A stretch of 64,000 nt of DNA from Lachnospiraceae bacterium (GTDB lineage: Bacteria; Bacillota; Clostridia; Lachnospirales; Lachnospiraceae): NCBI GenBank assembly GCA_016281335.1, contig JAEEIK010000036.1, positions 96,161 to 160,160 on the forward strand, read 5' to 3'. A program made the position numbers and the translations under genes. The notes beneath the pieces were generated by a model. It did no database searches and was not told the origin of the DNA. It saw only the letters and a program-made list of their open reading frames with translations. Numbering within the stretch: position 1 is the stretch's first letter; each line of letters starts with the position of its first letter. Shown piece after piece: positions 1 to 64,000 of this stretch.

Positions 1-2138
1 CTTTCCGTAAGGGTTGAAAGTATCTCATCAAGCTGTTCACGAAGGAGAGTAAATGCTGCCGCATCAGCGGGAACGGGAACATTATCATCCTTGATGAAAT
101 CACCGAGATGTGAATCTTCCTCCTCACCTATGGGAGTTTCCAGTGATACAGGCTCCTGAGATATCTTGAGTATCTCACGTACCCTTTCTTCAGGCATATC
201 CATCCTCTCGGCTATCTCTGCCGGGGACGGCTCCCTGCCCAGTTCCTGGAGCAGCTGTCTGTTTATCCTTATGATCTTATTGATCGTTTCAACCATATGC
301 ACCGGGATACGTATGGTACGCGCCTGATCTGCAATGGCTCTGGTTATTGCCTGACGTATCCACCATGTCGCATAGGTAGAGAACTTATAACCCTTGCGGT
401 AATCAAACTTTTCAACCGCTTTTATAAGTCCCAGGTTTCCTTCCTGTATAAGATCCAGGAAGAGCATTCCGCGGCCGACATAGCGCTTCGCTATACTTAC
501 AACGAGTCTTAAGTTCGCCTGGGACAGGTCTTTTCCTGCTTTCTGACCGGTCTCAACTATAGCCTCATTTGCAGCTATCTTCTTCTCAAGTTCAGCTTTT
601 TTCTTTTGAAGCTCCGCCGTCTTCTTTACGGTATTCTTTTTCGACTTGAGATCTTCCAGCTGCTTTTTGATATCCGCGAGCTTTTTCTTCTGATCCCTTA
701 ATCTGTCATTGGCTTCATAACCGGCTTCCATCTTTTTCGCAAGATCGATCTCATCTTCTGCGGAAAGAAGCTGCACACGGCCTATCTCCTTAAGGTACAT
801 CCTTACGGGATCTTCTATATTCGTTCCGTCTCCTGCAGCATTCTCAAGGTTCTCCAGATCAAGATCCACATCTATCTCGCCTTCCTCAAGTGCCAGTTCC
901 TCTTCGGGTATATCTTCGTCGTCGATCTGCTCAAGGCGAAGTATTATCTTATTTTTGTTCAGTGCATCCCAGATCTTATCAAACTGTTCCTCATCCAGAT
1001 TGAATTCCGAGAAAGTATCTATCACTTCCTGATACTCCGCAAAGCCTTTTTTCTTTGCTATGTTCAGGAGTTCCTTTAGTTTCTCATCAAAGTTTCCGGG
1101 AGCCATTTCTTCCGGATCTCTGTCCTCATCATTGATCTGAGGATCCGGAATAAGTTTTATCTCAGTTTTCTTTTCATGAGCAGCTTTTTTATCAGCTGCA
1201 TTCTTTTTTACGGGTTCTGCTTTCTTATTCATGTTCGTCTTCTTTACCGTTTCATTTTTCTTTTCTGTTTCATTTATCTTCACGTTTTCCGCTTTCTTAA
1301 CGCTTGCTTCTTTCTTGGGAGCTACGGACTTTTTCTCGGGAACCGCTTTCTTTGCCGTTGCATTTTTCTTTACATCTGCTGTCTTTTTAACGGACTCGGC
1401 TTTTTTTGTGTTCACCGCTTTCTTTACGGCTGTATTTTTCTTTGCAGGCATTGCCTTACTTACTGTTGCCGGCTTTTTTGCAGCTGCCGTTTTCTTTGCA
1501 GGCACTGCTTTCTTTACAGGCGCTGCCTTCTTCGCAGGAGCTGCTTTCTTTACAACCGCTGCCTTCTTTGCAGGCGTTGTCTTCTTTACCGCTGCCGCCT
1601 TCTTTGCAGGCGCCGCTTTCTTTACGGGCGTCACTTTCTTTGCGGGTGCCGCCTTCTTTACCGCTGATGTTTTCTTTGCGGGCACAGCCTTCTTTACCGC
1701 TGCCGCTTTCTTTGCGGGTGCCGCCTTCTTTACCGCTGCCGCTTTCTTCGCAGGAGCCGCTTTCTTTACGGGCACTGCCTTCTTTGCAGGAGCCGCTTTC
1801 TTTACGGGCACTGTCTTCTTTGCAGGTGCTGCTTTCTTTACAACTGCCGCCTTCTTAGCAACTGCAGTCTTCTTTACAGGCACCGCCTTTTTAGCAGGAG
1901 CTGCTTTCTTTACAGCTGCTGCCTTCTTCACAGGCGTTGTTTTCTTTACAACCGCTGCCTTCTTTGCAGGCACTGTTTTCTTTACTGCCGCCGCCTTCTT
2001 TGCAGGCGCTGCCTTCTTTACAACCGTGGCCTTCTTTACAGGCGCTGTTTTCTTTGCAGCTGCCTCTTTCTTTGCAGGCGCTGCTTTCTTTACAGGCGCT
2101 GCCTTCTTTGTATTCTTAGTGCTGTTCTTCTGGGCCAT
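1..2138 (-). CDS. rpoD: RNA polymerase primary sigma factor RpoD/SigA, C-terminus cut by window start, with ~325-aa Lys/Ala/Pro-rich N-terminal extension
   Basis: Minus frame is open from the window edge to ATG at 2138..2136 (not in the ORF track because it runs off the edge), with AAGGAGG RBS upstream. Translates to sigma70 motifs [78 protein letters not shown]-terminus is [30 protein letters not shown]... Confidence 0.96.
1435..2109 (-). repeat. Degenerate 18-bp tandem repeat encoding KKAxPA-KKAxxV hexapeptides inside rpoD
   Basis: Repeated ctttctttrcaggcgctgcc-type units read directly on + strand, six-codon period on minus strand. Confidence 0.93.
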
Positions 2139-2152
2139 TTGATATCTCCTCC

Positions 2153-3925
2153 TTATAAACGGCCTGCCCGCCGCAGGTTTTCCAAGACTTTCTTCTTCTC
2201 AACCATTTTTTTGATGTCTTCGGCTCCTCCGGCCTCCGACCTGGATTTGTTAAGGCTTTCTTCCTTTACCCTGACTACGATCTCATAAAAAGCTTTTTCT
2301 TTTTCTGCCTCAGTATCCAGCGCAGAAAGTTTCGTGTGGAATATTTCCGATACCCTCTGCTGCTCCTCTATCTCATCAAAGAGATCCATTATCGCAGCCG
2401 GGTCCGTTTTACCGCTCTCAAGCTGTTCCAGTATACTTTCCGCTACCTTCCGGTAAAGGGGATCGATAAAGTCCTCCACGCTTATCCGATCCTTTATCTT
2501 CTTATATTTCTCCGGTTCCTCAGTCAGCCATGTCAGAAGCAGCCTCTGGGCATACCCATCCGGATCGTCATCCCCGGACTTTGAAACAGGTTCAATGAAC
2601 TCAGTGCTCACCTCCACCCGTTCTCTCTTAAGTCCTCTTTTGGTAGCCATGGCAAAAAGCAGCTTCTTTAAGCCGTCTTCGGATATCCGGTATTCTTCAC
2701 ATACCGCATGCAGGTAATTATCCCGCTCCAATTCTTCTTCAAAATCCAGAAGTTTACTCGCTATTTCTCTTTGGAATTCCGTCTTCTGCGCGGGATCATT
2801 AAAATTGAAGCTGTCCCGCAGCACTTTTATCTCAAACATAAAGCCGTTTCCGGCATTGTTTATCCTCTCTTCAAAGGCTTCCCGCCCCTCTGCTTTTATA
2901 AACTCATCGGGATCCTTATAGGGTTTCAGGCTTATGACTCTTCCGTTCATTCCGCAATCACGGAGTATCCTTATGGCTTTCAGAGCAGCCCCTACTCCCG
3001 CTCCGTCACTGTCATAAGCTAAAAGTATATCTCTTGAAAAACGCTTGAGTATCATCGCCTGTTCAGGCGTAAATGCCGTTCCGAGAGATGCCACTGCCTG
3101 ATTGAATCCTGCCTGATGCATGGCTATCACATCCATATAGCCTTCGCAGAGTATAAAGTTGTCGCTTCTCGAACTTCTGGCAAAATTCAAGCCGTATAAG
3201 TTATTTCTTTTCTCAAAGACCGGTGTTTCCTGGGAATTAAGATATTTCGGCTTTGCATCCCCCATCACACGGCCGCCAAAGGCTATAACTTTATTATTGG
3301 CATCCGATATAGGAAACATCACCCGGTTGATAAAGCGGTCACGCATTCCTTCTTTTTCACCGAATACGCCAAGTCCCGCCTCTCTTATCAGTTCATCATC
3401 ATAGTCTTTGCTCTTTAAATACTTCACCAGATCATCAGAGTACTGCAGTGCATAACCCAGTCCGAATTTATGCATCGTCTCTTCCGTCAGTCCGCGGCTT
3501 TTAAAGTAATTCAGCCCCAGTTCTCCGCCCTGGTTTCTGAGTCTGTAATAAAAATAGGTTGCGGCAGTCTTGTTTATATCGTAAAGGCACTGTTTCTTTG
3601 CCGCCTTCTTTTTCATCTCCTCCGTCATTTCCACTTCCGGAAGTTTTATGCCGGCGCGGTCTGCCAGAACTTTCATCGCCTCCTGAAAAGTGTAATTCTC
3701 ATACATTCGCACGAAGGTGATCACATTTCCGCCGGCATGACAGCCGAAACAGTGAAACATCTTTTTGGAAGGCGATACGGAAAAGGAAGGTGATTTTTCA
3801 TTATGAAACGGACACAAGCCAAAATAGTTGCTGCCCTGCTTTTTCAGCTGTACATGCTGAGAGATGACATCAACTATATCGTTCCTGTCCCTGACTTCCT
3901 GTATGATCTCTTCAGGATAATACAT
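2153..3925 (-). CDS. dnaG: DNA primase DnaG
   Basis: [62 protein letters not shown] zinc-binding N-terminus and TOPRIM domain. Start chosen at the internal ATG (3925) just past the dgt stop instead of the ORF-track start 3967. Confidence 0.96.
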
Positions 3926-3926
3926 A

Positions 3927-4934
3927 TCACATTCCCTGCCATGATTTGGGAACAAACAGATCCTCATATACCGTTATGGCATGGTGATCCGTCATGGATG
4001 CGATATGATCGCATACCACCCTTTCCTTTGTCTCTCCCCGCTCCAGCAGCTTCTTAAGCTCTGCGGGGAGCGCATCTATATTGTGGGTGTAATATTCAAA
4101 TAAAGTTTTTACCAGGGATTCCGCCTTTGACTCCTCCCCTTTGACCACAGGGTTTTGGTAAACATTTACAAACATAAAGTTGCGCATGTCTATCATGGCT
4201 TTTTCCACTTCGGGAGACATGCATATCCTGTCTTTTCCCCGACTCTCCGAAATGATATTGTGGATCAGCTTATCCAGTCTTTCCTTGGTGGTCATGCCAA
4301 GCACCCTGCCTATCTCTTCGGGTACATCCTTATCGGTAAGCACACCCGCTCTTATGGCATCATCCATATCATGATGGATATAGGCAAGTTTATCGGACAG
4401 TCTCACGATCTGCCCTTCTACAGTAAAAGGCATGCTCTTCATCTGATGGTTTCTCATGCCGTCCAGCACTTCCAGCGTAAGATTCAGGCCTTCACCGTCT
4501 CTCTCCAGCACATCTACCACTCTTACCGACTGCTCATTATGTTCGAAGCCGTAAGGGCATATCTCATCCAGCGCCCTCTCCCCCGCATGTCCGAAAGGTG
4601 TATGTCCCAGATCATGACCGTTGGCTATGGCTTCCACCAGTTCCTCATTCATACGCAGAGCCCTGGCTATAGTCCTTGCTATCTGCGACACTTCAAGAGT
4701 GTGCGTAAGCCTTGTCCTGTAATGATCTCCTTCAGGGTTTAAGAATACCTGGGTCTTGTCCTTCAGGCGCCTGAAAGCTTTTGAATGAACGATCCTGTCC
4801 CTGTCCCTCTGATATACGGGCCTGATATCACAGGGTTCCTCCGGTTTCTTCCTGCCCCTGCTGTTTTCAGACAGTGACGCAAATTCACTCAGATTCTCTC
4901 TTTCCGCTTTTTCCAGTTCTTCCCTTATCAGCAT
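3927..4934 (-). CDS. dgt: dGTPase-like HD-domain triphosphohydrolase
   Basis: RDRDRIVHSKAFRRLKDKTQVFLNPEGDHYRTRLTHTLEVSQIARTIARAL...HDLGHTPFGHAGE. Confidence 0.93.
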   Translation of the reverse strand: MLIREELEKAERENLSEFASLSENSRGRKKPEEPCDIRPVYQRDRDRIVHSKAFRRLKDKTQVFLNPEGDHYRTRLTHTLEVSQIARTIARALRMNEELVEAIANGHDLGHTPFGHAGERALDEICPYGFEHNEQSVRVVDVLERDGEGLNLTLEVLDGMRNHQMKSMPFTVEGQIVRLSDKLAYIHHDMDDAIRAGVLTDKDVPEEIGRVLGMTTKERLDKLIHNIISESRGKDRICMSPEVEKAMIDMRNFMFVNVYQNPVVKGEESKAESLVKTLFEYYTHNIDALPAELKKLLERGETKERVVCDHIASMTDHHAITVYEDLFVPKSWQGM

Positions 4935-7900
4935 TATTTAAAATACTCCACTCCTGATTCGAATATCTGCATATCCTGTTCGCCGTAGATGTTTACTGCA
5001 ACTCCCTGATCACGTCTCTCGGCATGAGCCATCTTACCGAAGCATCTTCCGTCCGGTGAAGTGATGCCCTCCACGGCTCCCATGGAACCGTTGATATTCC
5101 AGTATTCATCCATGGTCACATTTCCTTCGGTATCACAGTAGCGCGTTGCTATCTGACCGTTATCGGCAAGTTTCTTAAGCACATCTGCCGGTGCCACGAA
5201 TCTTCCTTCACCATGGGAAGCCGGAACAGTATAGACCTTTCCGAGACCGGCTTTTTGTAACCATGGACTCTTATCGGATACCACTCTCGTGTATGCCATT
5301 TTAGAGATATGTCTGTTTATCGTATTGAAAGTAAGCGTAGGTGAAAGCTCATTCTGTCCGCATATCCTTCCTTCCGGAACCAGTCCCAGTTTTATCAATG
5401 CCTGGAAGCCGTTACAGATACCCAGCGCCAGGCCGTCTCTTTCATTAAGCAGCTTCTCTACCGCTTCCTTCATCTTCTCGTTTCTGAAAGCTGTTGCAAA
5501 GAATTTAGCGCTTCCATCCGGTTCGTCACCTGCCGAAAAACCGCCGGGGAACATTATTATCTGCGCATTGTTTATCTCTGCCGCAAAGGCTTCGGCGCTT
5601 TCCCTTATATCCTCTGCATTTTGGTTGGTGAACACCCTTACCACCGCATAAGCGCCGGCTCTTTCAAAAGCTCTCGCACTGTCATATTCACAGTTCGTAC
5701 CCGGGAACACCGGAATAAATACCGTGGGTTTTGCCACCTTGTTCTTGCAGATATAAACCGTATCAGAGTGAACATCGGTGAATTCCACCTTCTCATCTTT
5801 TTCAACTCCGGCTACAGAAGGGAATACCTTTTCAAGTGTGGATGCCCAGGCATTCTCAAGTTCCGCCTGTCCGAGCTTCATATCAGCATGAATAAATTCT
5901 CCGCTTGTCACGGTACCGATGAGCTTTACACAATACTCTATTTCAGCATTAGCCTCATCCTTCATGAAGTTTTCCGCATCACTCTCTTCCATTTCCAGAA
6001 GCAGATCACCCATGCGGTTTATAAAGAGCTCCTCACTCTCAAGTTCTTTGTCAAGTTCTGCTCCGAGTCCGTTACCGAAGCCCATCTTGGCAACAGCAGC
6101 AGCAATACCGCCGGCATCCATTGACCATGCAGCTTTTACCTTACCTGCCTTGATCTGTGCATGTACAGCGGCGAATATGTCCATCGCCTCTTTGTATACG
6201 GGTACATCATATTCATCTCTCGGTATCTGTATATGTACCAGCTTATCCCCGGCCTTTTTGAATTCGGGAGTAAGCACATCGCTTATCTCATCCACATCAA
6301 CAGCAAAGCTTACCAGTGTAGGCGGAACATCTATATGATTGAAAGTTCCCGACATGGAATCCTTGCCGCCTATGGATGCCAGGCCGAAGCCGAGCTGCGC
6401 ATCATATGCGCCGAGCAATGCCGCAAAAGGCTGGCTCCAGCGGGCCGGATCTTCACTCATCCTTCTGAAGTATTCCTGGAAAGTGAAATGTATCTTTTTA
6501 TAGTCACCACCTGCGGCAACTATCTTTGAAACCGATGAAAGCACCGCATATATAGCTCCGTGATACGGGCTGAAGCTTGACAGATAAGGATCGAAGCCGT
6601 AGCTCATCATGGTCACGGTATCCGAAGAATCGGTTCCGCTCATGGGCAGTTTCGCCACCATGGTCTGAGTCTCTGTAAGCTGAAGCTTGCCGCCGTAAGG
6701 CATCAGCACACTTGCCGCTCCGATAGAAGAGTCAAACATCTCCACGAGACCTTTCTGCGAGCATTCGTTAAGATCGGACAGGGTCGCGATCCAGGCCCCT
6801 TTCTCATCCCCGGCCTTAAGACATTCTTCCGCTTTCTTACTAGCCACTTTATCCAGCGGATTATTCTCCTTGTCGGGAACATCCACCTTCACGCTGCACT
6901 CCTGATGAGCGCCGTTGGTATCAAGGAAAGCCCTTGAAAGATTTACTATATCCCTGCCTCTCCACTTAAGCACGAGCCTGGGTTCTTTTGTTACAGTCGC
7001 AACGCTTGTTGCCTCAAGGTTTTCCTCTGCCGCATACTTCATGAAACTGTCCACGTCCTTTGGATCGATCACAACAGCCATTCTCTCCTGGGACTCGGAT
7101 ATGGCAAGTTCCGTTCCGTCCAGTCCGGCATACTTCTTGGGCACCTTATCAAGATCCACGGTAAGCCCGTCTGCAAGCTCACCTATCGCAACCGACACGC
7201 CGCCGGCGCCGAAATCATTACACTTCTTTATCAGCTTACTTACTTCAGGTCTTCTGAACAGCCTCTGAAGTTTTCTCTCCGTAGGTGCATTACCCTTCTG
7301 CACTTCCGCGCCGCAGACTTCTATCGACTGCTCGGTGTGAACCTTAGAAGAGCCTGTTGCTCCACCGCAGCCGTCCCTTCCTGTCCTTCCGCCGAGAAGT
7401 ATGATAACATCCCCGGGATCGGAAGTGAGTCTCATCACGTTCTTCCTGGGAGCCGCTCCCATAACGGCACCGATCTCCATACGCTTCGCAACGTAATCGG
7501 GATGGTATATTTCTTTAACGTAACCTGTAGCCAGTCCTATCTGGTTACCGTATGAAGAATAGCCCGCAGCCGCGCCGCGCACCAGCTTCTTCTGGGGCAG
7601 CTTGCCCTTTATCGTATCGCCTACACTTACTCTCGGATCCGCTGCACCGGTGATCCTCATTGCCTGATATACATATGATCTTCCCGAAAGCGGATCTCTG
7701 ATGGCTCCGCCGAGGCAGGTAGCAGCACCTCCGAAAGGCTCTATTTCGGTAGGATGGTTGTGGGTCTCATTCTTAAAGCTTATAAGCCACTCTTCTGTGT
7801 AAGGGCTGGTACCGTCTCCGGGCTTTATCTCCACGGGAACGACTATGGAGCAGGCATTTATCTCATCGCTGACTTCCATATCCTTAAGCACACCGTCGGC

Positions 7901-8767
7901 TTTCAGTTTTTTCATTGCTATAAGAGCCAGATCCATCAGGCAGACATACTTGTCATCCCTGTCTCCGTAAAGTTCATTTCTGGTATCCAGATAACTTAAA
8001 TAGCTGGTCTCCAGCGGAGTGCGGTAATAACCTTCACCGAATTCCACGTTCTTCAGTTCCGTTGCAAAAGTCGTATGCCTGCAGTGATCGGACCAGTAGG
8101 TATCCAGCACTCTTATTTCGGTGATCGAGGGATCCCTCTTTTCCTCATCCCTGAAATAATTCTGAATGTGCTTGAAATCCGCTTTGGTCATTGCCAATCC
8201 AAGACTGTCATACAGCGAATATAATTCCTTCTCCTCAAGATCCTTGAAACCGTCAAACACGGCCACATCCGCAGGATCCTCGTAATTAACCTTAAGGCTC
8301 TCGGGCTTTACCTCATCAACTTCCCTTGAATCAACGGGGTTGATGCAGTATGCTTTGATCCTTTCAAATTCATCGTCTGAAATGTCGCCGCTAAGAACGT
8401 ATGTTACGGCTGTCTTTATGATGCACTCTTCATCCTCTTTCAAAAAGCGGATGCACTGCTCTGCAGAATCTGCCCTCTGGTCGAACTGTCCCGGCAGATA
8501 CTCCACCGAGAATACTCTCTCTCCGTCTTTAACGGGAAGTTTTTCTTCGAAAAGCTTATCAACGGGCGGCTCCGAGAACACCGTTCCCAGCGCTTCTTTG
8601 TAGGTCTCATCGCTGATGTTCTCTACATCATAACGGATGTATACCTTCACTCCCGTGATCTTCCTGATACCCAGGTAATCTCTTATATCGACAAAGAGCT
8701 CCCTGTCCTTAACCGCATAGTTCTCCTTTTTTGTGACGTAAATACGTCTTACTGTACCCATAGCCAT
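4934..8767 (-). CDS. purL: Phosphoribosylformylglycinamidine synthase, single-chain form with C-terminal glutaminase domain
   Basis: 1277 aa; SDHCRHTTF, ETHNHPTEIEPFGGAATCLGG, C-terminal FPGTNCEYDSARAF...ALGICNGFQAL. Confidence 0.95.
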   Translation of the reverse strand: MAMGTVRRIYVTKKENYAVKDRELFVDIRDYLGIRKITGVKVYIRYDVENISDETYKEALGTVFSEPPVDKLFEEKLPVKDGERVFSVEYLPGQFDQRADSAEQCIRFLKEDEECIIKTAVTYVLSGDISDDEFERIKAYCINPVDSREVDEVKPESLKVNYEDPADVAVFDGFKDLEEKELYSLYDSLGLAMTKADFKHIQNYFRDEEKRDPSITEIRVLDTYWSDHCRHTTFATELKNVEFGEGYYRTPLETSYLSYLDTRNELYGDRDDKYVCLMDLALIAMKKLKADGVLKDMEVSDEINACSIVVPVEIKPGDGTSPYTEEWLISFKNETHNHPTEIEPFGGAATCLGGAIRDPLSGRSYVYQAMRITGAADPRVSVGDTIKGKLPQKKLVRGAAAGYSSYGNQIGLATGYVKEIYHPDYVAKRMEIGAVMGAAPRKNVMRLTSDPGDVIILLGGRTGRDGCGGATGSSKVHTEQSIEVCGAEVQKGNAPTERKLQRLFRRPEVSKLIKKCNDFGAGGVSVAIGELADGLTVDLDKVPKKYAGLDGTELAISESQERMAVVIDPKDVDSFMKYAAEENLEATSVATVTKEPRLVLKWRGRDIVNLSRAFLDTNGAHQECSVKVDVPDKENNPLDKVASKKAEECLKAGDEKGAWIATLSDLNECSQKGLVEMFDSSIGAASVLMPYGGKLQLTETQTMVAKLPMSGTDSSDTVTMMSYGFDPYLSSFSPYHGAIYAVLSSVSKIVAAGGDYKKIHFTFQEYFRRMSEDPARWSQPFAALLGAYDAQLGFGLASIGGKDSMSGTFNHIDVPPTLVSFAVDVDEISDVLTPEFKKAGDKLVHIQIPRDEYDVPVYKEAMDIFAAVHAQIKAGKVKAAWSMDAGGIAAAVAKMGFGNGLGAELDKELESEELFINRMGDLLLEMEESDAENFMKDEANAEIEYCVKLIGTVTSGEFIHADMKLGQAELENAWASTLEKVFPSVAGVEKDEKVEFTDVHSDTVYICKNKVAKPTVFIPVFPGTNCEYDSARAFERAGAYAVVRVFTNQNAEDIRESAEAFAAEINNAQIIMFPGGFSAGDEPDGSAKFFATAFRNEKMKEAVEKLLNERDGLALGICNGFQALIKLGLVPEGRICGQNELSPTLTFNTINRHISKMAYTRVVSDKSPWLQKAGLGKVYTVPASHGEGRFVAPADVLKKLADNGQIATRYCDTEGNVTMDEYWNINGSMGAVEGITSPDGRCFGKMAHAERRDQGVAVNIYGEQDMQIFESGVEYFK

Positions 8768-8858
8768 CCTTTCTTCTTCTGCTTATTATGCCGTTGTCCT
8801 CACAACACCAACATATTATTATACCCGAATTTACACTTTCTGTCTATATTACCTGCTT

Positions 8859-9311
8859 TCAGTAACTCCAGAATTCAATTAATTCCTTCATCTTTTTTAC
8901 GGCTTCGTACATGATCCCGTTTTTCGCGCCCTCGGTCCACATGCGCGCCTGGGTCTGCCCTTTCAGTATGTACTTGGAAAGTATTGCCCCCAGAACTTCT
9001 ATCTCCATGATCTGGGTGCGCTCTATCTGACGGCGTTCATCATTCTCATCCCGCATATTATACCGTCTGTAGACATACATGTAATTCCTGTCCATAAAAG
9101 ACGTCTTCTGTGCGCACTTAATGAAATTCATCAGTCCGGAATCATAGGTAGGTACCTGTATGGTGGTCTTCTTCCCTTCTCCCGGATCATAGGAAGAACC
9201 TGCCTCGGTTCCTTTCTTGCTCTCCAGGTAATCAAGATATCTGGAGAGTTCCTTCACATCTGCTTTGTACTTCTCCACCTTTTCGCTTATGCCTGCTTTC
9301 ATTTCCGGCAT
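8859..9311 (-). CDS. Uncharacterised 150-aa protein
   Basis: Intact ORF downstream of and co-directional with the hybrid kinase; no motif recognised with confidence. Confidence 0.7.
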   Translation of the reverse strand: MPEMKAGISEKVEKYKADVKELSRYLDYLESKKGTEAGSSYDPGEGKKTTIQVPTYDSGLMNFIKCAQKTSFMDRNYMYVYRRYNMRDENDERRQIERTQIMEIEVLGAILSKYILKGQTQARMWTEGAKNGIMYEAVKKMKELIEFWSY

Positions 9312-9326
9312 GCTTACTTCACCTCC

Positions 9327-12143
9327 TTATAGGATCTGTGATATCAGTTCCATAGCCTCATCATATTCGAAGTCACCTATGGAGCGCTTTACCTCCAGCA
9401 ACTGTCTTCTGAGTCCGGTATCAAGCCTGTAGGTAAGAAGGTTGTCCACCTTTCTCTCTGCCTCCGACTGTTCCAGCAGATCCAGGCTGCTCTGCAGCGA
9501 TTTAAGCATACTGGAGAATTCCTCCCAGGTCAGTTCCTCCTGACGCAGTTCCGCCGTCTCTTCCCTGTACATGCCTATTTCTTCCAGAGCATTCTTTATC
9601 TCGTCAAGTATGCTCACATATCTCTCTACCAATAGTCCGCCTTCCCTGACTATGGCTGCATGTTTTCCGTCCCTTGCCGCATACTCCTGCATACGCGCCA
9701 GCTCCGATAAGGAATCCGCGCCGATGCCGGCCATCAGTCCTTTCAGCGCATGCACCTCGTATACGTACTGCCGGTAATTTTCTGATACCAGACAGTCCCT
9801 GATCCTGCGGATATGGCCCGGACCGTCATCACAGATATATTTGAGTATCTGCAGATACCTGCCCATATCGTTTCCGTAATTTGCCAGGCCCTTCTCCACA
9901 TCGACACCCGGCAGCGAGATATATACATTGCTGTAATCCGCATTCTTGTCTTCCTTGTCAACATAGTGGATGATATCGGCAGGAAGGAATTTCTTCAGCA
10001 CCGCTTCTATCGCCGAGAGGGCTATCGGCTTTGAAATATACTCCTGGAAGCCGTTCTGCAGGAACATCTCCCTTGTACCGCTTATGGCATTTGCGGTCAG
10101 CGCGATAACCGGAATGTTCCTGATCCTTACATCCGCATGTTTCCTGATCAGCGCCGTTGTCTCTATACCGTCCATCTCGGGCATCATCTGATCCATGAGC
10201 ACACAGTGGTAATTGTTGTTTTCCAGTTTCTTCAGACATTCCTTTCCGCTCATTGCCGTATCCACGCGGACCTGATAAAGTGAAAGTATGCCCTGGGCAA
10301 CTTTTATGTTGGTTATATTATCATCCACCACCAGTATCTTTGCCAGCGGCGCTATGAAACCCTTTCTGTCATGAGGCGAAGACTGGGGCAGTTCAAGATA
10401 ATCGTAATTACCCATCGGTGTCTCATCGCTGATCTTCTGATAGAGATCAAAGGAAAATACGCTTCCGATGCCGTAGGTACTCTCCACCGATATGCCGCCG
10501 CCCATGCTCTCCAACAATCTTTTACATATGGCAAGGCCGAGGCCGGTACCCTCTATCGTTCGGTTTTTGATCATATCGGCCCGCTGGAAGCTGTCAAAGA
10601 GCGTTTCCAGACTTTCTTTTCTTATACCGCTTCCTGTATCCTCTATGGATATGAAGATGTGCGCATCCTCGTCCTGTTTCTCCCAATGTGCGTTAACCCT
10701 GATATAGCCTCGTCCGGTATACTTTACCGCGTTGTCCAGTACATTGGTGAGAATCTGTCTTATATGAGTCTCATCGCCCTTTAAGGTCTTTGGCATGGTC
10801 TCGTCCACATGCACGATCAGCTCCACGTTCTTATCCGCCAGCTTCATGCTTATCATGTTGCAGATATCTTTTAACACTATGCCGAAATTATACTCGGCCT
10901 CTACGGATTCGGCCTTACCGGTCTCTATCTTAGAGAAGTCCAGGATACTGTTGATGATCGAAAGCAGCGTATTGCTGGCATTACGGATATTATTGGCATT
11001 CTCTTCGACATTGCTGTTGATGTTATCATTCAGGATCAGTTCCGTCATACCGATTATGGCATTCATGGGAGTACGTATCTCATGACTCATGTTTGCAAGG
11101 AATACCGATTTTGCCTGGTTTGCTTTTTCCGCTTCTTCCTTAAGCTCTATCAGCTTATTCGTAAAGTCATGTTCTTCCGTCTTATCATAGATCCAGATGG
11201 TAGTTCCTTTATATATCTGCTTGTCATAAAAGGGTACAAGGGTTATCTGATAGATATTTCCCCTGACCTCTATTTCCTGCCTGTCGCTCTTTTTAAGCCT
11301 GTCTACCACTACTTCCTGGCTGGCTTCGTAATTAAGCTCCGGAAATATGTTCCTCGCTTTTTCATTTATGAAGAGGATACGGTTTAAGGCATCGATAACG
11401 ACGAAGCCTTCTTCCAGAGTCTCTATGATATCGTCCCTGGCCATCAGCATGGAGTCGAACATCCTGAATCCGTAAACTATCACGAATACTGTGATCCAGC
11501 AGCAGAGAATGATGAAAGGGAGCAGACTGTAATAGAAGTTGTTGGCCGTAAGCGTGGCTACCCAGAGTCCTACCACGCTGATAAGCTCCATCATGGCAAG
11601 ATATCTGGTTCCTTTATTTGCCACGAGAACGGCATTCCTGTAATTCAGATATGTAACGTAGGCGCCCAGCAGGCCTACCAGGGAACAGACCGCAAGATCG
11701 GCATAATAAAGTGCGCCGAATTCATACAGATAATACTGCCCACCGTCTGCAGCCAGGACAGTGACCAGCTCAAGTCCGAAGCTTTTTGCAAACAGTACCA
11801 GCAGTGTATGAAACAGACCGTAAGCAAGCACCGGCACGGATATGATCTTCGGCATCTTAGCGCCGATAGCTTTTATTGAGAAAAATACAAGTGCGATAAT
11901 AAACCAGCAGGCTCCCAGGAGCTCCAGCCCGGCCGCAGTCTGCGTTCCCGCGCCCTCGGGCCACAATCCGTTCCATGCCCCGTATATAGCTACGATCGCT
12001 GCTGATGCAATAAAATTAAGCCCTTTCTGTATAGAGCTTCTCTCCTGCCTGTTGATGATCACCATACACAAGGGCAGCACCAGTATTCCTATCACACAGA
12101 TCGCTTTGTAAACAGTAAAAATATCCATAAACTGACTATTCAT
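9327..12143 (-). CDS. Membrane hybrid sensor histidine kinase (multi-TM N-terminus, HisKA-HATPase, receiver, C-terminal Hpt-like region)
   Basis: NMSHEIRTPMNAIIGMTELIL, N-box/G-box GTGLGLAICKRLLESMGGGISVES, receiver KILVVDDNITNIKVAQGIL...VLMDQMMPEMDGIETTALIR, then EVHALKGLMAGIGADSLSELARMQE. Start uncertain (ORF track 12200; ATGAATAGTCAG at 12143). Confidence 0.92.
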   Translation of the reverse strand: MNSQFMDIFTVYKAICVIGILVLPLCMVIINRQERSSIQKGLNFIASAAIVAIYGAWNGLWPEGAGTQTAAGLELLGACWFIIALVFFSIKAIGAKMPKIISVPVLAYGLFHTLLVLFAKSFGLELVTVLAADGGQYYLYEFGALYYADLAVCSLVGLLGAYVTYLNYRNAVLVANKGTRYLAMMELISVVGLWVATLTANNFYYSLLPFIILCCWITVFVIVYGFRMFDSMLMARDDIIETLEEGFVVIDALNRILFINEKARNIFPELNYEASQEVVVDRLKKSDRQEIEVRGNIYQITLVPFYDKQIYKGTTIWIYDKTEEHDFTNKLIELKEEAEKANQAKSVFLANMSHEIRTPMNAIIGMTELILNDNINSNVEENANNIRNASNTLLSIINSILDFSKIETGKAESVEAEYNFGIVLKDICNMISMKLADKNVELIVHVDETMPKTLKGDETHIRQILTNVLDNAVKYTGRGYIRVNAHWEKQDEDAHIFISIEDTGSGIRKESLETLFDSFQRADMIKNRTIEGTGLGLAICKRLLESMGGGISVESTYGIGSVFSFDLYQKISDETPMGNYDYLELPQSSPHDRKGFIAPLAKILVVDDNITNIKVAQGILSLYQVRVDTAMSGKECLKKLENNNYHCVLMDQMMPEMDGIETTALIRKHADVRIRNIPVIALTANAISGTREMFLQNGFQEYISKPIALSAIEAVLKKFLPADIIHYVDKEDKNADYSNVYISLPGVDVEKGLANYGNDMGRYLQILKYICDDGPGHIRRIRDCLVSENYRQYVYEVHALKGLMAGIGADSLSELARMQEYAARDGKHAAIVREGGLLVERYVSILDEIKNALEEIGMYREETAELRQEELTWEEFSSMLKSLQSSLDLLEQSEAERKVDNLLTYRLDTGLRRQLLEVKRSIGDFEYDEAMELISQIL

Positions 12144-12194
12144 AAATACCGCGAAACAATGCCGGCCGGATACCCTGATTATAGCATATTTTGA

Positions 12195-12223
12195 TTGCAA
12201 AAAACGCTGTTTTTTAGTATAAT
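12195..12223 (+). promoter_or_regulatory. Sigma-A-type promoter for the 6S-like RNA
   Basis: TTGCAA (12195-12200), 17-bp spacer, TATAAT (12218-12223); predicted TSS ~12230 coincides with the first base of the closing stem. Confidence 0.7.
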
Positions 12224-12229
12224 TTACTT

Positions 12230-12407
12230 ACCGGATATCATTAAGGTTTTTCGTTTTTTTGAGCCTACAGTACTTTAAACGGGATTCCTATATCGTCCTG
12301 CGGATGTCAGGCCTCAGCAGTTATCAGTGGAAGGCAGATGCAGTGACTGCGGTCGCCCACCTAGCTTAGCTAGGAGTCAAGATGCGTTAAACCGATATCC
12401 GGTTTTT
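12230..12407 (+). ncRNA. ssrS: 6S RNA (SsrS-like)
   Basis: ~178 nt; perfect 10-bp closing stem ACCGGATATC (12230-12239) / GATATCCGGT (12394-12403) followed by a U-tract; contains GCGGTCGCCCACCTAGCTTAGCTAGGAGTCAAGATGC, resembling the 3' half of Firmicute 6S RNAs; own promoter; no ORF. Confidence 0.78.
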
Positions 12408-12417
12408 ATTATGCCTT

Positions 12418-12771
12418 TCAATACCGGATTATTATCATATCCGATACGGCATCCACGAGTTTTACCGCATCCTCGGCCATATCCGAAAGTTCCGCATTCA
12501 TAAGTGTCACTTTTTCGCCGCTTCCGCCGTCTGCAAGCTGCTGGTTAGGAAGCAGTTCTTCATAGATATCCGCATACATATCGGCTTCGTTTCTCAGCGC
12601 ATCCCTGATAGCCGAAAGACGCTGCTTTATCTCTTCCAGTTCTTTTTTCTGAGCCGCCTTCATTTCCGCGGTTTCGGCAAGTTTCTCATCCACTTCTTCA
12701 TCGCTGTGGATGTAAATCTCCCTTTTCTCTTCTTCCTCAAACAGCTCATTTACTATATCTTCTTTAGACAT
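12418..12771 (-). CDS. Uncharacterised 117-aa acidic/coiled-coil-like protein
   Basis: Intact ORF MSKEDIVNELFEEEEKREIYIHSDEEVDEKLAETAEMKAAQKKELEEIKQRLSAIRDAL. Confidence 0.65.
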   Translation of the reverse strand: MSKEDIVNELFEEEEKREIYIHSDEEVDEKLAETAEMKAAQKKELEEIKQRLSAIRDALRNEADMYADIYEELLPNQQLADGGSGEKVTLMNAELSDMAEDAVKLVDAVSDMIIIRY

Positions 12772-12841
12772 GCTTACTACCTCCGTAAATTGCCTTTTGC
12801 CCCTCGTCTCATGTGTTTAATATGCCCGGCCGGCCTTTACT

Positions 12842-13771
12842 TTATTCATCAAATAAAGGTGTCGAAAAATATCTCTCTGCCGTATCCGGCAATATCGTCA
12901 CGACTCTCTTTCCCTCTCCGAGCTTTTCAGCCAGTTTCAACGCCGCTGCCACATTAGTCCCGCTGGAGATGCCGCACATGATGCCTTCCATTGCAGCAAG
13001 CCGCTTTGCTGTAGTTATGGCTTCCTCATCGGTAACGATATAGATATCATCATATATCTTCGTATCAAGTATCCCGGGGATCAGGCCGTCCCCTATACCC
13101 ATCTGCAGATGGGTCCCGACTGTGCCGCCTGCCAGTATTGCCGCATTTTCAGGTTCCACCGCCCAGATGGTCATCTCGGGATACTGTTTTTTCAGAGTCT
13201 GTCCTATGCCTGTTATGGTCCCGCCGGTTCCTATGCCCGAGCAGAAGCCGTCTATCTGGCCTTCAGCCTGTTCCAGTATCTCCAGCGCCGTGTGATACTT
13301 GTGAGCATATACATTGTCGGGATTCTCAAACTGCTGGGGCACGAATACCCTTTCATCTTCCTCCTGCATCTTAAGCGCCTTGTCAACACACTCCTTGATG
13401 CACTTTCCTATATCACCGTCATCATGCACGAGTATCACTTCCGCGCCGTAGTGTTTTACCAGCTTCCTGCGCTCCTCGCTGACGGAATCAGGCATGATGA
13501 TCACCGTCTTGTATCCTTTCACAGCGCCTACCAGCGCCAGCCCTATACCCTGATTCCCGCTTGTCGGTTCAACTATAATGCTGTCCTTATTTATCTTCCC
13601 CTGCTTTTCTGCATTCTTTAACATCTTGTAAGCAGTCCTGGTCTTGATGGAGCCTCCCACATTCAGTCCTTCAAACTTGACCAGCACCTCCGCATTCCCC
13701 GGCTTGTTCATCCTGTTAAGCCTTATCAGCGGCGTATGCCCTATAGCCTCAAGCACATTGTTGCAGATCAT
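12842..13771 (-). CDS. cysK: Cysteine synthase (PLP-dependent)
   Basis: IGHTPLIRLNRM, GGSIKTRTAYKML, EPTSGNQGIGLA, GIGTGGTITGIG. Confidence 0.93.
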   Translation of the reverse strand: MICNNVLEAIGHTPLIRLNRMNKPGNAEVLVKFEGLNVGGSIKTRTAYKMLKNAEKQGKINKDSIIVEPTSGNQGIGLALVGAVKGYKTVIIMPDSVSEERRKLVKHYGAEVILVHDDGDIGKCIKECVDKALKMQEEDERVFVPQQFENPDNVYAHKYHTALEILEQAEGQIDGFCSGIGTGGTITGIGQTLKKQYPEMTIWAVEPENAAILAGGTVGTHLQMGIGDGLIPGILDTKIYDDIYIVTDEEAITTAKRLAAMEGIMCGISSGTNVAAALKLAEKLGEGKRVVTILPDTAERYFSTPLFDE

Positions 13772-14394
13772 CCTTCCTCTTCCTCCCTGTCTAAAACATC
13801 CCTAGTATTATACCCGTTTACCGGGCTTATATTCAACAATACTTTCTTATTTCTTTCCCTGTTTATCCGTGTCCGCTTACTCCTCTCTCTTTTCACCCCG
13901 ACACATATATCAGACTTTTTCTCTCCCTCACGTGTCCGCTCTCTTTCACCTTCATCTGAACCGACACGTATTTCAGACTTTTTCTCTCCCTCACGTGTCC
14001 GCTCTCTTTCGCCTTCGTCTGAACCGACACGTATTTCAGGCTTTTTCTCTCCCTCACGTGTCCGCTCTCTTTCGCCTTCGTCTGAACCGACACGTATTTC
14101 AGGTTTTTTCTCTCCCTCACGTGTCCGCTCTCTTTTACCTTCTCCTTGACCGACACGTATTTCAGGCTTTTTCTCTCCCTCACGTGTCCGCTCTCTTTTA
14201 CCTTCGCCTGACCGGACACGTATTTCAGACTTTTTCTTTCCCTCACGTGTCCGCTCTCTTTTACCTTCTTCTGGACCGACACGTATTTCAGGCTTTTTCT
14301 CTCCCTCACGTGTCCGCTCTCTTTTACCTTCGCCTGACCGGACACGTATTTCAGGCTTTTTCCTTCTCCTGCGTGTCTTATAGTGTAACGTCAT
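13768..14394 (-). CDS. Possible highly charged repeat protein (21-aa repeat GSDEGERERTREGEKKPEIRV); coding status uncertain
   Basis: 208-aa ORF made of the 63-bp tandem repeat; its TGA overlaps the cysK start (ATGA). Two other frames are also open because 63 = 3 x 21. Confidence 0.35.
   Translation of the reverse strand: MTLHYKTRRRRKKPEIRVRSGEGKRERTREGEKKPEIRVGPEEGKRERTREGKKKSEIRVRSGEGKRERTREGEKKPEIRVGQGEGKRERTREGEKKPEIRVGSDEGERERTREGEKKPEIRVGSDEGERERTREGEKKSEIRVGSDEGERERTREGEKKSDICVGVKRERSKRTRINRERNKKVLLNISPVNGYNTRDVLDREEEEG
13910..14380. repeat. 63-bp tandem repeat, about 7.5 units
   Basis: Unit ACACGTATTTCAGGCTTTTTCTCTCCCTCACGTGTCCGCTCTCTTTCGCCTTCGTCTGAACCG read directly; every unit holds an ACACGT...ACGTGT inverted repeat. 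Confidence 0.95.
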
Positions 14395-14492
14395 GACAAA
14401 TCCCGCTTCTTCAATAACTAAGCGACCATCATATAGGCATCAAAGCCCTGATAACCCTCCACTATGTGTTCAACATGGCACGATCAGGGCCT

Positions 14493-14690
14493 GCGATAAC
14501 CAAGCGACCGGCAGGAAGGCATCAAAGCCTTGCGACTTAGCGTAGCACTTAGCGAAAGCGAGCAGCTGATCACGGACGCAGCAACTCCCTGCAGGGGACG
14601 TTGCGAGTCCGGTGATCGCTTAGCTGCGACGCTTGAGCTTACGTGCGGAGCGATTTAGCAAGGCTTGATGCCCTGCTGCAGGTCGCGGAT
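14493..14690. repeat. Long imperfect-palindromic intergenic element (copy C of a family; see 28478-28690)
   Basis: Outer arms GCGACCGGCAGGAAGGCATCAAAGCCTTG / CAAGGCTTGATGCCCTGCTGCAGGTCGC pair; core GCGACTTAGCGTAGCACTTAGCGAAAGCGAGCAGC...GTGCGGAGCGATTTAGCAAGGC is shared with the second copy. Confidence 0.8.
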
Positions 14691-14815
14691 GCGGCTTAGC
14701 AAGGCTTGATGCCTTGCTGCAGGTCGCGGATGCGGCTTAGCAGGGCTTGATGCCCTGCTGCAGGTCGCGGATGCGGCTTAGCAAGGCTTGATGCCTTGCT
14801 GACGGTCGCGTGGAT
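14657..14815. repeat. Four tandem 41-bp hairpin units (amplified right arm of the element)
   Basis: AGCAAGGC-TTGAT-GCCYTGCT at 14657, 14698, 14739 and 14780, exact 41-bp period. Confidence 0.92.
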
Positions 14816-14858
14816 AGCGGCCCGCAAGGCCGCGGAGCACACGGCCGTAATAAAATGC

Positions 14859-14887
14859 TTGCAATTTGAAATGCCGTATGGTATTAT
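14859..14887 (+). promoter_or_regulatory. Promoter for tRNA-Trp
   Basis: TTGCAA (14859-14864), 17-bp spacer, TATTAT (14882-14887). Confidence 0.65.
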
Positions 14888-14903
14888 GTCACATGTTGAG
14901 TTT

Positions 14904-14974
14904 AGGGGCGTAGTTAAACGGTCTAACGTCGGTCTCCAAAACCGCTGAAGAGGGTTCGACTCCTTCCGCCCCTG
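14904..14974 (+). tRNA. tRNA-Trp (anticodon CCA)
   Basis: Acceptor AGGGGCG/CGCCCCT, anticodon loop CTCCAAA, T-loop GGTTCGACTCC. Confidence 0.93.
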
Positions 14975-14978
14975 TTAT

Positions 14979-15006
14979 AAGGAAGCAAAAGCGCTTCCTT
15001 TTTTTA
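14979..15006 (+). terminator. Rho-independent terminator of tRNA-Trp, overlapping the stop of the convergent ABC-F gene
   Basis: GGAAGC-AAAAGC-GCTTCC followed by TTTTTTT. Confidence 0.8.
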
Positions 15007-16935
15007 TGCCTCGAGCTTCTCTCCGATCTCGGCCCACTCCTCCATGTAGCTTTCGGCCTGCCTGTCAAGTTCTTCAATGGCTGTTTGCAGTTCACCGAGT
15101 TTCACAAAGTCACTGGCGTTCTCCGGCGCCTCGAGTTCTGCTGTAAGCGCAGCTTTTTTCTCGTCGCATTCGGCCATCAGCTCTTCAAGCCGCTTAAACC
15201 TGCGTTCCATTTTAGAACGTTCTTTTCCGGGATTGGCCCCCCGGTCCGGTCTGTCGTCCTTCTTTTTTTCAGGCGCTTCGTCAACTCTGTTCCCTATACG
15301 CCATACGCCATCTTCATTCTTTAAATTCTCGCTTCCGCGATTCCTTATATATTCCTCGTAATCGAAGGGGAAGTACTCGACTTTCCCTTCGGTAAAGATC
15401 AGCAGCGAGTCTGCGACACGGCTTACCAGATATCTGTCATGGGAGACAAAGATCAGCGAGCCTTTGAAGTCGCGCATCATGTCTTCCAATGCTTCCTTGC
15501 CGGCTATATCCACGTGGTTGGTAGGTTCATCCAGAAGCAGCAGATTCGGCCTTTCCTGAAAGATCTTTGCCAAAGTCAGACGCACTTTCTCGCCTCCGGA
15601 AAGCATGGTAAGTTCCTTGAACACATCGTCCCCGGTAAACAGGAAGCCGCCCAGTATGTTCCTGACTGCCGTATCCGTCAGCGTGGGATAGGCATCCCTG
15701 AACTCATCGAACACGGTCTTGTTGCTCTCATACCTGGCCATCTGCTGTTCAAAATATCCGAGTTCAACACCGTGACCGTATCTGTATTTTCCGCCTTTGG
15801 CCGGCAGTTGTCCTGCAATGGTACGTAAGAAAGTTGACTTACCGAGGCCGTTGCCGCCGATGATGCCAAGCTTCTGTCCCTTCTTCAATTTCATTGTAAC
15901 CTTCGAGAGCACGCTGTCATAACCTATTGCAAGATTTTCGGTCTCCAGCACATCATTGCCGCTCTCCCTTGCAGGCTCCGTCAGGGCATGGAAAGCCCTG
16001 ATATCATCTTCCTCGGGCTTTTCTATTATATCCATGTGCTCGATAGCTTTCAGTTTAGACTTCGCCATGGAAGCCTTGGTAGCTTTGTGTATAAAGCGCT
16101 CCGCCACGGCGTTAAGCCTTTCGATCTCCTTCTGCTGAGCTTCATAGTCCTTCTGCTGCTTCTCACGCAGCTCGCGCTTTCTCTTCGCAAATGCAGTGTA
16201 ATTGCCGGGATATCTTTTGATCTTTCCCCGCTCTATCTCGTACACGGTCTCCGCTATCCTGTCAATGAACATTCGGTCATGGCTGACCAGTATCACGGCT
16301 CCCCTGTATGAAGCAAGATAGCCTTCCAGCCATGATATCGTAGAGATATCCAGATGGTTGGTAGGCTCGTCAAGTATAAGTATATCCGGTTTTGAAAGAA
16401 GCAATTTGATAAAGGCGATCTTGGTCCGCTGTCCACCCGAAAAGCTTGAGAGCGGTCTCTTCAGTTCTTCATCACTGAAGCCGAAGCGCTGCACCAGCAA
16501 CTCATAATCCTTATCCAGCCTGTAACCGCCGAGATAATTAAAACGTTCCTGAAGCGTTGCATATCTGGTACTCGTCTCCTCATCGGGCGCGGTGTCAAGT
16601 TTATGCAGGAGTTCGTCGATCTCTTCTTTCATTTTGAGGATCGGCCTGAAGACACTTTTTATCTCATCTGAAAGACAGGCGTTCTCATCGGTAAAACTCA
16701 TCTGATCCAGGCTTCCGATCACCGCGCCGTCTGCGATGCTTACTATGGAAGGAGTATTGCTGTCCTTGTGATCGGGGGTCAGTTCACCCGTGATCAAGCG
16801 TAAAAGGGTGGTCTTGCCGCAACCGTTTCTTCCGACGATTGCGACCTTCTCACCCTCTTTAAGAGAAAATTCCACATCCTTTATAATGGCGTCCGCTCCG
16901 TAAGAAACGTCCACCCCTGAAATACTGAGTATCAT
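15004..16935 (-). CDS. ABC-F family ATPase
   Basis: Two ABC cassettes (GRNGCGKTTLL, LSSFSGGQRTKIAF, LDEPTNHLDIST; GGNGLGKSTFL, LSGGEKVRLTLAK, LDEPTNHVDI), no TM segments. Confidence 0.93.
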   Translation of the reverse strand: MILSISGVDVSYGADAIIKDVEFSLKEGEKVAIVGRNGCGKTTLLRLITGELTPDHKDSNTPSIVSIADGAVIGSLDQMSFTDENACLSDEIKSVFRPILKMKEEIDELLHKLDTAPDEETSTRYATLQERFNYLGGYRLDKDYELLVQRFGFSDEELKRPLSSFSGGQRTKIAFIKLLLSKPDILILDEPTNHLDISTISWLEGYLASYRGAVILVSHDRMFIDRIAETVYEIERGKIKRYPGNYTAFAKRKRELREKQQKDYEAQQKEIERLNAVAERFIHKATKASMAKSKLKAIEHMDIIEKPEEDDIRAFHALTEPARESGNDVLETENLAIGYDSVLSKVTMKLKKGQKLGIIGGNGLGKSTFLRTIAGQLPAKGGKYRYGHGVELGYFEQQMARYESNKTVFDEFRDAYPTLTDTAVRNILGGFLFTGDDVFKELTMLSGGEKVRLTLAKIFQERPNLLLLDEPTNHVDIAGKEALEDMMRDFKGSLIFVSHDRYLVSRVADSLLIFTEGKVEYFPFDYEEYIRNRGSENLKNEDGVWRIGNRVDEAPEKKKDDRPDRGANPGKERSKMERRFKRLEELMAECDEKKAALTAELEAPENASDFVKLGELQTAIEELDRQAESYMEEWAEIGEKLEA

Positions 16936-16938
16936 AGA

Positions 16939-17364
16939 TCAGACTTTAGCGATTATCTCCGAATCAATGCTTTCTTCGCTGTTGTCGCGATATGCAAAAG
17001 CTATTGACGGTGTGGTTATATTAAGACCTGTAATGGTGGCTGCAATGCGGATTCTCTCATTTACCGCCATCATAACTTCATTAAGGTAATTCTTCTTGAT
17101 CATCTCGTCAAGGTTGTCAACGAAGGTGTTGACGGTTATCGGAGTAATGGTCTCCATGTTAAAGTTCATACTCTTCCTGTCACCGTCGTTAGCCTCAAAC
17201 TTAACGAGCACCGTTGCTGTTGTAGGCGCAGCAGGATTGAGACGCACAGCTACGCTGGTATTTACCTTTAACTGTATCTGCTCACCGGGCTTAGCGGTGA
17301 AAAGATTTTCAAAATTAAGGCTCTTGATATTTGTTGATCCTATTGTTACTATTACGTTTTTCAT
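16939..17364 (-). CDS. Uncharacterised 141-aa protein, possibly SecB-like fold
   Basis: Pattern resembles SecB: beta-rich N-half, then NYLNEVMMAVNERIRIAATITGLNITTPSIAF like the SecB [28 protein letters not shown] region. Confidence 0.4.
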   Translation of the reverse strand: MKNVIVTIGSTNIKSLNFENLFTAKPGEQIQLKVNTSVAVRLNPAAPTTATVLVKFEANDGDRKSMNFNMETITPITVNTFVDNLDEMIKKNYLNEVMMAVNERIRIAATITGLNITTPSIAFAYRDNSEESIDSEIIAKV

Positions 17365-17397
17365 TTTTTATCTCCTTTTAAAGATCCCCCGGATCTA

Positions 17398-18213
17398 TTA
17401 TAGTTTTTCAATAAACTCTGCCATCTCTGCCACATCAAACTCATCAGCCCTGCCCTGATCACAGAGCTTAGCCCTCTCCATGTCTATGCCAAGCCTGCAT
17501 ACATTGCCTATGCCGAAGCTCTCTGCAACCGAATAAGCGCTGCTGTGGCCGAATATCTCATGCTCCTTACCGCAGTCGGGACATTTAAAGTATGCCATAT
17601 TCTCCACCAGGCCAAGCACGGGAATGTTCATCATCTGAGCCATGTTCACTGCCTTTGATACTATCATTCCCACCAGTTCCTGAGGTGTGGTGACCACGAT
17701 CAGTCCGTCCACCGGTATCGACTGAAATACGGTGAGGGGCACATCCCCTGTTCCCGGAGGCATATCCACCAGCATGGTATCCAGCTCTCCCCAGGCCACT
17801 TCGGTCCAGAACTGCTTTACGGTCCCGCTTATCACCGGTCCTCTCCAGATGACAGGTGAGGTCTCATCCTCCAAAAGAAGGTTGATGCTCATTATCTTTA
17901 TTCCTTTAGCGGATTCGCAGGGGTATACGCACTCCCCGTCAGCTTCGGCTTTCTTGCTGATGTTAAAAAGTCTGGGGATCGAAGGTCCCGTGATATCCGC
18001 ATCAAGTATGCCGACCTTTTCACCCCTGCCGGCCAGGGCCGAAGCGATCATCGAAGTCACCGTAGACTTGCCTACACCGCCTTTTCCGCTGATAACGCCT
18101 ATCACGCGCTTAACGCTGCTGCCTTCCCTCAGGCTTTCTTTTTCTATCCTTCTTGATCTGCAGCCGCTCTCACCGCAGCCCGAACAATCACTTCTTGTGC
18201 ACTCTTCACTCAT
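17398..18213 (-). CDS. Mrp/NBP35-family P-loop ATPase (Fe-S carrier type)
   Basis: ISGKGGVGKSTVTSMIASALAGRG, DADITGPSIPRLF, MPPGTGDVPLTV, CxxC near C-terminus. Confidence 0.92.
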   Translation of the reverse strand: MSEECTRSDCSGCGESGCRSRRIEKESLREGSSVKRVIGVISGKGGVGKSTVTSMIASALAGRGEKVGILDADITGPSIPRLFNISKKAEADGECVYPCESAKGIKIMSINLLLEDETSPVIWRGPVISGTVKQFWTEVAWGELDTMLVDMPPGTGDVPLTVFQSIPVDGLIVVTTPQELVGMIVSKAVNMAQMMNIPVLGLVENMAYFKCPDCGKEHEIFGHSSAYSVAESFGIGNVCRLGIDMERAKLCDQGRADEFDVAEMAEFIEKL

Positions 18214-18875
18214 TAAAACATAGCCTCCCCGTCACTTGACTGTCTTTTTATTATGAACAGATCAGCAATGGCTTTTGCCAGTCTGAAAGGATAAAGCTGC
18301 ATCATGTCTGTATTGATCAGCTCTCCCATATCAACATTAAAGCTTATCTGTACGAAACGATCATCCTGAGGGAAAGCATCGTTCACATAGTTGCCTGCGT
18401 CCGACATCGTTGTGGTCGGAGTGGATATATCTACCAGCTTGTTGATCATCATACCCATTGCGGTAGCCGCCGATCCCATCATCTGATTCATGGATTCGGA
18501 AACCGCGCTCAGATGCAGCTCCGACACTTCCTGTTCATAGAACATGCCATGTCCGTCGCTTCCCATCATCAGGTCTGTCATGACCTTCACGTCATCTTCC
18601 TTCAGAAAAAGCAGCGAATAACCATCAAGGCCTTTCACATAATCCACGCGCGTGATCACGGCTTTTTCCGAGTATTCCTTGACTATATCGCCTTTATTCT
18701 TTATCTCCACAAAGGGCGTAGATATATCGATGTCATTGCGAAGGAGCATGCTTAAAGCCGTGACTGCATTGCCCAGGGTTATGTTGGCAACCTCCCCTAT
18801 GGCTGACAGTTCCAGCTCATTGAAGCCTGCTGTTTCTGCCTTCCGCTTTTCTGCCATGACAACAGAATTGTCCAT
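18213..18875 (-). CDS. CheC-like chemotaxis phosphatase
   Basis: ELSAIGEVANITLGNAVTALS and SAVSESMNQMMGSAATAMGMM duplicated CheC/FliY helices. Confidence 0.85.
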   Translation of the reverse strand: MDNSVVMAEKRKAETAGFNELELSAIGEVANITLGNAVTALSMLLRNDIDISTPFVEIKNKGDIVKEYSEKAVITRVDYVKGLDGYSLLFLKEDDVKVMTDLMMGSDGHGMFYEQEVSELHLSAVSESMNQMMGSAATAMGMMINKLVDISTPTTTMSDAGNYVNDAFPQDDRFVQISFNVDMGELINTDMMQLYPFRLAKAIADLFIIKRQSSDGEAMF

Positions 18876-18963
18876 TTAATACGCCTCCCAAGTTTGTCAA
18901 GTAGGTTAATTAAGTCACGCCGTCTATTATAACAGACCTGTAAGTATTAAGGCAAGCAATTCC

Positions 18964-18992
18964 TTTACAATGCCGTATAAATATGCGATAAT
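18964..18992 (+). promoter_or_regulatory. Promoter for the 19026 operon
   Basis: TTTACA, 17 bp, GATAAT. Confidence 0.55.
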
Positions 18993-19025
18993 ACTTTACA
19001 TAACATTTATATTACGGAGATCATT

Positions 19026-19973
19026 ATGAGCAAAAAGAATCTTATCATGGGTGTCGCCAAGCATTACTGGTGGTACAAGATCGAGCCTTATTACATATCC
19101 TGTGCAAAGCATAACGGTGAAAACTGCGACATAGTCGCCTTTGTCAAGGATCTGTCACGTTTTACCATGGACAAGCTCCATGAGTATCACATTCATACCA
19201 TAGAGATACCTGACCGTTTTGAGAAAGAAGGCCCCATCGATTACCGCTATGCTCTTTATATAGAAATGCTTAATAAAAAAGGCAGTGAGTACGATCAGGT
19301 ACTCTTCTGTGATACCAGGGATGTATTCTTCCAATCTGCCATGTTTCCGGCTGCTTCCAAAGAAGCTTACCTCGGAACCGCGGTGGAACCGGGACATATA
19401 AGCGATGATGACTGGAACAGACGCTGGATGCAGGAGCGCTTCGGCATGGATGTCTATGAGAAGTTCAAGGACAGGAACGTTCTCTGCGCGGGCACTATAT
19501 GGGGCACCTCGGATGTGATCCACAGCTTCTGCAACGCCATGATCGATAACCTCTCCGATCCGAAATATAATTTCATCGACATCAACGACCAGACCTCTTA
19601 CCAGTTTATGGTCTACAACAATATAGTACCGAAGAACGGCGTCGTGCACTTTTCGCCTAACGATTCCGGTCCCACGGCGACTATCGGCGATTCCGACGAC
19701 TACGTTATAAAGGACGACAAGCTGGTCTGCTCGGGAAAGAATATTCCTGCCCTGGTGCATCAGTGGGATCGTCACAAGGATCTGTTCCCCTTTGTCCGCA
19801 GGCACTACTGCGAACATTCACCTAAGATCCGCTGGAGCAGATACAGGGATTACCTTAGCCTGAAGGATATAGCGCTTTCAAGTTACCATGATAAGAACTG
19901 GTTCAACATGATCATTGCCTGCATTAAATACCTCTTTGCAAAGAAGCCTGCGGGAGAAAAGCTCTGGAAATGA
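19026..19973 (+). CDS. Putative glycosyltransferase-like protein
   Basis: 315 aa; YDQVLFCDTRDVFFQSA DxD-like site, CAGTIWGTSDVIHSFCNAM. Confidence 0.6.
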   Translation: MSKKNLIMGVAKHYWWYKIEPYYISCAKHNGENCDIVAFVKDLSRFTMDKLHEYHIHTIEIPDRFEKEGPIDYRYALYIEMLNKKGSEYDQVLFCDTRDVFFQSAMFPAASKEAYLGTAVEPGHISDDDWNRRWMQERFGMDVYEKFKDRNVLCAGTIWGTSDVIHSFCNAMIDNLSDPKYNFIDINDQTSYQFMVYNNIVPKNGVVHFSPNDSGPTATIGDSDDYVIKDDKLVCSGKNIPALVHQWDRHKDLFPFVRRHYCEHSPKIRWSRYRDYLSLKDIALSSYHDKNWFNMIIACIKYLFAKKPAGEKLWK

Positions 19974-21022
19974 AAAAAAGAAATGTGATCACCGTCATAG
20001 CCCTTATCGCATTCATAGTTATCCTGGCTGTGGCCAAATACATAAGCAAGCGGCTCGCCGTTATACCGGAGAATGAGCCTACGCTTACCGGAAACACCGC
20101 CGGCAATCTTTATAACGGCGGTCTTTTCTGCGAGTCCGATGATAAAGTCTATTTTTCAAATCCTTATGATAACCATGCTCTCTACTCCATGAACGCAGAT
20201 CAGACCGAAGTGAAAAAACTCTCCTCCGGCGAGATCTCCTATATCAATGCGGCAGGCAATTACGTGTACTATTACTCCCGCTCCTCTTCGGACCAGTCAG
20301 GCCTGGGCTATGTAAGGAACGGCCGTGGTATATACAGAGTTGATAAGAAAGGAAAAAACAATATACTGCTGGGCAGGCTTACCACAGACAGCATGATGCT
20401 GGTGGGCAACTATCTGATCTACACGGATTTCCAGGAAGATGAAAACAGTGATAATGCACTGGTAAAAGTTAAGGGACTGTCTACAGATGCCAGTTTTAAT
20501 TTTACCTATTTTACCGGTCATCCCCGTCTCGCTTCTTCGCAGCAGGGCAGTATCTTTTATGCAGCCATGGAGGGCGATCATCATCTTCACCGCCTGGATC
20601 CCTTAAGCGGCAGTTTTACCGATGTGGTCGAAGCCAATATGTATGAGCCCATCGTACAGGGAGATCTGGTCTACTTCCTTGATCTTGATAATAATTATCA
20701 CCTCTCTGTCTGCTCCATGTCGGAAGGGAACGTAAGAGAACTCATCCCCGAGCGCATCGACAGTTATAATCTCTACGGTGATATCGTATATTACCAGACC
20801 GTTGACGAGAAGGATCAAAACGGCTATGCCCTGAAGCGTGCCCGCGTGGACGGAAGTTCCGTAGAAACAGTAAAGACCGGCGTATACACCGATCTTTCCA
20901 TCACTTCCACCTATGTATATTTCAGGGAATTCAATAATGATGTTCCCATATACTGCACTCCCACCTACGGAAGTGTAAATGTCCAGCCCTTCTCTGCTGC
21001 CATGGATGCTGTCCTCAGATAA
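19970..21022 (+). CDS. Membrane-anchored DUF5050-like repeat protein
   Basis: N-terminal TM then NLYNGGLFCESDDKVYFSNPYDNHALYSMNADQTEVKKLSSGEISYINAAGNYVYYYSR beta-propeller-like repeats. Confidence 0.65.
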   Translation: MKKRNVITVIALIAFIVILAVAKYISKRLAVIPENEPTLTGNTAGNLYNGGLFCESDDKVYFSNPYDNHALYSMNADQTEVKKLSSGEISYINAAGNYVYYYSRSSSDQSGLGYVRNGRGIYRVDKKGKNNILLGRLTTDSMMLVGNYLIYTDFQEDENSDNALVKVKGLSTDASFNFTYFTGHPRLASSQQGSIFYAAMEGDHHLHRLDPLSGSFTDVVEANMYEPIVQGDLVYFLDLDNNYHLSVCSMSEGNVRELIPERIDSYNLYGDIVYYQTVDEKDQNGYALKRARVDGSSVETVKTGVYTDLSITSTYVYFREFNNDVPIYCTPTYGSVNVQPFSAAMDAVLR

Positions 21023-21842
21023 TGTGCTTTTCCATCTTCACTTCCGCCAGCTCTTTAATGGTCTTGTTCAACACCGGATGTACTACGTCCGGAGCTATCT
21101 GCGCCAGCGGTTTCATCACAAAATCCCTGTTGCACATATCAGGATGAGGTATGGTCAGTTCATCCGTTTTCATTTCGATATCATCGAAAAGTATTATATC
21201 CAGATCCAGTGTGCGCGGACCCCAGCGCACCGTTTCCACACGTCCCTGTTCCTTTTCTATCTCTTTTAACCTCTTCAGCAACACCTGAGGTTCATAAAGT
21301 GTGGAAAGTTCCAGCACTCCGTTCAGGAAGTCATCCTGGATCACGCCTCCGTACGGCGTGGTCTTCATGATACCCGACATGCGTTTTACGCGGCACATGG
21401 GATCCCTGTCAAGCGATGCGATGCCGTCTTCTATATGATGCTCGGGATCTCCCGAATTGGAACCGTATGCAACATATACTCTGTGCCTCTTCCTGAAGAT
21501 CTTTACGGACACACAGTCAAACTCCTCCGAGATGGGAGCCTGGGGCTTTTTCACCTCCAGTTCCAATTCGCAAAGATTGTCGTACTTTTTAAAAAGCGCC
21601 GTGGATATGCCTTCCGCACAGCTCTCTATGAGTTTGAAAGTATTATCACGCATAAAAGAAGCTATAAAAGAACAAACATCGGCATAACTGACCGTCAGCT
21701 CCAGTTCATCCGCTATCCCCGCCTGCTGCAGAGGCAGCTTCATTACCGCGTTTATAATGAAATCCTGACCTGTCTTTCTCTCTTCTTCAAGTACACCGTG
21801 ATATGCGAATACTTTCAGTCCGTCTATCCTTATCTCATCCAT
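21015..21842 (-). CDS. Bifunctional dihydroneopterin aldolase / HPPK
   Basis: N-terminal MDEIRIDGLKVFAYHGVLEEERKTGQDFIINA (FolB) fused to VYVAYGSNSGDPEHHIEDGI...RWGPRTLDLDIILFDD...IPHPDM (FolK). Confidence 0.94.
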   Translation of the reverse strand: MDEIRIDGLKVFAYHGVLEEERKTGQDFIINAVMKLPLQQAGIADELELTVSYADVCSFIASFMRDNTFKLIESCAEGISTALFKKYDNLCELELEVKKPQAPISEEFDCVSVKIFRKRHRVYVAYGSNSGDPEHHIEDGIASLDRDPMCRVKRMSGIMKTTPYGGVIQDDFLNGVLELSTLYEPQVLLKRLKEIEKEQGRVETVRWGPRTLDLDIILFDDIEMKTDELTIPHPDMCNRDFVMKPLAQIAPDVVHPVLNKTIKELAEVKMEKHII

Positions 21843-22653
21843 ATCGCTTTACTTCCCTTATCATCTTAAGAGCCCGCGCATTCGCTTCCACATCATGGAC
21901 TCGTATAAAGGATACTCGCTTAGTCATCCCGTATACATTCAAAGCAATAGTGCCTTCAAGTCTTTGATCCACTGTGGTATCCAGAGCCTTTCCTATAACG
22001 CTCTTTCTGGATATTCCGAGAAGCATGGGATATCCCATATCCATAAAAGAATCAAGCTTTGCCAGGGTCTTTAAGTTTTCCTCATAATCCTTTGCAAAGC
22101 CGATGCCGGGATCGATCATTATCTTTTCTTTCTTTACGCCTGCCCTTAAGAGTTTATCAAGTCCTTCACGCAGATCTTCCTTGATATCTTCAATAAGCTC
22201 CGTATAAGGATGTTCTTCCACATTCCTGTTATGCATCAGGCAGTAGGCCGCATCGGTCCTTGCCGCCACTTCCGCCAGTCTTTCATCCTTAAGACAGCTT
22301 ATGTCATTTATCATATCCGCGCCTGCCGCCATCGCAGCTTCTGCAACTGCCGGCCTGTAGGTATCCACGCTTATCACGGCATCCGCAATGGTCCTTATCT
22401 TCTTTATCACCGGCAGGATGCGGCTTATTTCTTCCTCCTCGCTTATCTCCACATAGCCCGGTCTGGTGGACAGGCCGCCTACATCTATTATCGCAGCGCC
22501 CTCTTCCATCATCTTCACGGCTCTTTCATATCCTTCATTCTCATTGGCATAGCTGCCACCATCGGAGAAAGAATCCGGTGTCATGTTGAGTATGCCGCAG
22601 ACATAAGTCTCATTTTCACAGTCAAAATTGCGGCTTCCTATCCTCATCTTCAT
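21835..22653 (-). CDS. folP: Dihydropteroate synthase
   Basis: GILNMTPDSFSDGG, DVGGLSTRPGY, MIDPGIGFAKDYEEN. Confidence 0.95.
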   Translation of the reverse strand: MKMRIGSRNFDCENETYVCGILNMTPDSFSDGGSYANENEGYERAVKMMEEGAAIIDVGGLSTRPGYVEISEEEEISRILPVIKKIRTIADAVISVDTYRPAVAEAAMAAGADMINDISCLKDERLAEVAARTDAAYCLMHNRNVEEHPYTELIEDIKEDLREGLDKLLRAGVKKEKIMIDPGIGFAKDYEENLKTLAKLDSFMDMGYPMLLGISRKSVIGKALDTTVDQRLEGTIALNVYGMTKRVSFIRVHDVEANARALKMIREVKRYG

Positions 22654-23204
22654 TTACCTATAAATGCAAGAAAATGTTCCTGCAGTTGTGTATCTTTTTC
22701 AAAGCAGCCTCTGGTCGCGCAGGTGATGGTCTTTGCGCCGCTCTTCTTTATGCCTCTGGCGCTCACGCAGGTATGCTCCGCCTCAGCGACCACCATCACC
22801 CCCTTACATGACAGTTCCTTATATATTGCATCCGCTATCTGCGCGGTCATTCTCTCCTGCATCTGCAGTCTTCTTGCAAATACTTCCACCGTCCGGGACA
22901 GCTTTGACAGGCCTGTTACCTTACCGTCAGGAATATATGCGATATGCACCACTCCGAAGAAGGGCATCAGATGATGCTCGCAGGTGGAATAGAACACTAT
23001 GTCCTTCTCCATGACCATATCATCCGTCTCACAGGAAAAACAACGGCTCAAATGGTACGCCGCATCATCATCATTGCCTGCGAGTATCTCACTGTACATC
23101 CGCGCCACTCTTTCGGGGGTATCTTTGAGCCCTTCCCTTTCGGGATTTTCTCCTATCCCTTCGAGTAACAGCCTTATGGCTTCCTTTACCTTATTTTCGT
23201 CTAC
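22650..23204 (-). CDS. folE: GTP cyclohydrolase I
   Basis: FYSTCEHHLMPFFGVVHIAYIPDGKVTGLSKLSR; start set to MVDENKVKEA rather than ORF-track 23249. Confidence 0.95.
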   Translation of the reverse strand, partial: VDENKVKEAIRLLLEGIGENPEREGLKDTPERVARMYSEILAGNDDDAAYHLSRCFSCETDDMVMEKDIVFYSTCEHHLMPFFGVVHIAYIPDGKVTGLSKLSRTVEVFARRLQMQERMTAQIADAIYKELSCKGVMVVAEAEHTCVSARGIKKSGAKTITCATRGCFEKDTQLQEHFLAFIGK

Positions 23205-24492
23205 CATTTTTATTATCCTTCTTCCCGGCCTCCGTCTTCCATCTGCCAAGCCACGACAGTGATCCGAATGCCAGTATATCTTCTTTTCCTCCGCTTAGGA
23301 GTTCCGCCATCTCATAAGCTTCTTCCACGCTGTCGGCAGTAGTCACTCTGTCGATAAGCGTCTGTGCATATTCCGCAAGTTCCAGGCCGGGCAATGCCCT
23401 TGCGTTATCCGGCGGTGTAAGGGTGATGAGCTGGTCAAAATGCGGCATCATTATCTCAAGCACTTTCCGGTAATCCTTATCCTTAAGCATTCCCGCAACT
23501 CCGATGAATTTCTTATCACCGAAGTATTCATTCATACTCGCATCCAGCTCGTATGCCGCAGCCTCATTATGAGCTCCGTCAATTATCATGTATGGCTTCT
23601 TCTTAAGTATCTCAAAACGCCCCGGCCACTCAGCTTCTTTAAGGCCCTGCCTTATTGCTTTTTCCGGGATATCAAAGCCCTCTTTAACAAGAGCTTTCAC
23701 ACATCCTACTGCAAGCGCTGCATTAACCGGCTGGAATACGCCTTTAAGTCCTGTCTTCAAAGCCTTATATCCGCCGCAGTCGAAGCTCTGCTCCCTGAGG
23801 GAATAGCGGATGTTTTTTGCTTCATCCGCGAGTTCAAGGCTGCAGCCCTTGTCTATGCAGGCTTTCTTAAGCACTTCGAGTACAGCCTTATCCTGCGGGC
23901 CGCTGACTACCCTGCTGCCCTTCTTTATGATACCTGCTTTAACTGCAGCTATCTCGGCCGGTGTATTGCCGAGTATCCCGATATGATCAGCCGATATCGG
24001 CGTAAATACACACACTTTCGGTGCCGGCAGCACATTGGTCGCATCATCCCTGCCGCCCATTCCGCATTCCACAACAGCTATATCGGCCTTCATCTCACTG
24101 AAATACATAAAAGCCCGGGCAGTCTCGATCTCAAAGACTGTAGGCAGTCGTCCGCCTTCCGCTTTCATCTCAAGCGCTGCGTCCCTTATCTTTTCAAGAT
24201 AAGTCCCGGCCTTTGCTGTGCCCATAGTTCTTCCGCCGATGCCGGTCTGCTCGCCCGGGGCAAAAACAGCAGGCGAAAAGTAATAGCCGCAGCGGTAGCC
24301 CGCAGCTTTCAGTATGCTCCTTAAGTATGCAAGCACACTTCCTTTCCCGTTGGTCCCGGCTATGTGGACAACAGGAAAATCCTTCTCCGGAGCTTCAAGC
24401 CTTTCCATCAGAGAGCGCATGGCGACAAGATCCATCACGCTGCCCTGAGCCCTGCAGCTGTCCAGAAAATCTCTTTCTTCGGAAGATGTCAT
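23191..24492 (-). CDS. folC: Bifunctional folylpolyglutamate/dihydrofolate synthase
   Basis: VVHIAGTNGKGSVLAYLRSIL, VVECGMGGRDDATNV, DGAHNEAA. Confidence 0.94.
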   Translation of the reverse strand: MTSSEERDFLDSCRAQGSVMDLVAMRSLMERLEAPEKDFPVVHIAGTNGKGSVLAYLRSILKAAGYRCGYYFSPAVFAPGEQTGIGGRTMGTAKAGTYLEKIRDAALEMKAEGGRLPTVFEIETARAFMYFSEMKADIAVVECGMGGRDDATNVLPAPKVCVFTPISADHIGILGNTPAEIAAVKAGIIKKGSRVVSGPQDKAVLEVLKKACIDKGCSLELADEAKNIRYSLREQSFDCGGYKALKTGLKGVFQPVNAALAVGCVKALVKEGFDIPEKAIRQGLKEAEWPGRFEILKKKPYMIIDGAHNEAAAYELDASMNEYFGDKKFIGVAGMLKDKDYRKVLEIMMPHFDQLITLTPPDNARALPGLELAEYAQTLIDRVTTADSVEEAYEMAELLSGGKEDILAFGSLSWLGRWKTEAGKKDNKNGRRK

Positions 24493-24875
24493 GTTATATC
24501 ATCCATTACCCCGTCTCCGTCAAGGTCATGCATATTGCCGATATTCTGCATATTGACGGTACGTCTCTTCATCCTTGCTTCTTCGGATGCCTTAAAGATA
24601 TAATCCTTGATGACCTTGGCATTCTTGATATGCTGGAGTGTGAGCTTCTGATCAGTTACATCACCGGTATAGCACTCTATGGTGCCTATCCTTACGATGC
24701 GCTCCCAGAAAGTCTGTTTAAGCCTTACATCCACTACCTTATACATGTAGCAGTCATCCTCGGATTTGTTCAGGAATCCCCTGTTGATGGTAATCATGTC
24801 GTCCGTTACGGAATACACCGTAAAGGTCCAGGGAAGTCCCAGGAATACCCAGCGTTTTCTTTCTCTAAATTCCAT
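24489..24875 (-). CDS. Small PH-like domain protein with C-terminal DxDxDG acidic loop
   Basis: MEFRERKRWVFLGLPWTFTVYSVTDDMITINRGFLNKSEDDCYMYKVVDVRLKQTFWERIVRIGTIECY (bPH2-like), C-terminus NMHDLDGDGVMDDIT. Confidence 0.65.
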   Translation of the reverse strand: MEFRERKRWVFLGLPWTFTVYSVTDDMITINRGFLNKSEDDCYMYKVVDVRLKQTFWERIVRIGTIECYTGDVTDQKLTLQHIKNAKVIKDYIFKASEEARMKRRTVNMQNIGNMHDLDGDGVMDDIT

Positions 24876-24890
24876 GATCGTCTCCTCCTT

Positions 24891-25562
24891 TTATTCCTTA
24901 TGCATATACGGCTCATTGTCATTTTCATCAGGCTTTAATGCCGTTTTTTCATTCAGCCTGTTTATAAAATCAACGACCTCCGGATTGGGTTCACCGCTCC
25001 TGCAGCCGTAAAGCACATATTGTTCCATTTTCTCACGCCTTACTATCTTGCCGCGGATATGTATCACTTCCCCGCCCTTTGCATTCAGCGTGCAGGTCAC
25101 CATCCTGCCATCTGGTATCTGCAGCCTCTTCTTCGGCTCCACCACGAAAGCAAAGCCGCTGGGGCTGATATCCTTAAGCGTAGTGAATATCTGGTCAGGT
25201 ATGCCTTCCACCGTAAATATCGCCGGCTGCCAGATATAAGTCCTTCGCTCACCACGCCTGTTTTCTATGCCTTCCGACATGGGGCTTAATATCTTATGAT
25301 ACATCAGCCCGTTCTTTCTCACTGAATCTATGCGGCAGTTCTTAAAAGTCCAGGTACCGCCCTGTCCGTCGGTCACCTCCATGTTTATCTTTACGTTGGT
25401 ACCGTGGAAGTTGACTCTTACCCCTTTATGCGTAAAAGGAATGACCAGGAGAGTCTTCTCCCCCGTCTTCATTACCCTTGAGATGAACTTTGCCTGCATG
25501 TCGCCTCCGTTGGTAACGCATATCTGCACTTTTACTCCCATAGGGATCTCTGAATATTTCAC
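24891..25562 (-). CDS. PilZ/YcgR-type c-di-GMP effector-like protein
   Basis: ENRRGERRTYIWQPAIF...LKDISPSGFAFVVEP. Confidence 0.75.
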   Translation of the reverse strand: MKYSEIPMGVKVQICVTNGGDMQAKFISRVMKTGEKTLLVIPFTHKGVRVNFHGTNVKINMEVTDGQGGTWTFKNCRIDSVRKNGLMYHKILSPMSEGIENRRGERRTYIWQPAIFTVEGIPDQIFTTLKDISPSGFAFVVEPKKRLQIPDGRMVTCTLNAKGGEVIHIRGKIVRREKMEQYVLYGCRSGEPNPEVVDFINRLNEKTALKPDENDNEPYMHKE

Positions 25563-27415
25563 TTCACAACCTCATATATCAGGCCGCAGCAGGCGGGTAC
25601 GTCAAGACTCATTATCCGCTCTTTGCTCTTCGGTTCAGTTGCAGCTTTCTCTCCTTCTCCGCCGTAGCTTACATCATTACTGTTTAATATCAGCTTCCAG
25701 CTCTCTTCTTTCTTCTTAAGCTTCTTCTTCGGAGCTTCCTTCTCCCTGCCCTCAGCTTCGCTCTTTTCCTCTTCTTCCCTGTCCAGCTTTATCTCAAAAT
25801 CACTTATGGCTTTATCGGAAAAATTCAGTACCGCAACGAAGCTGCCCTTCTTACCCATACGTTTCATCACGTACACGGGTTCGGCAGAATCATCACAGTA
25901 GAGCCATTCATAATTTTCCCTGTCGTATTCATTGGCAAAAAGAGCCTCATTTTTATTATATAGCTTCTGGAGTTCACATACAAGTTCATATATGCCCTTA
26001 TGCTCTTTTTTCTTAAGGAGTTCAAATTCCACTTCCTTCGTTTCATTCCACTCCTGCCTCTCTGCTATCTCATTTCCCATGAAATTCAGCTTCTTGCCCG
26101 GATGCATATACATGTAGACATAGTAAGCGCGGAGCTGGGCGAACTTCTCTTCATCGCTTCCATGCATTTTTTCCAGCAGTGTTCCCTTTCCTCCCACCAC
26201 TTCGTCATGGGAAAGCGAAAGTATGAAACGCTCGGTGTAGTAATACCACATTGAGAAAGTCAGCTTATGATAATTTCTCTTTTTCTCTTCGGGCGTAAGC
26301 GATAAGAAATACAGGCTGTCATACATCCAGCCCATGTCCCATTTGTAATCAAAGCCAAGACCGCCGTCTTCCACAGCTTTGGTCACGCCTCCCTGCCAGG
26401 AAGATGAATCCTCCGCAAAGAGCATCACTGAAGGATGCAGCTCTTTGATCAGCGTGGTCAGATTTCTTGCAAAACGCATGCCTGCAGCATTCTCTCCCTT
26501 TGCCTGCTCGCCGCCGTTATATATCAGATTGCTGACCGCGTCCACCCTTAATCCGTCAAAATGGAATTCCTTTATCCAATATTCCGCCGATGATAAGAGA
26601 AAGCTGCACACTTCACCCCTTGCATGGTTGAACATAAAGCTGCCCCAGTTGCTGCCGCCGCCCTGTTCATAAAGCGGCGTGGTATCATAAAGCTTCAGCG
26701 AATAATCATCCACTGCAAAATGCACGGGGACGAAATCCATTATCACACCGATGCCTGCCTTATGACACTCATTTATCAGATACTTAAGCTCATCGGGCTT
26801 CCCGTATCTTGAAGTAGGCGCAAAATAACCTGTCAGCTGATATCCCCAGGAGCCGTCAAAAGGATACTCGCATAAGGGCATCAGCTCTATATGTGAATAC
26901 CCGCTCTTCTTCACATAATCAATGAGCGGCTTAGCTATCTCCTTATAGCTGTACCAGCCGTTCTCATCCTTCGGATTCCTTATAAATGCCCCGAGATGCA
27001 CCTCATATACCGACATGGGTTTTTCCTTCATATCGGTCCTGTTTTTCATCCACTCCTCATCGGAATACTTAAATGCGCTCTTACCCGCGACTATGGATGC
27101 CGCAGCGGGCCTCAGCTCCGTATACGAGCCGTAAGGATCATTATGTTCAGCCCTCCAGCCGTTATGTCCGTAGATCACATACTTATACAGATCACCTGCT
27201 TTTGCATTATCTATATGTATGCTGTAACAGCCCTGCTCATCCCTTTCCATCGGAGTCTCATTCCATTCGTTAAAACTCCCGAAGATATTCACTCCCTGCG
27301 CTCCCGGCGCATAAGTCCTGAAGGTCACGCCCTTCTTCTCGACATGCGCTCCGAAATACTCATACGCATCCAGGCATTTTCCTTCCTTAAAAATCTGCCA
27401 ATTTAACTCTTTCAT
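25559..27415 (-). CDS. glgB: 1,4-alpha-glucan branching enzyme
   Basis: SHIELMPLCEYPFDGSWGYQLTGYFAPTSRYG, FDGLRVDAVSNLIY, FAEDSSSWQGGV, LSLSHDEVVGGKGTLL. Confidence 0.93.
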   Translation of the reverse strand: MKELNWQIFKEGKCLDAYEYFGAHVEKKGVTFRTYAPGAQGVNIFGSFNEWNETPMERDEQGCYSIHIDNAKAGDLYKYVIYGHNGWRAEHNDPYGSYTELRPAAASIVAGKSAFKYSDEEWMKNRTDMKEKPMSVYEVHLGAFIRNPKDENGWYSYKEIAKPLIDYVKKSGYSHIELMPLCEYPFDGSWGYQLTGYFAPTSRYGKPDELKYLINECHKAGIGVIMDFVPVHFAVDDYSLKLYDTTPLYEQGGGSNWGSFMFNHARGEVCSFLLSSAEYWIKEFHFDGLRVDAVSNLIYNGGEQAKGENAAGMRFARNLTTLIKELHPSVMLFAEDSSSWQGGVTKAVEDGGLGFDYKWDMGWMYDSLYFLSLTPEEKKRNYHKLTFSMWYYYTERFILSLSHDEVVGGKGTLLEKMHGSDEEKFAQLRAYYVYMYMHPGKKLNFMGNEIAERQEWNETKEVEFELLKKKEHKGIYELVCELQKLYNKNEALFANEYDRENYEWLYCDDSAEPVYVMKRMGKKGSFVAVLNFSDKAISDFEIKLDREEEEKSEAEGREKEAPKKKLKKKEESWKLILNSNDVSYGGEGEKAATEPKSKERIMSLDVPACCGLIYEVVK

Positions 27416-27443
27416 CTTTTCCTCCCTTTATCTCACCGGCTTC

Positions 27444-28223
27444 TCAATTTATCGTCACAAAGCCTATCCTGACTTTCCTATACACATCCGTATCGGTCTC
27501 TATCGTATAAGCCTCCATGATCTTCTCGTACTCCGCTCCCTTAATATCATATGCGAAAGTCTTCGATAAATCTCCGCCGCCCAGATCCAGTATATAATGC
27601 TTTGCTCTTGCCTCTCTCAGCATATCCTCTTTCAGCTTTTCTTCACTGAGCCCAAGCGTATTCTTCTCCCTTTCGCTGAGCCCCAGATAAAGCCTTCCCG
27701 CATCAAACTCCGTATCAGCCTTTGTCTCTTCATCCAGCTCATACCCTGCCTTTGCTGCCTCATTCGCATATATACGGTCGCGTATCACGGCATCCAGCAC
27801 CGTCTGCCTCGCCAGATCCGACATATACCCCGACTCATCACCCTCATCATTCATATAAAGATTCCAGTATGCCGTGGGCTTCTTCTCATCATACAGCTTC
27901 GCAGCCTTATCTCCCTCTCTTTCGGCTGTCAGCACATAATAAGCCATATCCCTAAGCGCTATCTTCTCACTGTAGCCGCTGCCGTCACTGATACTGACCA
28001 CCACATCATCAAGATGCTCGTCATATCTGATGCTGCTTCCCCTGCTCATGACCACCCAGGCCAGAAACACCATCATCAGGCTCGTCATCACCGGCAGGTA
28101 CTGCTGCCTGAAACGCGGACTAAAAAGAGGCCGGCGTCTCCCGCCCTTCTTCATCACTCCCAGTTTCTCATGCTGCGAGCGCCCCTCTTTCAGATAATGC
28201 CACTCAAATTCCTCTCCTGCCAT
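27444..28223 (-). CDS. Single-TM protein with SurA_N-like ectodomain
   Basis: TM YLPVMTSLMMVFLAWVVM then ARQTVLDAVIRDRIYANEAAKAGYELDEE...LSEEKLKEDMLREARAKHYI. Confidence 0.5.
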   Translation of the reverse strand: MAGEEFEWHYLKEGRSQHEKLGVMKKGGRRRPLFSPRFRQQYLPVMTSLMMVFLAWVVMSRGSSIRYDEHLDDVVVSISDGSGYSEKIALRDMAYYVLTAEREGDKAAKLYDEKKPTAYWNLYMNDEGDESGYMSDLARQTVLDAVIRDRIYANEAAKAGYELDEETKADTEFDAGRLYLGLSEREKNTLGLSEEKLKEDMLREARAKHYILDLGGGDLSKTFAYDIKGAEYEKIMEAYTIETDTDVYRKVRIGFVTIN

Positions 28224-28294
28224 AATCTTATATTATACAGCAATTCATCAATTTCTACAATTCTCCCACTGAAATGTATCGCCACTTCCGCTCT

Positions 28295-28467
28295 CCACAG
28301 TGGGGTATTATGACCTTGCTAGACCGCGATCACACTAAGTTCGGATATCACAGCAAAACGCTCCTCGTGCTCACAACTCGCTGCGCTCGAACAAGGTTCG
28401 CACGGGAGCTGCTGTTCATCCTCACTAAGTGTGTCGCTTAACCGCCGGTCATAATACCCCACTGTGG
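28295..28467. repeat. 173-bp element bounded by perfect 21-bp inverted repeats
   Basis: CCACAGTGGGGTATTATGACC (28295-28315) / GGTCATAATACCCCACTGTGG (28447-28467), nested internal complementary segments. Confidence 0.93.
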
Positions 28468-28477
28468 ATCGCTGATG

Positions 28478-28690
28478 TTACGATAACCACGCACACGGGC
28501 AGAATGGCATTAATGCCTGCGACTCAGCGCAGCACTTAGTGAAAACGAGCAGCAGATCCGCTTCGAGAAACTCTTCGCAAAGCGAAGACGGTTTCGAGAT
28601 GCGGATCGCTTTTGATGCGAAGTTTGAACTTATGTGCGGAGCGATTTAGCAAGGCATTAATGTCTTCTGAACGTGTGCGGATATTGCGAT
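28478..28690. repeat. Second copy (B) of the element at 14493-14690
   Basis: GCGACTCAGCGCAGCACTTAGTGAAAACGAGCAGCAGATC...GGATCGCTTT...TGAACTTATGTGCGGAGCGATTTAGCAAGGC aligns to copy C; arms CAGAATGGCATTAATGCCT/AGGCATTAATGTCTTCTG and CGCACACG/CGTGTGCG. Confidence 0.8.
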
Positions 28691-28712
28691 AACCCGGCGT
28701 TTGAGCGAGGAA

Positions 28713-30458
28713 TTATTCCCACTGGCTGTGGTAGAGTTTGTGATAGAAGCCGTGCTCGGCAAGGAGCTGGGCGTGAGTACCCTGTTCGATGATGTTGCCG
28801 TCTTTCATGACGAGGATGCGGTCAGCTTCTTTGATGGTGGAGAGACGGTGGGCGACGATGAAGGAGGTGCGTCCTTTCATCATTTTGGCGAAGGCATCCT
28901 GTATCTTGAGTTCGGTTCTGGTATCGATGGAGCTGGTTGCTTCATCGAGGATGAGCATCGGCGGCATGTCCAGCATGATACGGGCGATGCAGAGGAGCTG
29001 TTTCTGTCCCTGGGAGAGCAGGCCGCCGCCTTCGCCGAGAACTGTGTCATAACCGTCTTTTAACTGCTTGATAAAGGAGTGGGCATGTGAAGCCTTTGCG
29101 GCAACGATCACTTCTTCGTCGGTGGCGTCGGGCCGTCCCATTTTTATGTTGTCCCGAACGGTGCCGGGTTTGAGCCAGGTCTCCTGGAGGACCATACCGT
29201 AGCCGGCGCGCAGGGATTTACGGCTGAGTTTACGTATGTCGCATCCGTCCACTGCGATGCTGCCTTTGTTGACATCATAGAAGCGCATAAGCAGATTGAT
29301 CAGTGTTGTCTTGCCGCAGCCTGTGGGACCTACTATGGCGATGCGGCTTCCGCTTTCAACATGGAGATTTAAGTCTTTGATAAGTTCTTTGTCTGCGGTG
29401 TATGAGAAATCCACATTTTCGATATCCACTATGCCCTTGGTGTCGGAGAGTACTATGGCGTCTTCGGCATCAGCTGTCTCGGCCTCTTCTTCGATGAGTT
29501 CAAATACTCTGCCTGCACAGGCAATGGCATTCTGAAGTTCGGTTATGACTCCCGATATCTCGTTGAAGGGTTTGGTGTACTGGTTTGCGTAGCTTAAGAA
29601 GGCTGAAAGGCCGCCGACGGTGAGCTTGCCGCCGACCACTAGTACAGCGCCGAAGAAGGCTACCAGTGCGTAGGCTACGTTGTTAACAAATCTGGTGCAG
29701 GGATTGGTCATGGAGGAAAAGAAGGTTGCTCTCAGGGATACATCCTTTAAGACTTCATTGCCTTCTTCAAATCTGGCAATGGCTTCGTTCTCATAGGAGA
29801 AGGCCTGCACTATTTTGACATTGCTGCACATTTCTTCGATAAGGGCTGTCTGTTCACCGCGGACAGCGGACTGCCGCTTAAAGAGTTTGAAGGTATTCTT
29901 TGCGATGAAGCCGGCTACGAAGAATGAGAGCGGAGTTATCACAACCACTGCTATGGTAAGCAGGGGATTCAGCATCAGCATAAGCACCAGGGTACCGACT
30001 ATGGTGATGACTCCGTTAAAGAACTGGTTAAAGCCAAGGAGCAGTCCGTCTGCGAACTGGTCCACATCGGCTATCATACGGCTCACGGTCTCACCCGCAG
30101 GGTGTTTGTCATTATAGGCAAGTGGAAGCTTCTGGAGTTTCTCCATTGCATCCTTTCGGATATCACGGACGGTATCATAGGTCAGGCGGTTACTGCAGGC
30201 ATTGGTGCCCCACTGGGCTGCGGAAATGGCAGCTATGCAGAGAGCCATCTGCTTTATCACTCCCAGTATTCCCTCAAAATCCACCTGTCCTTTTGTTATT
30301 ATCATATCTACGGCGCGGCCTGTGAGTATGGGCATCACAAGGGCAAGCAGCGAGGATATCGCTGCGCATATTACGGATATCAGAAGGAATACGCCGTAGG
30401 GGCGTACATACCTTAAGACTTTTTTGATTATCTCGGCCTGTCCCTGTTTCTTCTTCAT
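28713..30458 (-). CDS. ABC transporter, fused permease/ATPase
   Basis: VGPTGCGKTTLINLLMRFYD, LSQGQKQLLCIARIMLDMPPMLILDEATSSID; 4-bp overlap with upstream partner. Confidence 0.93.
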   Translation of the reverse strand: MKKKQGQAEIIKKVLRYVRPYGVFLLISVICAAISSLLALVMPILTGRAVDMIITKGQVDFEGILGVIKQMALCIAAISAAQWGTNACSNRLTYDTVRDIRKDAMEKLQKLPLAYNDKHPAGETVSRMIADVDQFADGLLLGFNQFFNGVITIVGTLVLMLMLNPLLTIAVVVITPLSFFVAGFIAKNTFKLFKRQSAVRGEQTALIEEMCSNVKIVQAFSYENEAIARFEEGNEVLKDVSLRATFFSSMTNPCTRFVNNVAYALVAFFGAVLVVGGKLTVGGLSAFLSYANQYTKPFNEISGVITELQNAIACAGRVFELIEEEAETADAEDAIVLSDTKGIVDIENVDFSYTADKELIKDLNLHVESGSRIAIVGPTGCGKTTLINLLMRFYDVNKGSIAVDGCDIRKLSRKSLRAGYGMVLQETWLKPGTVRDNIKMGRPDATDEEVIVAAKASHAHSFIKQLKDGYDTVLGEGGGLLSQGQKQLLCIARIMLDMPPMLILDEATSSIDTRTELKIQDAFAKMMKGRTSFIVAHRLSTIKEADRILVMKDGNIIEQGTHAQLLAEHGFYHKLYHSQWE

Positions 30459-32179
30459 TCCGTCCCGTCCTTGTACTGACTGTCATAGATCTCTTTGTAG
30501 ATCTCGCAGTTCTTTAACAGTTCTTCATGCGTTCCCATGCCTGCCACGCTTCCGTCATCCAGTACTATTATCTGGTCGGCATTCATAATGGAAGCGGTAC
30601 GCTGGGATACTATGAAGGTGGTAGGTATATGATCCATATTCTTTATGGCATTTCTTAAGGCTGCATCCGTAGCATAATCCAGGGCGGAGGTGGAATCATC
30701 AAGTATGAGTATCCCCGGCTTCCTGACCAATGCCCTTGCAATAGCCAGTCTCTGCCTCTGTCCTCCCGATACGTTCTTGCCGCCCTGAGTCAGCATATAA
30801 GAGAGGCCGCCTTCTTTTTCACTCACGAAATCGTAGGCCTGGGCAGTCTTAAGCGCCTTTATTATCTCGTCGTCATCCGCATCCTTCTTGCCCCATCTGA
30901 TATTATCACGTATGCTCCCTGAGAAGAGTACCGGGTTTTGCGGAACGACAGCTATACGTCCGCGAAGGGATGCAAAGCTGTAATCCTTAACATTGACTCC
31001 GTCAACTCTTATCTCGCCTTCGGATGCATCGTAAAATCTGGGGATCATATTGATAAGCGAAGTCTTGCCGGAACCGGTACCGCCTATGATGCCTATGATG
31101 CTGCCGGGAGCGGCATCAAGATTCACAGCTTTTACCGAGTACTCTCCGCTTCCGTTGAATCTAAGACCTGCATTGATCAGTTCCACATGTGAACCGTCCA
31201 CGGGATATTCGGTCTCAGCCGTCCCCTCTTTCATTGATGATTCAATATCAAGCAGCGCCGATATCCTGCCGCCGCAGGCCAGAGCCCTGGTAAGCTGTAC
31301 TATCAGGTTGGCCAGCTTTATCAGTTCCACAAGGATCTGCGACATATAATTGACTAAAGCCACCACTGCCCCCTGGGTCAGCCGCCCTATATCAACCGCC
31401 ATGGCGCCTTCCCATATAAGCCAGGCCAGGCCCGCATTTACCAGCGCAAAAGTCAGCGGGTTCATGGCCGCGGATATCCTTCCGCTGAATATCTGCAGTT
31501 TATTAAGAGCTATATTGGCCAGATCAAATTCTTCCTTTTCGCGCTCTTCGTTACCGAAGGCCCTGATGACCCTGGCTCCGTTTATGTTGCTCCTGGTCTT
31601 TGAGAGGACCACATCCAGTCTGCTCTGGACTCCGGCCTGAAGCGGTATCGTAAGCCGCATCATTATATAAACAACGATCGAAAGAGCAAGCACCGTAAGC
31701 GCAATGCAGAGCGCCGCCTTCGCATCTATCGTGAAGGCCATGACCACAGCGCCCAGCACCACGAAGGGTGAACGCAGCAATAGCCGCAGGCTCATGTTCA
31801 CACCGCCCTGCAGCGTATTGATATCACTTGTAAGTCTTGTGATAAGAGTACCTGTTCCGAGAGAATCTATTTCGGAATAAGAAAGAGTCTGTATATGGGA
31901 GAAGACTTCCTGTTTTACCTTCGCCGAAAAGCCTACTGCCGCCTTAGCAGAGAAAAACTGGGCCGTGAGTGAACAGCCCAGGCCTATGACTCCCAATGCC
32001 ACCATGAGCAGGGCATGCCTGATGATATAGCCGGTATCCGAGTTCGCGATACCAACATCAATGATGTTCTTGATCACAAGAGGGATCATCAGTTCAAAGG
32101 ACGCTTCCAAAAGTTTGAACAAGGGTCCCAGTATGCACTCCACTCTGTAGTTTTTAAAATACTTCCAAAGATTCTTCAT
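30455..32179 (-). CDS. ABC transporter, fused permease/ATPase (partner)
   Basis: IGGTGSGKTSLINMIPRFYD, NVSGGQRQRLAIARALVRKPGILILDDSTSALD. Confidence 0.93.
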   Translation of the reverse strand: MKNLWKYFKNYRVECILGPLFKLLEASFELMIPLVIKNIIDVGIANSDTGYIIRHALLMVALGVIGLGCSLTAQFFSAKAAVGFSAKVKQEVFSHIQTLSYSEIDSLGTGTLITRLTSDINTLQGGVNMSLRLLLRSPFVVLGAVVMAFTIDAKAALCIALTVLALSIVVYIMMRLTIPLQAGVQSRLDVVLSKTRSNINGARVIRAFGNEEREKEEFDLANIALNKLQIFSGRISAAMNPLTFALVNAGLAWLIWEGAMAVDIGRLTQGAVVALVNYMSQILVELIKLANLIVQLTRALACGGRISALLDIESSMKEGTAETEYPVDGSHVELINAGLRFNGSGEYSVKAVNLDAAPGSIIGIIGGTGSGKTSLINMIPRFYDASEGEIRVDGVNVKDYSFASLRGRIAVVPQNPVLFSGSIRDNIRWGKKDADDDEIIKALKTAQAYDFVSEKEGGLSYMLTQGGKNVSGGQRQRLAIARALVRKPGILILDDSTSALDYATDAALRNAIKNMDHIPTTFIVSQRTASIMNADQIIVLDDGSVAGMGTHEELLKNCEIYKEIYDSQYKDGTE

Positions 32180-32185
32180 GGCTTT

Positions 32186-32734
32186 TTAGGGACACATTAC
32201 TGCCTTTGCCATATTTTTCTTCGTATCTTCGTCAGTAAAAAGTTTAAGCAGTTCCAGTGCCAGATCCAGTGAGGTTCCCATGCCTCTTGAAGTTATGATG
32301 TTCCCGTCTATGACCACACTGTCCGTGGAAGTTACGGCTCCGGTGAGCTGTCCTTCAAGCCCTCCGTAGCAGGTAGCTTTTTTCCCGTTAAGTACGCCCA
32401 TATGTCCCAGCACGGTAGGCGCTGCGCAGATCGCGGATACATATTTCCCTGCTGCAAGGAATTCTCTTATCTTCTCCTTTACCGGCTCACAGTTATCAAG
32501 ATTTTCGGTGCCCTTCTTTCCGCCGGGTAAAAACAGCATATCCGCGCTGTCTATATCAGCTTCGGAGAATACTTTATCCGCTTCCACATTGATGCCGTGG
32601 GAACCGGCCACCACCTTCCTGTCGCTTATGGATACGGTCACCACCTCTATTCCGCCGCGTCTTAAAATATCCACGGGGGTCAGTGCTTCTATCTCCTCAA
32701 AACCGTCTGCAAGAAACGTTATAACCTTTGCCAT
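32186..32734 (-). CDS. DJ-1/PfpI family protein
   Basis: ITFLADGFEEIEALTPVDILRRGG, VSAICAAPTVLG. Confidence 0.9.
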   Translation of the reverse strand: MAKVITFLADGFEEIEALTPVDILRRGGIEVVTVSISDRKVVAGSHGINVEADKVFSEADIDSADMLFLPGGKKGTENLDNCEPVKEKIREFLAAGKYVSAICAAPTVLGHMGVLNGKKATCYGGLEGQLTGAVTSTDSVVIDGNIITSRGMGTSLDLALELLKLFTDEDTKKNMAKAVMCP

Positions 32735-32747
32735 ATCCTTATCCTCC

Positions 32748-33578
32748 TTATATCTCTCCGCTGAACACTTCCACTGCCGGACCTGTCATGTATACGCAGT
32801 TATCTTCTTCATTCCATTCTATCTCAAGCTCTCCGCCGGTGAGTTCCACTTTTACCTTCCTGTCCGTAAGTCCGTTAAGAACACTTGCCACAACCGTTGC
32901 GCAGGCGCCGGTACCGCAGGCCAGAGTCTCCCCGCTTCCTCTTTCCCACACCCGCATCTTCACTTTGCTTCTGTTTACTACCTGCACGAATTCGGTATTT
33001 ACCGATTCCGGAAATCTCTCATGCTTTTCAAAACAGGGACCGGTCTTTTCTATATCAACGGCATTCACATCATCAACATAAACCACCGCATGGGGATTAC
33101 CCATGGATACACAGGTCATCAGATATTCCTTGCCTCCGGCGCTTATCTTATCATTGATAAGTCTTCCCTTCTTTTCGGCTTTCACCGGGATCTTCTCCGC
33201 TTCCAGTTCGGGTTCTCCCATATTGACTCTGACTCTTTCCACCAGACCGTTCTTAGTCTCCAGATAAAGAGTCTTCACGCTGCCGAAGCTTTCTACGGTC
33301 AGCGGATTCTTGTCCGTAAGTTTGTGATCGTAAACGTATTTTGCCACGCAGCGTATGCCGTTTCCGCACATCCTGCCGCGGCTGCCGTCGGCGTTATACA
33401 TCTCCATCTCAAAATCTGCCTTGTCAGAAGGATTGATAAAGATCAGGCCGTCGGATCCTATGCCGAAATGCCTGTCTGATACCATCACCGCCATAGCTGC
33501 CTTATCGCTTACTTCTTCGCGGCCGCCGTCCACGTATACGTAATCGTTGCCGCAGCCCTGCATCTTTGTAAATTTCAT
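32748..33578 (-). CDS. dapF: Diaminopimelate epimerase
   Basis: KMQGCGNDYVYVD, NADGSRGRMCGNGIRC, ERGSGETLACGTGACA. Confidence 0.96.
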   Translation of the reverse strand: MKFTKMQGCGNDYVYVDGGREEVSDKAAMAVMVSDRHFGIGSDGLIFINPSDKADFEMEMYNADGSRGRMCGNGIRCVAKYVYDHKLTDKNPLTVESFGSVKTLYLETKNGLVERVRVNMGEPELEAEKIPVKAEKKGRLINDKISAGGKEYLMTCVSMGNPHAVVYVDDVNAVDIEKTGPCFEKHERFPESVNTEFVQVVNRSKVKMRVWERGSGETLACGTGACATVVASVLNGLTDRKVKVELTGGELEIEWNEEDNCVYMTGPAVEVFSGEI

Positions 33579-33590
33579 TTTCTCTCCTTT

Positions 33591-34133
33591 TCATCCCATA
33601 AGGGTCAGTATGACTTTTGCCGTCTCAGCCATTCCTCTTCCGCTCTCCATACAGCTCTTCTGCATATAACGGTGGGCTTCCTGTTCACTCATATGATTCC
33701 TGCCCATCAGTACGGATTTGGCTTCATCCAGCAAAGCCCGGTCACTTATGCCCCTTTTCCTTACTGCCCTCTCCTTCTTCCTCTGCCGTTCCATTGTTGA
33801 GAGCATCATATCCAGTGTAGCCGTAAGGTCGGCCACCTTAAGCGGCATAGGAAGCGTGACCACATCTTCTTCCACGCCTTCCTCTATCACTCCGGAACCC
33901 GCTATCAGCAGCATCCTGAATTCTCTCGGCAGCTGTGCCCACAGCCCCGAGTATATCATATCGGCATATTTATATCCACATACCACTATGCCTCTGTCCA
34001 GATCATCCAGGGCAGACAGCGCCTGCGCGCCGAGGGTACAGGTCGCGGAAACGTCATAACCCCGCTTGACCAGGAGATCCCTGATGGCCGCAGCTTCCTG
34101 AACTTTTCCAAACAGCACGACTACCCCGGCCAA
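33591..34133 (-). CDS. ANTAR-domain regulator with degenerate receiver-like domain
   Basis: C-terminal SDRALLDEAKSVLMGRNHMSEQEAHRYMQKSCMESGRGMAETAKVIL is ANTAR-like; N-terminal half lacks an obvious phospho-Asp. Confidence 0.85.
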   Translation of the reverse strand: MAGVVVLFGKVQEAAAIRDLLVKRGYDVSATCTLGAQALSALDDLDRGIVVCGYKYADMIYSGLWAQLPREFRMLLIAGSGVIEEGVEEDVVTLPMPLKVADLTATLDMMLSTMERQRKKERAVRKRGISDRALLDEAKSVLMGRNHMSEQEAHRYMQKSCMESGRGMAETAKVILTLMG

Positions 34134-34154
34134 AATCTCTCTCCTTTCCTATGA

Positions 34155-35438
34155 TCAATACCTGTTCAGATACCTCTTTACTTCCCATCCGGATACTTCT
34201 TCGTTATATTCCCGCCACTCCTTTTTCTTAGCCTGAGTATATGCAGCGGTAATATGTTCTCCCAGAGTTTCGGTGATCAGCTCATCTTTAAGCAGCTCAT
34301 CCACCGCCGTGTTCAGATCCTCCGGAAGCCGTTCATTCCCCGCAGGCTGCGGGAGTATCTTATTCTTTATGCCGTCCAGTCCGGCCCTCAGCGCAACGGC
34401 GATAGCCAGATAAGGATTTGCGGCCGAATCGGGACTCTTGAGCTCAACCCTTATACTGTCATCATCTCTGTAAGGCACCCTTATTATCTGTGATGATCCG
34501 CCCCTTCCCCAGCCTATGTATACCGGAGCCTCATAACCGGGCACCAGTCTCTTGTAAGAATTGACCAGCGGGTTCAGTACCGCGCACATGCCTTTAATGT
34601 GTTTGATCAGTCCGCCGATGAAATATCTCGCCTCATCGCTTATGCCCTCGGGATCTTTACTGTCGGCAAAGATATTCTTCCCGTCTTTCTCCAGCGACAT
34701 ATTGAGATACATTCCTGATCCCTGGGTATCGCTCTTGGGCTTTGGCATAAAGGTTGCATGCAATCCGTGTCTTCTGGCAATGGTCTTAACCGTGAGTTTA
34801 AAAGTCATGATATTATCCGCGGTTGCCAGGGCCTCATCATATTTGAAATCTATCTCATGCTGGGCCGGCGCCGCTTCGTGATGGGAGGACTCTATATCAA
34901 AGCCCATCTCCTCCAATGTCAGCACCATATCTCTTCTTGCATTCTCACCCTGGTCCACGGGACCCAGGTCAAAATACCCGCCCTGATCGTTTGCTATGGT
35001 AGTAGGCTGCGCATTCTCATCGGTCTGGAACAGGAAGAATTCGCATTCCGGCCCCACATTCAGCGAGTAGCCCATCTTCTCCGCCTCTTCCATGGCGCGC
35101 TTCAGCACGTATCTGGGATCCCCTGCGTAGGGTTTTCTCTCTCTTGTATATACATCGCAGATAAGTCTCGCAACCTTTCCGTGCTGCGGTCTCCAGGGGA
35201 AGATGTTCATCGTGTTGGTATCCGGATAGAGATACATATCGCTGCCTTCGGGATCACCGAAACCGTCCACGCTGCTGCCGTCAAACATACAGCGGTTCTC
35301 CAGAGCCTTCTCCAATTGTCCCGCAGTGATGGCCATATTCTTGAGATTACCGAACAGATCCGTGAACTGCAGGCGGATGAATTCCACATCCTCTTCTTCG
35401 ACAACTCTTCTCACATCATCCTTTGTATATTTCTTCAT
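34155..35438 (-). CDS. glnA: Glutamine synthetase (short type I)
   Basis: FDGSSVDGFG, GPECEFFLFQ, SHHEAAPAQHEIDFKYDEAL, NSYKRLVPGYEAPVYIGW. Confidence 0.95.
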   Translation of the reverse strand: MKKYTKDDVRRVVEEEDVEFIRLQFTDLFGNLKNMAITAGQLEKALENRCMFDGSSVDGFGDPEGSDMYLYPDTNTMNIFPWRPQHGKVARLICDVYTRERKPYAGDPRYVLKRAMEEAEKMGYSLNVGPECEFFLFQTDENAQPTTIANDQGGYFDLGPVDQGENARRDMVLTLEEMGFDIESSHHEAAPAQHEIDFKYDEALATADNIMTFKLTVKTIARRHGLHATFMPKPKSDTQGSGMYLNMSLEKDGKNIFADSKDPEGISDEARYFIGGLIKHIKGMCAVLNPLVNSYKRLVPGYEAPVYIGWGRGGSSQIIRVPYRDDDSIRVELKSPDSAANPYLAIAVALRAGLDGIKNKILPQPAGNERLPEDLNTAVDELLKDELITETLGEHITAAYTQAKKKEWREYNEEVSGWEVKRYLNRY

Positions 35439-35452
35439 ACCGTCGTCCTTTC

Positions 35453-36295
35453 CTACCAGATGGTCCTGCCGCCGTCAAGCACTACCGTCGCCCCTGTCAT
35501 ATAGGTTGCCGCGCCGGATATCATATAGAGTATGGTGCAGACATATTCATCCGGCCTGCTCATTCTTCCTAAGGGGATCAGCTTCGATATTTTCTCCTTA
35601 AACTCCTCATTCTGTCCGTTCTCAAGACTTGCGGGGCAGAGGGTATTTACCCTTATGCCCTTATCCGCCCAGTAAACAGCCAGATATTTTGTCAGGCCGA
35701 TCAGCGCATGCTTTACCACCGAATAGGATACAGGCTTCACTGTCTGTTCCTCTTCAGGCACTCCTTCTTTTCTGTATATCCTCTGATCCGGAGCTATCAG
35801 ACCGTAATCTGATGATATATTGAGTACAATACCGCTTGACTGTTTCTCCATGACTTCACCGAAGACCTGGGCGCAGAGGAAAGCCCCTGTCAGTCCCACT
35901 GCGATATCCTGTTCCCACATTTCCTTGGGAAAATTGTGAAAACGTATGGCTCCGAGATTTTTAGATCCGCCTTCAACTTTGGGATTATTTGCCGCATTGT
36001 TTATCAGCACATCTATGTGTCCGTATTTTTTCAGCAGTTCATCCCGGACTTCCTCAAGGGCCGCGCGGTCCGTGATATCCGTTTTAATGCACTCCATTAC
36101 GGGTTCTTCACCATAAGCTTCCGTAAGGCTTTTCTTTACCCGCTCCATTGCTTCTTCCGAAATATCCAGGAGAACCGGGATGCCGTCTCCTTCAAGCACC
36201 GCCTCGGCATGCTTCATACCGATCAGGCCGCCGCCTCCCGTAATGATCACTACCTTGCCTTCTATACTGAATCTGTCAAGATATCTTTTCTTCAT
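35453..36295 (-). CDS. SDR-family oxidoreductase
   Basis: VVIITGGGGLIGMKHAEAV, NNAANNP, YSVVKHALIGLTKYLAVYW, TGATVVLDGGRTIW. Confidence 0.9.
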   Translation of the reverse strand: MKKRYLDRFSIEGKVVIITGGGGLIGMKHAEAVLEGDGIPVLLDISEEAMERVKKSLTEAYGEEPVMECIKTDITDRAALEEVRDELLKKYGHIDVLINNAANNPKVEGGSKNLGAIRFHNFPKEMWEQDIAVGLTGAFLCAQVFGEVMEKQSSGIVLNISSDYGLIAPDQRIYRKEGVPEEEQTVKPVSYSVVKHALIGLTKYLAVYWADKGIRVNTLCPASLENGQNEEFKEKISKLIPLGRMSRPDEYVCTILYMISGAATYMTGATVVLDGGRTIW

Positions 36296-37320
36296 ATCCT
36301 CTTCTCCTTTCTCTCCGAAGCGGACTCCTTCATCGCCACTGCCATTTTCAATGCTTCAAGTCCGTCATCGAAACCGATGAGTTTTTCCGTCTTTCCTTTA
36401 ATGCAAGCTTCAAAGTCCTTCAGTTCCTCTATGAACATATCATTTCTCTGAAAATCAGGATAGCTCTCTTCCTTTACCGCTTCGTCACCGGCATAGATCC
36501 TTACTTTAGCTTCGTTAAGATCCGCCTCTATCCTGCCCTTTTCTCCCACTATCTTAAAGCGGTGAGCCGGCGGATACTGGATAAAGTCTGTGTGTACCGC
36601 AAACTGCATACCCTCAGCTTCCCAGGCAAAAATACCGTCGGCGCTGTCCTCAACATCTATCTCCAGTCCGCTTTCGCTTCTTAACATGCCTGTCACTTTA
36701 TCGGGCGAACCGAAGAGATATCTTATGATATCAAAGTCATGCATCAGCAGGTTGAATACCGGTCCTCCGCCCATATCCTTCCTTGCCATATAGGTTCCCC
36801 TGTAATCTTCATAACGGTGCATCGTAGTCAGTCTTTCGGAAAACTCACAGTCCCCGTAAACTACCCTGCCGATGACTCCGCTTTCCAGCACTTCCTTCAT
36901 CTTCTTAACACAGGGATGATAACGGTTCTGGAAGCCCATGAAGAGTACAAGCTGCTTTTCTTCCACAAGTTTTTTAAGTTTTTCCGTTCCCTCCAGGCTG
37001 TCTCCGAGCGGTTTCTCCATGAAAATATGGCAGCCTGCTTCAGCTGCCTTTATCCCGCACTCTATATGCTTTGAAGTGATGTTTGTTATGAATACCGCAT
37101 CCGCTTTCTGACCGAGGGCCTCATCAATATCCTTGTATGCCTTTATGTCATACTCTGTCTCCAGATCAACGCCGTCCCTTATCTCCAGCTTATCGGTAAA
37201 GGTGATGCTGCTGCCTCTTTTCCTGTATGCGAGTATCTCCGCTTTGTCTCCGTATACTTTCCTGATGTTCCTGACATGCCGCTGGCCTATACTGCCCAGC
37301 CCCATCATCAATATCTTCAC
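36292..37320 (-). CDS. Gfo/Idh/MocA-family oxidoreductase
   Basis: MMGLGSIGQRHVRNI, HIFMEKPLGDSLEG. Confidence 0.9.
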   Translation of the reverse strand: MKILMMGLGSIGQRHVRNIRKVYGDKAEILAYRKRGSSITFTDKLEIRDGVDLETEYDIKAYKDIDEALGQKADAVFITNITSKHIECGIKAAEAGCHIFMEKPLGDSLEGTEKLKKLVEEKQLVLFMGFQNRYHPCVKKMKEVLESGVIGRVVYGDCEFSERLTTMHRYEDYRGTYMARKDMGGGPVFNLLMHDFDIIRYLFGSPDKVTGMLRSESGLEIDVEDSADGIFAWEAEGMQFAVHTDFIQYPPAHRFKIVGEKGRIEADLNEAKVRIYAGDEAVKEESYPDFQRNDMFIEELKDFEACIKGKTEKLIGFDDGLEALKMAVAMKESASERKEKRI

Positions 37321-38096
37321 TCCATCTCCTCCAGTGTCTTATACCTGCTCATTAAATATTCATACAGTTCGGATCTGTTCTTTTCCATATAGAATTCCAG
37401 ATATTCCAGATCCTCCTTTGCATCCACATCCACGCTCTTATCTATGGTATAGGCTATTACCTTTGTCCCGTGCATCAGATGGTTCTTTGCTATAAAAGAA
37501 GTCCTCAGTATATCCACATATCCGTCGGGCACATATACCTGTTTAAAATCCTGTCTGGGATTGTTTGCTTCATCCGGGGTCATCCCTTCGTTAAAGCAGG
37601 TATAATAACCGTCATCTCCCGCATAGAACATCTTATAGGGAGGGAACACCTGCTTATGTGCGCTGCGGAGACTGGTAGCCTCGGGATCGTTCATCATCAG
37701 CTCGCAGGCTTTATCTACTATATCCTTTTTTCTTAAAGGTGAAGTAGGTCTTAAGTGCATAAAAAATTCCGGCAGCACTCCTTCGTTTTCATACAGCCAG
37801 CCTATGGCATGCTCCATGAACTGTATGTCCGGCGAATTGTCTGCCGCATATTCCGCCGGTCGCAAAAAAGGCGTCTCCGCCCCGTAATATCTTGCGATCT
37901 TTGCATACTCCTCCGAATCCGTAGAGACAAGTATTCTTGAAACCTTATCGCACTGTTTTGCCGCTGCGATCGCATATGCCAAAAGGGGATAACCCTTAAC
38001 GCAGCGTATGTTTTTATTCTTCACGCCCTTCGATCCGGCTCTTGCCGGTATGATGGCGTACATTGATCCTTTTCTTATGGCTTTATCAATATCCAT
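37317..38096 (-). CDS. Acylneuraminate cytidylyltransferase-like (NeuA-like)
   Basis: MYAIIPARAGSKGVKNKNIRCVKGYPLLAYAI, MHLRPTSPLRK. Confidence 0.88.
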   Translation of the reverse strand: MDIDKAIRKGSMYAIIPARAGSKGVKNKNIRCVKGYPLLAYAIAAAKQCDKVSRILVSTDSEEYAKIARYYGAETPFLRPAEYAADNSPDIQFMEHAIGWLYENEGVLPEFFMHLRPTSPLRKKDIVDKACELMMNDPEATSLRSAHKQVFPPYKMFYAGDDGYYTCFNEGMTPDEANNPRQDFKQVYVPDGYVDILRTSFIAKNHLMHGTKVIAYTIDKSVDVDAKEDLEYLEFYMEKNRSELYEYLMSRYKTLEEME

Positions 38097-38105
38097 TTTC
38101 CTGTC

Positions 38106-39506
38106 CTATTTCTTTTTATTCTTATCGTTCTTCTTTTCGTCTTCAGTCTTGAAGCCTTCGGTACTCTCTTTCATGAAGATTATCTTCACGGTCTCAAGTA
38201 TTATCTGCACGTCCAGAAGCAGCGAATAGTTCATGATATAAGTGAGGTCAAGCTTAAGCTTGTCCAGCGCCGAGGTATTGTATTTGCCGAATACCTGGGC
38301 ATAACCGGTAAGTCCGCCTCTTATTTTTTCCCTGAACACAAACTCCGGGATGTCCTTTGTGTACATCTCCACATGCTCTACTCTCTCCGGTCTCGGTCCT
38401 ACTATGGACATATCACCCTTGAGTATATTGATAAGCTGCGGCAGTTCATCTATACGGGTAGCACGGATAAAATGCCCTATGGGAGTAATGCGGCTGTCGC
38501 GCTCCGTAGCCGGATGAGGCTTCCCGTCAGCTTCCGCATCCACGATCATGCTCCTGAACTTCCATATCATGAAGCGCTGGCCGTTAAGCGTGGTCCTCTC
38601 CTGTTTATACATTACGGGGCCGCCGTCCTGAAGTTTTATCAGCAGCGCAGTTATCAGCATTATCGGAGATAAGACCACAATGGCGATCAGGGAGAGAATG
38701 ATATCAAAACTCCTCTTGATAAAGCGCCTCCACAGAGGGATTCCGCTGTTACGGCAAAGATACAGCGGGGTATCAAAAAGATTAAGCTGAGTGGAAAACT
38801 TTGTAATGATGTCCGAGATCTTGGGAGTAAAATATACTCTCTTATCCATCTCGAAACAAATCTTTAAAATGTGATTCTTGTAATGACTGGGGATGTCGTG
38901 CATAAGCACCGCATCGTGCTCTGATATCTCACGGCGTATCACTCTCTCGGGAACATCACAGCGGACCAGTCTCTTTACCTCGTACTTATCAGGTCTTAAG
39001 TTCATCTTGTCCATCATGACTTCCGTGCCTTCGGAATAGAACTCCACTATCTTCAGAGGCGGGAAAAGTTTCTGGTAAAGAGCGCCCGTGAGCATTGAGA
39101 ATATGATGCCGAAAAGACTTTCCAGCACAAACAGTACAAGAAATACGGGAGCGATCTTCCCTATCATCCTGAAATGTCCCGTAACAGCCATGGAAATGAA
39201 CACTTCCATAAAATCCACAACAAAGAAGCTTACAAGCTGGGAACCTATGACACTCGTCAGCCTGTCCACACCTATACGGTATCCTCCGAGTCCCCTCAGT
39301 AAGAGGACTATAAGTCCCAGATGTATGCCTCCGCTCATCAGCAGGTTACCTTTACCTGTCAGCCAGCCCGTGGTGTTATTGGCCTTTACGAAAGGATACC
39401 ATCTGGAATAGAACAGAAACATGCAGCCTGCTGTCAGCAGGATACAGCATATGCCTCTGTATATGTATTTTCCGCTACCTTTTTTCTTTTTCACTACCGC
39501 CTCCAA
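38106..39506 (-). CDS. Polyprenyl-phosphate sugar-phosphotransferase (initiating glycan transferase)
   Basis: RRFIKRSFDIILSLIAIVVLSPIMLITALLIKLQDGGPVMYKQERTTLNGQRFMIWKFRSM...DELPQLINILKGDMSIVGPRPER. Confidence 0.93.
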   Translation of the reverse strand: MEAVVKKKKGSGKYIYRGICCILLTAGCMFLFYSRWYPFVKANNTTGWLTGKGNLLMSGGIHLGLIVLLLRGLGGYRIGVDRLTSVIGSQLVSFFVVDFMEVFISMAVTGHFRMIGKIAPVFLVLFVLESLFGIIFSMLTGALYQKLFPPLKIVEFYSEGTEVMMDKMNLRPDKYEVKRLVRCDVPERVIRREISEHDAVLMHDIPSHYKNHILKICFEMDKRVYFTPKISDIITKFSTQLNLFDTPLYLCRNSGIPLWRRFIKRSFDIILSLIAIVVLSPIMLITALLIKLQDGGPVMYKQERTTLNGQRFMIWKFRSMIVDAEADGKPHPATERDSRITPIGHFIRATRIDELPQLINILKGDMSIVGPRPERVEHVEMYTKDIPEFVFREKIRGGLTGYAQVFGKYNTSALDKLKLDLTYIMNYSLLLDVQIILETVKIIFMKESTEGFKTEDEKKNDKNKKK

Positions 39507-40368
39507 GCAGCACGGATATCGCTACCCCTGCAGCAAGTGCTATAATACCGGTCAGCACGGCAAGAGTGCTCCATCCCGGAAAGTTATCCTGTTTCATCAT
39601 TATAATGATTATAGCTATAGGTGAAGCCGTAATCAAGCCCGTTATCGCGTAATAGACAACCGAAGCAAATTTCTCAAAGAGCATTTCGATCAGCTTTGCT
39701 ATGGCCACTATTCCTACGAGTACTCCGATACCGAAGGGTATCAGTACCCCGCAGCCTTTCAGTATACCGTCTATGTCAAAAGCCTTAAGCGCATCCACGG
39801 TATCATTTATACAGCTTATCACCGGCTCATAATACCCGAGGAGCATCAGCATCATTGAACCGCTGACTCCGGGGATCACCATGGTAGCCGAAGCCACCAC
39901 GCCGATCAGTATCAGCTTTATCACATTCAGAAAACCGAAGCTTAAGTCTGCATCAGTTCCCGTCACACCTGTCAGTATCGCCAGCACTACCACCAGCGCA
40001 AAGAATACCGCAAAAGCGCTTATGTGGGAGAACTTCGGTTTGACGCCCTTTATCTCCTTTAATATCAGCGGCAGTCCGCCGACTATAAGTCCTATGAAAA
40101 GGAAATTGGTCTGGACCGGGATCTTATCATACATCAGGCCTATCACTCTCGACAGCCCCACTATGCCGAGCATCATCCCTATGCCTATAGGCAGCAGGGA
40201 GACTATACTCTTTTTAAACTCCTTTATTATATGTGTGACATCATGTATGAGCCTGTCATAGATACCCATGGATACGGCCATGGTACCTCCGCTGACTCCG
40301 GGGATGACATTTGCTATGCCCATCACGCTTCCTTTAAGTATATCGATTATAAAAGCCATTATCTTCAC
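39475..40368 (-). CDS. DUF368 membrane protein (PopT-type polyprenyl-phosphate transporter family)
   Basis: ILKGSVMGIANVIPGVSGGTMAVSMGIYDRLI and second VIPGVSGSMMLMLLGYYEPVI; multiple TM segments. Confidence 0.85.
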   Translation of the reverse strand: MKIMAFIIDILKGSVMGIANVIPGVSGGTMAVSMGIYDRLIHDVTHIIKEFKKSIVSLLPIGIGMMLGIVGLSRVIGLMYDKIPVQTNFLFIGLIVGGLPLILKEIKGVKPKFSHISAFAVFFALVVVLAILTGVTGTDADLSFGFLNVIKLILIGVVASATMVIPGVSGSMMLMLLGYYEPVISCINDTVDALKAFDIDGILKGCGVLIPFGIGVLVGIVAIAKLIEMLFEKFASVVYYAITGLITASPIAIIIIMMKQDNFPGWSTLAVLTGIIALAAGVAISVLLGGGSEKEKR

Positions 40369-41429
40369 GCACCTTCCAGTATTTCTTTTAAAGCGGATAT
40401 AAGTTTATCCGCCTCTTCGTCCGTTCCCACTGTGATCCTGAGCCTGTCGTTTATGCCCGGGGTATCAAAGAAACGCACAAATATGTTACGCTCACGAAGC
40501 GCAAGATATATCTCCTTAGCCGGAACATTCTCATGCTTTGCGAAAACAAAATTTCCCTTTCCGTCAGGCATGGTAAAGCCCAGAGCCTTAAGCTCCTCCT
40601 TCATGCGTTCCCTTGTTTTTACTATCTTTCCGACGTGCTCCCTAAAGTATGCATCATCGGCAACCGATGCCACACCCATATCAATGGCCGGAGTGTTCAT
40701 CGTATAGGAGTTGATAGAGAACTTCACTGCTTCGAGACACTTTATCAGCTTTTCGCTGCCCATGCAGTAGCCTATCCTGGCGCCTGCCATAGCGCGTGAT
40801 TTTGAAAAAGTCCTTATTACCAGCAGATTCTCATACTTATCGATAAGAGGAAGCACGCTCGCATTCTCCCCCGCAAAATCCACATAGGCCTCATCCACCA
40901 TTACCACGCTGTCGGGATTTGCCTTTATGATCTTCTCCACGGTCTCCCTGCTCTCCAGCACGCCGGTAGGGGCATTGGGGTTCGGGAAGATCACGCCGCC
41001 GTTCTTCTGCGCATAATCTTCGGGCCTGATATGAAAATCCTTATCCAGCGGCTTTAACACATAGGGTATACGGTAAAGCTCGGCCCATACTTTATAGAAT
41101 GAATATGTGACATCAGGAAACAGCACGGGAATATCCGAATAAAAGAAAGTAACAAAAGCCATATCTATGACATCATCACTTCCCACACCGACAAATACCT
41201 TGGCAACATCTATCCCGTGATAATCTGCCAGAGCTTTTCTAAGCGGCATGATATCGGCCTTCGGATATAATCTCATCCTGTCATAATCCATTCCTTTTAT
41301 GCATTCGTTCACCTTTGGCGAAGGAGGATACGGATTCTCGTTGGTGTTCAGTTTTATCATGCCCTTTACATTCGGCTGTTCTCCGGGAACGTAGGGCTCT
41401 GCTTTTCTTACTTTATCTTCCCAGCTCAT
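40365..41429 (-). CDS. hisC: Histidinol-phosphate aminotransferase family
   Basis: KLNTNENPYPPSPKV, VDEAYVDFAGE, RTFSKSRAMAGARIGY. Confidence 0.88.
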   Translation of the reverse strand: MSWEDKVRKAEPYVPGEQPNVKGMIKLNTNENPYPPSPKVNECIKGMDYDRMRLYPKADIMPLRKALADYHGIDVAKVFVGVGSDDVIDMAFVTFFYSDIPVLFPDVTYSFYKVWAELYRIPYVLKPLDKDFHIRPEDYAQKNGGVIFPNPNAPTGVLESRETVEKIIKANPDSVVMVDEAYVDFAGENASVLPLIDKYENLLVIRTFSKSRAMAGARIGYCMGSEKLIKCLEAVKFSINSYTMNTPAIDMGVASVADDAYFREHVGKIVKTRERMKEELKALGFTMPDGKGNFVFAKHENVPAKEIYLALRERNIFVRFFDTPGINDRLRITVGTDEEADKLISALKEILEGA

Positions 41430-42076
41430 TGCTTGTTCTTTTCCTCTCTTGCTTTTATCTTTTCAAATTCATTTTCGTATTCGGTCTCATACTCGAATAT
41501 ATAGGATTCATAGGGATTGATTATAAGTGTATCCTTATAGGTCCTGTGTCTTTTATACTCCCTGCCGTAGGTCATGTGCACATGTCCGTGGAGAAAATAC
41601 TTGGGAGAATACTTATCCAGCAGTTCCCTGAAAACCTTAAAGCCTCTGTGGGGAAGATCCTCACCGTCTCCAACCTCATAGGCCGGCGAATGTGTCACCA
41701 GTATGTCAAAGCCCTTATTTTTCCTGATCTGCCAGGAAAGCTTCCTGACTCTCATATCCATCTGCCTGTCGGTATACTGATGTGAACCCGGCTTATATTT
41801 CATGGAGCCCCCAAGCCCCAGTATCCTTACGCCTTCGTAAAGATATATCTTATCTTCAATAGATATACAGCCGTCGGGCGGTATCCTCTCATATTTATCA
41901 TCGTGATTGCCGTGAACGTAAAGCACCGGCGCATGGGTAAATGTGGCGAGGAAAGATAAAAACCTGGGGTCCAGATCGCCGCAGGATATTATGATATCTA
42001 TCCCCTCCAGTTTTCCGGGCTGGTAATAATCCCAGTAATTTTTCGATTCCTTATCCGCAAGGGCCAGGATACGCAT
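41426..42076 (-). CDS. Metallophosphoesterase
   Basis: ISCGDLDPRFLSFL, VHGNHDDKY, LHGHVHMTYG. Confidence 0.88.
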   Translation of the reverse strand: MRILALADKESKNYWDYYQPGKLEGIDIIISCGDLDPRFLSFLATFTHAPVLYVHGNHDDKYERIPPDGCISIEDKIYLYEGVRILGLGGSMKYKPGSHQYTDRQMDMRVRKLSWQIRKNKGFDILVTHSPAYEVGDGEDLPHRGFKVFRELLDKYSPKYFLHGHVHMTYGREYKRHRTYKDTLIINPYESYIFEYETEYENEFEKIKAREEKNKQ

Positions 42077-42078
42077 CT

Positions 42079-43992
42079 TTACTCCATTCCGCTCTTTATA
42101 CCCTGTATCTTTACAAGGTCCACCGCTTCTTCCTTCATCTCGGAGATATCCGGAATATAGCCTTCTATATTGTCACACAGCCAGTCTATGTTTACCGCTT
42201 CTTCAGCTCCAAGAGTCTGTCCGTCCTCACACTTGATCATGCCGTCCTGGGCATAGATGGGTCCGGTCATGGGATTGATATCCATATTCTTCACACCGTT
42301 CCTTAAAGTGCGCAGCAGCCTTATCTGACCGGCAGGAAGATTTCTCGAATAGATAACGTCTATGGCCTCCGAGCTCATTCCCCAGAAATAATTAAGCGCC
42401 TGTTCCTGGAAGACGTTCTGATCGTTCTTATATCCGCCTCTCATTATGGAACGGATTATCTCTTCGTATAATTTACCCCAATGCCTTACCGGCATCGCAA
42501 GATTGATGTTCTTCTCCGTGGCCTCATCGACCATATAGAGTCCGAACTCTCTTCCGAGGCTCATCTTGGCATTCAGGTCACGTCCGCTCACCAGCCTTAC
42601 ATTATTCTTTTTGAACGCCTCTATCGGATCGTGATCCTTTATCTGCGACCATTCGAGAAACACCTTTGCTCCGGGGTTCGTCATCTGTACACCCATTGCG
42701 AAAGCGTTTATCTCGGCTGTCGTGCCATGGATCGGATAATCGGAAAGATAACCGATATTTCCTTCCGCATGCATGGCTCCGGCTATGGCTCCTATTATGA
42801 ATTTAGCCTCGTACATACGCAGATAATAGGATCTGATGGTCTTGTGGCTTAAATTCATCGAGCAATTTAAGATGGTCACTTCCGGATGATTGACCGCTGC
42901 CTTAAGCGCCGCCTGGGATAGCTTGGGTGAAGTAGCAAAGATCACCCTGTTCCCCGCTTCCACCGCTGCTTCGAAAACATCATCGGCATCATCACCGTCC
43001 ACCCGCTCTACGCAGGATGTCACTATCTTATCTCCGAATACGCCCTTTACATACTGCCTGCCAAGCTCATGTCCGTAGGTCCAGGCTGACTCCTGGGCAG
43101 ACCTGTCATGTATGAAGGCGATCTTCATCACTCCTCCGCCGGGAAGGAGCTTGCTTAATGCCACCTTCTGTGACTCGGGCGTAGGATTCAGCACCAGCTT
43201 CAGTTCCTCGCCTGCTGCATAGCTTACGAATTCCGGCCAGAGCCTGGATATCTCTTTTTTCAGATCTCCTTCGGTTTTCTCCAGTGCTTCCTCAAAACCA
43301 TAGACACCCAGATATACGATAACGCCGTCACCTGAAGTAATGTTCAGACTGTTTCCGGCTCTTAAGTTATACTCCTTTTCAAAATAGGAAAAGAAAGCCC
43401 TGAAATTCTGCTTCTGCTCTACATCCCATTCTTTTTCGTCACCGTAGGTCAGTTCCAGCAGCTTCTTGAAATTGCCTTCTCTTGACATATAGAGATAATT
43501 GATGCCTGTCAGCTCATAGAAATCCATGAACTCATAGTAGATCTTTACTTCCGGATCCTCACTCTTTTTAGGCACAAGCCTGGTGACATTGCCTTCTATG
43601 CTCACGGCATCGGTGTACTTGGATACCGATACTCGTTTGTTTCCTTCCATAACATAGAACTTATTATTGAATTCATAAGCCTTGATAGGATCCCTGAGTC
43701 CCTCTTCAAGTATGTCATCATAAAGCTGGGACCACTTGGTTGCGAATTCCGATCCGGTCTCCAGTATGGGCATGAAATTAGATGCAAAGGCGGTAGTCCT
43801 GCCCTCGCTGTAGGTTCCCACTATGGATTTGATAGGTATCTCAACGAGCCCCAGAGGGACCTGTCCCTCTATATCCACATGGGACACTATCTCCTCCAGT
43901 ACCGGAAGATAAGGATACTCACCTTTGGATATCCTCATCTTATAATCCCTGGCGCCTGCCTTATATGCTTTAACATAATCACTTATTGCCAT
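42079..43992 (-). CDS. ParB/Srx-like N-terminal domain fused to BMP/PnrA-type substrate-binding domain, no signal peptide
   Basis: N-term VEIPIKSIVGTYSEGRTTAFASNFMPIL...GLRDPIKAYEFNNKFYVMEGNKRVSVSKYTDAVSIEGNVTRL; C-term MKIAFIHDRSAQESAWTYGHELGRQYV...YEAKFIIGAIAGAMHAEGNIGYLSDYPI. Confidence 0.78.
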   Translation of the reverse strand: MAISDYVKAYKAGARDYKMRISKGEYPYLPVLEEIVSHVDIEGQVPLGLVEIPIKSIVGTYSEGRTTAFASNFMPILETGSEFATKWSQLYDDILEEGLRDPIKAYEFNNKFYVMEGNKRVSVSKYTDAVSIEGNVTRLVPKKSEDPEVKIYYEFMDFYELTGINYLYMSREGNFKKLLELTYGDEKEWDVEQKQNFRAFFSYFEKEYNLRAGNSLNITSGDGVIVYLGVYGFEEALEKTEGDLKKEISRLWPEFVSYAAGEELKLVLNPTPESQKVALSKLLPGGGVMKIAFIHDRSAQESAWTYGHELGRQYVKGVFGDKIVTSCVERVDGDDADDVFEAAVEAGNRVIFATSPKLSQAALKAAVNHPEVTILNCSMNLSHKTIRSYYLRMYEAKFIIGAIAGAMHAEGNIGYLSDYPIHGTTAEINAFAMGVQMTNPGAKVFLEWSQIKDHDPIEAFKKNNVRLVSGRDLNAKMSLGREFGLYMVDEATEKNINLAMPVRHWGKLYEEIIRSIMRGGYKNDQNVFQEQALNYFWGMSSEAIDVIYSRNLPAGQIRLLRTLRNGVKNMDINPMTGPIYAQDGMIKCEDGQTLGAEEAVNIDWLCDNIEGYIPDISEMKEEAVDLVKIQGIKSGME

Positions 43993-44011
43993 TATATATA
44001 CACCTCATCAG

Positions 44012-44218
44012 TCGCTTTCAGCGACAGCTTCTCCTCAAGGAGAAGCCTTTGAATTTTTGCCACGAACAAGATATTCATTCAGCTCTGCTTCGCTTCACTG
44101 AATGAATATGTGATTTGCCCATGCACAATCAGCTTCGCTGATGGGCAAATCACTTCATAACTCGGGCATCGCTTCGCTAGCCCTCGCGTTTTCTGTTCGA
44201 TTTGCCACGAACAAGATA
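44012..44218. repeat. Cluster of short hairpins bracketed by an 18-bp direct repeat
   Basis: CAGTCGCT/AGCGACAG, GCTTCTCC/GGAGAAGC, ATATTCATTCAG/CTGAATGAATAT, GTGATTTGCCCAT/ATGGGCAAATCAC; TTTGCCACGAACAAGATA at 44057 and 44201. Confidence 0.85.
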
Positions 44219-45652
44219 CCATAAAAGCGGTATTGATGCAAGCAAGCAGACTATTGCAAGCGCAATGGGGTTATACTCTCCGGCATCCTTCCCCACAAAA
44301 GCTGCCACGTAGATCACCGCATTGGCTCCGACATGAAAAAGCAGAGGGGTAAGAAAAGCTCCGGTCCTTTCATAGACGCAGGCCATGATCAGCCCCATTA
44401 TGAACGCATACACACCCTGGACAGGATTACCGTGAAATATCCCGAAAAACAGCGCCGTGGTGAAGACTGCCAGCTTAACATTTAGGCAGCGCCTTATCCT
44501 GCCGTACATAAGCCATCTGAAGCAGAATTCCTCACACAGAGGTGAACAGAGAACATACATTATGAGTCCCGGCAGGAAACTGACATCGGCATGAAAAACA
44601 GCAGCCTCCACGGTCTCATTGCCGGTCTTGAGTATTTCCATAAGCCTTTCCGCAAAAATGTTCAGAGCCGCAGCCTGCAGCATCCCGCAGAGAAACGCAG
44701 CAGCAGGGTAAGCCGTACTGACCTTTCCGAAAAGATTAAGAGGTTCTTTTTTCCGGAATACGGCAAAATAAACGACGGCTATGATCACGTAAGCCGCGAT
44801 ATTCATGTATATGCCCCTGTCCGCTCTTATGAAAGGGAATATACCCCCGAGTTTATTCAATGCATATGCGGAAAGCCTGAAAACGATCAGATAAAAAGCA
44901 AAAGGCACAAGCATGTATACGGCTCTTCCCATTGAGCTGCGCGGAAGCTTTCTGATGCGGTCATTCTCCGTCTCGGTTCCTCCCAGCAGCAGTTCCGTCA
45001 GTTCCTCCATATCAGAGGCTATGGCATCTGCCCCCGCTTCCGCCAGTTCTCCGTCAAGCTGATAACCGTAAGCTACTCCTATCGCTTCGATCCCCTTTTG
45101 ATGAGCTCCTTCTATATCATACTTCCTGTCTCCCACCATTACCGTGAGATTCTTCAATTCCTCCTCGCTCTTTCCGCTCCTGTCCCTGGCATAGAGACGC
45201 TTCAGCGCCTCATCCACGATCTCGTCTTTATTGATCCTGCGGCCGTCAAGTTCACTTCCTATCACAACGGAAAAGTATTTTCTGAGCCCGAAATACTTCA
45301 GTATCTTTTCAACAAAAACGGTGGCTTTTGAGGAAGCGACGCCAAGCTTTGCTCCGGAGCTTTTTAGTTTGGCCAGAACAGTTCCTATCCCTTCATAGGG
45401 TATGTTTTCCTTCCAGCCCGTTACCGAGAAACGTTCACGATAGTACTTAATAGCCTCCTTGCAATGCTCCTCATCCATGCCGTAGTATTCGGCAAAGCTG
45501 TCTGCAAGCGGCGGTCCGATAAAGGGCGTCAGCTTTTCGATATTTTCTTCTTTTATTCCGGACTTCTCAAGCGCATACTGAACCGATCTGCATATACCCT
45601 CTTTCGGATCGGTCAGTGTTCCGTCCAGATCAAACAAAATATACTTATACAT
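44177..45652 (-). CDS. Fusion of HAD hydrolase (phosphoglycolate-phosphatase-like) and CPBP/CAAX-type intramembrane protease
   Basis: N-term YILFDLDGTLTDPKEGI...VMVGDRKYDIEGAHQKGIEAIGV; C-term multi-TM with CEEFCFRWLMYGRI, FFGIFHGNPVQGVYAFIMG, FHVGANAV. Confidence 0.88.
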   Translation of the reverse strand: MYKYILFDLDGTLTDPKEGICRSVQYALEKSGIKEENIEKLTPFIGPPLADSFAEYYGMDEEHCKEAIKYYRERFSVTGWKENIPYEGIGTVLAKLKSSGAKLGVASSKATVFVEKILKYFGLRKYFSVVIGSELDGRRINKDEIVDEALKRLYARDRSGKSEEELKNLTVMVGDRKYDIEGAHQKGIEAIGVAYGYQLDGELAEAGADAIASDMEELTELLLGGTETENDRIRKLPRSSMGRAVYMLVPFAFYLIVFRLSAYALNKLGGIFPFIRADRGIYMNIAAYVIIAVVYFAVFRKKEPLNLFGKVSTAYPAAAFLCGMLQAAALNIFAERLMEILKTGNETVEAAVFHADVSFLPGLIMYVLCSPLCEEFCFRWLMYGRIRRCLNVKLAVFTTALFFGIFHGNPVQGVYAFIMGLIMACVYERTGAFLTPLLFHVGANAVIYVAAFVGKDAGEYNPIALAIVCLLASIPLLWYLVRGKSNRKREG

Positions 45653-45675
45653 ACTTCACCATGAAACGATCATTA

Positions 45676-45704
45676 TTGACATCACAAAACATCTGTTATA
45701 TAGT
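45676..45704 (+). promoter_or_regulatory. Promoter for thiT leader
   Basis: TTGACA, 17 bp, TATAGT. Confidence 0.7.
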
Positions 45705-45744
45705 ATCATGTTGTTGCGGTCAGGTCAAAACAACCGCAGTATAC

Positions 45745-45834
45745 CAAACCAGAGGTGCGGATTTCCGCTGAGACAGTCTGAAAGCAGACTGAACTCTTAA
45801 TACTTGATCCGGATAATACCGGCGTAAGGAGGTA
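45745..45834 (+). promoter_or_regulatory. TPP riboswitch (THI element)
   Basis: AGAGGTGCGGATTTCCGCTGAGACAGTC...CTTGATCCGGATAATACCGGCGTAAGGAGGT matches the THI-box consensus; directly precedes thiT. Confidence 0.95.
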
Positions 45835-45837
45835 AAC

Positions 45838-46518
45838 ATGTTTTGGAATTCAGAAGAAGATTACTATGTTCTTAATCAAAACGGCTACATAGCCCTCGCA
45901 GTCATCGCGCTTCTCGTGCTGCTCATGATCGGAATCCTGAGAGCCCTCAGGAAAGATGAGCCCGCCAGATCAAAATCCCCGGTAATAACACTGACTTTCG
46001 CAGGAGTTTCCATAGCGCTTGCTTTTGTGCTTTCCTATGTCAGGATATATAAGATGCCCTGGGGCGGAGACATCACTCTTTTGTCCATGTTCTTCGTCTG
46101 CTTTGTAGGCTATCTCTTCGGACCGGGCACCGGCTTCGCAGCAGCTTTTGTTTACAGCATACTCCAGTTTATTCAGAGCGGCGGCACATACATGCTCTCG
46201 CCTTTCCAGGTGTGCTGTGATTATTTTCTTGCCTTTACTGCTCTGGGCGCTTCGGGTTTCTTTAAAAATAAAAAGAACGGCCTCGTTATCGGTTACCTCG
46301 TGGCCGTATTCTTAAGAGGTGTATTCCACACCATAGGCGGTTATCTCTACTGGATGGATTACATGCCCGAAAACTTTCCCGCTTCACTTGCGATCATTTA
46401 CCCCATCGCATACAACTATGCCTATCTGATACCCGAGGCTGTGATCACCGTTGTCGTGATACTCCTGCCTCCCGTAAAGAAAGCGCTGAACAGGATAAAG
46501 GGCATGGCCAAAGCTTAA
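45838..46518 (+). CDS. thiT: Energy-coupled thiamine transporter S component ThiT
   Basis: YVRIYKMPWGGDITLLSMFFVCFVGYLFGPGTGFAAAFVYSILQFIQSGGTYMLSPFQVCCDYFLAF; downstream of TPP riboswitch. Confidence 0.92.
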   Translation: MFWNSEEDYYVLNQNGYIALAVIALLVLLMIGILRALRKDEPARSKSPVITLTFAGVSIALAFVLSYVRIYKMPWGGDITLLSMFFVCFVGYLFGPGTGFAAAFVYSILQFIQSGGTYMLSPFQVCCDYFLAFTALGASGFFKNKKNGLVIGYLVAVFLRGVFHTIGGYLYWMDYMPENFPASLAIIYPIAYNYAYLIPEAVITVVVILLPPVKKALNRIKGMAKA

Positions 46519-46520
46519 GC

Positions 46521-47999
46521 TTACGGCTCTACCAGGTCTTCCCACTCACCGTTCATGCACTCGCTGAGCATTTTAACAAGATCCTTATCAAGCTTGCCCT
46601 CGGCAGCCATATCCTGAAGTATCTCAAGGGCTCTTTCGAGAGAATGGGCCCTTTTATACGGTCTGTCATCAGCGGTAAGGGAGTCAAAGATATCACAGAT
46701 GGTAAGAAGCCTTGCCAGCGGACCGATCTCTTCGGCTTTCTTGCGGTTGGGATAACCCGTGCCGTTTAAATACTCGTGGTGATCCGCAGCTATGGTCCTT
46801 ACCTTATTAAACTTCTCGGTAAAGTTAATGCTTCCCAGCATCTTGTCGGTATATACCACATGCTGGTTTACTATATGCCTCTCATCATCGGTGAGAGTTC
46901 CCTTTCTTATGCTGAGACACTCATGTTCCGCATCGGAAAGGTAAGGCGTGTATGCGCCTTCAGCGGATATGTATGACTTATCGGCCATACTGTTCACCAG
47001 CTCCATATCACTGTCCGAAAGCCTGTCCTTTACATCCAGATCCTCAAGTCTCTCCAGGAAAGCAAGTATCTGAGCATCACTCTTGGTCCACTCGTTCTTA
47101 TCCAGCCTTCCTTCCAGCATATCGATCTTGAGCATCAGTCGTATCTTTTCAAGCTTATCTTCCAGATGTTCACGTAAAGGTCCCAGTCTGGTTGACTTAT
47201 TCAGCACCTCCCTGGGTGTAACGATCTTTCCTATATCATGGAGCATGGCAGCCATTTTCAGCTGCTCCTGGTCGTTTTCATTAATGAACATATCCGTCAT
47301 GCCTATGGTATGCTGGGAATTGATATAACCTGCCATGACCATGCAATACTTTGCAACATTAAGGGTATGATGGGCATTATAGGGTGTCTTGGCGTCGATC
47401 GCGTACGTAAGGCTTTCAACAAAGGAGCCCAGCAGATCTTCCATGTCCTGGATCAGCATGATACTGGTCAGCGAATTGGCCATCTGCGAAGTCAGCGAAC
47501 GCACGAAGGTCTCGCCGTCCTCATCAAAGGGCACTACCTGACCCAGACCGTTCATACAGTTATAGAGCATCAGCACCCCCAGCGCCTTTTCATCCGAAAC
47601 GGACACAGGCACCATCAGAACCGAATTGGTCCTGTACTCATGGCTCTCATCAAATTCCTTTATCTCGGCTATATCGAAACGTTCATCCTGATAGACATCG
47701 GGAATATTAAGAAGTTCCCGGTGATGATATGTATATGTATAGATATTTGAGTCGTTATCCACCTGCACAGACTTGTCCGCATCGGCAACGGAACGCTCTA
47801 TACCCAAAGATCTGTTGATATCTATAAGATGCACCAGGGAACCGCTGTCTGCAATGAAAAGACTTCCCCCGTCGGCATTCGTGAATTCAACACAGGCATT
47901 TAATATATTTTCAAAAAGCTTCACATAATTCTGCTCCGTAGCGATCGAGTATCCGATCTCTAAGAGCCTGCCGACAGTGTTTCGCATTTCCCTGATCAA
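46521..47999 (-). CDS. GAF + HD-GYP domain protein (putative c-di-GMP phosphodiesterase)
   Basis: AAMLHDIGKIVTP, ADHHEYLNGTGYPNRKKAEEIGPLARLLTICDIFDSLTADDRPYK. Start may be ATG at 47987 rather than TTG 47999. Confidence 0.9.
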   Translation of the reverse strand: MIREMRNTVGRLLEIGYSIATEQNYVKLFENILNACVEFTNADGGSLFIADSGSLVHLIDINRSLGIERSVADADKSVQVDNDSNIYTYTYHHRELLNIPDVYQDERFDIAEIKEFDESHEYRTNSVLMVPVSVSDEKALGVLMLYNCMNGLGQVVPFDEDGETFVRSLTSQMANSLTSIMLIQDMEDLLGSFVESLTYAIDAKTPYNAHHTLNVAKYCMVMAGYINSQHTIGMTDMFINENDQEQLKMAAMLHDIGKIVTPREVLNKSTRLGPLREHLEDKLEKIRLMLKIDMLEGRLDKNEWTKSDAQILAFLERLEDLDVKDRLSDSDMELVNSMADKSYISAEGAYTPYLSDAEHECLSIRKGTLTDDERHIVNQHVVYTDKMLGSINFTEKFNKVRTIAADHHEYLNGTGYPNRKKAEEIGPLARLLTICDIFDSLTADDRPYKRAHSLERALEILQDMAAEGKLDKDLVKMLSECMNGEWEDLVEP

Positions 48000-48036
48000 T
48001 CCTCATAAGAATATTCGGACGCAATGTCCACACAAC

Positions 48037-48065
48037 ACTATATCATAAGTTGCGGCAAACGTCAA
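48037..48065 (-). promoter_or_regulatory. Promoter for HD-GYP gene, overlapping an inverted repeat
   Basis: Minus strand TTGACG, 17 bp, TATAGT. Confidence 0.55.
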
Positions 48066-48088
48066 AAATAATTCATGACGTTTGCCGC
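48052..48088. repeat. Perfect 13-bp inverted repeat
   Basis: GCGGCAAACGTCA - 11 nt - TGACGTTTGCCGC. Confidence 0.95.
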
Positions 48089-48120
48089 TTAACTGATGCA
48101 TTCTCTTCTATAAAATCTTT

Positions 48121-50139
48121 TTATAATTTAAAGAAACTTATTTCCTCCGTCAGCGTACCCGAAACCTGCTTTAAGGCTTCGGCATTTCCCGTAAGAGTGG
48201 CGACAGTGGAACTCAGTTCTTCCATAGCTGCTCCCGTCTGCTCGCTGCTTGCCGCATTCTCCTGGGATATAGATGCCAGTGAACTCATGGCATCCACCAC
48301 TACATCTTTGGCCTCTACGCAGGACACCGCATTATCGGAGATAAGCGCCACACCCGACACGGTATTGTTGATATCCTCTATCATAGTGTTTACACTTTGA
48401 TAAGTAGCTTCTATGACTTCCTGCTGGCCTTCATTGGTCTTCTGTACATCAACCGCCTGGGCAACAGCCTCCCTGGACTGTTTTAAGAGTTCGTCCATTT
48501 CGGCGCGTATCCGGCCTGCTGAATCACCGGAATCGGAAGCAAGCTTTCCTATCTCCTCCGCGACCACGGCAAATCCCCTGCCCGCATCACCGGCTCTTGC
48601 AGCCTCTATGGAAGCATTAAGAGCCAGGAGGTTGGTCTGGGACGCTATATTGTTGATGGCATCCACCATCTGGTTGATACGTCCGACTGCATCACTGGTC
48701 GCACTTATCTTTGCCGAGATGCCATCAATGGCATCATTCATTGTATCGCTGCTCTTCTTCAGCTCTGTCAGGTTGCGGGCAGCCTCTCCCGAGGACTGCT
48801 GCATGCGGTCTGCTATGTCATTCAGATCTGCCGCAGCTTCCTGTACTCTGATAACGGCCGCCCCGATCCTGTCCGTATTCTGAGTAGCGCCGCTTATCTC
48901 ATCTGCCTGCTGTGCCGCTCCGTTAGCTATTTCCTGGATGGCATTAGAAACATCCTCGGCATTCAGTGATATCTGCTCACTCATGTCATCCAGTTCCGCC
49001 GCTGCCCTGTTAACCGAATCCGCTCCGCTGACTATGCCGTTAACGATGGACTCGAGCTTTTCTATAACATTGTTGGTATTATTGATCATCTCACCGAATT
49101 CATCACTGCGCTCGGAACCTTTTTCAACTTTTGAGAACTTCCCTTCGGAGAGATCTGAAAGAGTCTCATTGACATCCTTTAGCGGTCTTGTCAGTGTTCC
49201 CGCAAAGATGATCCCCACTATGATAGCCGCTATGATAAAGACTACACCCAGCCCTGCCTGGGCAAATACTGTTTTATAAACAGTTTGCAGCGCCACTTCC
49301 TTGACGCGGCAGGAAGCTACTATCCATCCGCAGTTTTCCATCTTGGTCCAGGATATCAGCCAGGTGTCGCCCATAAAAGGAGCCACATAATCACCCGAAG
49401 TCTTATCTCCTCTGGAGTCCGTATAAAACGGATTCTGATCCTGCATCTCAGGTTCATCAACATTTATTGTTCTCACGGAATGTGCCGTTACTGTACCTGT
49501 ACGGTCTACTACCACTATTTCCTGACGATCCTGGGTCACCTCACCGGCCACAAGATCGTGAAGCACGCCGCAGTCAAGATTACGCTGGGCCACGCCTATC
49601 ACCCTTGATCCGTCTTCACTGTATACGGGCACCGACACCGTGACTATGGCCGTACAGGTGGATTTTGATACCATCAGATCGGAAATGTAAAAATCCGCTC
49701 CCGCCATTGCCTGCTGATAATATTCGCGGTCCGCCACATTCACCGGTCGTCCTACTGTTCTTAAGAGCTGTTCACCGTCAGTGCCTGCCAGTGCCGTGGC
49801 ATTTCCGTCCGCCATGAAGCGGTCTATATCCAGCATCTGACTGTAGATCCTGCTGCCCACGGTCATTGAGCCTGTCTCGAGATAATCCTTTACAAGCGGT
49901 GATGAGGCAAAGCTTCTCAGAGTCTCAAGGTTTTCCTCAAAGATAACATTCAGTTTTTCCTCAACTATGGCAGCCTGCGCCGTGTTTACCTCGTTGGCAT
50001 TATCCGTTCCCTGATTGATGGTATTGATAAGACTCAGAAATGTAAGAACCGCAGCCGGTATTATGACTATCAGAGCCATGACTGAGATCAGTTTGAAGCT
50101 GACACTGCGGGTGATGCCTGTCTTTTTCTTTTTATCCAT
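48121..50139 (-). CDS. Methyl-accepting chemotaxis protein (dCache-like sensor)
   Basis: [42 protein letters not shown]-flanked ectodomain; HAMP. Confidence 0.95.
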
Positions 50140-50263
50140 ATAACCCCCTCCTCATCTCTTGAGATATACACCGTAACCGAAATCCATCCGTTGATGAGTA
50201 TATAAATGATGATAGCACTATAGCGGCCGTCGGGCAAGTGCCCGTCTTAACATAGATGGCTTG

Positions 50264-53200
50264 TTATAAAACCATGGTCTTCTTAAGTTCAAAGGAATAT
50301 ATCAGCCTTTCCTTAACCTCTTTTCCCGTCAGCTGCTTAAGCGCATCCGCATATAGCTCAAGCTGCTTTAAGTATCTTTTCCTAAGGGTTTCCTCATCCT
50401 TCACCCTGTCTGTTTTATAATCAAGCAGCACCAGTTTTCCCTCTTCTTCCCAGTATGCATCTATAACACCCTGTATCAGCACCGTTTCATCTTCCGGGAA
50501 CTTCGGATCCAGAACGGCAGCGCTCACTCCCATAAAGAAGGGCTGTTCACGTTTAAGTTTTCCGTCAAGGAAAGCCTTTCTCATCCTTTCGGCCGTTTCA
50601 GCTTTAAGGAAAGTTTCCATATCTTTCCTGTATATCAGTCCGGCTTCCTCTTCCGTCATCCTGCCTGCTTTCACTATGTTCTCAAGCATGACATCCACAT
50701 CGGAAAGCGCAGCCTCCTTCGGTAATGCTTCATAATCCACAAGCTCCATGAACCGATGATATGCAGTTCCCCGCTTTGCTGCCGTATTCTCTTCACCTGA
50801 TGCACTCCGCTCTTTTTCCGCTTTGATAAACTCCGCAGCTTCTTCGTCCTCATATGCCGCTTTCTTCAGTTCCGAAACACTGGTCTTGGTATACAGTCCG
50901 CTTAAGCCCGGATGGGCATACAGCCTGCTCTTTCCTTCTTCGATCAGCTTAAGGATCTCCGGATCCGCTTCAAGCCCGCCTTTGAAGAGCTTTTCTCCCT
51001 TAAGCGCTTCTCTGCCGGCCGTCTTTTTGAGTTCTTCGGCGAATTCTCCCGCTTCTCTCTGCTTTATAAGTGAAGCCGCCTTTCCCGTTCTTCTTAAAAC
51101 ATCGATTATCCATTTCATCGAAGCCGGCGCTTTTCTGATGGTCACGGGATCAAGCTCATCTTCACAAGCTGAAATATCAGGCATATCCTTCAATGCAGCA
51201 GTCAGTATCAGCTTTTCCCTTGCTCTTGTAAGAGCCACATACAGCACGCGCATATCCTCGGCCAGCAGGTCATCTTTTATCCTGTCCGCCAGTATTTTCT
51301 TCTTGAACCCGTCTGTCTTCACCCTTCGTTTTATATCCGTTGCATCAAGGGCACAGCCGTATCTCATGTCTACCAGACAGCTCTTTGATGCATCCTGTCT
51401 GTTAAACTGTCTGCTAAAGCCCATGCAGATACACACCGGGAATTCCAGTCCTTTACTCTTATGTATAGTCATGAAACGGACTACATCGGCATTTTCATCC
51501 AGCATCATTGCCTCGCCGTAATCTATGTCGTTATCCTTTATCCTGTCTATATAACGTATGAATGAGAACAGACCGTGATAGCTGCTCTCTTCATAATCCG
51601 CCGCTTTCTCCATCAGTATCTCAAGATTAGCCGCCCTTACATTTCCTCCCGGCATGGCAGTAATCCTGCGCAGATATCCGCTGTCGATAAGCAGGGCGCC
51701 TATCAGCTCCCTTACAGCAGTATATGCCGTCATGCTTCGGAAATCCGCAAGCCATTTGATAAAGGTCCTCGCCTTATCCGCCCCTTCCTCTTCACTTTCC
51801 GCCAGGGTATCAAGCAGCTCAAAGAGGCTCCCGGCGTCCCTGACTTCTTTTTTCCTCCGGGCCGCCTTTAGCGCTGCCAGTTCCTCGTCGGTATATAAAC
51901 CTAAGAAAGCAGTAAGCGTAGAATACAGAGGTATATCCTGTCTCGGATTATCCAGAACAGCCAGCGCATTCATCACGGTACGGATCTCTGTTGTTGCAAA
52001 ATAGCCGCTTTTAGCTCCGCAGAATAAAGGTATGCCCCTGTCCCTGCAGGCTTTCTTAAGTTCGCTTTCATAATGATCCGTAGACTTCGAAAGAACACAG
52101 ATATCCGAGTATCTTATATCCCTGAGTATCTTTTCTCCCTTATCAAAAACCTTAAAGCCTTCATCAAAGAGTTTCTTTATCCTGTCCGCTACCAGCACGC
52201 ATTCCGCTTCGGTCACATTCTCCGCCTCAAGCTCGCAATCCTCCATCTCCGAACAGTCAAGCAATATCACTTCCGGATCATACATATTCGTTTCTGCTTC
52301 CGGGTATGGAAAGCCCGCCTTAAGCGCTGCTCTCTCATCATAATCCATCCCCGCCGTTGACTGTCTCATGATGTTTTCAAAGATCAGGTTCACGAAATCC
52401 ACAACTTCCCTCCTGCTTCGGAAATTGCTGTTCAGATCTATCTTCCGCTTCTTCCCCCTGTCCTCATATTCCTCGTATCTGTGCATGAATATCTCGGGTC
52501 TTGCCAGCCTGAACCTGTATATGCTCTGCTTTACATCTCCCACACAGAAAAGGTTGTCGTCTTTGGCTATACTGTTTATGATGTACTCCTGTACATAATT
52601 GCTGTCCTGATATTCATCAATGCAGATATACTGGAAATGTTCCCTGTAAGCCTCTGCCGCAGCTGTGGGCTGTCCGTTTTCATCTAACAGTATCTTGAGC
52701 GCGAAATGTTCCATATCCGCAAAATCAAGTATGTTGTTCTCCCGCTTCAGTTGCTCAAATCTGTCTTTCAGTTTAAGTGTCAGATCTTTCAGCACTGCAA
52801 AAGTCCTTCCCACCACTCTCTGCTGTTCTTCTATTTCTCCGGTAGTGAGTTTATACTTTTCCCCAAGCCCATCAAGAAGTTTCTTTGCGGTATTTCTCAG
52901 GTCCTTGGCCTTATCGCGAAGTTCCTTATCCTCACTGCTTTTTCTTGAAAGATCGGGATACGAAGCTTTGGCCATTATCTCCCGTCTGCGTTCATAAGTA
53001 TCCGCCGTAAGCATCATATCCGCCACTGCCTCAACGGCTGCTATCCCGTCACGATATGGTTCCGGACCGCCGGGAAGGTCACAGAGCCTGTAGGCCTCCT
53101 TACACATCGCTTTTACCCGTAAAAGTACCTCATCGCTCCTCTCTGTCATCCCTTTAAACCATTCAAGTTCAGAGATCTTAGCCATATCCGTTATCTCATA

Positions 53201-53797
53201 TTCGGCTGCGGCTTCTTCAAGGAAAGCTTCGGGATAGGGATTGCTCATGACAAAACGGTACAGCGAGAGTATCATCTTTTCCGCTGCTTTCTCATGTTTT
53301 GTCGATGAGTAGCTTTCCATGAAAGCTGTAAAGTCTTCATCTCCTTTTTCATATTCTTCGGTCAATACGGCATCCAATGCCTCGGCAAGCATGAGCACGC
53401 TCTCGCTGTCATCGGGTATCCTGAATCCCGGATCCAGCCCTATGCTTGAAAAATCATTTCTGACCACATAAAGACAGAAACTGTCAATGGTAGTGATCTG
53501 CGCATTATGGATCAGGGCTTTCTGCCTTTCCATATGCTTATCCTCGGGATGCTCCGCCGTATATTTATCTATGGCTGTGGCTATACGCTCACGCATCTCA
53601 GCCGCTGCCGCCTTAGTAAAGGTGACTATCAGCATCCTGTCGATATCCATATTTCTTTTCTTATCGCTCAGAAGAGAGATTATCCTTTCGGACAATACCG
53701 CTGTCTTTCCGCTGCCTGCTGCTGCCGATACCAGCAGATTACAGTCTCTTGCATCTATCACCTCTCTCTGGGCCGGGGTATATTCGATCTTACTCAT
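50264..53797 (-). CDS. addA: AddA helicase-nuclease
   Basis: YTPAQREVIDARDCNLLVSAAAGSGKTAVLSERI; VALTRAREKL; C-terminal nuclease VLLDYKTDRV. Confidence 0.95.
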   Translation of the reverse strand: MSKIEYTPAQREVIDARDCNLLVSAAAGSGKTAVLSERIISLLSDKKRNMDIDRMLIVTFTKAAAAEMRERIATAIDKYTAEHPEDKHMERQKALIHNAQITTIDSFCLYVVRNDFSSIGLDPGFRIPDDSESVLMLAEALDAVLTEEYEKGDEDFTAFMESYSSTKHEKAAEKMILSLYRFVMSNPYPEAFLEEAAAEYEITDMAKISELEWFKGMTERSDEVLLRVKAMCKEAYRLCDLPGGPEPYRDGIAAVEAVADMMLTADTYERRREIMAKASYPDLSRKSSEDKELRDKAKDLRNTAKKLLDGLGEKYKLTTGEIEEQQRVVGRTFAVLKDLTLKLKDRFEQLKRENNILDFADMEHFALKILLDENGQPTAAAEAYREHFQYICIDEYQDSNYVQEYIINSIAKDDNLFCVGDVKQSIYRFRLARPEIFMHRYEEYEDRGKKRKIDLNSNFRSRREVVDFVNLIFENIMRQSTAGMDYDERAALKAGFPYPEAETNMYDPEVILLDCSEMEDCELEAENVTEAECVLVADRIKKLFDEGFKVFDKGEKILRDIRYSDICVLSKSTDHYESELKKACRDRGIPLFCGAKSGYFATTEIRTVMNALAVLDNPRQDIPLYSTLTAFLGLYTDEELAALKAARRKKEVRDAGSLFELLDTLAESEEEGADKARTFIKWLADFRSMTAYTAVRELIGALLIDSGYLRRITAMPGGNVRAANLEILMEKAADYEESSYHGLFSFIRYIDRIKDNDIDYGEAMMLDENADVVRFMTIHKSKGLEFPVCICMGFSRQFNRQDASKSCLVDMRYGCALDATDIKRRVKTDGFKKKILADRIKDDLLAEDMRVLYVALTRAREKLILTAALKDMPDISACEDELDPVTIRKAPASMKWIIDVLRRTGKAASLIKQREAGEFAEELKKTAGREALKGEKLFKGGLEADPEILKLIEEGKSRLYAHPGLSGLYTKTSVSELKKAAYEDEEAAEFIKAEKERSASGEENTAAKRGTAYHRFMELVDYEALPKEAALSDVDVMLENIVKAGRMTEEEAGLIYRKDMETFLKAETAERMRKAFLDGKLKREQPFFMGVSAAVLDPKFPEDETVLIQGVIDAYWEEEGKLVLLDYKTDRVKDEETLRKRYLKQLELYADALKQLTGKEVKERLIYSFELKKTMVL

Positions 53798-56700
53798 CCT
53801 CTTTTCCCCCTTCTTTTATTATCAGCTCCTTCGCCTCATCTGCCTTCGGGTAAGACCGCATTTTGCAGCCCTTTATCTGCCTGTCAAATACACAGGCTTC
53901 CCTGTAATCACACCACTTGCATGCATCTTCCCCGAGGGGCGATGCCTGTTTTTCGCCCTCCATTATTTTTCTGCCCAACTCCTTAAGCTTCTTATCCGCA
54001 AAGTTGCAAAGGCTGTCGAGAGCGGCGGCATCGATCAGCTCGGATTTTTTTGAAAAACTGCCATTGGCATTTCTCTTTATCCTCACCACTTCCGAATCGC
54101 CGCCGGTAAAGTCATCAAGTCCTTTTACCACTTCCTCCTCATTGCTTATGAGGCCGGTGGGACGCATATCGATAAGCCTTGCTCTTTCCAGCGTCTCATC
54201 ATCCACTGCCGTCTTTTCCTTTAGCATGGGATCCTTTATGATGAAATACAGCAGCGCCGCCGGCATCACTTTTTTGTCAGGATACAGGCGGGAATACTTT
54301 TCCACTGCCTGTTCCAGATATATGGGCAGCTGCAGCTGCACTCCCGTATATATCTTTTCATCCTCAAGTTCTCTCTCACCGGATTTGTAATCCACCACTT
54401 TCAGATACATGCGATCATCCTTTTCCATTGCATCAAGTCTGTCTATCTTGCCTATGAGCTTCATGGAAATATCATCCCGTTCAAAACACTCCTTACTGAA
54501 TTCCATTTCGTAGGCCACGGGTCTGAAGCTTCCTTTTCTTATCTGGTATGCCGAGGCCTGCATGCTCCTTGCGATTATCCTTTTCATACGTTTAAGAGCA
54601 AAGGCGCATCTGGCATCCTTATACAGCTTATGGATACCGTATTCCGCTGCCGCATCATCTACCGCTTTTTCGGCAAGCTCCTTAGCCTCAGACTGATCCA
54701 GTTTTTCCCAGTCCTCGTCTTTCATCCCCTTACCGATCAGTTCCATTGCTCTGTGATAGAGACCGCCCAGATCAGGCGCTCCTATATCCGCCACTTCCCT
54801 GGGCCTTAACTCCATTCCGTATTTCAGGAAATGCCGATAAGGACACAGAGCGAAACTCTCTATACGGCTCACGCTGTTTATCAGCAGTTTTCCGTACAGT
54901 CCTGTTGCTTCTTCTTCGTCGAGTTTCTTCGGATCATACCTGTAGAAAGCCATATTTTTCAGCTGCGCCGTTTTCACGGGATCATTCATCTCCTCTTCTT
55001 TGAGGATCGCTCCCAGTACCCTCACATCTTCTTCTGCTATGGTTTCCGCCGCATATTCCCTGAGGTATTCCGGCAATATCTGAGGCGGTATCACACCGGC
55101 CCTGATACTTCTCCTTAACCTGTCTTCCCCTGCCTTTTCGATCTTAAGTGAGGGAAGCAGCTTCTTTATCTCCGCTATCAGATAAGAAGGCCTTAAACTC
55201 TCCCTGTTCCTGTCCATCGCGCTGTAAGTAAGTACCAGCTGTTCGGAAGGTCTGCTGAGTGCATGATAAAGATATAGCCTTTGTATGAACATCTTTTCCC
55301 TCGGTGTGGGCGAAAGGAAACAGCCCAGCTCACTTAAGACCTCTCTGTCAATATCGGAGATCACTCCGCCCTCACCGCTTCGCACCGGTATCACGCCATC
55401 ATTTATGCCGGCAAAGAAAAGAATTCTTATGGGCTTGAGTCTGGTTCTTTCCATATCTCCCATTACTACCCTGTCGGTATCCAGCGGCAGTACGCCGAGC
55501 TTTATCTCGCTTAAACCCGCATCAAAGATCTCCAGGTATTCTTTAAGTTCAAGTTTCTCTTCACCTATCAGTTCCTCTATCTGACTAAGCAGCAGCTCTA
55601 TGCTTTCTCCGAGGTTCTCATATTCCTTAGCTGCAGCCTTATCCCCCTTATCATTAAACATTCCGGAATACTCTTCCATCTTTGGATCCAGTCTGTTGAG
55701 TAAGATGAAATCACGGATTGCCGCTGATATATCAGCGGCCTTCCCGCCTTTCGCATAAGGCAGGAGGGGTTTGAGCGCATCATTCAGCGCTTCTCTTATC
55801 CTGTTTATCTCCTCCATCGCTTCCGGATCGTCCCCGATATAAGCCGGCCTGAAAACAAACATTTCCTCATAAGCTTTTGTCCCTCTGACTCCGGTGGCCA
55901 GCAGATAATTGTCAAAACGGTCCGCATCGGACGTACTGATATCGGCAAGCCCGCTCCTGATAAAGCGCATCACGCTTTCATGATCATGACCTTTGATCAG
56001 TATCTGCATGGCTTCTCTTAAGAACTCCGCATAAGGATTGCGGCTCACCATATGACTGCGGTCAAGGAATACAGGTATGCCGTAGATCCCGGCCAGCTCC
56101 TCCGCGTAGGGCGCATAACGTTCCAGGTCTCCGGTCACTACCGCTATATCTCTGTAAGCAAGCCCTCTAAGCCTGGTCTCCTCACGTATCCTTAAGAATA
56201 TCTCTTCAAGCTCGGATCTGGGATCTTCGGCAGCTACAAGCCTAAGCTCCTCCACGCATTCTCTTTGGCAGGCCTCCCTGCCGCTCCTGAAGATGTTCTG
56301 CTCCAGCTGTGCCAGTATCGGACTGTTGGCATAGCGGTATTCCGTTTCACTGTCACAGAAGATATCTTCCCCTCTTTCCGCTCCTGCATCATGGGCAGTC
56401 TGCTCAAGGGCACCGTAGGTTTTCATGCTGAGGGCAAAGAGTTCGTGTTCGTCATATCCGGCCTTATATCTCTCAAATTCCGATACAGGCATGATCAGGT
56501 TTACATAAACATCAGCGCATACTTCCAGAAATTGTCTTATAACATTATATTGCACAGGAGTGAATCCGGTGAAGCAGTCGAAGCCCACCACGGCCCCTTT
56601 CATAAGAGCCGAATCTGGTATCAGCTGCGCCAGTTTGTCCAGCCGTCCCTCACGGGTTATGAACCTTTCGCCGAGATATTTTTCGAAAGCTTCATACAAC

Positions 56701-57182
56701 TTACTGATGTCTTTCAGTTTTCCGCTGAGGATTTTTTTATCGCTTAAGTTATCTGCTATCTCATTTACTGCTTTAACGCTGATCCCGTACTCCATGAATT
56801 CGGAAATCACGCTTTTGATCTCATGTATATAACCGTTCCTGTTAAGACTTGATCCTATTACAGGCAGTTCTTCCTTAAGTTCTCCGGCCAACCTTCTGAG
56901 TATCAGATTCTTTCCCGTATCATCCAGTACGATCATTTTGTCACAGCCCGCTTCGGCGCTCAATCTGTGATAAAGCCGTCCGAAACTCTGGACATCGATA
57001 TTGAGTATCCCTTTTCTCGGATGACGCAGCACTACTTCTTTCTGAGTCTGCATGGTGAACTGATCCGGCACCATTATGATATGCTGCCGTTCTTCATCCT
57101 CCATCGACTTTTCTATCATTATATTCTGGAGAGCTGCGCTCTTTCCCGAACCCGAACCCCCGATTATAAAATGTAATGCCAT
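53790..57182 (-). CDS. addB: AddB helicase-nuclease
   Basis: FIIGGSGSGKSAAL, VVDYKSGERELEDEKIYTGVQLQLPIYL; Cys residues near C-terminus CKWCDYREAC. Confidence 0.93.
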   Translation of the reverse strand: MALHFIIGGSGSGKSAALQNIMIEKSMEDEERQHIIMVPDQFTMQTQKEVVLRHPRKGILNIDVQSFGRLYHRLSAEAGCDKMIVLDDTGKNLILRRLAGELKEELPVIGSSLNRNGYIHEIKSVISEFMEYGISVKAVNEIADNLSDKKILSGKLKDISKLYEAFEKYLGERFITREGRLDKLAQLIPDSALMKGAVVGFDCFTGFTPVQYNVIRQFLEVCADVYVNLIMPVSEFERYKAGYDEHELFALSMKTYGALEQTAHDAGAERGEDIFCDSETEYRYANSPILAQLEQNIFRSGREACQRECVEELRLVAAEDPRSELEEIFLRIREETRLRGLAYRDIAVVTGDLERYAPYAEELAGIYGIPVFLDRSHMVSRNPYAEFLREAMQILIKGHDHESVMRFIRSGLADISTSDADRFDNYLLATGVRGTKAYEEMFVFRPAYIGDDPEAMEEINRIREALNDALKPLLPYAKGGKAADISAAIRDFILLNRLDPKMEEYSGMFNDKGDKAAAKEYENLGESIELLLSQIEELIGEEKLELKEYLEIFDAGLSEIKLGVLPLDTDRVVMGDMERTRLKPIRILFFAGINDGVIPVRSGEGGVISDIDREVLSELGCFLSPTPREKMFIQRLYLYHALSRPSEQLVLTYSAMDRNRESLRPSYLIAEIKKLLPSLKIEKAGEDRLRRSIRAGVIPPQILPEYLREYAAETIAEEDVRVLGAILKEEEMNDPVKTAQLKNMAFYRYDPKKLDEEEATGLYGKLLINSVSRIESFALCPYRHFLKYGMELRPREVADIGAPDLGGLYHRAMELIGKGMKDEDWEKLDQSEAKELAEKAVDDAAAEYGIHKLYKDARCAFALKRMKRIIARSMQASAYQIRKGSFRPVAYEMEFSKECFERDDISMKLIGKIDRLDAMEKDDRMYLKVVDYKSGERELEDEKIYTGVQLQLPIYLEQAVEKYSRLYPDKKVMPAALLYFIIKDPMLKEKTAVDDETLERARLIDMRPTGLISNEEEVVKGLDDFTGGDSEVVRIKRNANGSFSKKSELIDAAALDSLCNFADKKLKELGRKIMEGEKQASPLGEDACKWCDYREACVFDRQIKGCKMRSYPKADEAKELIIKEGGKEDE

Positions 57183-57195
57183 ACCCCACCTTCTT

Positions 57196-58620
57196 TCACA
57201 TAAGACTTCCCATTATTCTCTTAAGTGTATTCGGTTCCACCTTCCCCTTGTTTTCTCTCATCACACAACCCACAAGGAAACCAAGAGCCCTGTCTTTTCC
57301 GTTTCTGAAATCTTCCACGGCACCCGGATTATCTTCCATCGCCTTAATGCACAGTTTTCTTATCTCTTCCTCATCACTGCTCTGTTCCAGCCCGTTGATC
57401 TTTGCATATTCTTCGGGATCGATATTATCGTCGTACAGTTTTTCAAATATCTCTTTTGCTACGGTATTGTTCAGAGTGCCGTCTTTTACGAGCTTTATCA
57501 GCTTATACAGTTTATCCGGAGTGAAGCGGATATCCCTGCTTTCTTCATTCCTCTCGGAGAGCAGGCGCAGAGTCTCACCAAGCAGCCAGTTCGAAACAGT
57601 TTTCGGTTCAGCTCCGAGAGCAACGGTGTTTTCAAAAAGCTCCGCCATCTCCCTTTCCCTGCTAAGCACCGCAGAATCCTTTTCGCTTATTCCATATTCC
57701 CTGCAGAATCTGGCTATCTTTTCTTCGGCAAATTCCGGCAGTTCTGATCTTAGGGCTTCGATTTCCCCATCGGAAACATATATGCTCTTCAGGTCAGGAT
57801 CGGGGAAATATCTGTAATCCTCTGCGCCTTCCTTCCCGCGCATGCTTATGCTCAGCTTTTTCTTTTCGTCAAAACGTCTGGTCTCCTGCTGTACCGTTTT
57901 GCCCTCTTCCAGAAGCTGTATCTGTCTGGCCGCTTCCGCTTTCACCGCTTCCCTTACTGCCGTATAGGAGCTCAGATTCTTCATCTCTGTACGTGTTCCT
58001 AAAACACCGCTTCCTTTTTCCCTTACCGAGAGGTTCACATCCGCCCGCATGGAGCCTTCCTGTATCTTACAGTCCGACACTCCCAGATATCTTATCCTTG
58101 ATCTGAGCTTTTCGAGAAAAGCCACAGCTTCTTCCCCGCTTCTCATATCCGGTTCTGTCACTATCTCCAGCAGCGGAACGCCGGACCTGTTATAGTCCAC
58201 GAAACTTAAGCCACGCTCTCCGTCATGTATCAGCTTCCCTGCGTCCTCTTCCATATGGATGTCGTGTATGCCTATCTCCCGCCTGCTTTCCGCCGTAAGG
58301 ATATCAAGCCTTCCGTTTGTACAGATCGGTCTGTACAGCTGGGATATCTGATAGTTCTGCGGATTATCCGGGTAGAAATAATTCTTTCTGTCAAAGCAGC
58401 TGTTTCTGTCGATATCGCAGTTCAATGCAAGACCGACTTTTATCGCGCTTCTTAGCACCTCCCTGTTCAGAACAGGCAGGGCTCCCGGCAGACCGGCGCA
58501 TACCGGACATATCTGGGTATTTGCTTGTGCCCCGAAGGCTGTAGAGCAGGAACAGAATATCTTTGACTTCGTATTCAGCTCCACATGCACCTCAAGACCT
58601 ATAACAGTTTCATAATCCAT
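57196..58620 (-). CDS. gatB: Asp/Glu-tRNA amidotransferase subunit GatB
   Basis: MDYETVIGLEVHVELNTKSKIFCSCSTAFGAQANTQICPVCAGLPGALPVLN; start set at internal ATG. Confidence 0.95.
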   Translation of the reverse strand: MDYETVIGLEVHVELNTKSKIFCSCSTAFGAQANTQICPVCAGLPGALPVLNREVLRSAIKVGLALNCDIDRNSCFDRKNYFYPDNPQNYQISQLYRPICTNGRLDILTAESRREIGIHDIHMEEDAGKLIHDGERGLSFVDYNRSGVPLLEIVTEPDMRSGEEAVAFLEKLRSRIRYLGVSDCKIQEGSMRADVNLSVREKGSGVLGTRTEMKNLSSYTAVREAVKAEAARQIQLLEEGKTVQQETRRFDEKKKLSISMRGKEGAEDYRYFPDPDLKSIYVSDGEIEALRSELPEFAEEKIARFCREYGISEKDSAVLSREREMAELFENTVALGAEPKTVSNWLLGETLRLLSERNEESRDIRFTPDKLYKLIKLVKDGTLNNTVAKEIFEKLYDDNIDPEEYAKINGLEQSSDEEEIRKLCIKAMEDNPGAVEDFRNGKDRALGFLVGCVMRENKGKVEPNTLKRIMGSLM

Positions 58621-58625
58621 AATGA

Positions 58626-58802
58626 TCACATCTGATGCTTTACGATCTGATACTCGTCTCCGGGTCTGAAGAAAGTACACTCCTTCGTATTCCCCGTAAG
58701 GAAGCGGTACATATCGTCTTCATCCAGCCCGGCTCCGCAACCGTACTCATCAAACTCCTCATCATATTCATAATACATACAGTTCTCGCACTGATCAGCC
58801 AT
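58626..58802 (-). CDS. 58-aa acidic Cys-containing small protein
   Basis: Not in the ORF track: ATG 58802..58800 to TGA 58628..58626 = MADQCENCMYYEYDEEFDEYGCGAGLDEDDMYRFLTGNTKECTFFRPGDEYQIVKHQM; GGAGAAG-type RBS upstream. Confidence 0.75.
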   Translation of the reverse strand: MADQCENCMYYEYDEEFDEYGCGAGLDEDDMYRFLTGNTKECTFFRPGDEYQIVKHQM

Positions 58803-58823
58803 CTCTTCTCCTTTTATATAGCT

Positions 58824-59657
58824 TCATTGTTTCACACTGTATTCACCGTCGCTTACACTGATACATACGGTTCCCTGCCTTGTCAGATAAGTCTTAACAC
58901 CCGCTTTTTGCAGGGCTTCCATACTGCTGTCGCTCTCCGGTTCCTTATCCGAAGAAGTGATCACCGCCGTCTCCGGTGTCAGCGCCTCAAGCAGTTCATC
59001 CAGCATTTCTTCCTCCCGCCCGTGATACGGGACCTTCAATACATCACAGTGTTCAAGTCCCTTATCCAGCATTTCCTCTATCCTCTCGCTCTGGACATCC
59101 CCTGCAAAGAGAAACTTAACGCCTTCCCGATCCACGCTTGTCACCAGCGAGAAATTATTACTCTTATCCTTATCATATCCGCCCTCTCCCGGAGTCACCC
59201 TAAAGCTTGTCCCGTTAAGCGTAAATGACTCTTCATCCCTCACGGTCATGACTTTCACTTTGCTCAGCTTAACCGCTTCCACATAGTCATCATATTCATC
59301 ACTGTCCTTCTCTCTCTCATTCTGCATCACACAGCCGACCTCGATATTTTTAAGCACTCTCGCGGCTCCACCCACATGATCCTTGTCAAAATGGGTGATG
59401 ATCAGGTATTCCAGTTTTTTTATCCCCTTATTCTGCAGAGCCTGCACAAGTTCTTTGCCGGTATCCTTCTCACCGCAATCTATCAGCACATAACTGCCGC
59501 CGCAGTCAAGCAGTATCGAATCGGCCTTTCCCACATTAAAAAACCAGACAGAAAAACCCGCGCTCCTTTTACTCTCACAGCCGCCAAGAAGAACAGCCGT
59601 CAATATCAGCATAAGCAGGAAAACGCATATTCTCTTTCCAAGTCTTAAGCCCTTCAT
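58824..59657 (-). CDS. Metallo-beta-lactamase-fold lipoprotein (ComEC-hydrolase-like)
   Basis: Lipobox LTAVLLGGC; LEYLIITHFDKDHVGGA, FLFAGDVQSERIE, LKVPYHG. Confidence 0.85.
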   Translation of the reverse strand: MKGLRLGKRICVFLLMLILTAVLLGGCESKRSAGFSVWFFNVGKADSILLDCGGSYVLIDCGEKDTGKELVQALQNKGIKKLEYLIITHFDKDHVGGAARVLKNIEVGCVMQNEREKDSDEYDDYVEAVKLSKVKVMTVRDEESFTLNGTSFRVTPGEGGYDKDKSNNFSLVTSVDREGVKFLFAGDVQSERIEEMLDKGLEHCDVLKVPYHGREEEMLDELLEALTPETAVITSSDKEPESDSSMEALQKAGVKTYLTRQGTVCISVSDGEYSVKQ

Positions 59658-61087
59658 CCTTTTAACCTCTCGAAAGCATATGCTGCCTTTATCATCTTCC
59701 GTTCCTCAAATCTTCCGCTCATTATCTGCAGGCCTATCGGCAGTCCTTTACTGTCAGTTCCCGCAGGAATACTCATGGCCGGATAGCCTCCCAGATTCGC
59801 TGCTACGGTACACAGATCCTTCGCACATTCCTTTACCGGATCAGTCTTCTCATTCTTTAGCAATGGCGCAGTTTCCGGTGACACCGCGCTTATCAGCGCA
59901 TCATATTTTTCGAACAGCTCATCGTATTCTTTCGTAATAAGCCTTCTCATTTTCATTGCTCTTAAATAGATATCATCATAGTAACCGGCAGACAGCACAT
60001 GGGCTCCCAGCATAATGCGCCGCTTCACTTCCGGACCGAAAGCTTCCGTGCGGCTCTTAACATACAGTTCTTCCATATCCTTATACTCTGATGTCCTGTA
60101 TCCGTACTTTACCCCGTCATATCTCTCAAGATTGGAAGAGGCTTCCGCACATACCAGTGCATAATATGCAGGCAGTTCATATTCCCGTTTTTTCAGACTG
60201 ATGCTTTCGACCACGGCTCCCGCTTTTTCGTATTCCGCTGCCGCCGCCCTTATTGTCGCCGAGACCTCCGTATCACAGCTCTTAAGTATATCTTCGCAAA
60301 GACCTATCCTCATGCCTTTTATATCTGCGGAGCTGTCTAAATCAAAAGCTCCGTCGTCACATAAAACGGAAGTCGCGTCCCGCCTGTCATATGAACATAT
60401 CTGCTTAAGGCCCATGAGCGCGCTTTCCACATCTGCCGCTATCACTCCCGCCTGATCAAATGAGGATGCATAGGCTATCAGGCCGTATCTCGAGGCCCTG
60501 CCGTAAGTAGGTTTGATCCCCACCACTCCGCAGTGGGAAGCCGGCAGCCTTACCGAACCTCCGGTATCCGTTCCCAGAGCCAGTACAGCTTCCCCCGCTG
60601 CAATTGCCGCAGCGCTCCCTCCCGAAGATCCGCCCGCCGAGCGCTTCGTATCAACAGGATTACGCACCGCTCCGAAATAAGAGCTGTCGCTTTGTGAGCC
60701 AAAGGCAAACTCATCCATATTTGTCTTGCCGCTGATTATCGCGCCGGCTTTCTTAATATTCTCTACCACTGCCGCATCATAGGGCGGGCAGAAGTTTTCA
60801 AGCATCTTTGATCCGCAGGTCGTTCTGAGTCCCGCGGTACACAGATTATCCTTTACCGCTATGGGAATGCCGCCGAGCGCCCCCGGATCTTCTCCCTTAT
60901 CTATCAGCTTCTGCAGCCTTTCTGCCTCGCGATAAGCCCCCTCACTGTCCGTGCTTATATAACAGTTCAGTACCGCCTTATTCCGCTCAATATCATCAAA
61001 GATCCCATCCAGAACTTCCCGGATGGACAGCTTTTTTTCCTTTATCATTTTTGCCAGCCTTAGGGCATTTTTTTCTGCTATGCTCAT
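59654..61087 (-). CDS. gatA: Asp/Glu-tRNA amidotransferase subunit GatA
   Basis: GGIPIAVKDNLCTAGLRTTCGSKML, GKTNMDEFAFGSQSDSSYFG, KRSAGGSSGGSAAAIAAGEA; ORF track starts at TTG 61138, ATG 61087 looks more likely. Confidence 0.95.
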   Translation of the reverse strand: MSIAEKNALRLAKMIKEKKLSIREVLDGIFDDIERNKAVLNCYISTDSEGAYREAERLQKLIDKGEDPGALGGIPIAVKDNLCTAGLRTTCGSKMLENFCPPYDAAVVENIKKAGAIISGKTNMDEFAFGSQSDSSYFGAVRNPVDTKRSAGGSSGGSAAAIAAGEAVLALGTDTGGSVRLPASHCGVVGIKPTYGRASRYGLIAYASSFDQAGVIAADVESALMGLKQICSYDRRDATSVLCDDGAFDLDSSADIKGMRIGLCEDILKSCDTEVSATIRAAAAEYEKAGAVVESISLKKREYELPAYYALVCAEASSNLERYDGVKYGYRTSEYKDMEELYVKSRTEAFGPEVKRRIMLGAHVLSAGYYDDIYLRAMKMRRLITKEYDELFEKYDALISAVSPETAPLLKNEKTDPVKECAKDLCTVAANLGGYPAMSIPAGTDSKGLPIGLQIMSGRFEERKMIKAAYAFERLKG

Positions 61088-61194
61088 GTCTGATATTATC
61101 TCATTTATGGTCTTTTCTTTCAACACAAATAGCCGCAAAGAACGGGCTGTGGTATAATGTTTTCAAATATCTGGGAATCCGGAGGGTATAGGCA

Positions 61195-63189
61195 ATGTTT
61201 TGCGGTAAGTGCGGAAATGAGACAGAAGACGGCGCTTTGTTCTGTTCAAAATGCGGGAACAAACTTGGCGGCAGCTCCGCCAAAGAAAAAAAAGCTAAGC
61301 GTAAGTCGCAAAAAGGCAAAATAGTCATCGAAAACGAAGGCAAACAGAAAAAACATTCTGCAGCATTGATCGTCGCACTTCTCCTGATCGCCGCCCTCCT
61401 TATCGGCGGTGGTTTCTTCCTGTACAAATATTTCAGTAATCCCGAGATCAGATACAAGCAGAAGCTGATCCAGGCCGAAAAATACTTAAGCGAAGATAAT
61501 TATGAAAAAGCCGTAGCCGCCTATAAGGCCGCCATAAAGATTTCCCCCAAATCTTCGGAAGCTTACAAGGATCTGGCCGCTCTGTATATCGAAAACAATG
61601 AAGTAGAACTGGCCCTTGATATATTGGAACAGGGCATCGACAAAACAGACAACAGAAAACTCAAAAGACTTTATAAGAAAGTATCCGAAGGCGAATTGAG
61701 CGCCGTTGAGGAAACCCTCGATGACGAAGACCTTGCGGATAACGATGCTGAACCTTCGTCCGATGATGACGTCACCCAAGAAAAAGCTGCCGACGATACG
61801 GTAGAAACGGCAGCCCCCCTGGCGAAAGTCAAACTCTCCTTGGATGTACACCAGGTCGATAACAGCTTATTCCCTTTAGTGACTTTTTACCTTTCCGCTA
61901 CGGATCAGGATGGTAATCCCGTTGATGACCTGAGCATGAATGACCTCAAGGTTACCGAGATCAATGAAGACGGCGACGTGTCGGAAGTCTCACTTTCCTC
62001 TGTCCATAAGGTACTCGGCAAGGATTTTATCAATGTCAATCTGGTGATGGATGCAAGCGGAAGCATGCAGGGTGACCGTATAGTCCAGGCCAAGAATGCT
62101 GCGATCTCGCTGTTTGACTATATGGATCTTGACGGCGGAGACAGGGCCGAAGTCATATCCTTTGACGATTATGTATATATGGAACAGGGCTTCACCAGCG
62201 ACTATGATATGCTCAGTTCTTCCGTATCCAATATCAGTGTAGGCGGATCTACCGCCCTCTATGATGCGATATATTCCGGTGTACTCCAGACTTACGAAGA
62301 AGACGGCGCCAAGTGTGTCATTGCTTTTACCGACGGGGCCGAAAATGCCAGCAGCTACGAATTCGGCGATGTTGTCGATATAGCCAGAAATACCGGCATC
62401 CCGGTCTATATCATCGGAATCGGAGATGACGATTATGATGCCGAACCCCTGCACAATCTTGCCAGTGCCTGCTCCGGACGCTATTATTCGGCTGATGATT
62501 CGGATATAGAAGAAGTTCTCAAAGACATATATATAAGCATCTATACGGAACAGCAGAATTATTATGTGGTCGATTATACTTCAAAAGACAAAAACAATAA
62601 GACTTCTTTCAGGGACCTTGTAGTAGACACTTCCGATTCTGCCGCTTACAGCGGGCACTGCGAAAGAAGCTACGTTCCCGAAGCCGATATCAGCGGTGCT
62701 TTCTCTTCAGGCTATATGGACAAAGACGAAATACTGAGTTTCTCTTCTTCCCGTGCTCTCACCGAAGCTGACATAAAAGGACTCAGCCTCGCGGAATTGA
62801 GAATAGCAAGGAATGAAATCTTTGCAAGACACGGCAGACAATTCAACGATCCCCTTCTGAACCAGTGGTTCTACTCCAAGAACTGGTACTTAATGATCCC
62901 TGCCAAATATGCTCCGGACTATTTTGATAAGAACAATCCGGATCCCTTAAGCAAGCTCGAACAGGATAATGCAAATCTTATAAAAGAATATGAGAAACGC
63001 CGCATGGACAGCGAAGATATATATCCTTCAGCCTCCACGGTAAGACTGTCCGAATATGATCTTGCCCTCAGCAAGCCGGTACTCAAGACTGCTCTTGCCC
63101 AGATGGCCGGCTATAAGGATTCCGATATACTTAGGGAAAACATGGCAATGGTCCAGGATGCCATCGATAATCCCGATGTATCTTACTGA
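61195..63189 (+). CDS. Zinc-ribbon / TM / TPR / VWA / YARHG multidomain protein
   Basis: MFCGKCGNETEDGALFCSKCGNKLGG; TM ALIVALLLIAALLIGGGFFLY; TPR AEKYLSEDNYEKAVAAYKAAIKISPKSSEAYKDLA; VWA VNLVMDASGSMQGDRIVQAK; YARHG LSLAELRIARNEIFARHGRQFNDPLLNQWFYSKNWY. Confidence 0.88.
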   Translation: MFCGKCGNETEDGALFCSKCGNKLGGSSAKEKKAKRKSQKGKIVIENEGKQKKHSAALIVALLLIAALLIGGGFFLYKYFSNPEIRYKQKLIQAEKYLSEDNYEKAVAAYKAAIKISPKSSEAYKDLAALYIENNEVELALDILEQGIDKTDNRKLKRLYKKVSEGELSAVEETLDDEDLADNDAEPSSDDDVTQEKAADDTVETAAPLAKVKLSLDVHQVDNSLFPLVTFYLSATDQDGNPVDDLSMNDLKVTEINEDGDVSEVSLSSVHKVLGKDFINVNLVMDASGSMQGDRIVQAKNAAISLFDYMDLDGGDRAEVISFDDYVYMEQGFTSDYDMLSSSVSNISVGGSTALYDAIYSGVLQTYEEDGAKCVIAFTDGAENASSYEFGDVVDIARNTGIPVYIIGIGDDDYDAEPLHNLASACSGRYYSADDSDIEEVLKDIYISIYTEQQNYYVVDYTSKDKNNKTSFRDLVVDTSDSAAYSGHCERSYVPEADISGAFSSGYMDKDEILSFSSSRALTEADIKGLSLAELRIARNEIFARHGRQFNDPLLNQWFYSKNWYLMIPAKYAPDYFDKNNPDPLSKLEQDNANLIKEYEKRRMDSEDIYPSASTVRLSEYDLALSKPVLKTALAQMAGYKDSDILRENMAMVQDAIDNPDVSY

Positions 63190-63210
63190 ATGAACTCAAA
63201 TATGTTTTCT

Positions 63211-64000
63211 TTACTCTACCCTGAGTCTTTCAACCACGCTGCGCTCACTGATCTTTGCATATGCGGCCGCCGGAATGATACAGATCATCAGTGCCAGGAA
63301 CGGAAGACATATGATAAGCGGCATAAGCGTAAAATTCCATTCAAACATTGCTATAGCATCGGAAAGTGCCCTGATAAGCGTAACACTCATGATCGAGGAT
63401 GCGATCAGCGACACAGCTGCCGACCAGATAAAGTAGACTCCGCCCTCTTTTATCAGGCTCATTATCTGCTGTTTTCCGGTCATTCCCACTGCTTCCAGCA
63501 TGGCAAGTTCCCTGCTTCTTACGATTATGGAAGTGATGATGGTATTTGCAAAGTTCATGAGACCTATAAGAGCGAGAACTAAAGCCAGCACGGTACCTAC
63601 TATCTTGAACATCTTTCCGAAAGAAGAATATTCCTCGGTGATGGATTCTTTTGAATCATACTCCAGATCCATGTTTACGCTTGTCGTATACTCTTTAAGC
63701 CATGCATTGATGCTTTCTTCTTTCGAATCCTCCGCATCCATTACCACTCTCATGGCACCGCAGTCCGCACCGTTACTTTCAAGGAATTCATTTTCGGAAA
63801 GGATAAGGTCGCATTCGTTCAATCTGTATGATCTGAGTTCCATGGCAAGAGGTACATCTACAACAGCGAATACTTCATATTCTTTTACCGGTGCATCGTC
63901 ATAGCTTGGAATTTCAAACACGCTTCCGTCAGGAGCTGTGTAAGTTTCATATGTCATGTAAGCGGGATCATAGCTTCTTATGCTTATCTTATCACCGGGA
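63211..64000 (-). CDS. FtsX-like ABC transporter permease, C-terminal part (continues beyond window)
   Basis: LALVLALIGLMNFANTIITSIIVRSRELAMLEAVGMTGKQ; frame stays open to 64000. Confidence 0.85.
   Translation of the reverse strand, partial: PGDKISIRSYDPAYMTYETYTAPDGSVFEIPSYDDAPVKEYEVFAVVDVPLAMELRSYRLNECDLILSENEFLESNGADCGAMRVVMDAEDSKEESINAWLKEYTTSVNMDLEYDSKESITEEYSSFGKMFKIVGTVLALVLALIGLMNFANTIITSIIVRSRELAMLEAVGMTGKQQIMSLIKEGGVYFIWSAAVSLIASSIMSVTLIRALSDAIAMFEWNFTLMPLIICLPFLALMICIIPAAAYAKISERSVVERLRVE

Follow-up and report, generated by a model that had tools for sequence, protein, structure and literature searches.

A gene pair encoding a ParB-like fusion protein and a metallophosphoesterase

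On its reverse strand, the window (the whole 64,000-nucleotide stretch of Lachnospiraceae DNA analyzed here) carries a gene for a fusion protein that combines a predicted ParB/sulfiredoxin (Srx) core with a BMP/PnrA-type ligand-binding domain, followed by a gene for a metallophosphoesterase. The features are listed below.

41426 to 42076, reverse strand: partner gene 2 nt downstream of the fusion gene, encoding a 216-aa calcineurin-like metallophosphoesterase (PF00149, 1.3e-11)
42079 to 43992, reverse strand: ParB/Srx-helical-BMP fusion protein, open reading frame with ATG start, 637 aa
42133 to 43128, reverse strand: BMP/PnrA-type ligand-binding domain, residues ~289-620 (PF02608, PDB, Foldseek)
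43207 to 43566, reverse strand: helical region, residues ~143-262, DUF4032-like and common to BMP-less relatives (alignment of relatives)
43567 to 43872, reverse strand: predicted ParB/Srx (nucleotide-switch) core, residues ~41-142, with Box I-like R65 and P-motif G117-N-K-R120 (Foldseek, PDB profile matches, invariant residues)
43993 to 44012, reverse strand: ribosome-binding site and in-frame stop TGA directly upstream of the fusion ATG, TGATGAGGTGTATATATAATG

The boundaries of the fusion gene are exactly those given in a preliminary description of this DNA; the open frame comprises 641 aa and the protein 637 aa. That description recognized both terminal domains but missed the helical DUF4032-like region between them. 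AlphaFold modeled the whole protein with a pLDDT of 89.4 and a pTM of 0.83, and among its relatives 80 loci out of 275 were kept as having the full-length architecture.

The ATG is preceded at a distance of 8 nt by a good ribosome-binding site (GATGAGGTG), and five codons upstream of it the frame is closed by a TGA, so that no signal peptide can be hidden there. The N-terminus is charged, and the hydropathy maximum over 19-residue windows anywhere in the protein is 1.18. Neither the fusion protein nor any of the 80 relatives has a hydrophobic N-terminal segment or lipobox; the signal peptide, lipobox or transmembrane anchor expected of a BMP transporter lipoprotein is thus absent, and across related loci no ABC transporter gene recurs as a neighbor. 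As already proposed in the preliminary description, the fusion protein is predicted to be cytosolic, though databases label such proteins as exported nutrient-binding proteins.

A mobile or plasmid origin was considered and rejected, since of 249 plasmid records with matches only two span the fusion, which is therefore essentially chromosomal. The intergenic region upstream of it (43990 to 44180, reverse strand) contains several near-perfect hairpins (z -5.7), two of them with GCGAAGC-type loops. None of the closest relatives tested has this leader, and no Rfam family matched it above cut-off; it was therefore rejected as part of the module. Also in the window are a 491-aa protein (44177 to 45652, reverse strand) that joins a phosphatase domain of the HAD type to a membrane protease domain resembling Rce1/CAAX, and a ThiT/YuaJ-like thiamine ECF transporter S-component (45838 to 46518, forward strand).

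The N-terminal core has a predicted ParB/Srx fold

A Pfam search of the N-terminal half of the fusion protein gave no match, and the ParB family PF02195 was not matched above cut-off by the protein. A profile built from 29 relatives and compared with 177,635 PDB sequences gave two matches, sulfiredoxin (E 0.35) and ParB (E 0.39), each individually weak, yet both pointing to the ParB/Srx superfamily. Modeled separately, residues 1-267 reached a pLDDT of 93.4, and Foldseek matched this model to Myxococcus xanthus ParB with CDP (7bnk, 1.0e-4), Noc (3.5e-4) and sulfiredoxin (6ky4, 5.0e-4, TM 0.66), as well as to PadC and SbnI (the latter at E 0.11). PADLOC matches (PD-Lambda-5_A, 0.003) also fall on the ParB/Srx residues.

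Conservation within the core is high, with 26 of 102 positions invariant; G59, R65, F73, G117, R120 and K125 do not vary among the 42 relatives compared, whether BMP-fused or BMP-less. G117-x-x-R120 fits the P-motif GxxR, the arginine of which is required for NTP binding in the ParB fold according to a survey of ParB-fold proteins (PMC12704722). The BMP-fused proteins carry EGNKR at this motif, and its second residue is N in the fusion protein versus E in the GERR of ParB. In the same survey, 28 ParB-fold proteins were purified and 17 of them showed no nucleotide binding (PMC12704722).

The profile search, the AlphaFold and Foldseek comparisons and the intermediate relatives agree, which confirms the predicted ParB/Srx fold at the level of models and bears out the earlier assignment; both motifs quoted for it are among the most conserved positions. 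The earlier extent of ~150 aa needs refining: the core spans residues ~41-142, and the N-terminal module that is shared among relatives is longer, at ~262 aa. No helix-turn-helix (HTH) DNA-binding domain or ParB C-terminal dimerization domain was matched in Pfam or NCBIfam, and the C-terminus is BMP. The helical region of BMP-less relatives scores against DUF4032 (PF13224), one of them (L148) above the cut-off (24.6 versus 23.8 bits), whereas the window protein has no match to this family and a different C-terminus.

The C-terminal domain resembles purine-binding BMP/PnrA proteins

Bmp (PF02608) is the single Pfam family matched by the fusion protein (1.3e-15, 57.6 bits versus a cut-off of 24.1). 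A PDB search found 3s99 (1.3e-29) and AtzT (6pi5, 3.3e-27), aligned over residues 289-614, and Foldseek with the fusion model gave TM scores of 0.80-0.81 to the same two structures, with PnrA weaker. Like these proteins, the fusion has the whole two-lobe domain and the WTYxH, W-G..Y and WGM motifs; unlike BMP/PnrA binding proteins, it is predicted to be cytosolic, has no lipobox or signal and has no transporter. Structure prediction thus recovered both the ParB/Srx and the BMP fold, and the predictions support the two points on which the preliminary description had staked itself, the N-terminal fold and the cytosolic location.

The AtzT pocket holds guanine, and adenine was modeled in 3s99 (PMC6834077). 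In the alignment to the fusion family, the AtzT-type guanine pocket (Tyr45, Ser97, Glu165, Trp194, Asn218 and Asn220) is not kept as a set: Tyr45 corresponds to an invariant Trp304, Ser97 to Ser, Thr or Ala at position 355 and Glu165 to an invariant Gly423, while Trp194 has no equivalent. We therefore rejected a transfer of the guanine specificity of AtzT to the fusion, and with the Glu165 and Trp194 equivalents missing the ligand need not be a purine. The pocket is nevertheless strongly conserved inside the fusion family, which makes it plausible that the BMP domain binds a specific heteroaromatic ligand. The former label 'nucleoside-type' holds in so far as the nearest structures bind purine bases, but the residues that set this specificity are not conserved.

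Two further BMP-domain proteins are encoded at L154 and L155 (C40 and C146 of the same genome), each with an N-terminal membrane segment. By eye, both have regulator-like sequences as neighbors, one at L155 resembling GGDEF. BMP domains may here serve as sensors in a second, membrane-bound setting.

A metallophosphoesterase is the near-invariant partner

When neighboring genes were clustered, the downstream phosphoesterase was the sole constant neighbor of the fusion, and most others varied, though within the genus of the window other neighbors are conserved too. By tblastn, 82 of 87 related loci have it next to the fusion, at most 400 nt away, on the same strand in 79 of these 82 and with a median gap of ~30 nt; in three distant genomes it adjoins the fusion in opposite orientation. 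One of the five loci without an adjacent phosphoesterase is a contig end. This near-invariant neighbor, which BMP-less relatives share, is a candidate output that was missed when the protein was described as a sensor 'of unknown output'. No metabolic pathway emerged from the neighbors of BMP-fusion loci, as none besides the phosphoesterase is consistent. Judged by eye, a few distant loci seem to have genes of purine metabolism (purA, purD, adenine deaminase) in their vicinity, too few to use.

The invariant residues of the phosphoesterase are D8, GD34, GNHD at 56-59, H129 and HGHxH at 163-167; D8, D34, N57, H58, H129, H165 and H167 among them belong to the metal site. Across 15 sequences all the calcineurin-like motifs (DxH, GD, GNHD/E, H, GHxH) are thus invariant except for the motif I histidine (DxH), in whose place E, V, I or R is found. 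Judged by these residues the enzyme is probably active with its first metal site changed, and its activity could be altered by this replacement. Compared with calcineurin-like metallophosphoesterases such as YfcE, Dbr1 and MPPED2-like proteins, it keeps motifs II-V but lacks the motif I histidine, lies beside a ParB-like gene and has best NCBIfam scores under the curated cut-offs. Its best PDB profile matches are RNA lariat debranching enzymes (9.5e-4), and it matches the PADLOC candidate model PDC-S10 (2.1e-18), beyond which we saw no further sign of a defense role.

The pair is probably older than the BMP domain

In a phylum sample of 399 genomes, the ParB-like profile was found in 20 and the phosphoesterase family in 25, with one strong match per genome where present; 18 genomes have both. 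The ParB-like gene lies right beside the phosphoesterase, in either order, in 20 of these 25 genomes and does not adjoin it in the other five. The C-terminus of the ParB-like partner is BMP in Clostridia and a 4Fe-4S ferredoxin-like domain in several other families, and at L146 and L150 the partner is short (~205 aa). This distribution fits an old ParB-like/phosphoesterase pair in which the C-terminal domain has been exchanged. In a maximum-likelihood tree of 67 rows all phosphoesterases associated with BMP group in a single clade (100/98), and the short-partner phosphoesterases are its sister group (98/95). The BMP domain was therefore probably gained once, onto the older pair.

Very small ParB/Srx-only proteins (125-169 aa) occur at L119-L122, in genomes that mostly carry the phosphoesterase, unlinked. 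At L085 (831-2087) a 418-aa ParB-like protein has a different C-terminus; a search with this single relative mostly recovered the BMP fusions again. By eye, the adjoining gene looks like a SixA-type histidine phosphatase, so that a ParB-like gene would again lie beside a phosphatase.

Discussion

Our computations support the domain assignments, the absence of an export signal, the nearly invariant pairing of the two genes and a likely single acquisition of the BMP domain. That a BMP-fused ParB/Srx protein is almost always found beside the same phosphoesterase suggests an internal metabolite-sensing module. We tentatively favor, at somewhat short of an even chance, a two-protein cytosolic module in which a small heteroaromatic metabolite of the cell interior (possibly a purine) would bind to the BMP domain and thereby alter the nucleotide-bound state that the ParB/Srx domain adopts; that state would in turn control the activity of the partner metallophosphoesterase. 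Binding of a nucleotide and of a ligand, contact between the two proteins, which of them controls the other, and the substrate are what we infer here, and gene pairing does not prove contact or the direction of control. A wider version, which is possible but more doubtful, would see a hitherto unrecognized Bacillota family of cytosolic signaling modules in which a ParB/Srx nucleotide switch with an exchangeable C-terminal sensor (BMP in Clostridia, 4Fe-4S elsewhere) gates one dedicated metallophosphoesterase.

The main rival casts the ParB/Srx domain as a kinase of small molecules, comparable to SerK or SbnI, the phosphoesterase as the enzyme that takes the same phosphate off again, and the BMP domain as the binding site for the substrate or for an effector. 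SerK itself carried a ParB annotation until its serine kinase activity was found (PMC5120207), it is the best NCBIfam match of two BMP-less relatives (6.5e-4 and 8.7e-4), relatives have a DGHHR/DGNHR-type motif, and SbnI is among the Foldseek matches. However, the relatives score 18.5-18.9 bits against SerK, far under its 380-bit cut-off, the window protein does not match that NCBIfam family, the BMP-fused form has EGNKR rather than DGHHR, the SbnI match has an E of 0.11 and no conserved catalytic residue is transferable; we regard the kinase as unlikely, though not negligibly so. The third reading is a nucleic-acid module gated by a nucleobase-like ligand, in which a DNA- or RNA-binding ParB-like protein is paired with a phosphoesterase that acts as a nuclease or RNA phosphodiesterase. 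The debranching-enzyme and PDC-S10 matches of the phosphoesterase are consistent with this, and ParB and Noc are DNA binders; but PDC-S10 is a candidate model only, the family searches found neither an HTH nor a ParB C-terminal domain, and the genes are single-copy, long-conserved and in varying chromosomal contexts rather than island-like, so that we consider it distinctly unlikely.

It is very unlikely that the two genes act separately and are neighbors through conserved gene order alone: this would suit the genus of the window, where other neighbors are also conserved, but across families the pairing alone survives, with changed order and orientation and a swapped C-terminal domain. Hardly credible is the reading implied by public annotation, in which the BMP half leaves the cell by a non-classical export route and serves a transporter as its substrate-binding protein. 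A relative is indeed annotated 'BMP family ABC transporter substrate-binding protein', but signal and lipobox are missing in 80 of 80 proteins, no transporter recurs, and the same genome encodes further BMP proteins that do carry an N-terminal membrane segment, one of them beside an ABC ATPase.

With the ParB-CTPase/sulfiredoxin superfamily (ParB, Noc, PadC, Srx, SerK and SbnI) the fusion protein shares the predicted fold, GxxR and a Box I-like arginine; it differs in having no PF02195 match and no HTH, in its added DUF4032-like and BMP domains and in its partner, a phosphoesterase and not ParA. The 2025 survey of ParB-fold fusions describes CBS, HNH, methyltransferase and DUF3850 partners, which likewise join the nucleotide fold to a lineage-specific domain, CBS also being a ligand sensor (PMC12704722). 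The survey was built on PF02195, which the window protein does not match, and its main text makes no mention of a BMP fusion or a phosphoesterase partner (PMC12704722). Our literature search turned up no publication that treats either the fusion or its pairing with the phosphoesterase gene; each domain is known, but the combination and its near-obligate enzyme partner appear to be undescribed.

The annotation of these proteins is corrected by this work, the nearest annotated relative being named a BMP family ABC transporter substrate-binding protein. Recent work showed that ParB-fold proteins also bind CTP, ATP or GTP in roles other than chromosome segregation, and the outputs of such proteins are, to our knowledge, mostly unknown. 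Here a putative sensor and a near-obligate candidate enzyme have both been identified, in common gut bacteria, which makes an orphan ParB-fold switch directly testable.
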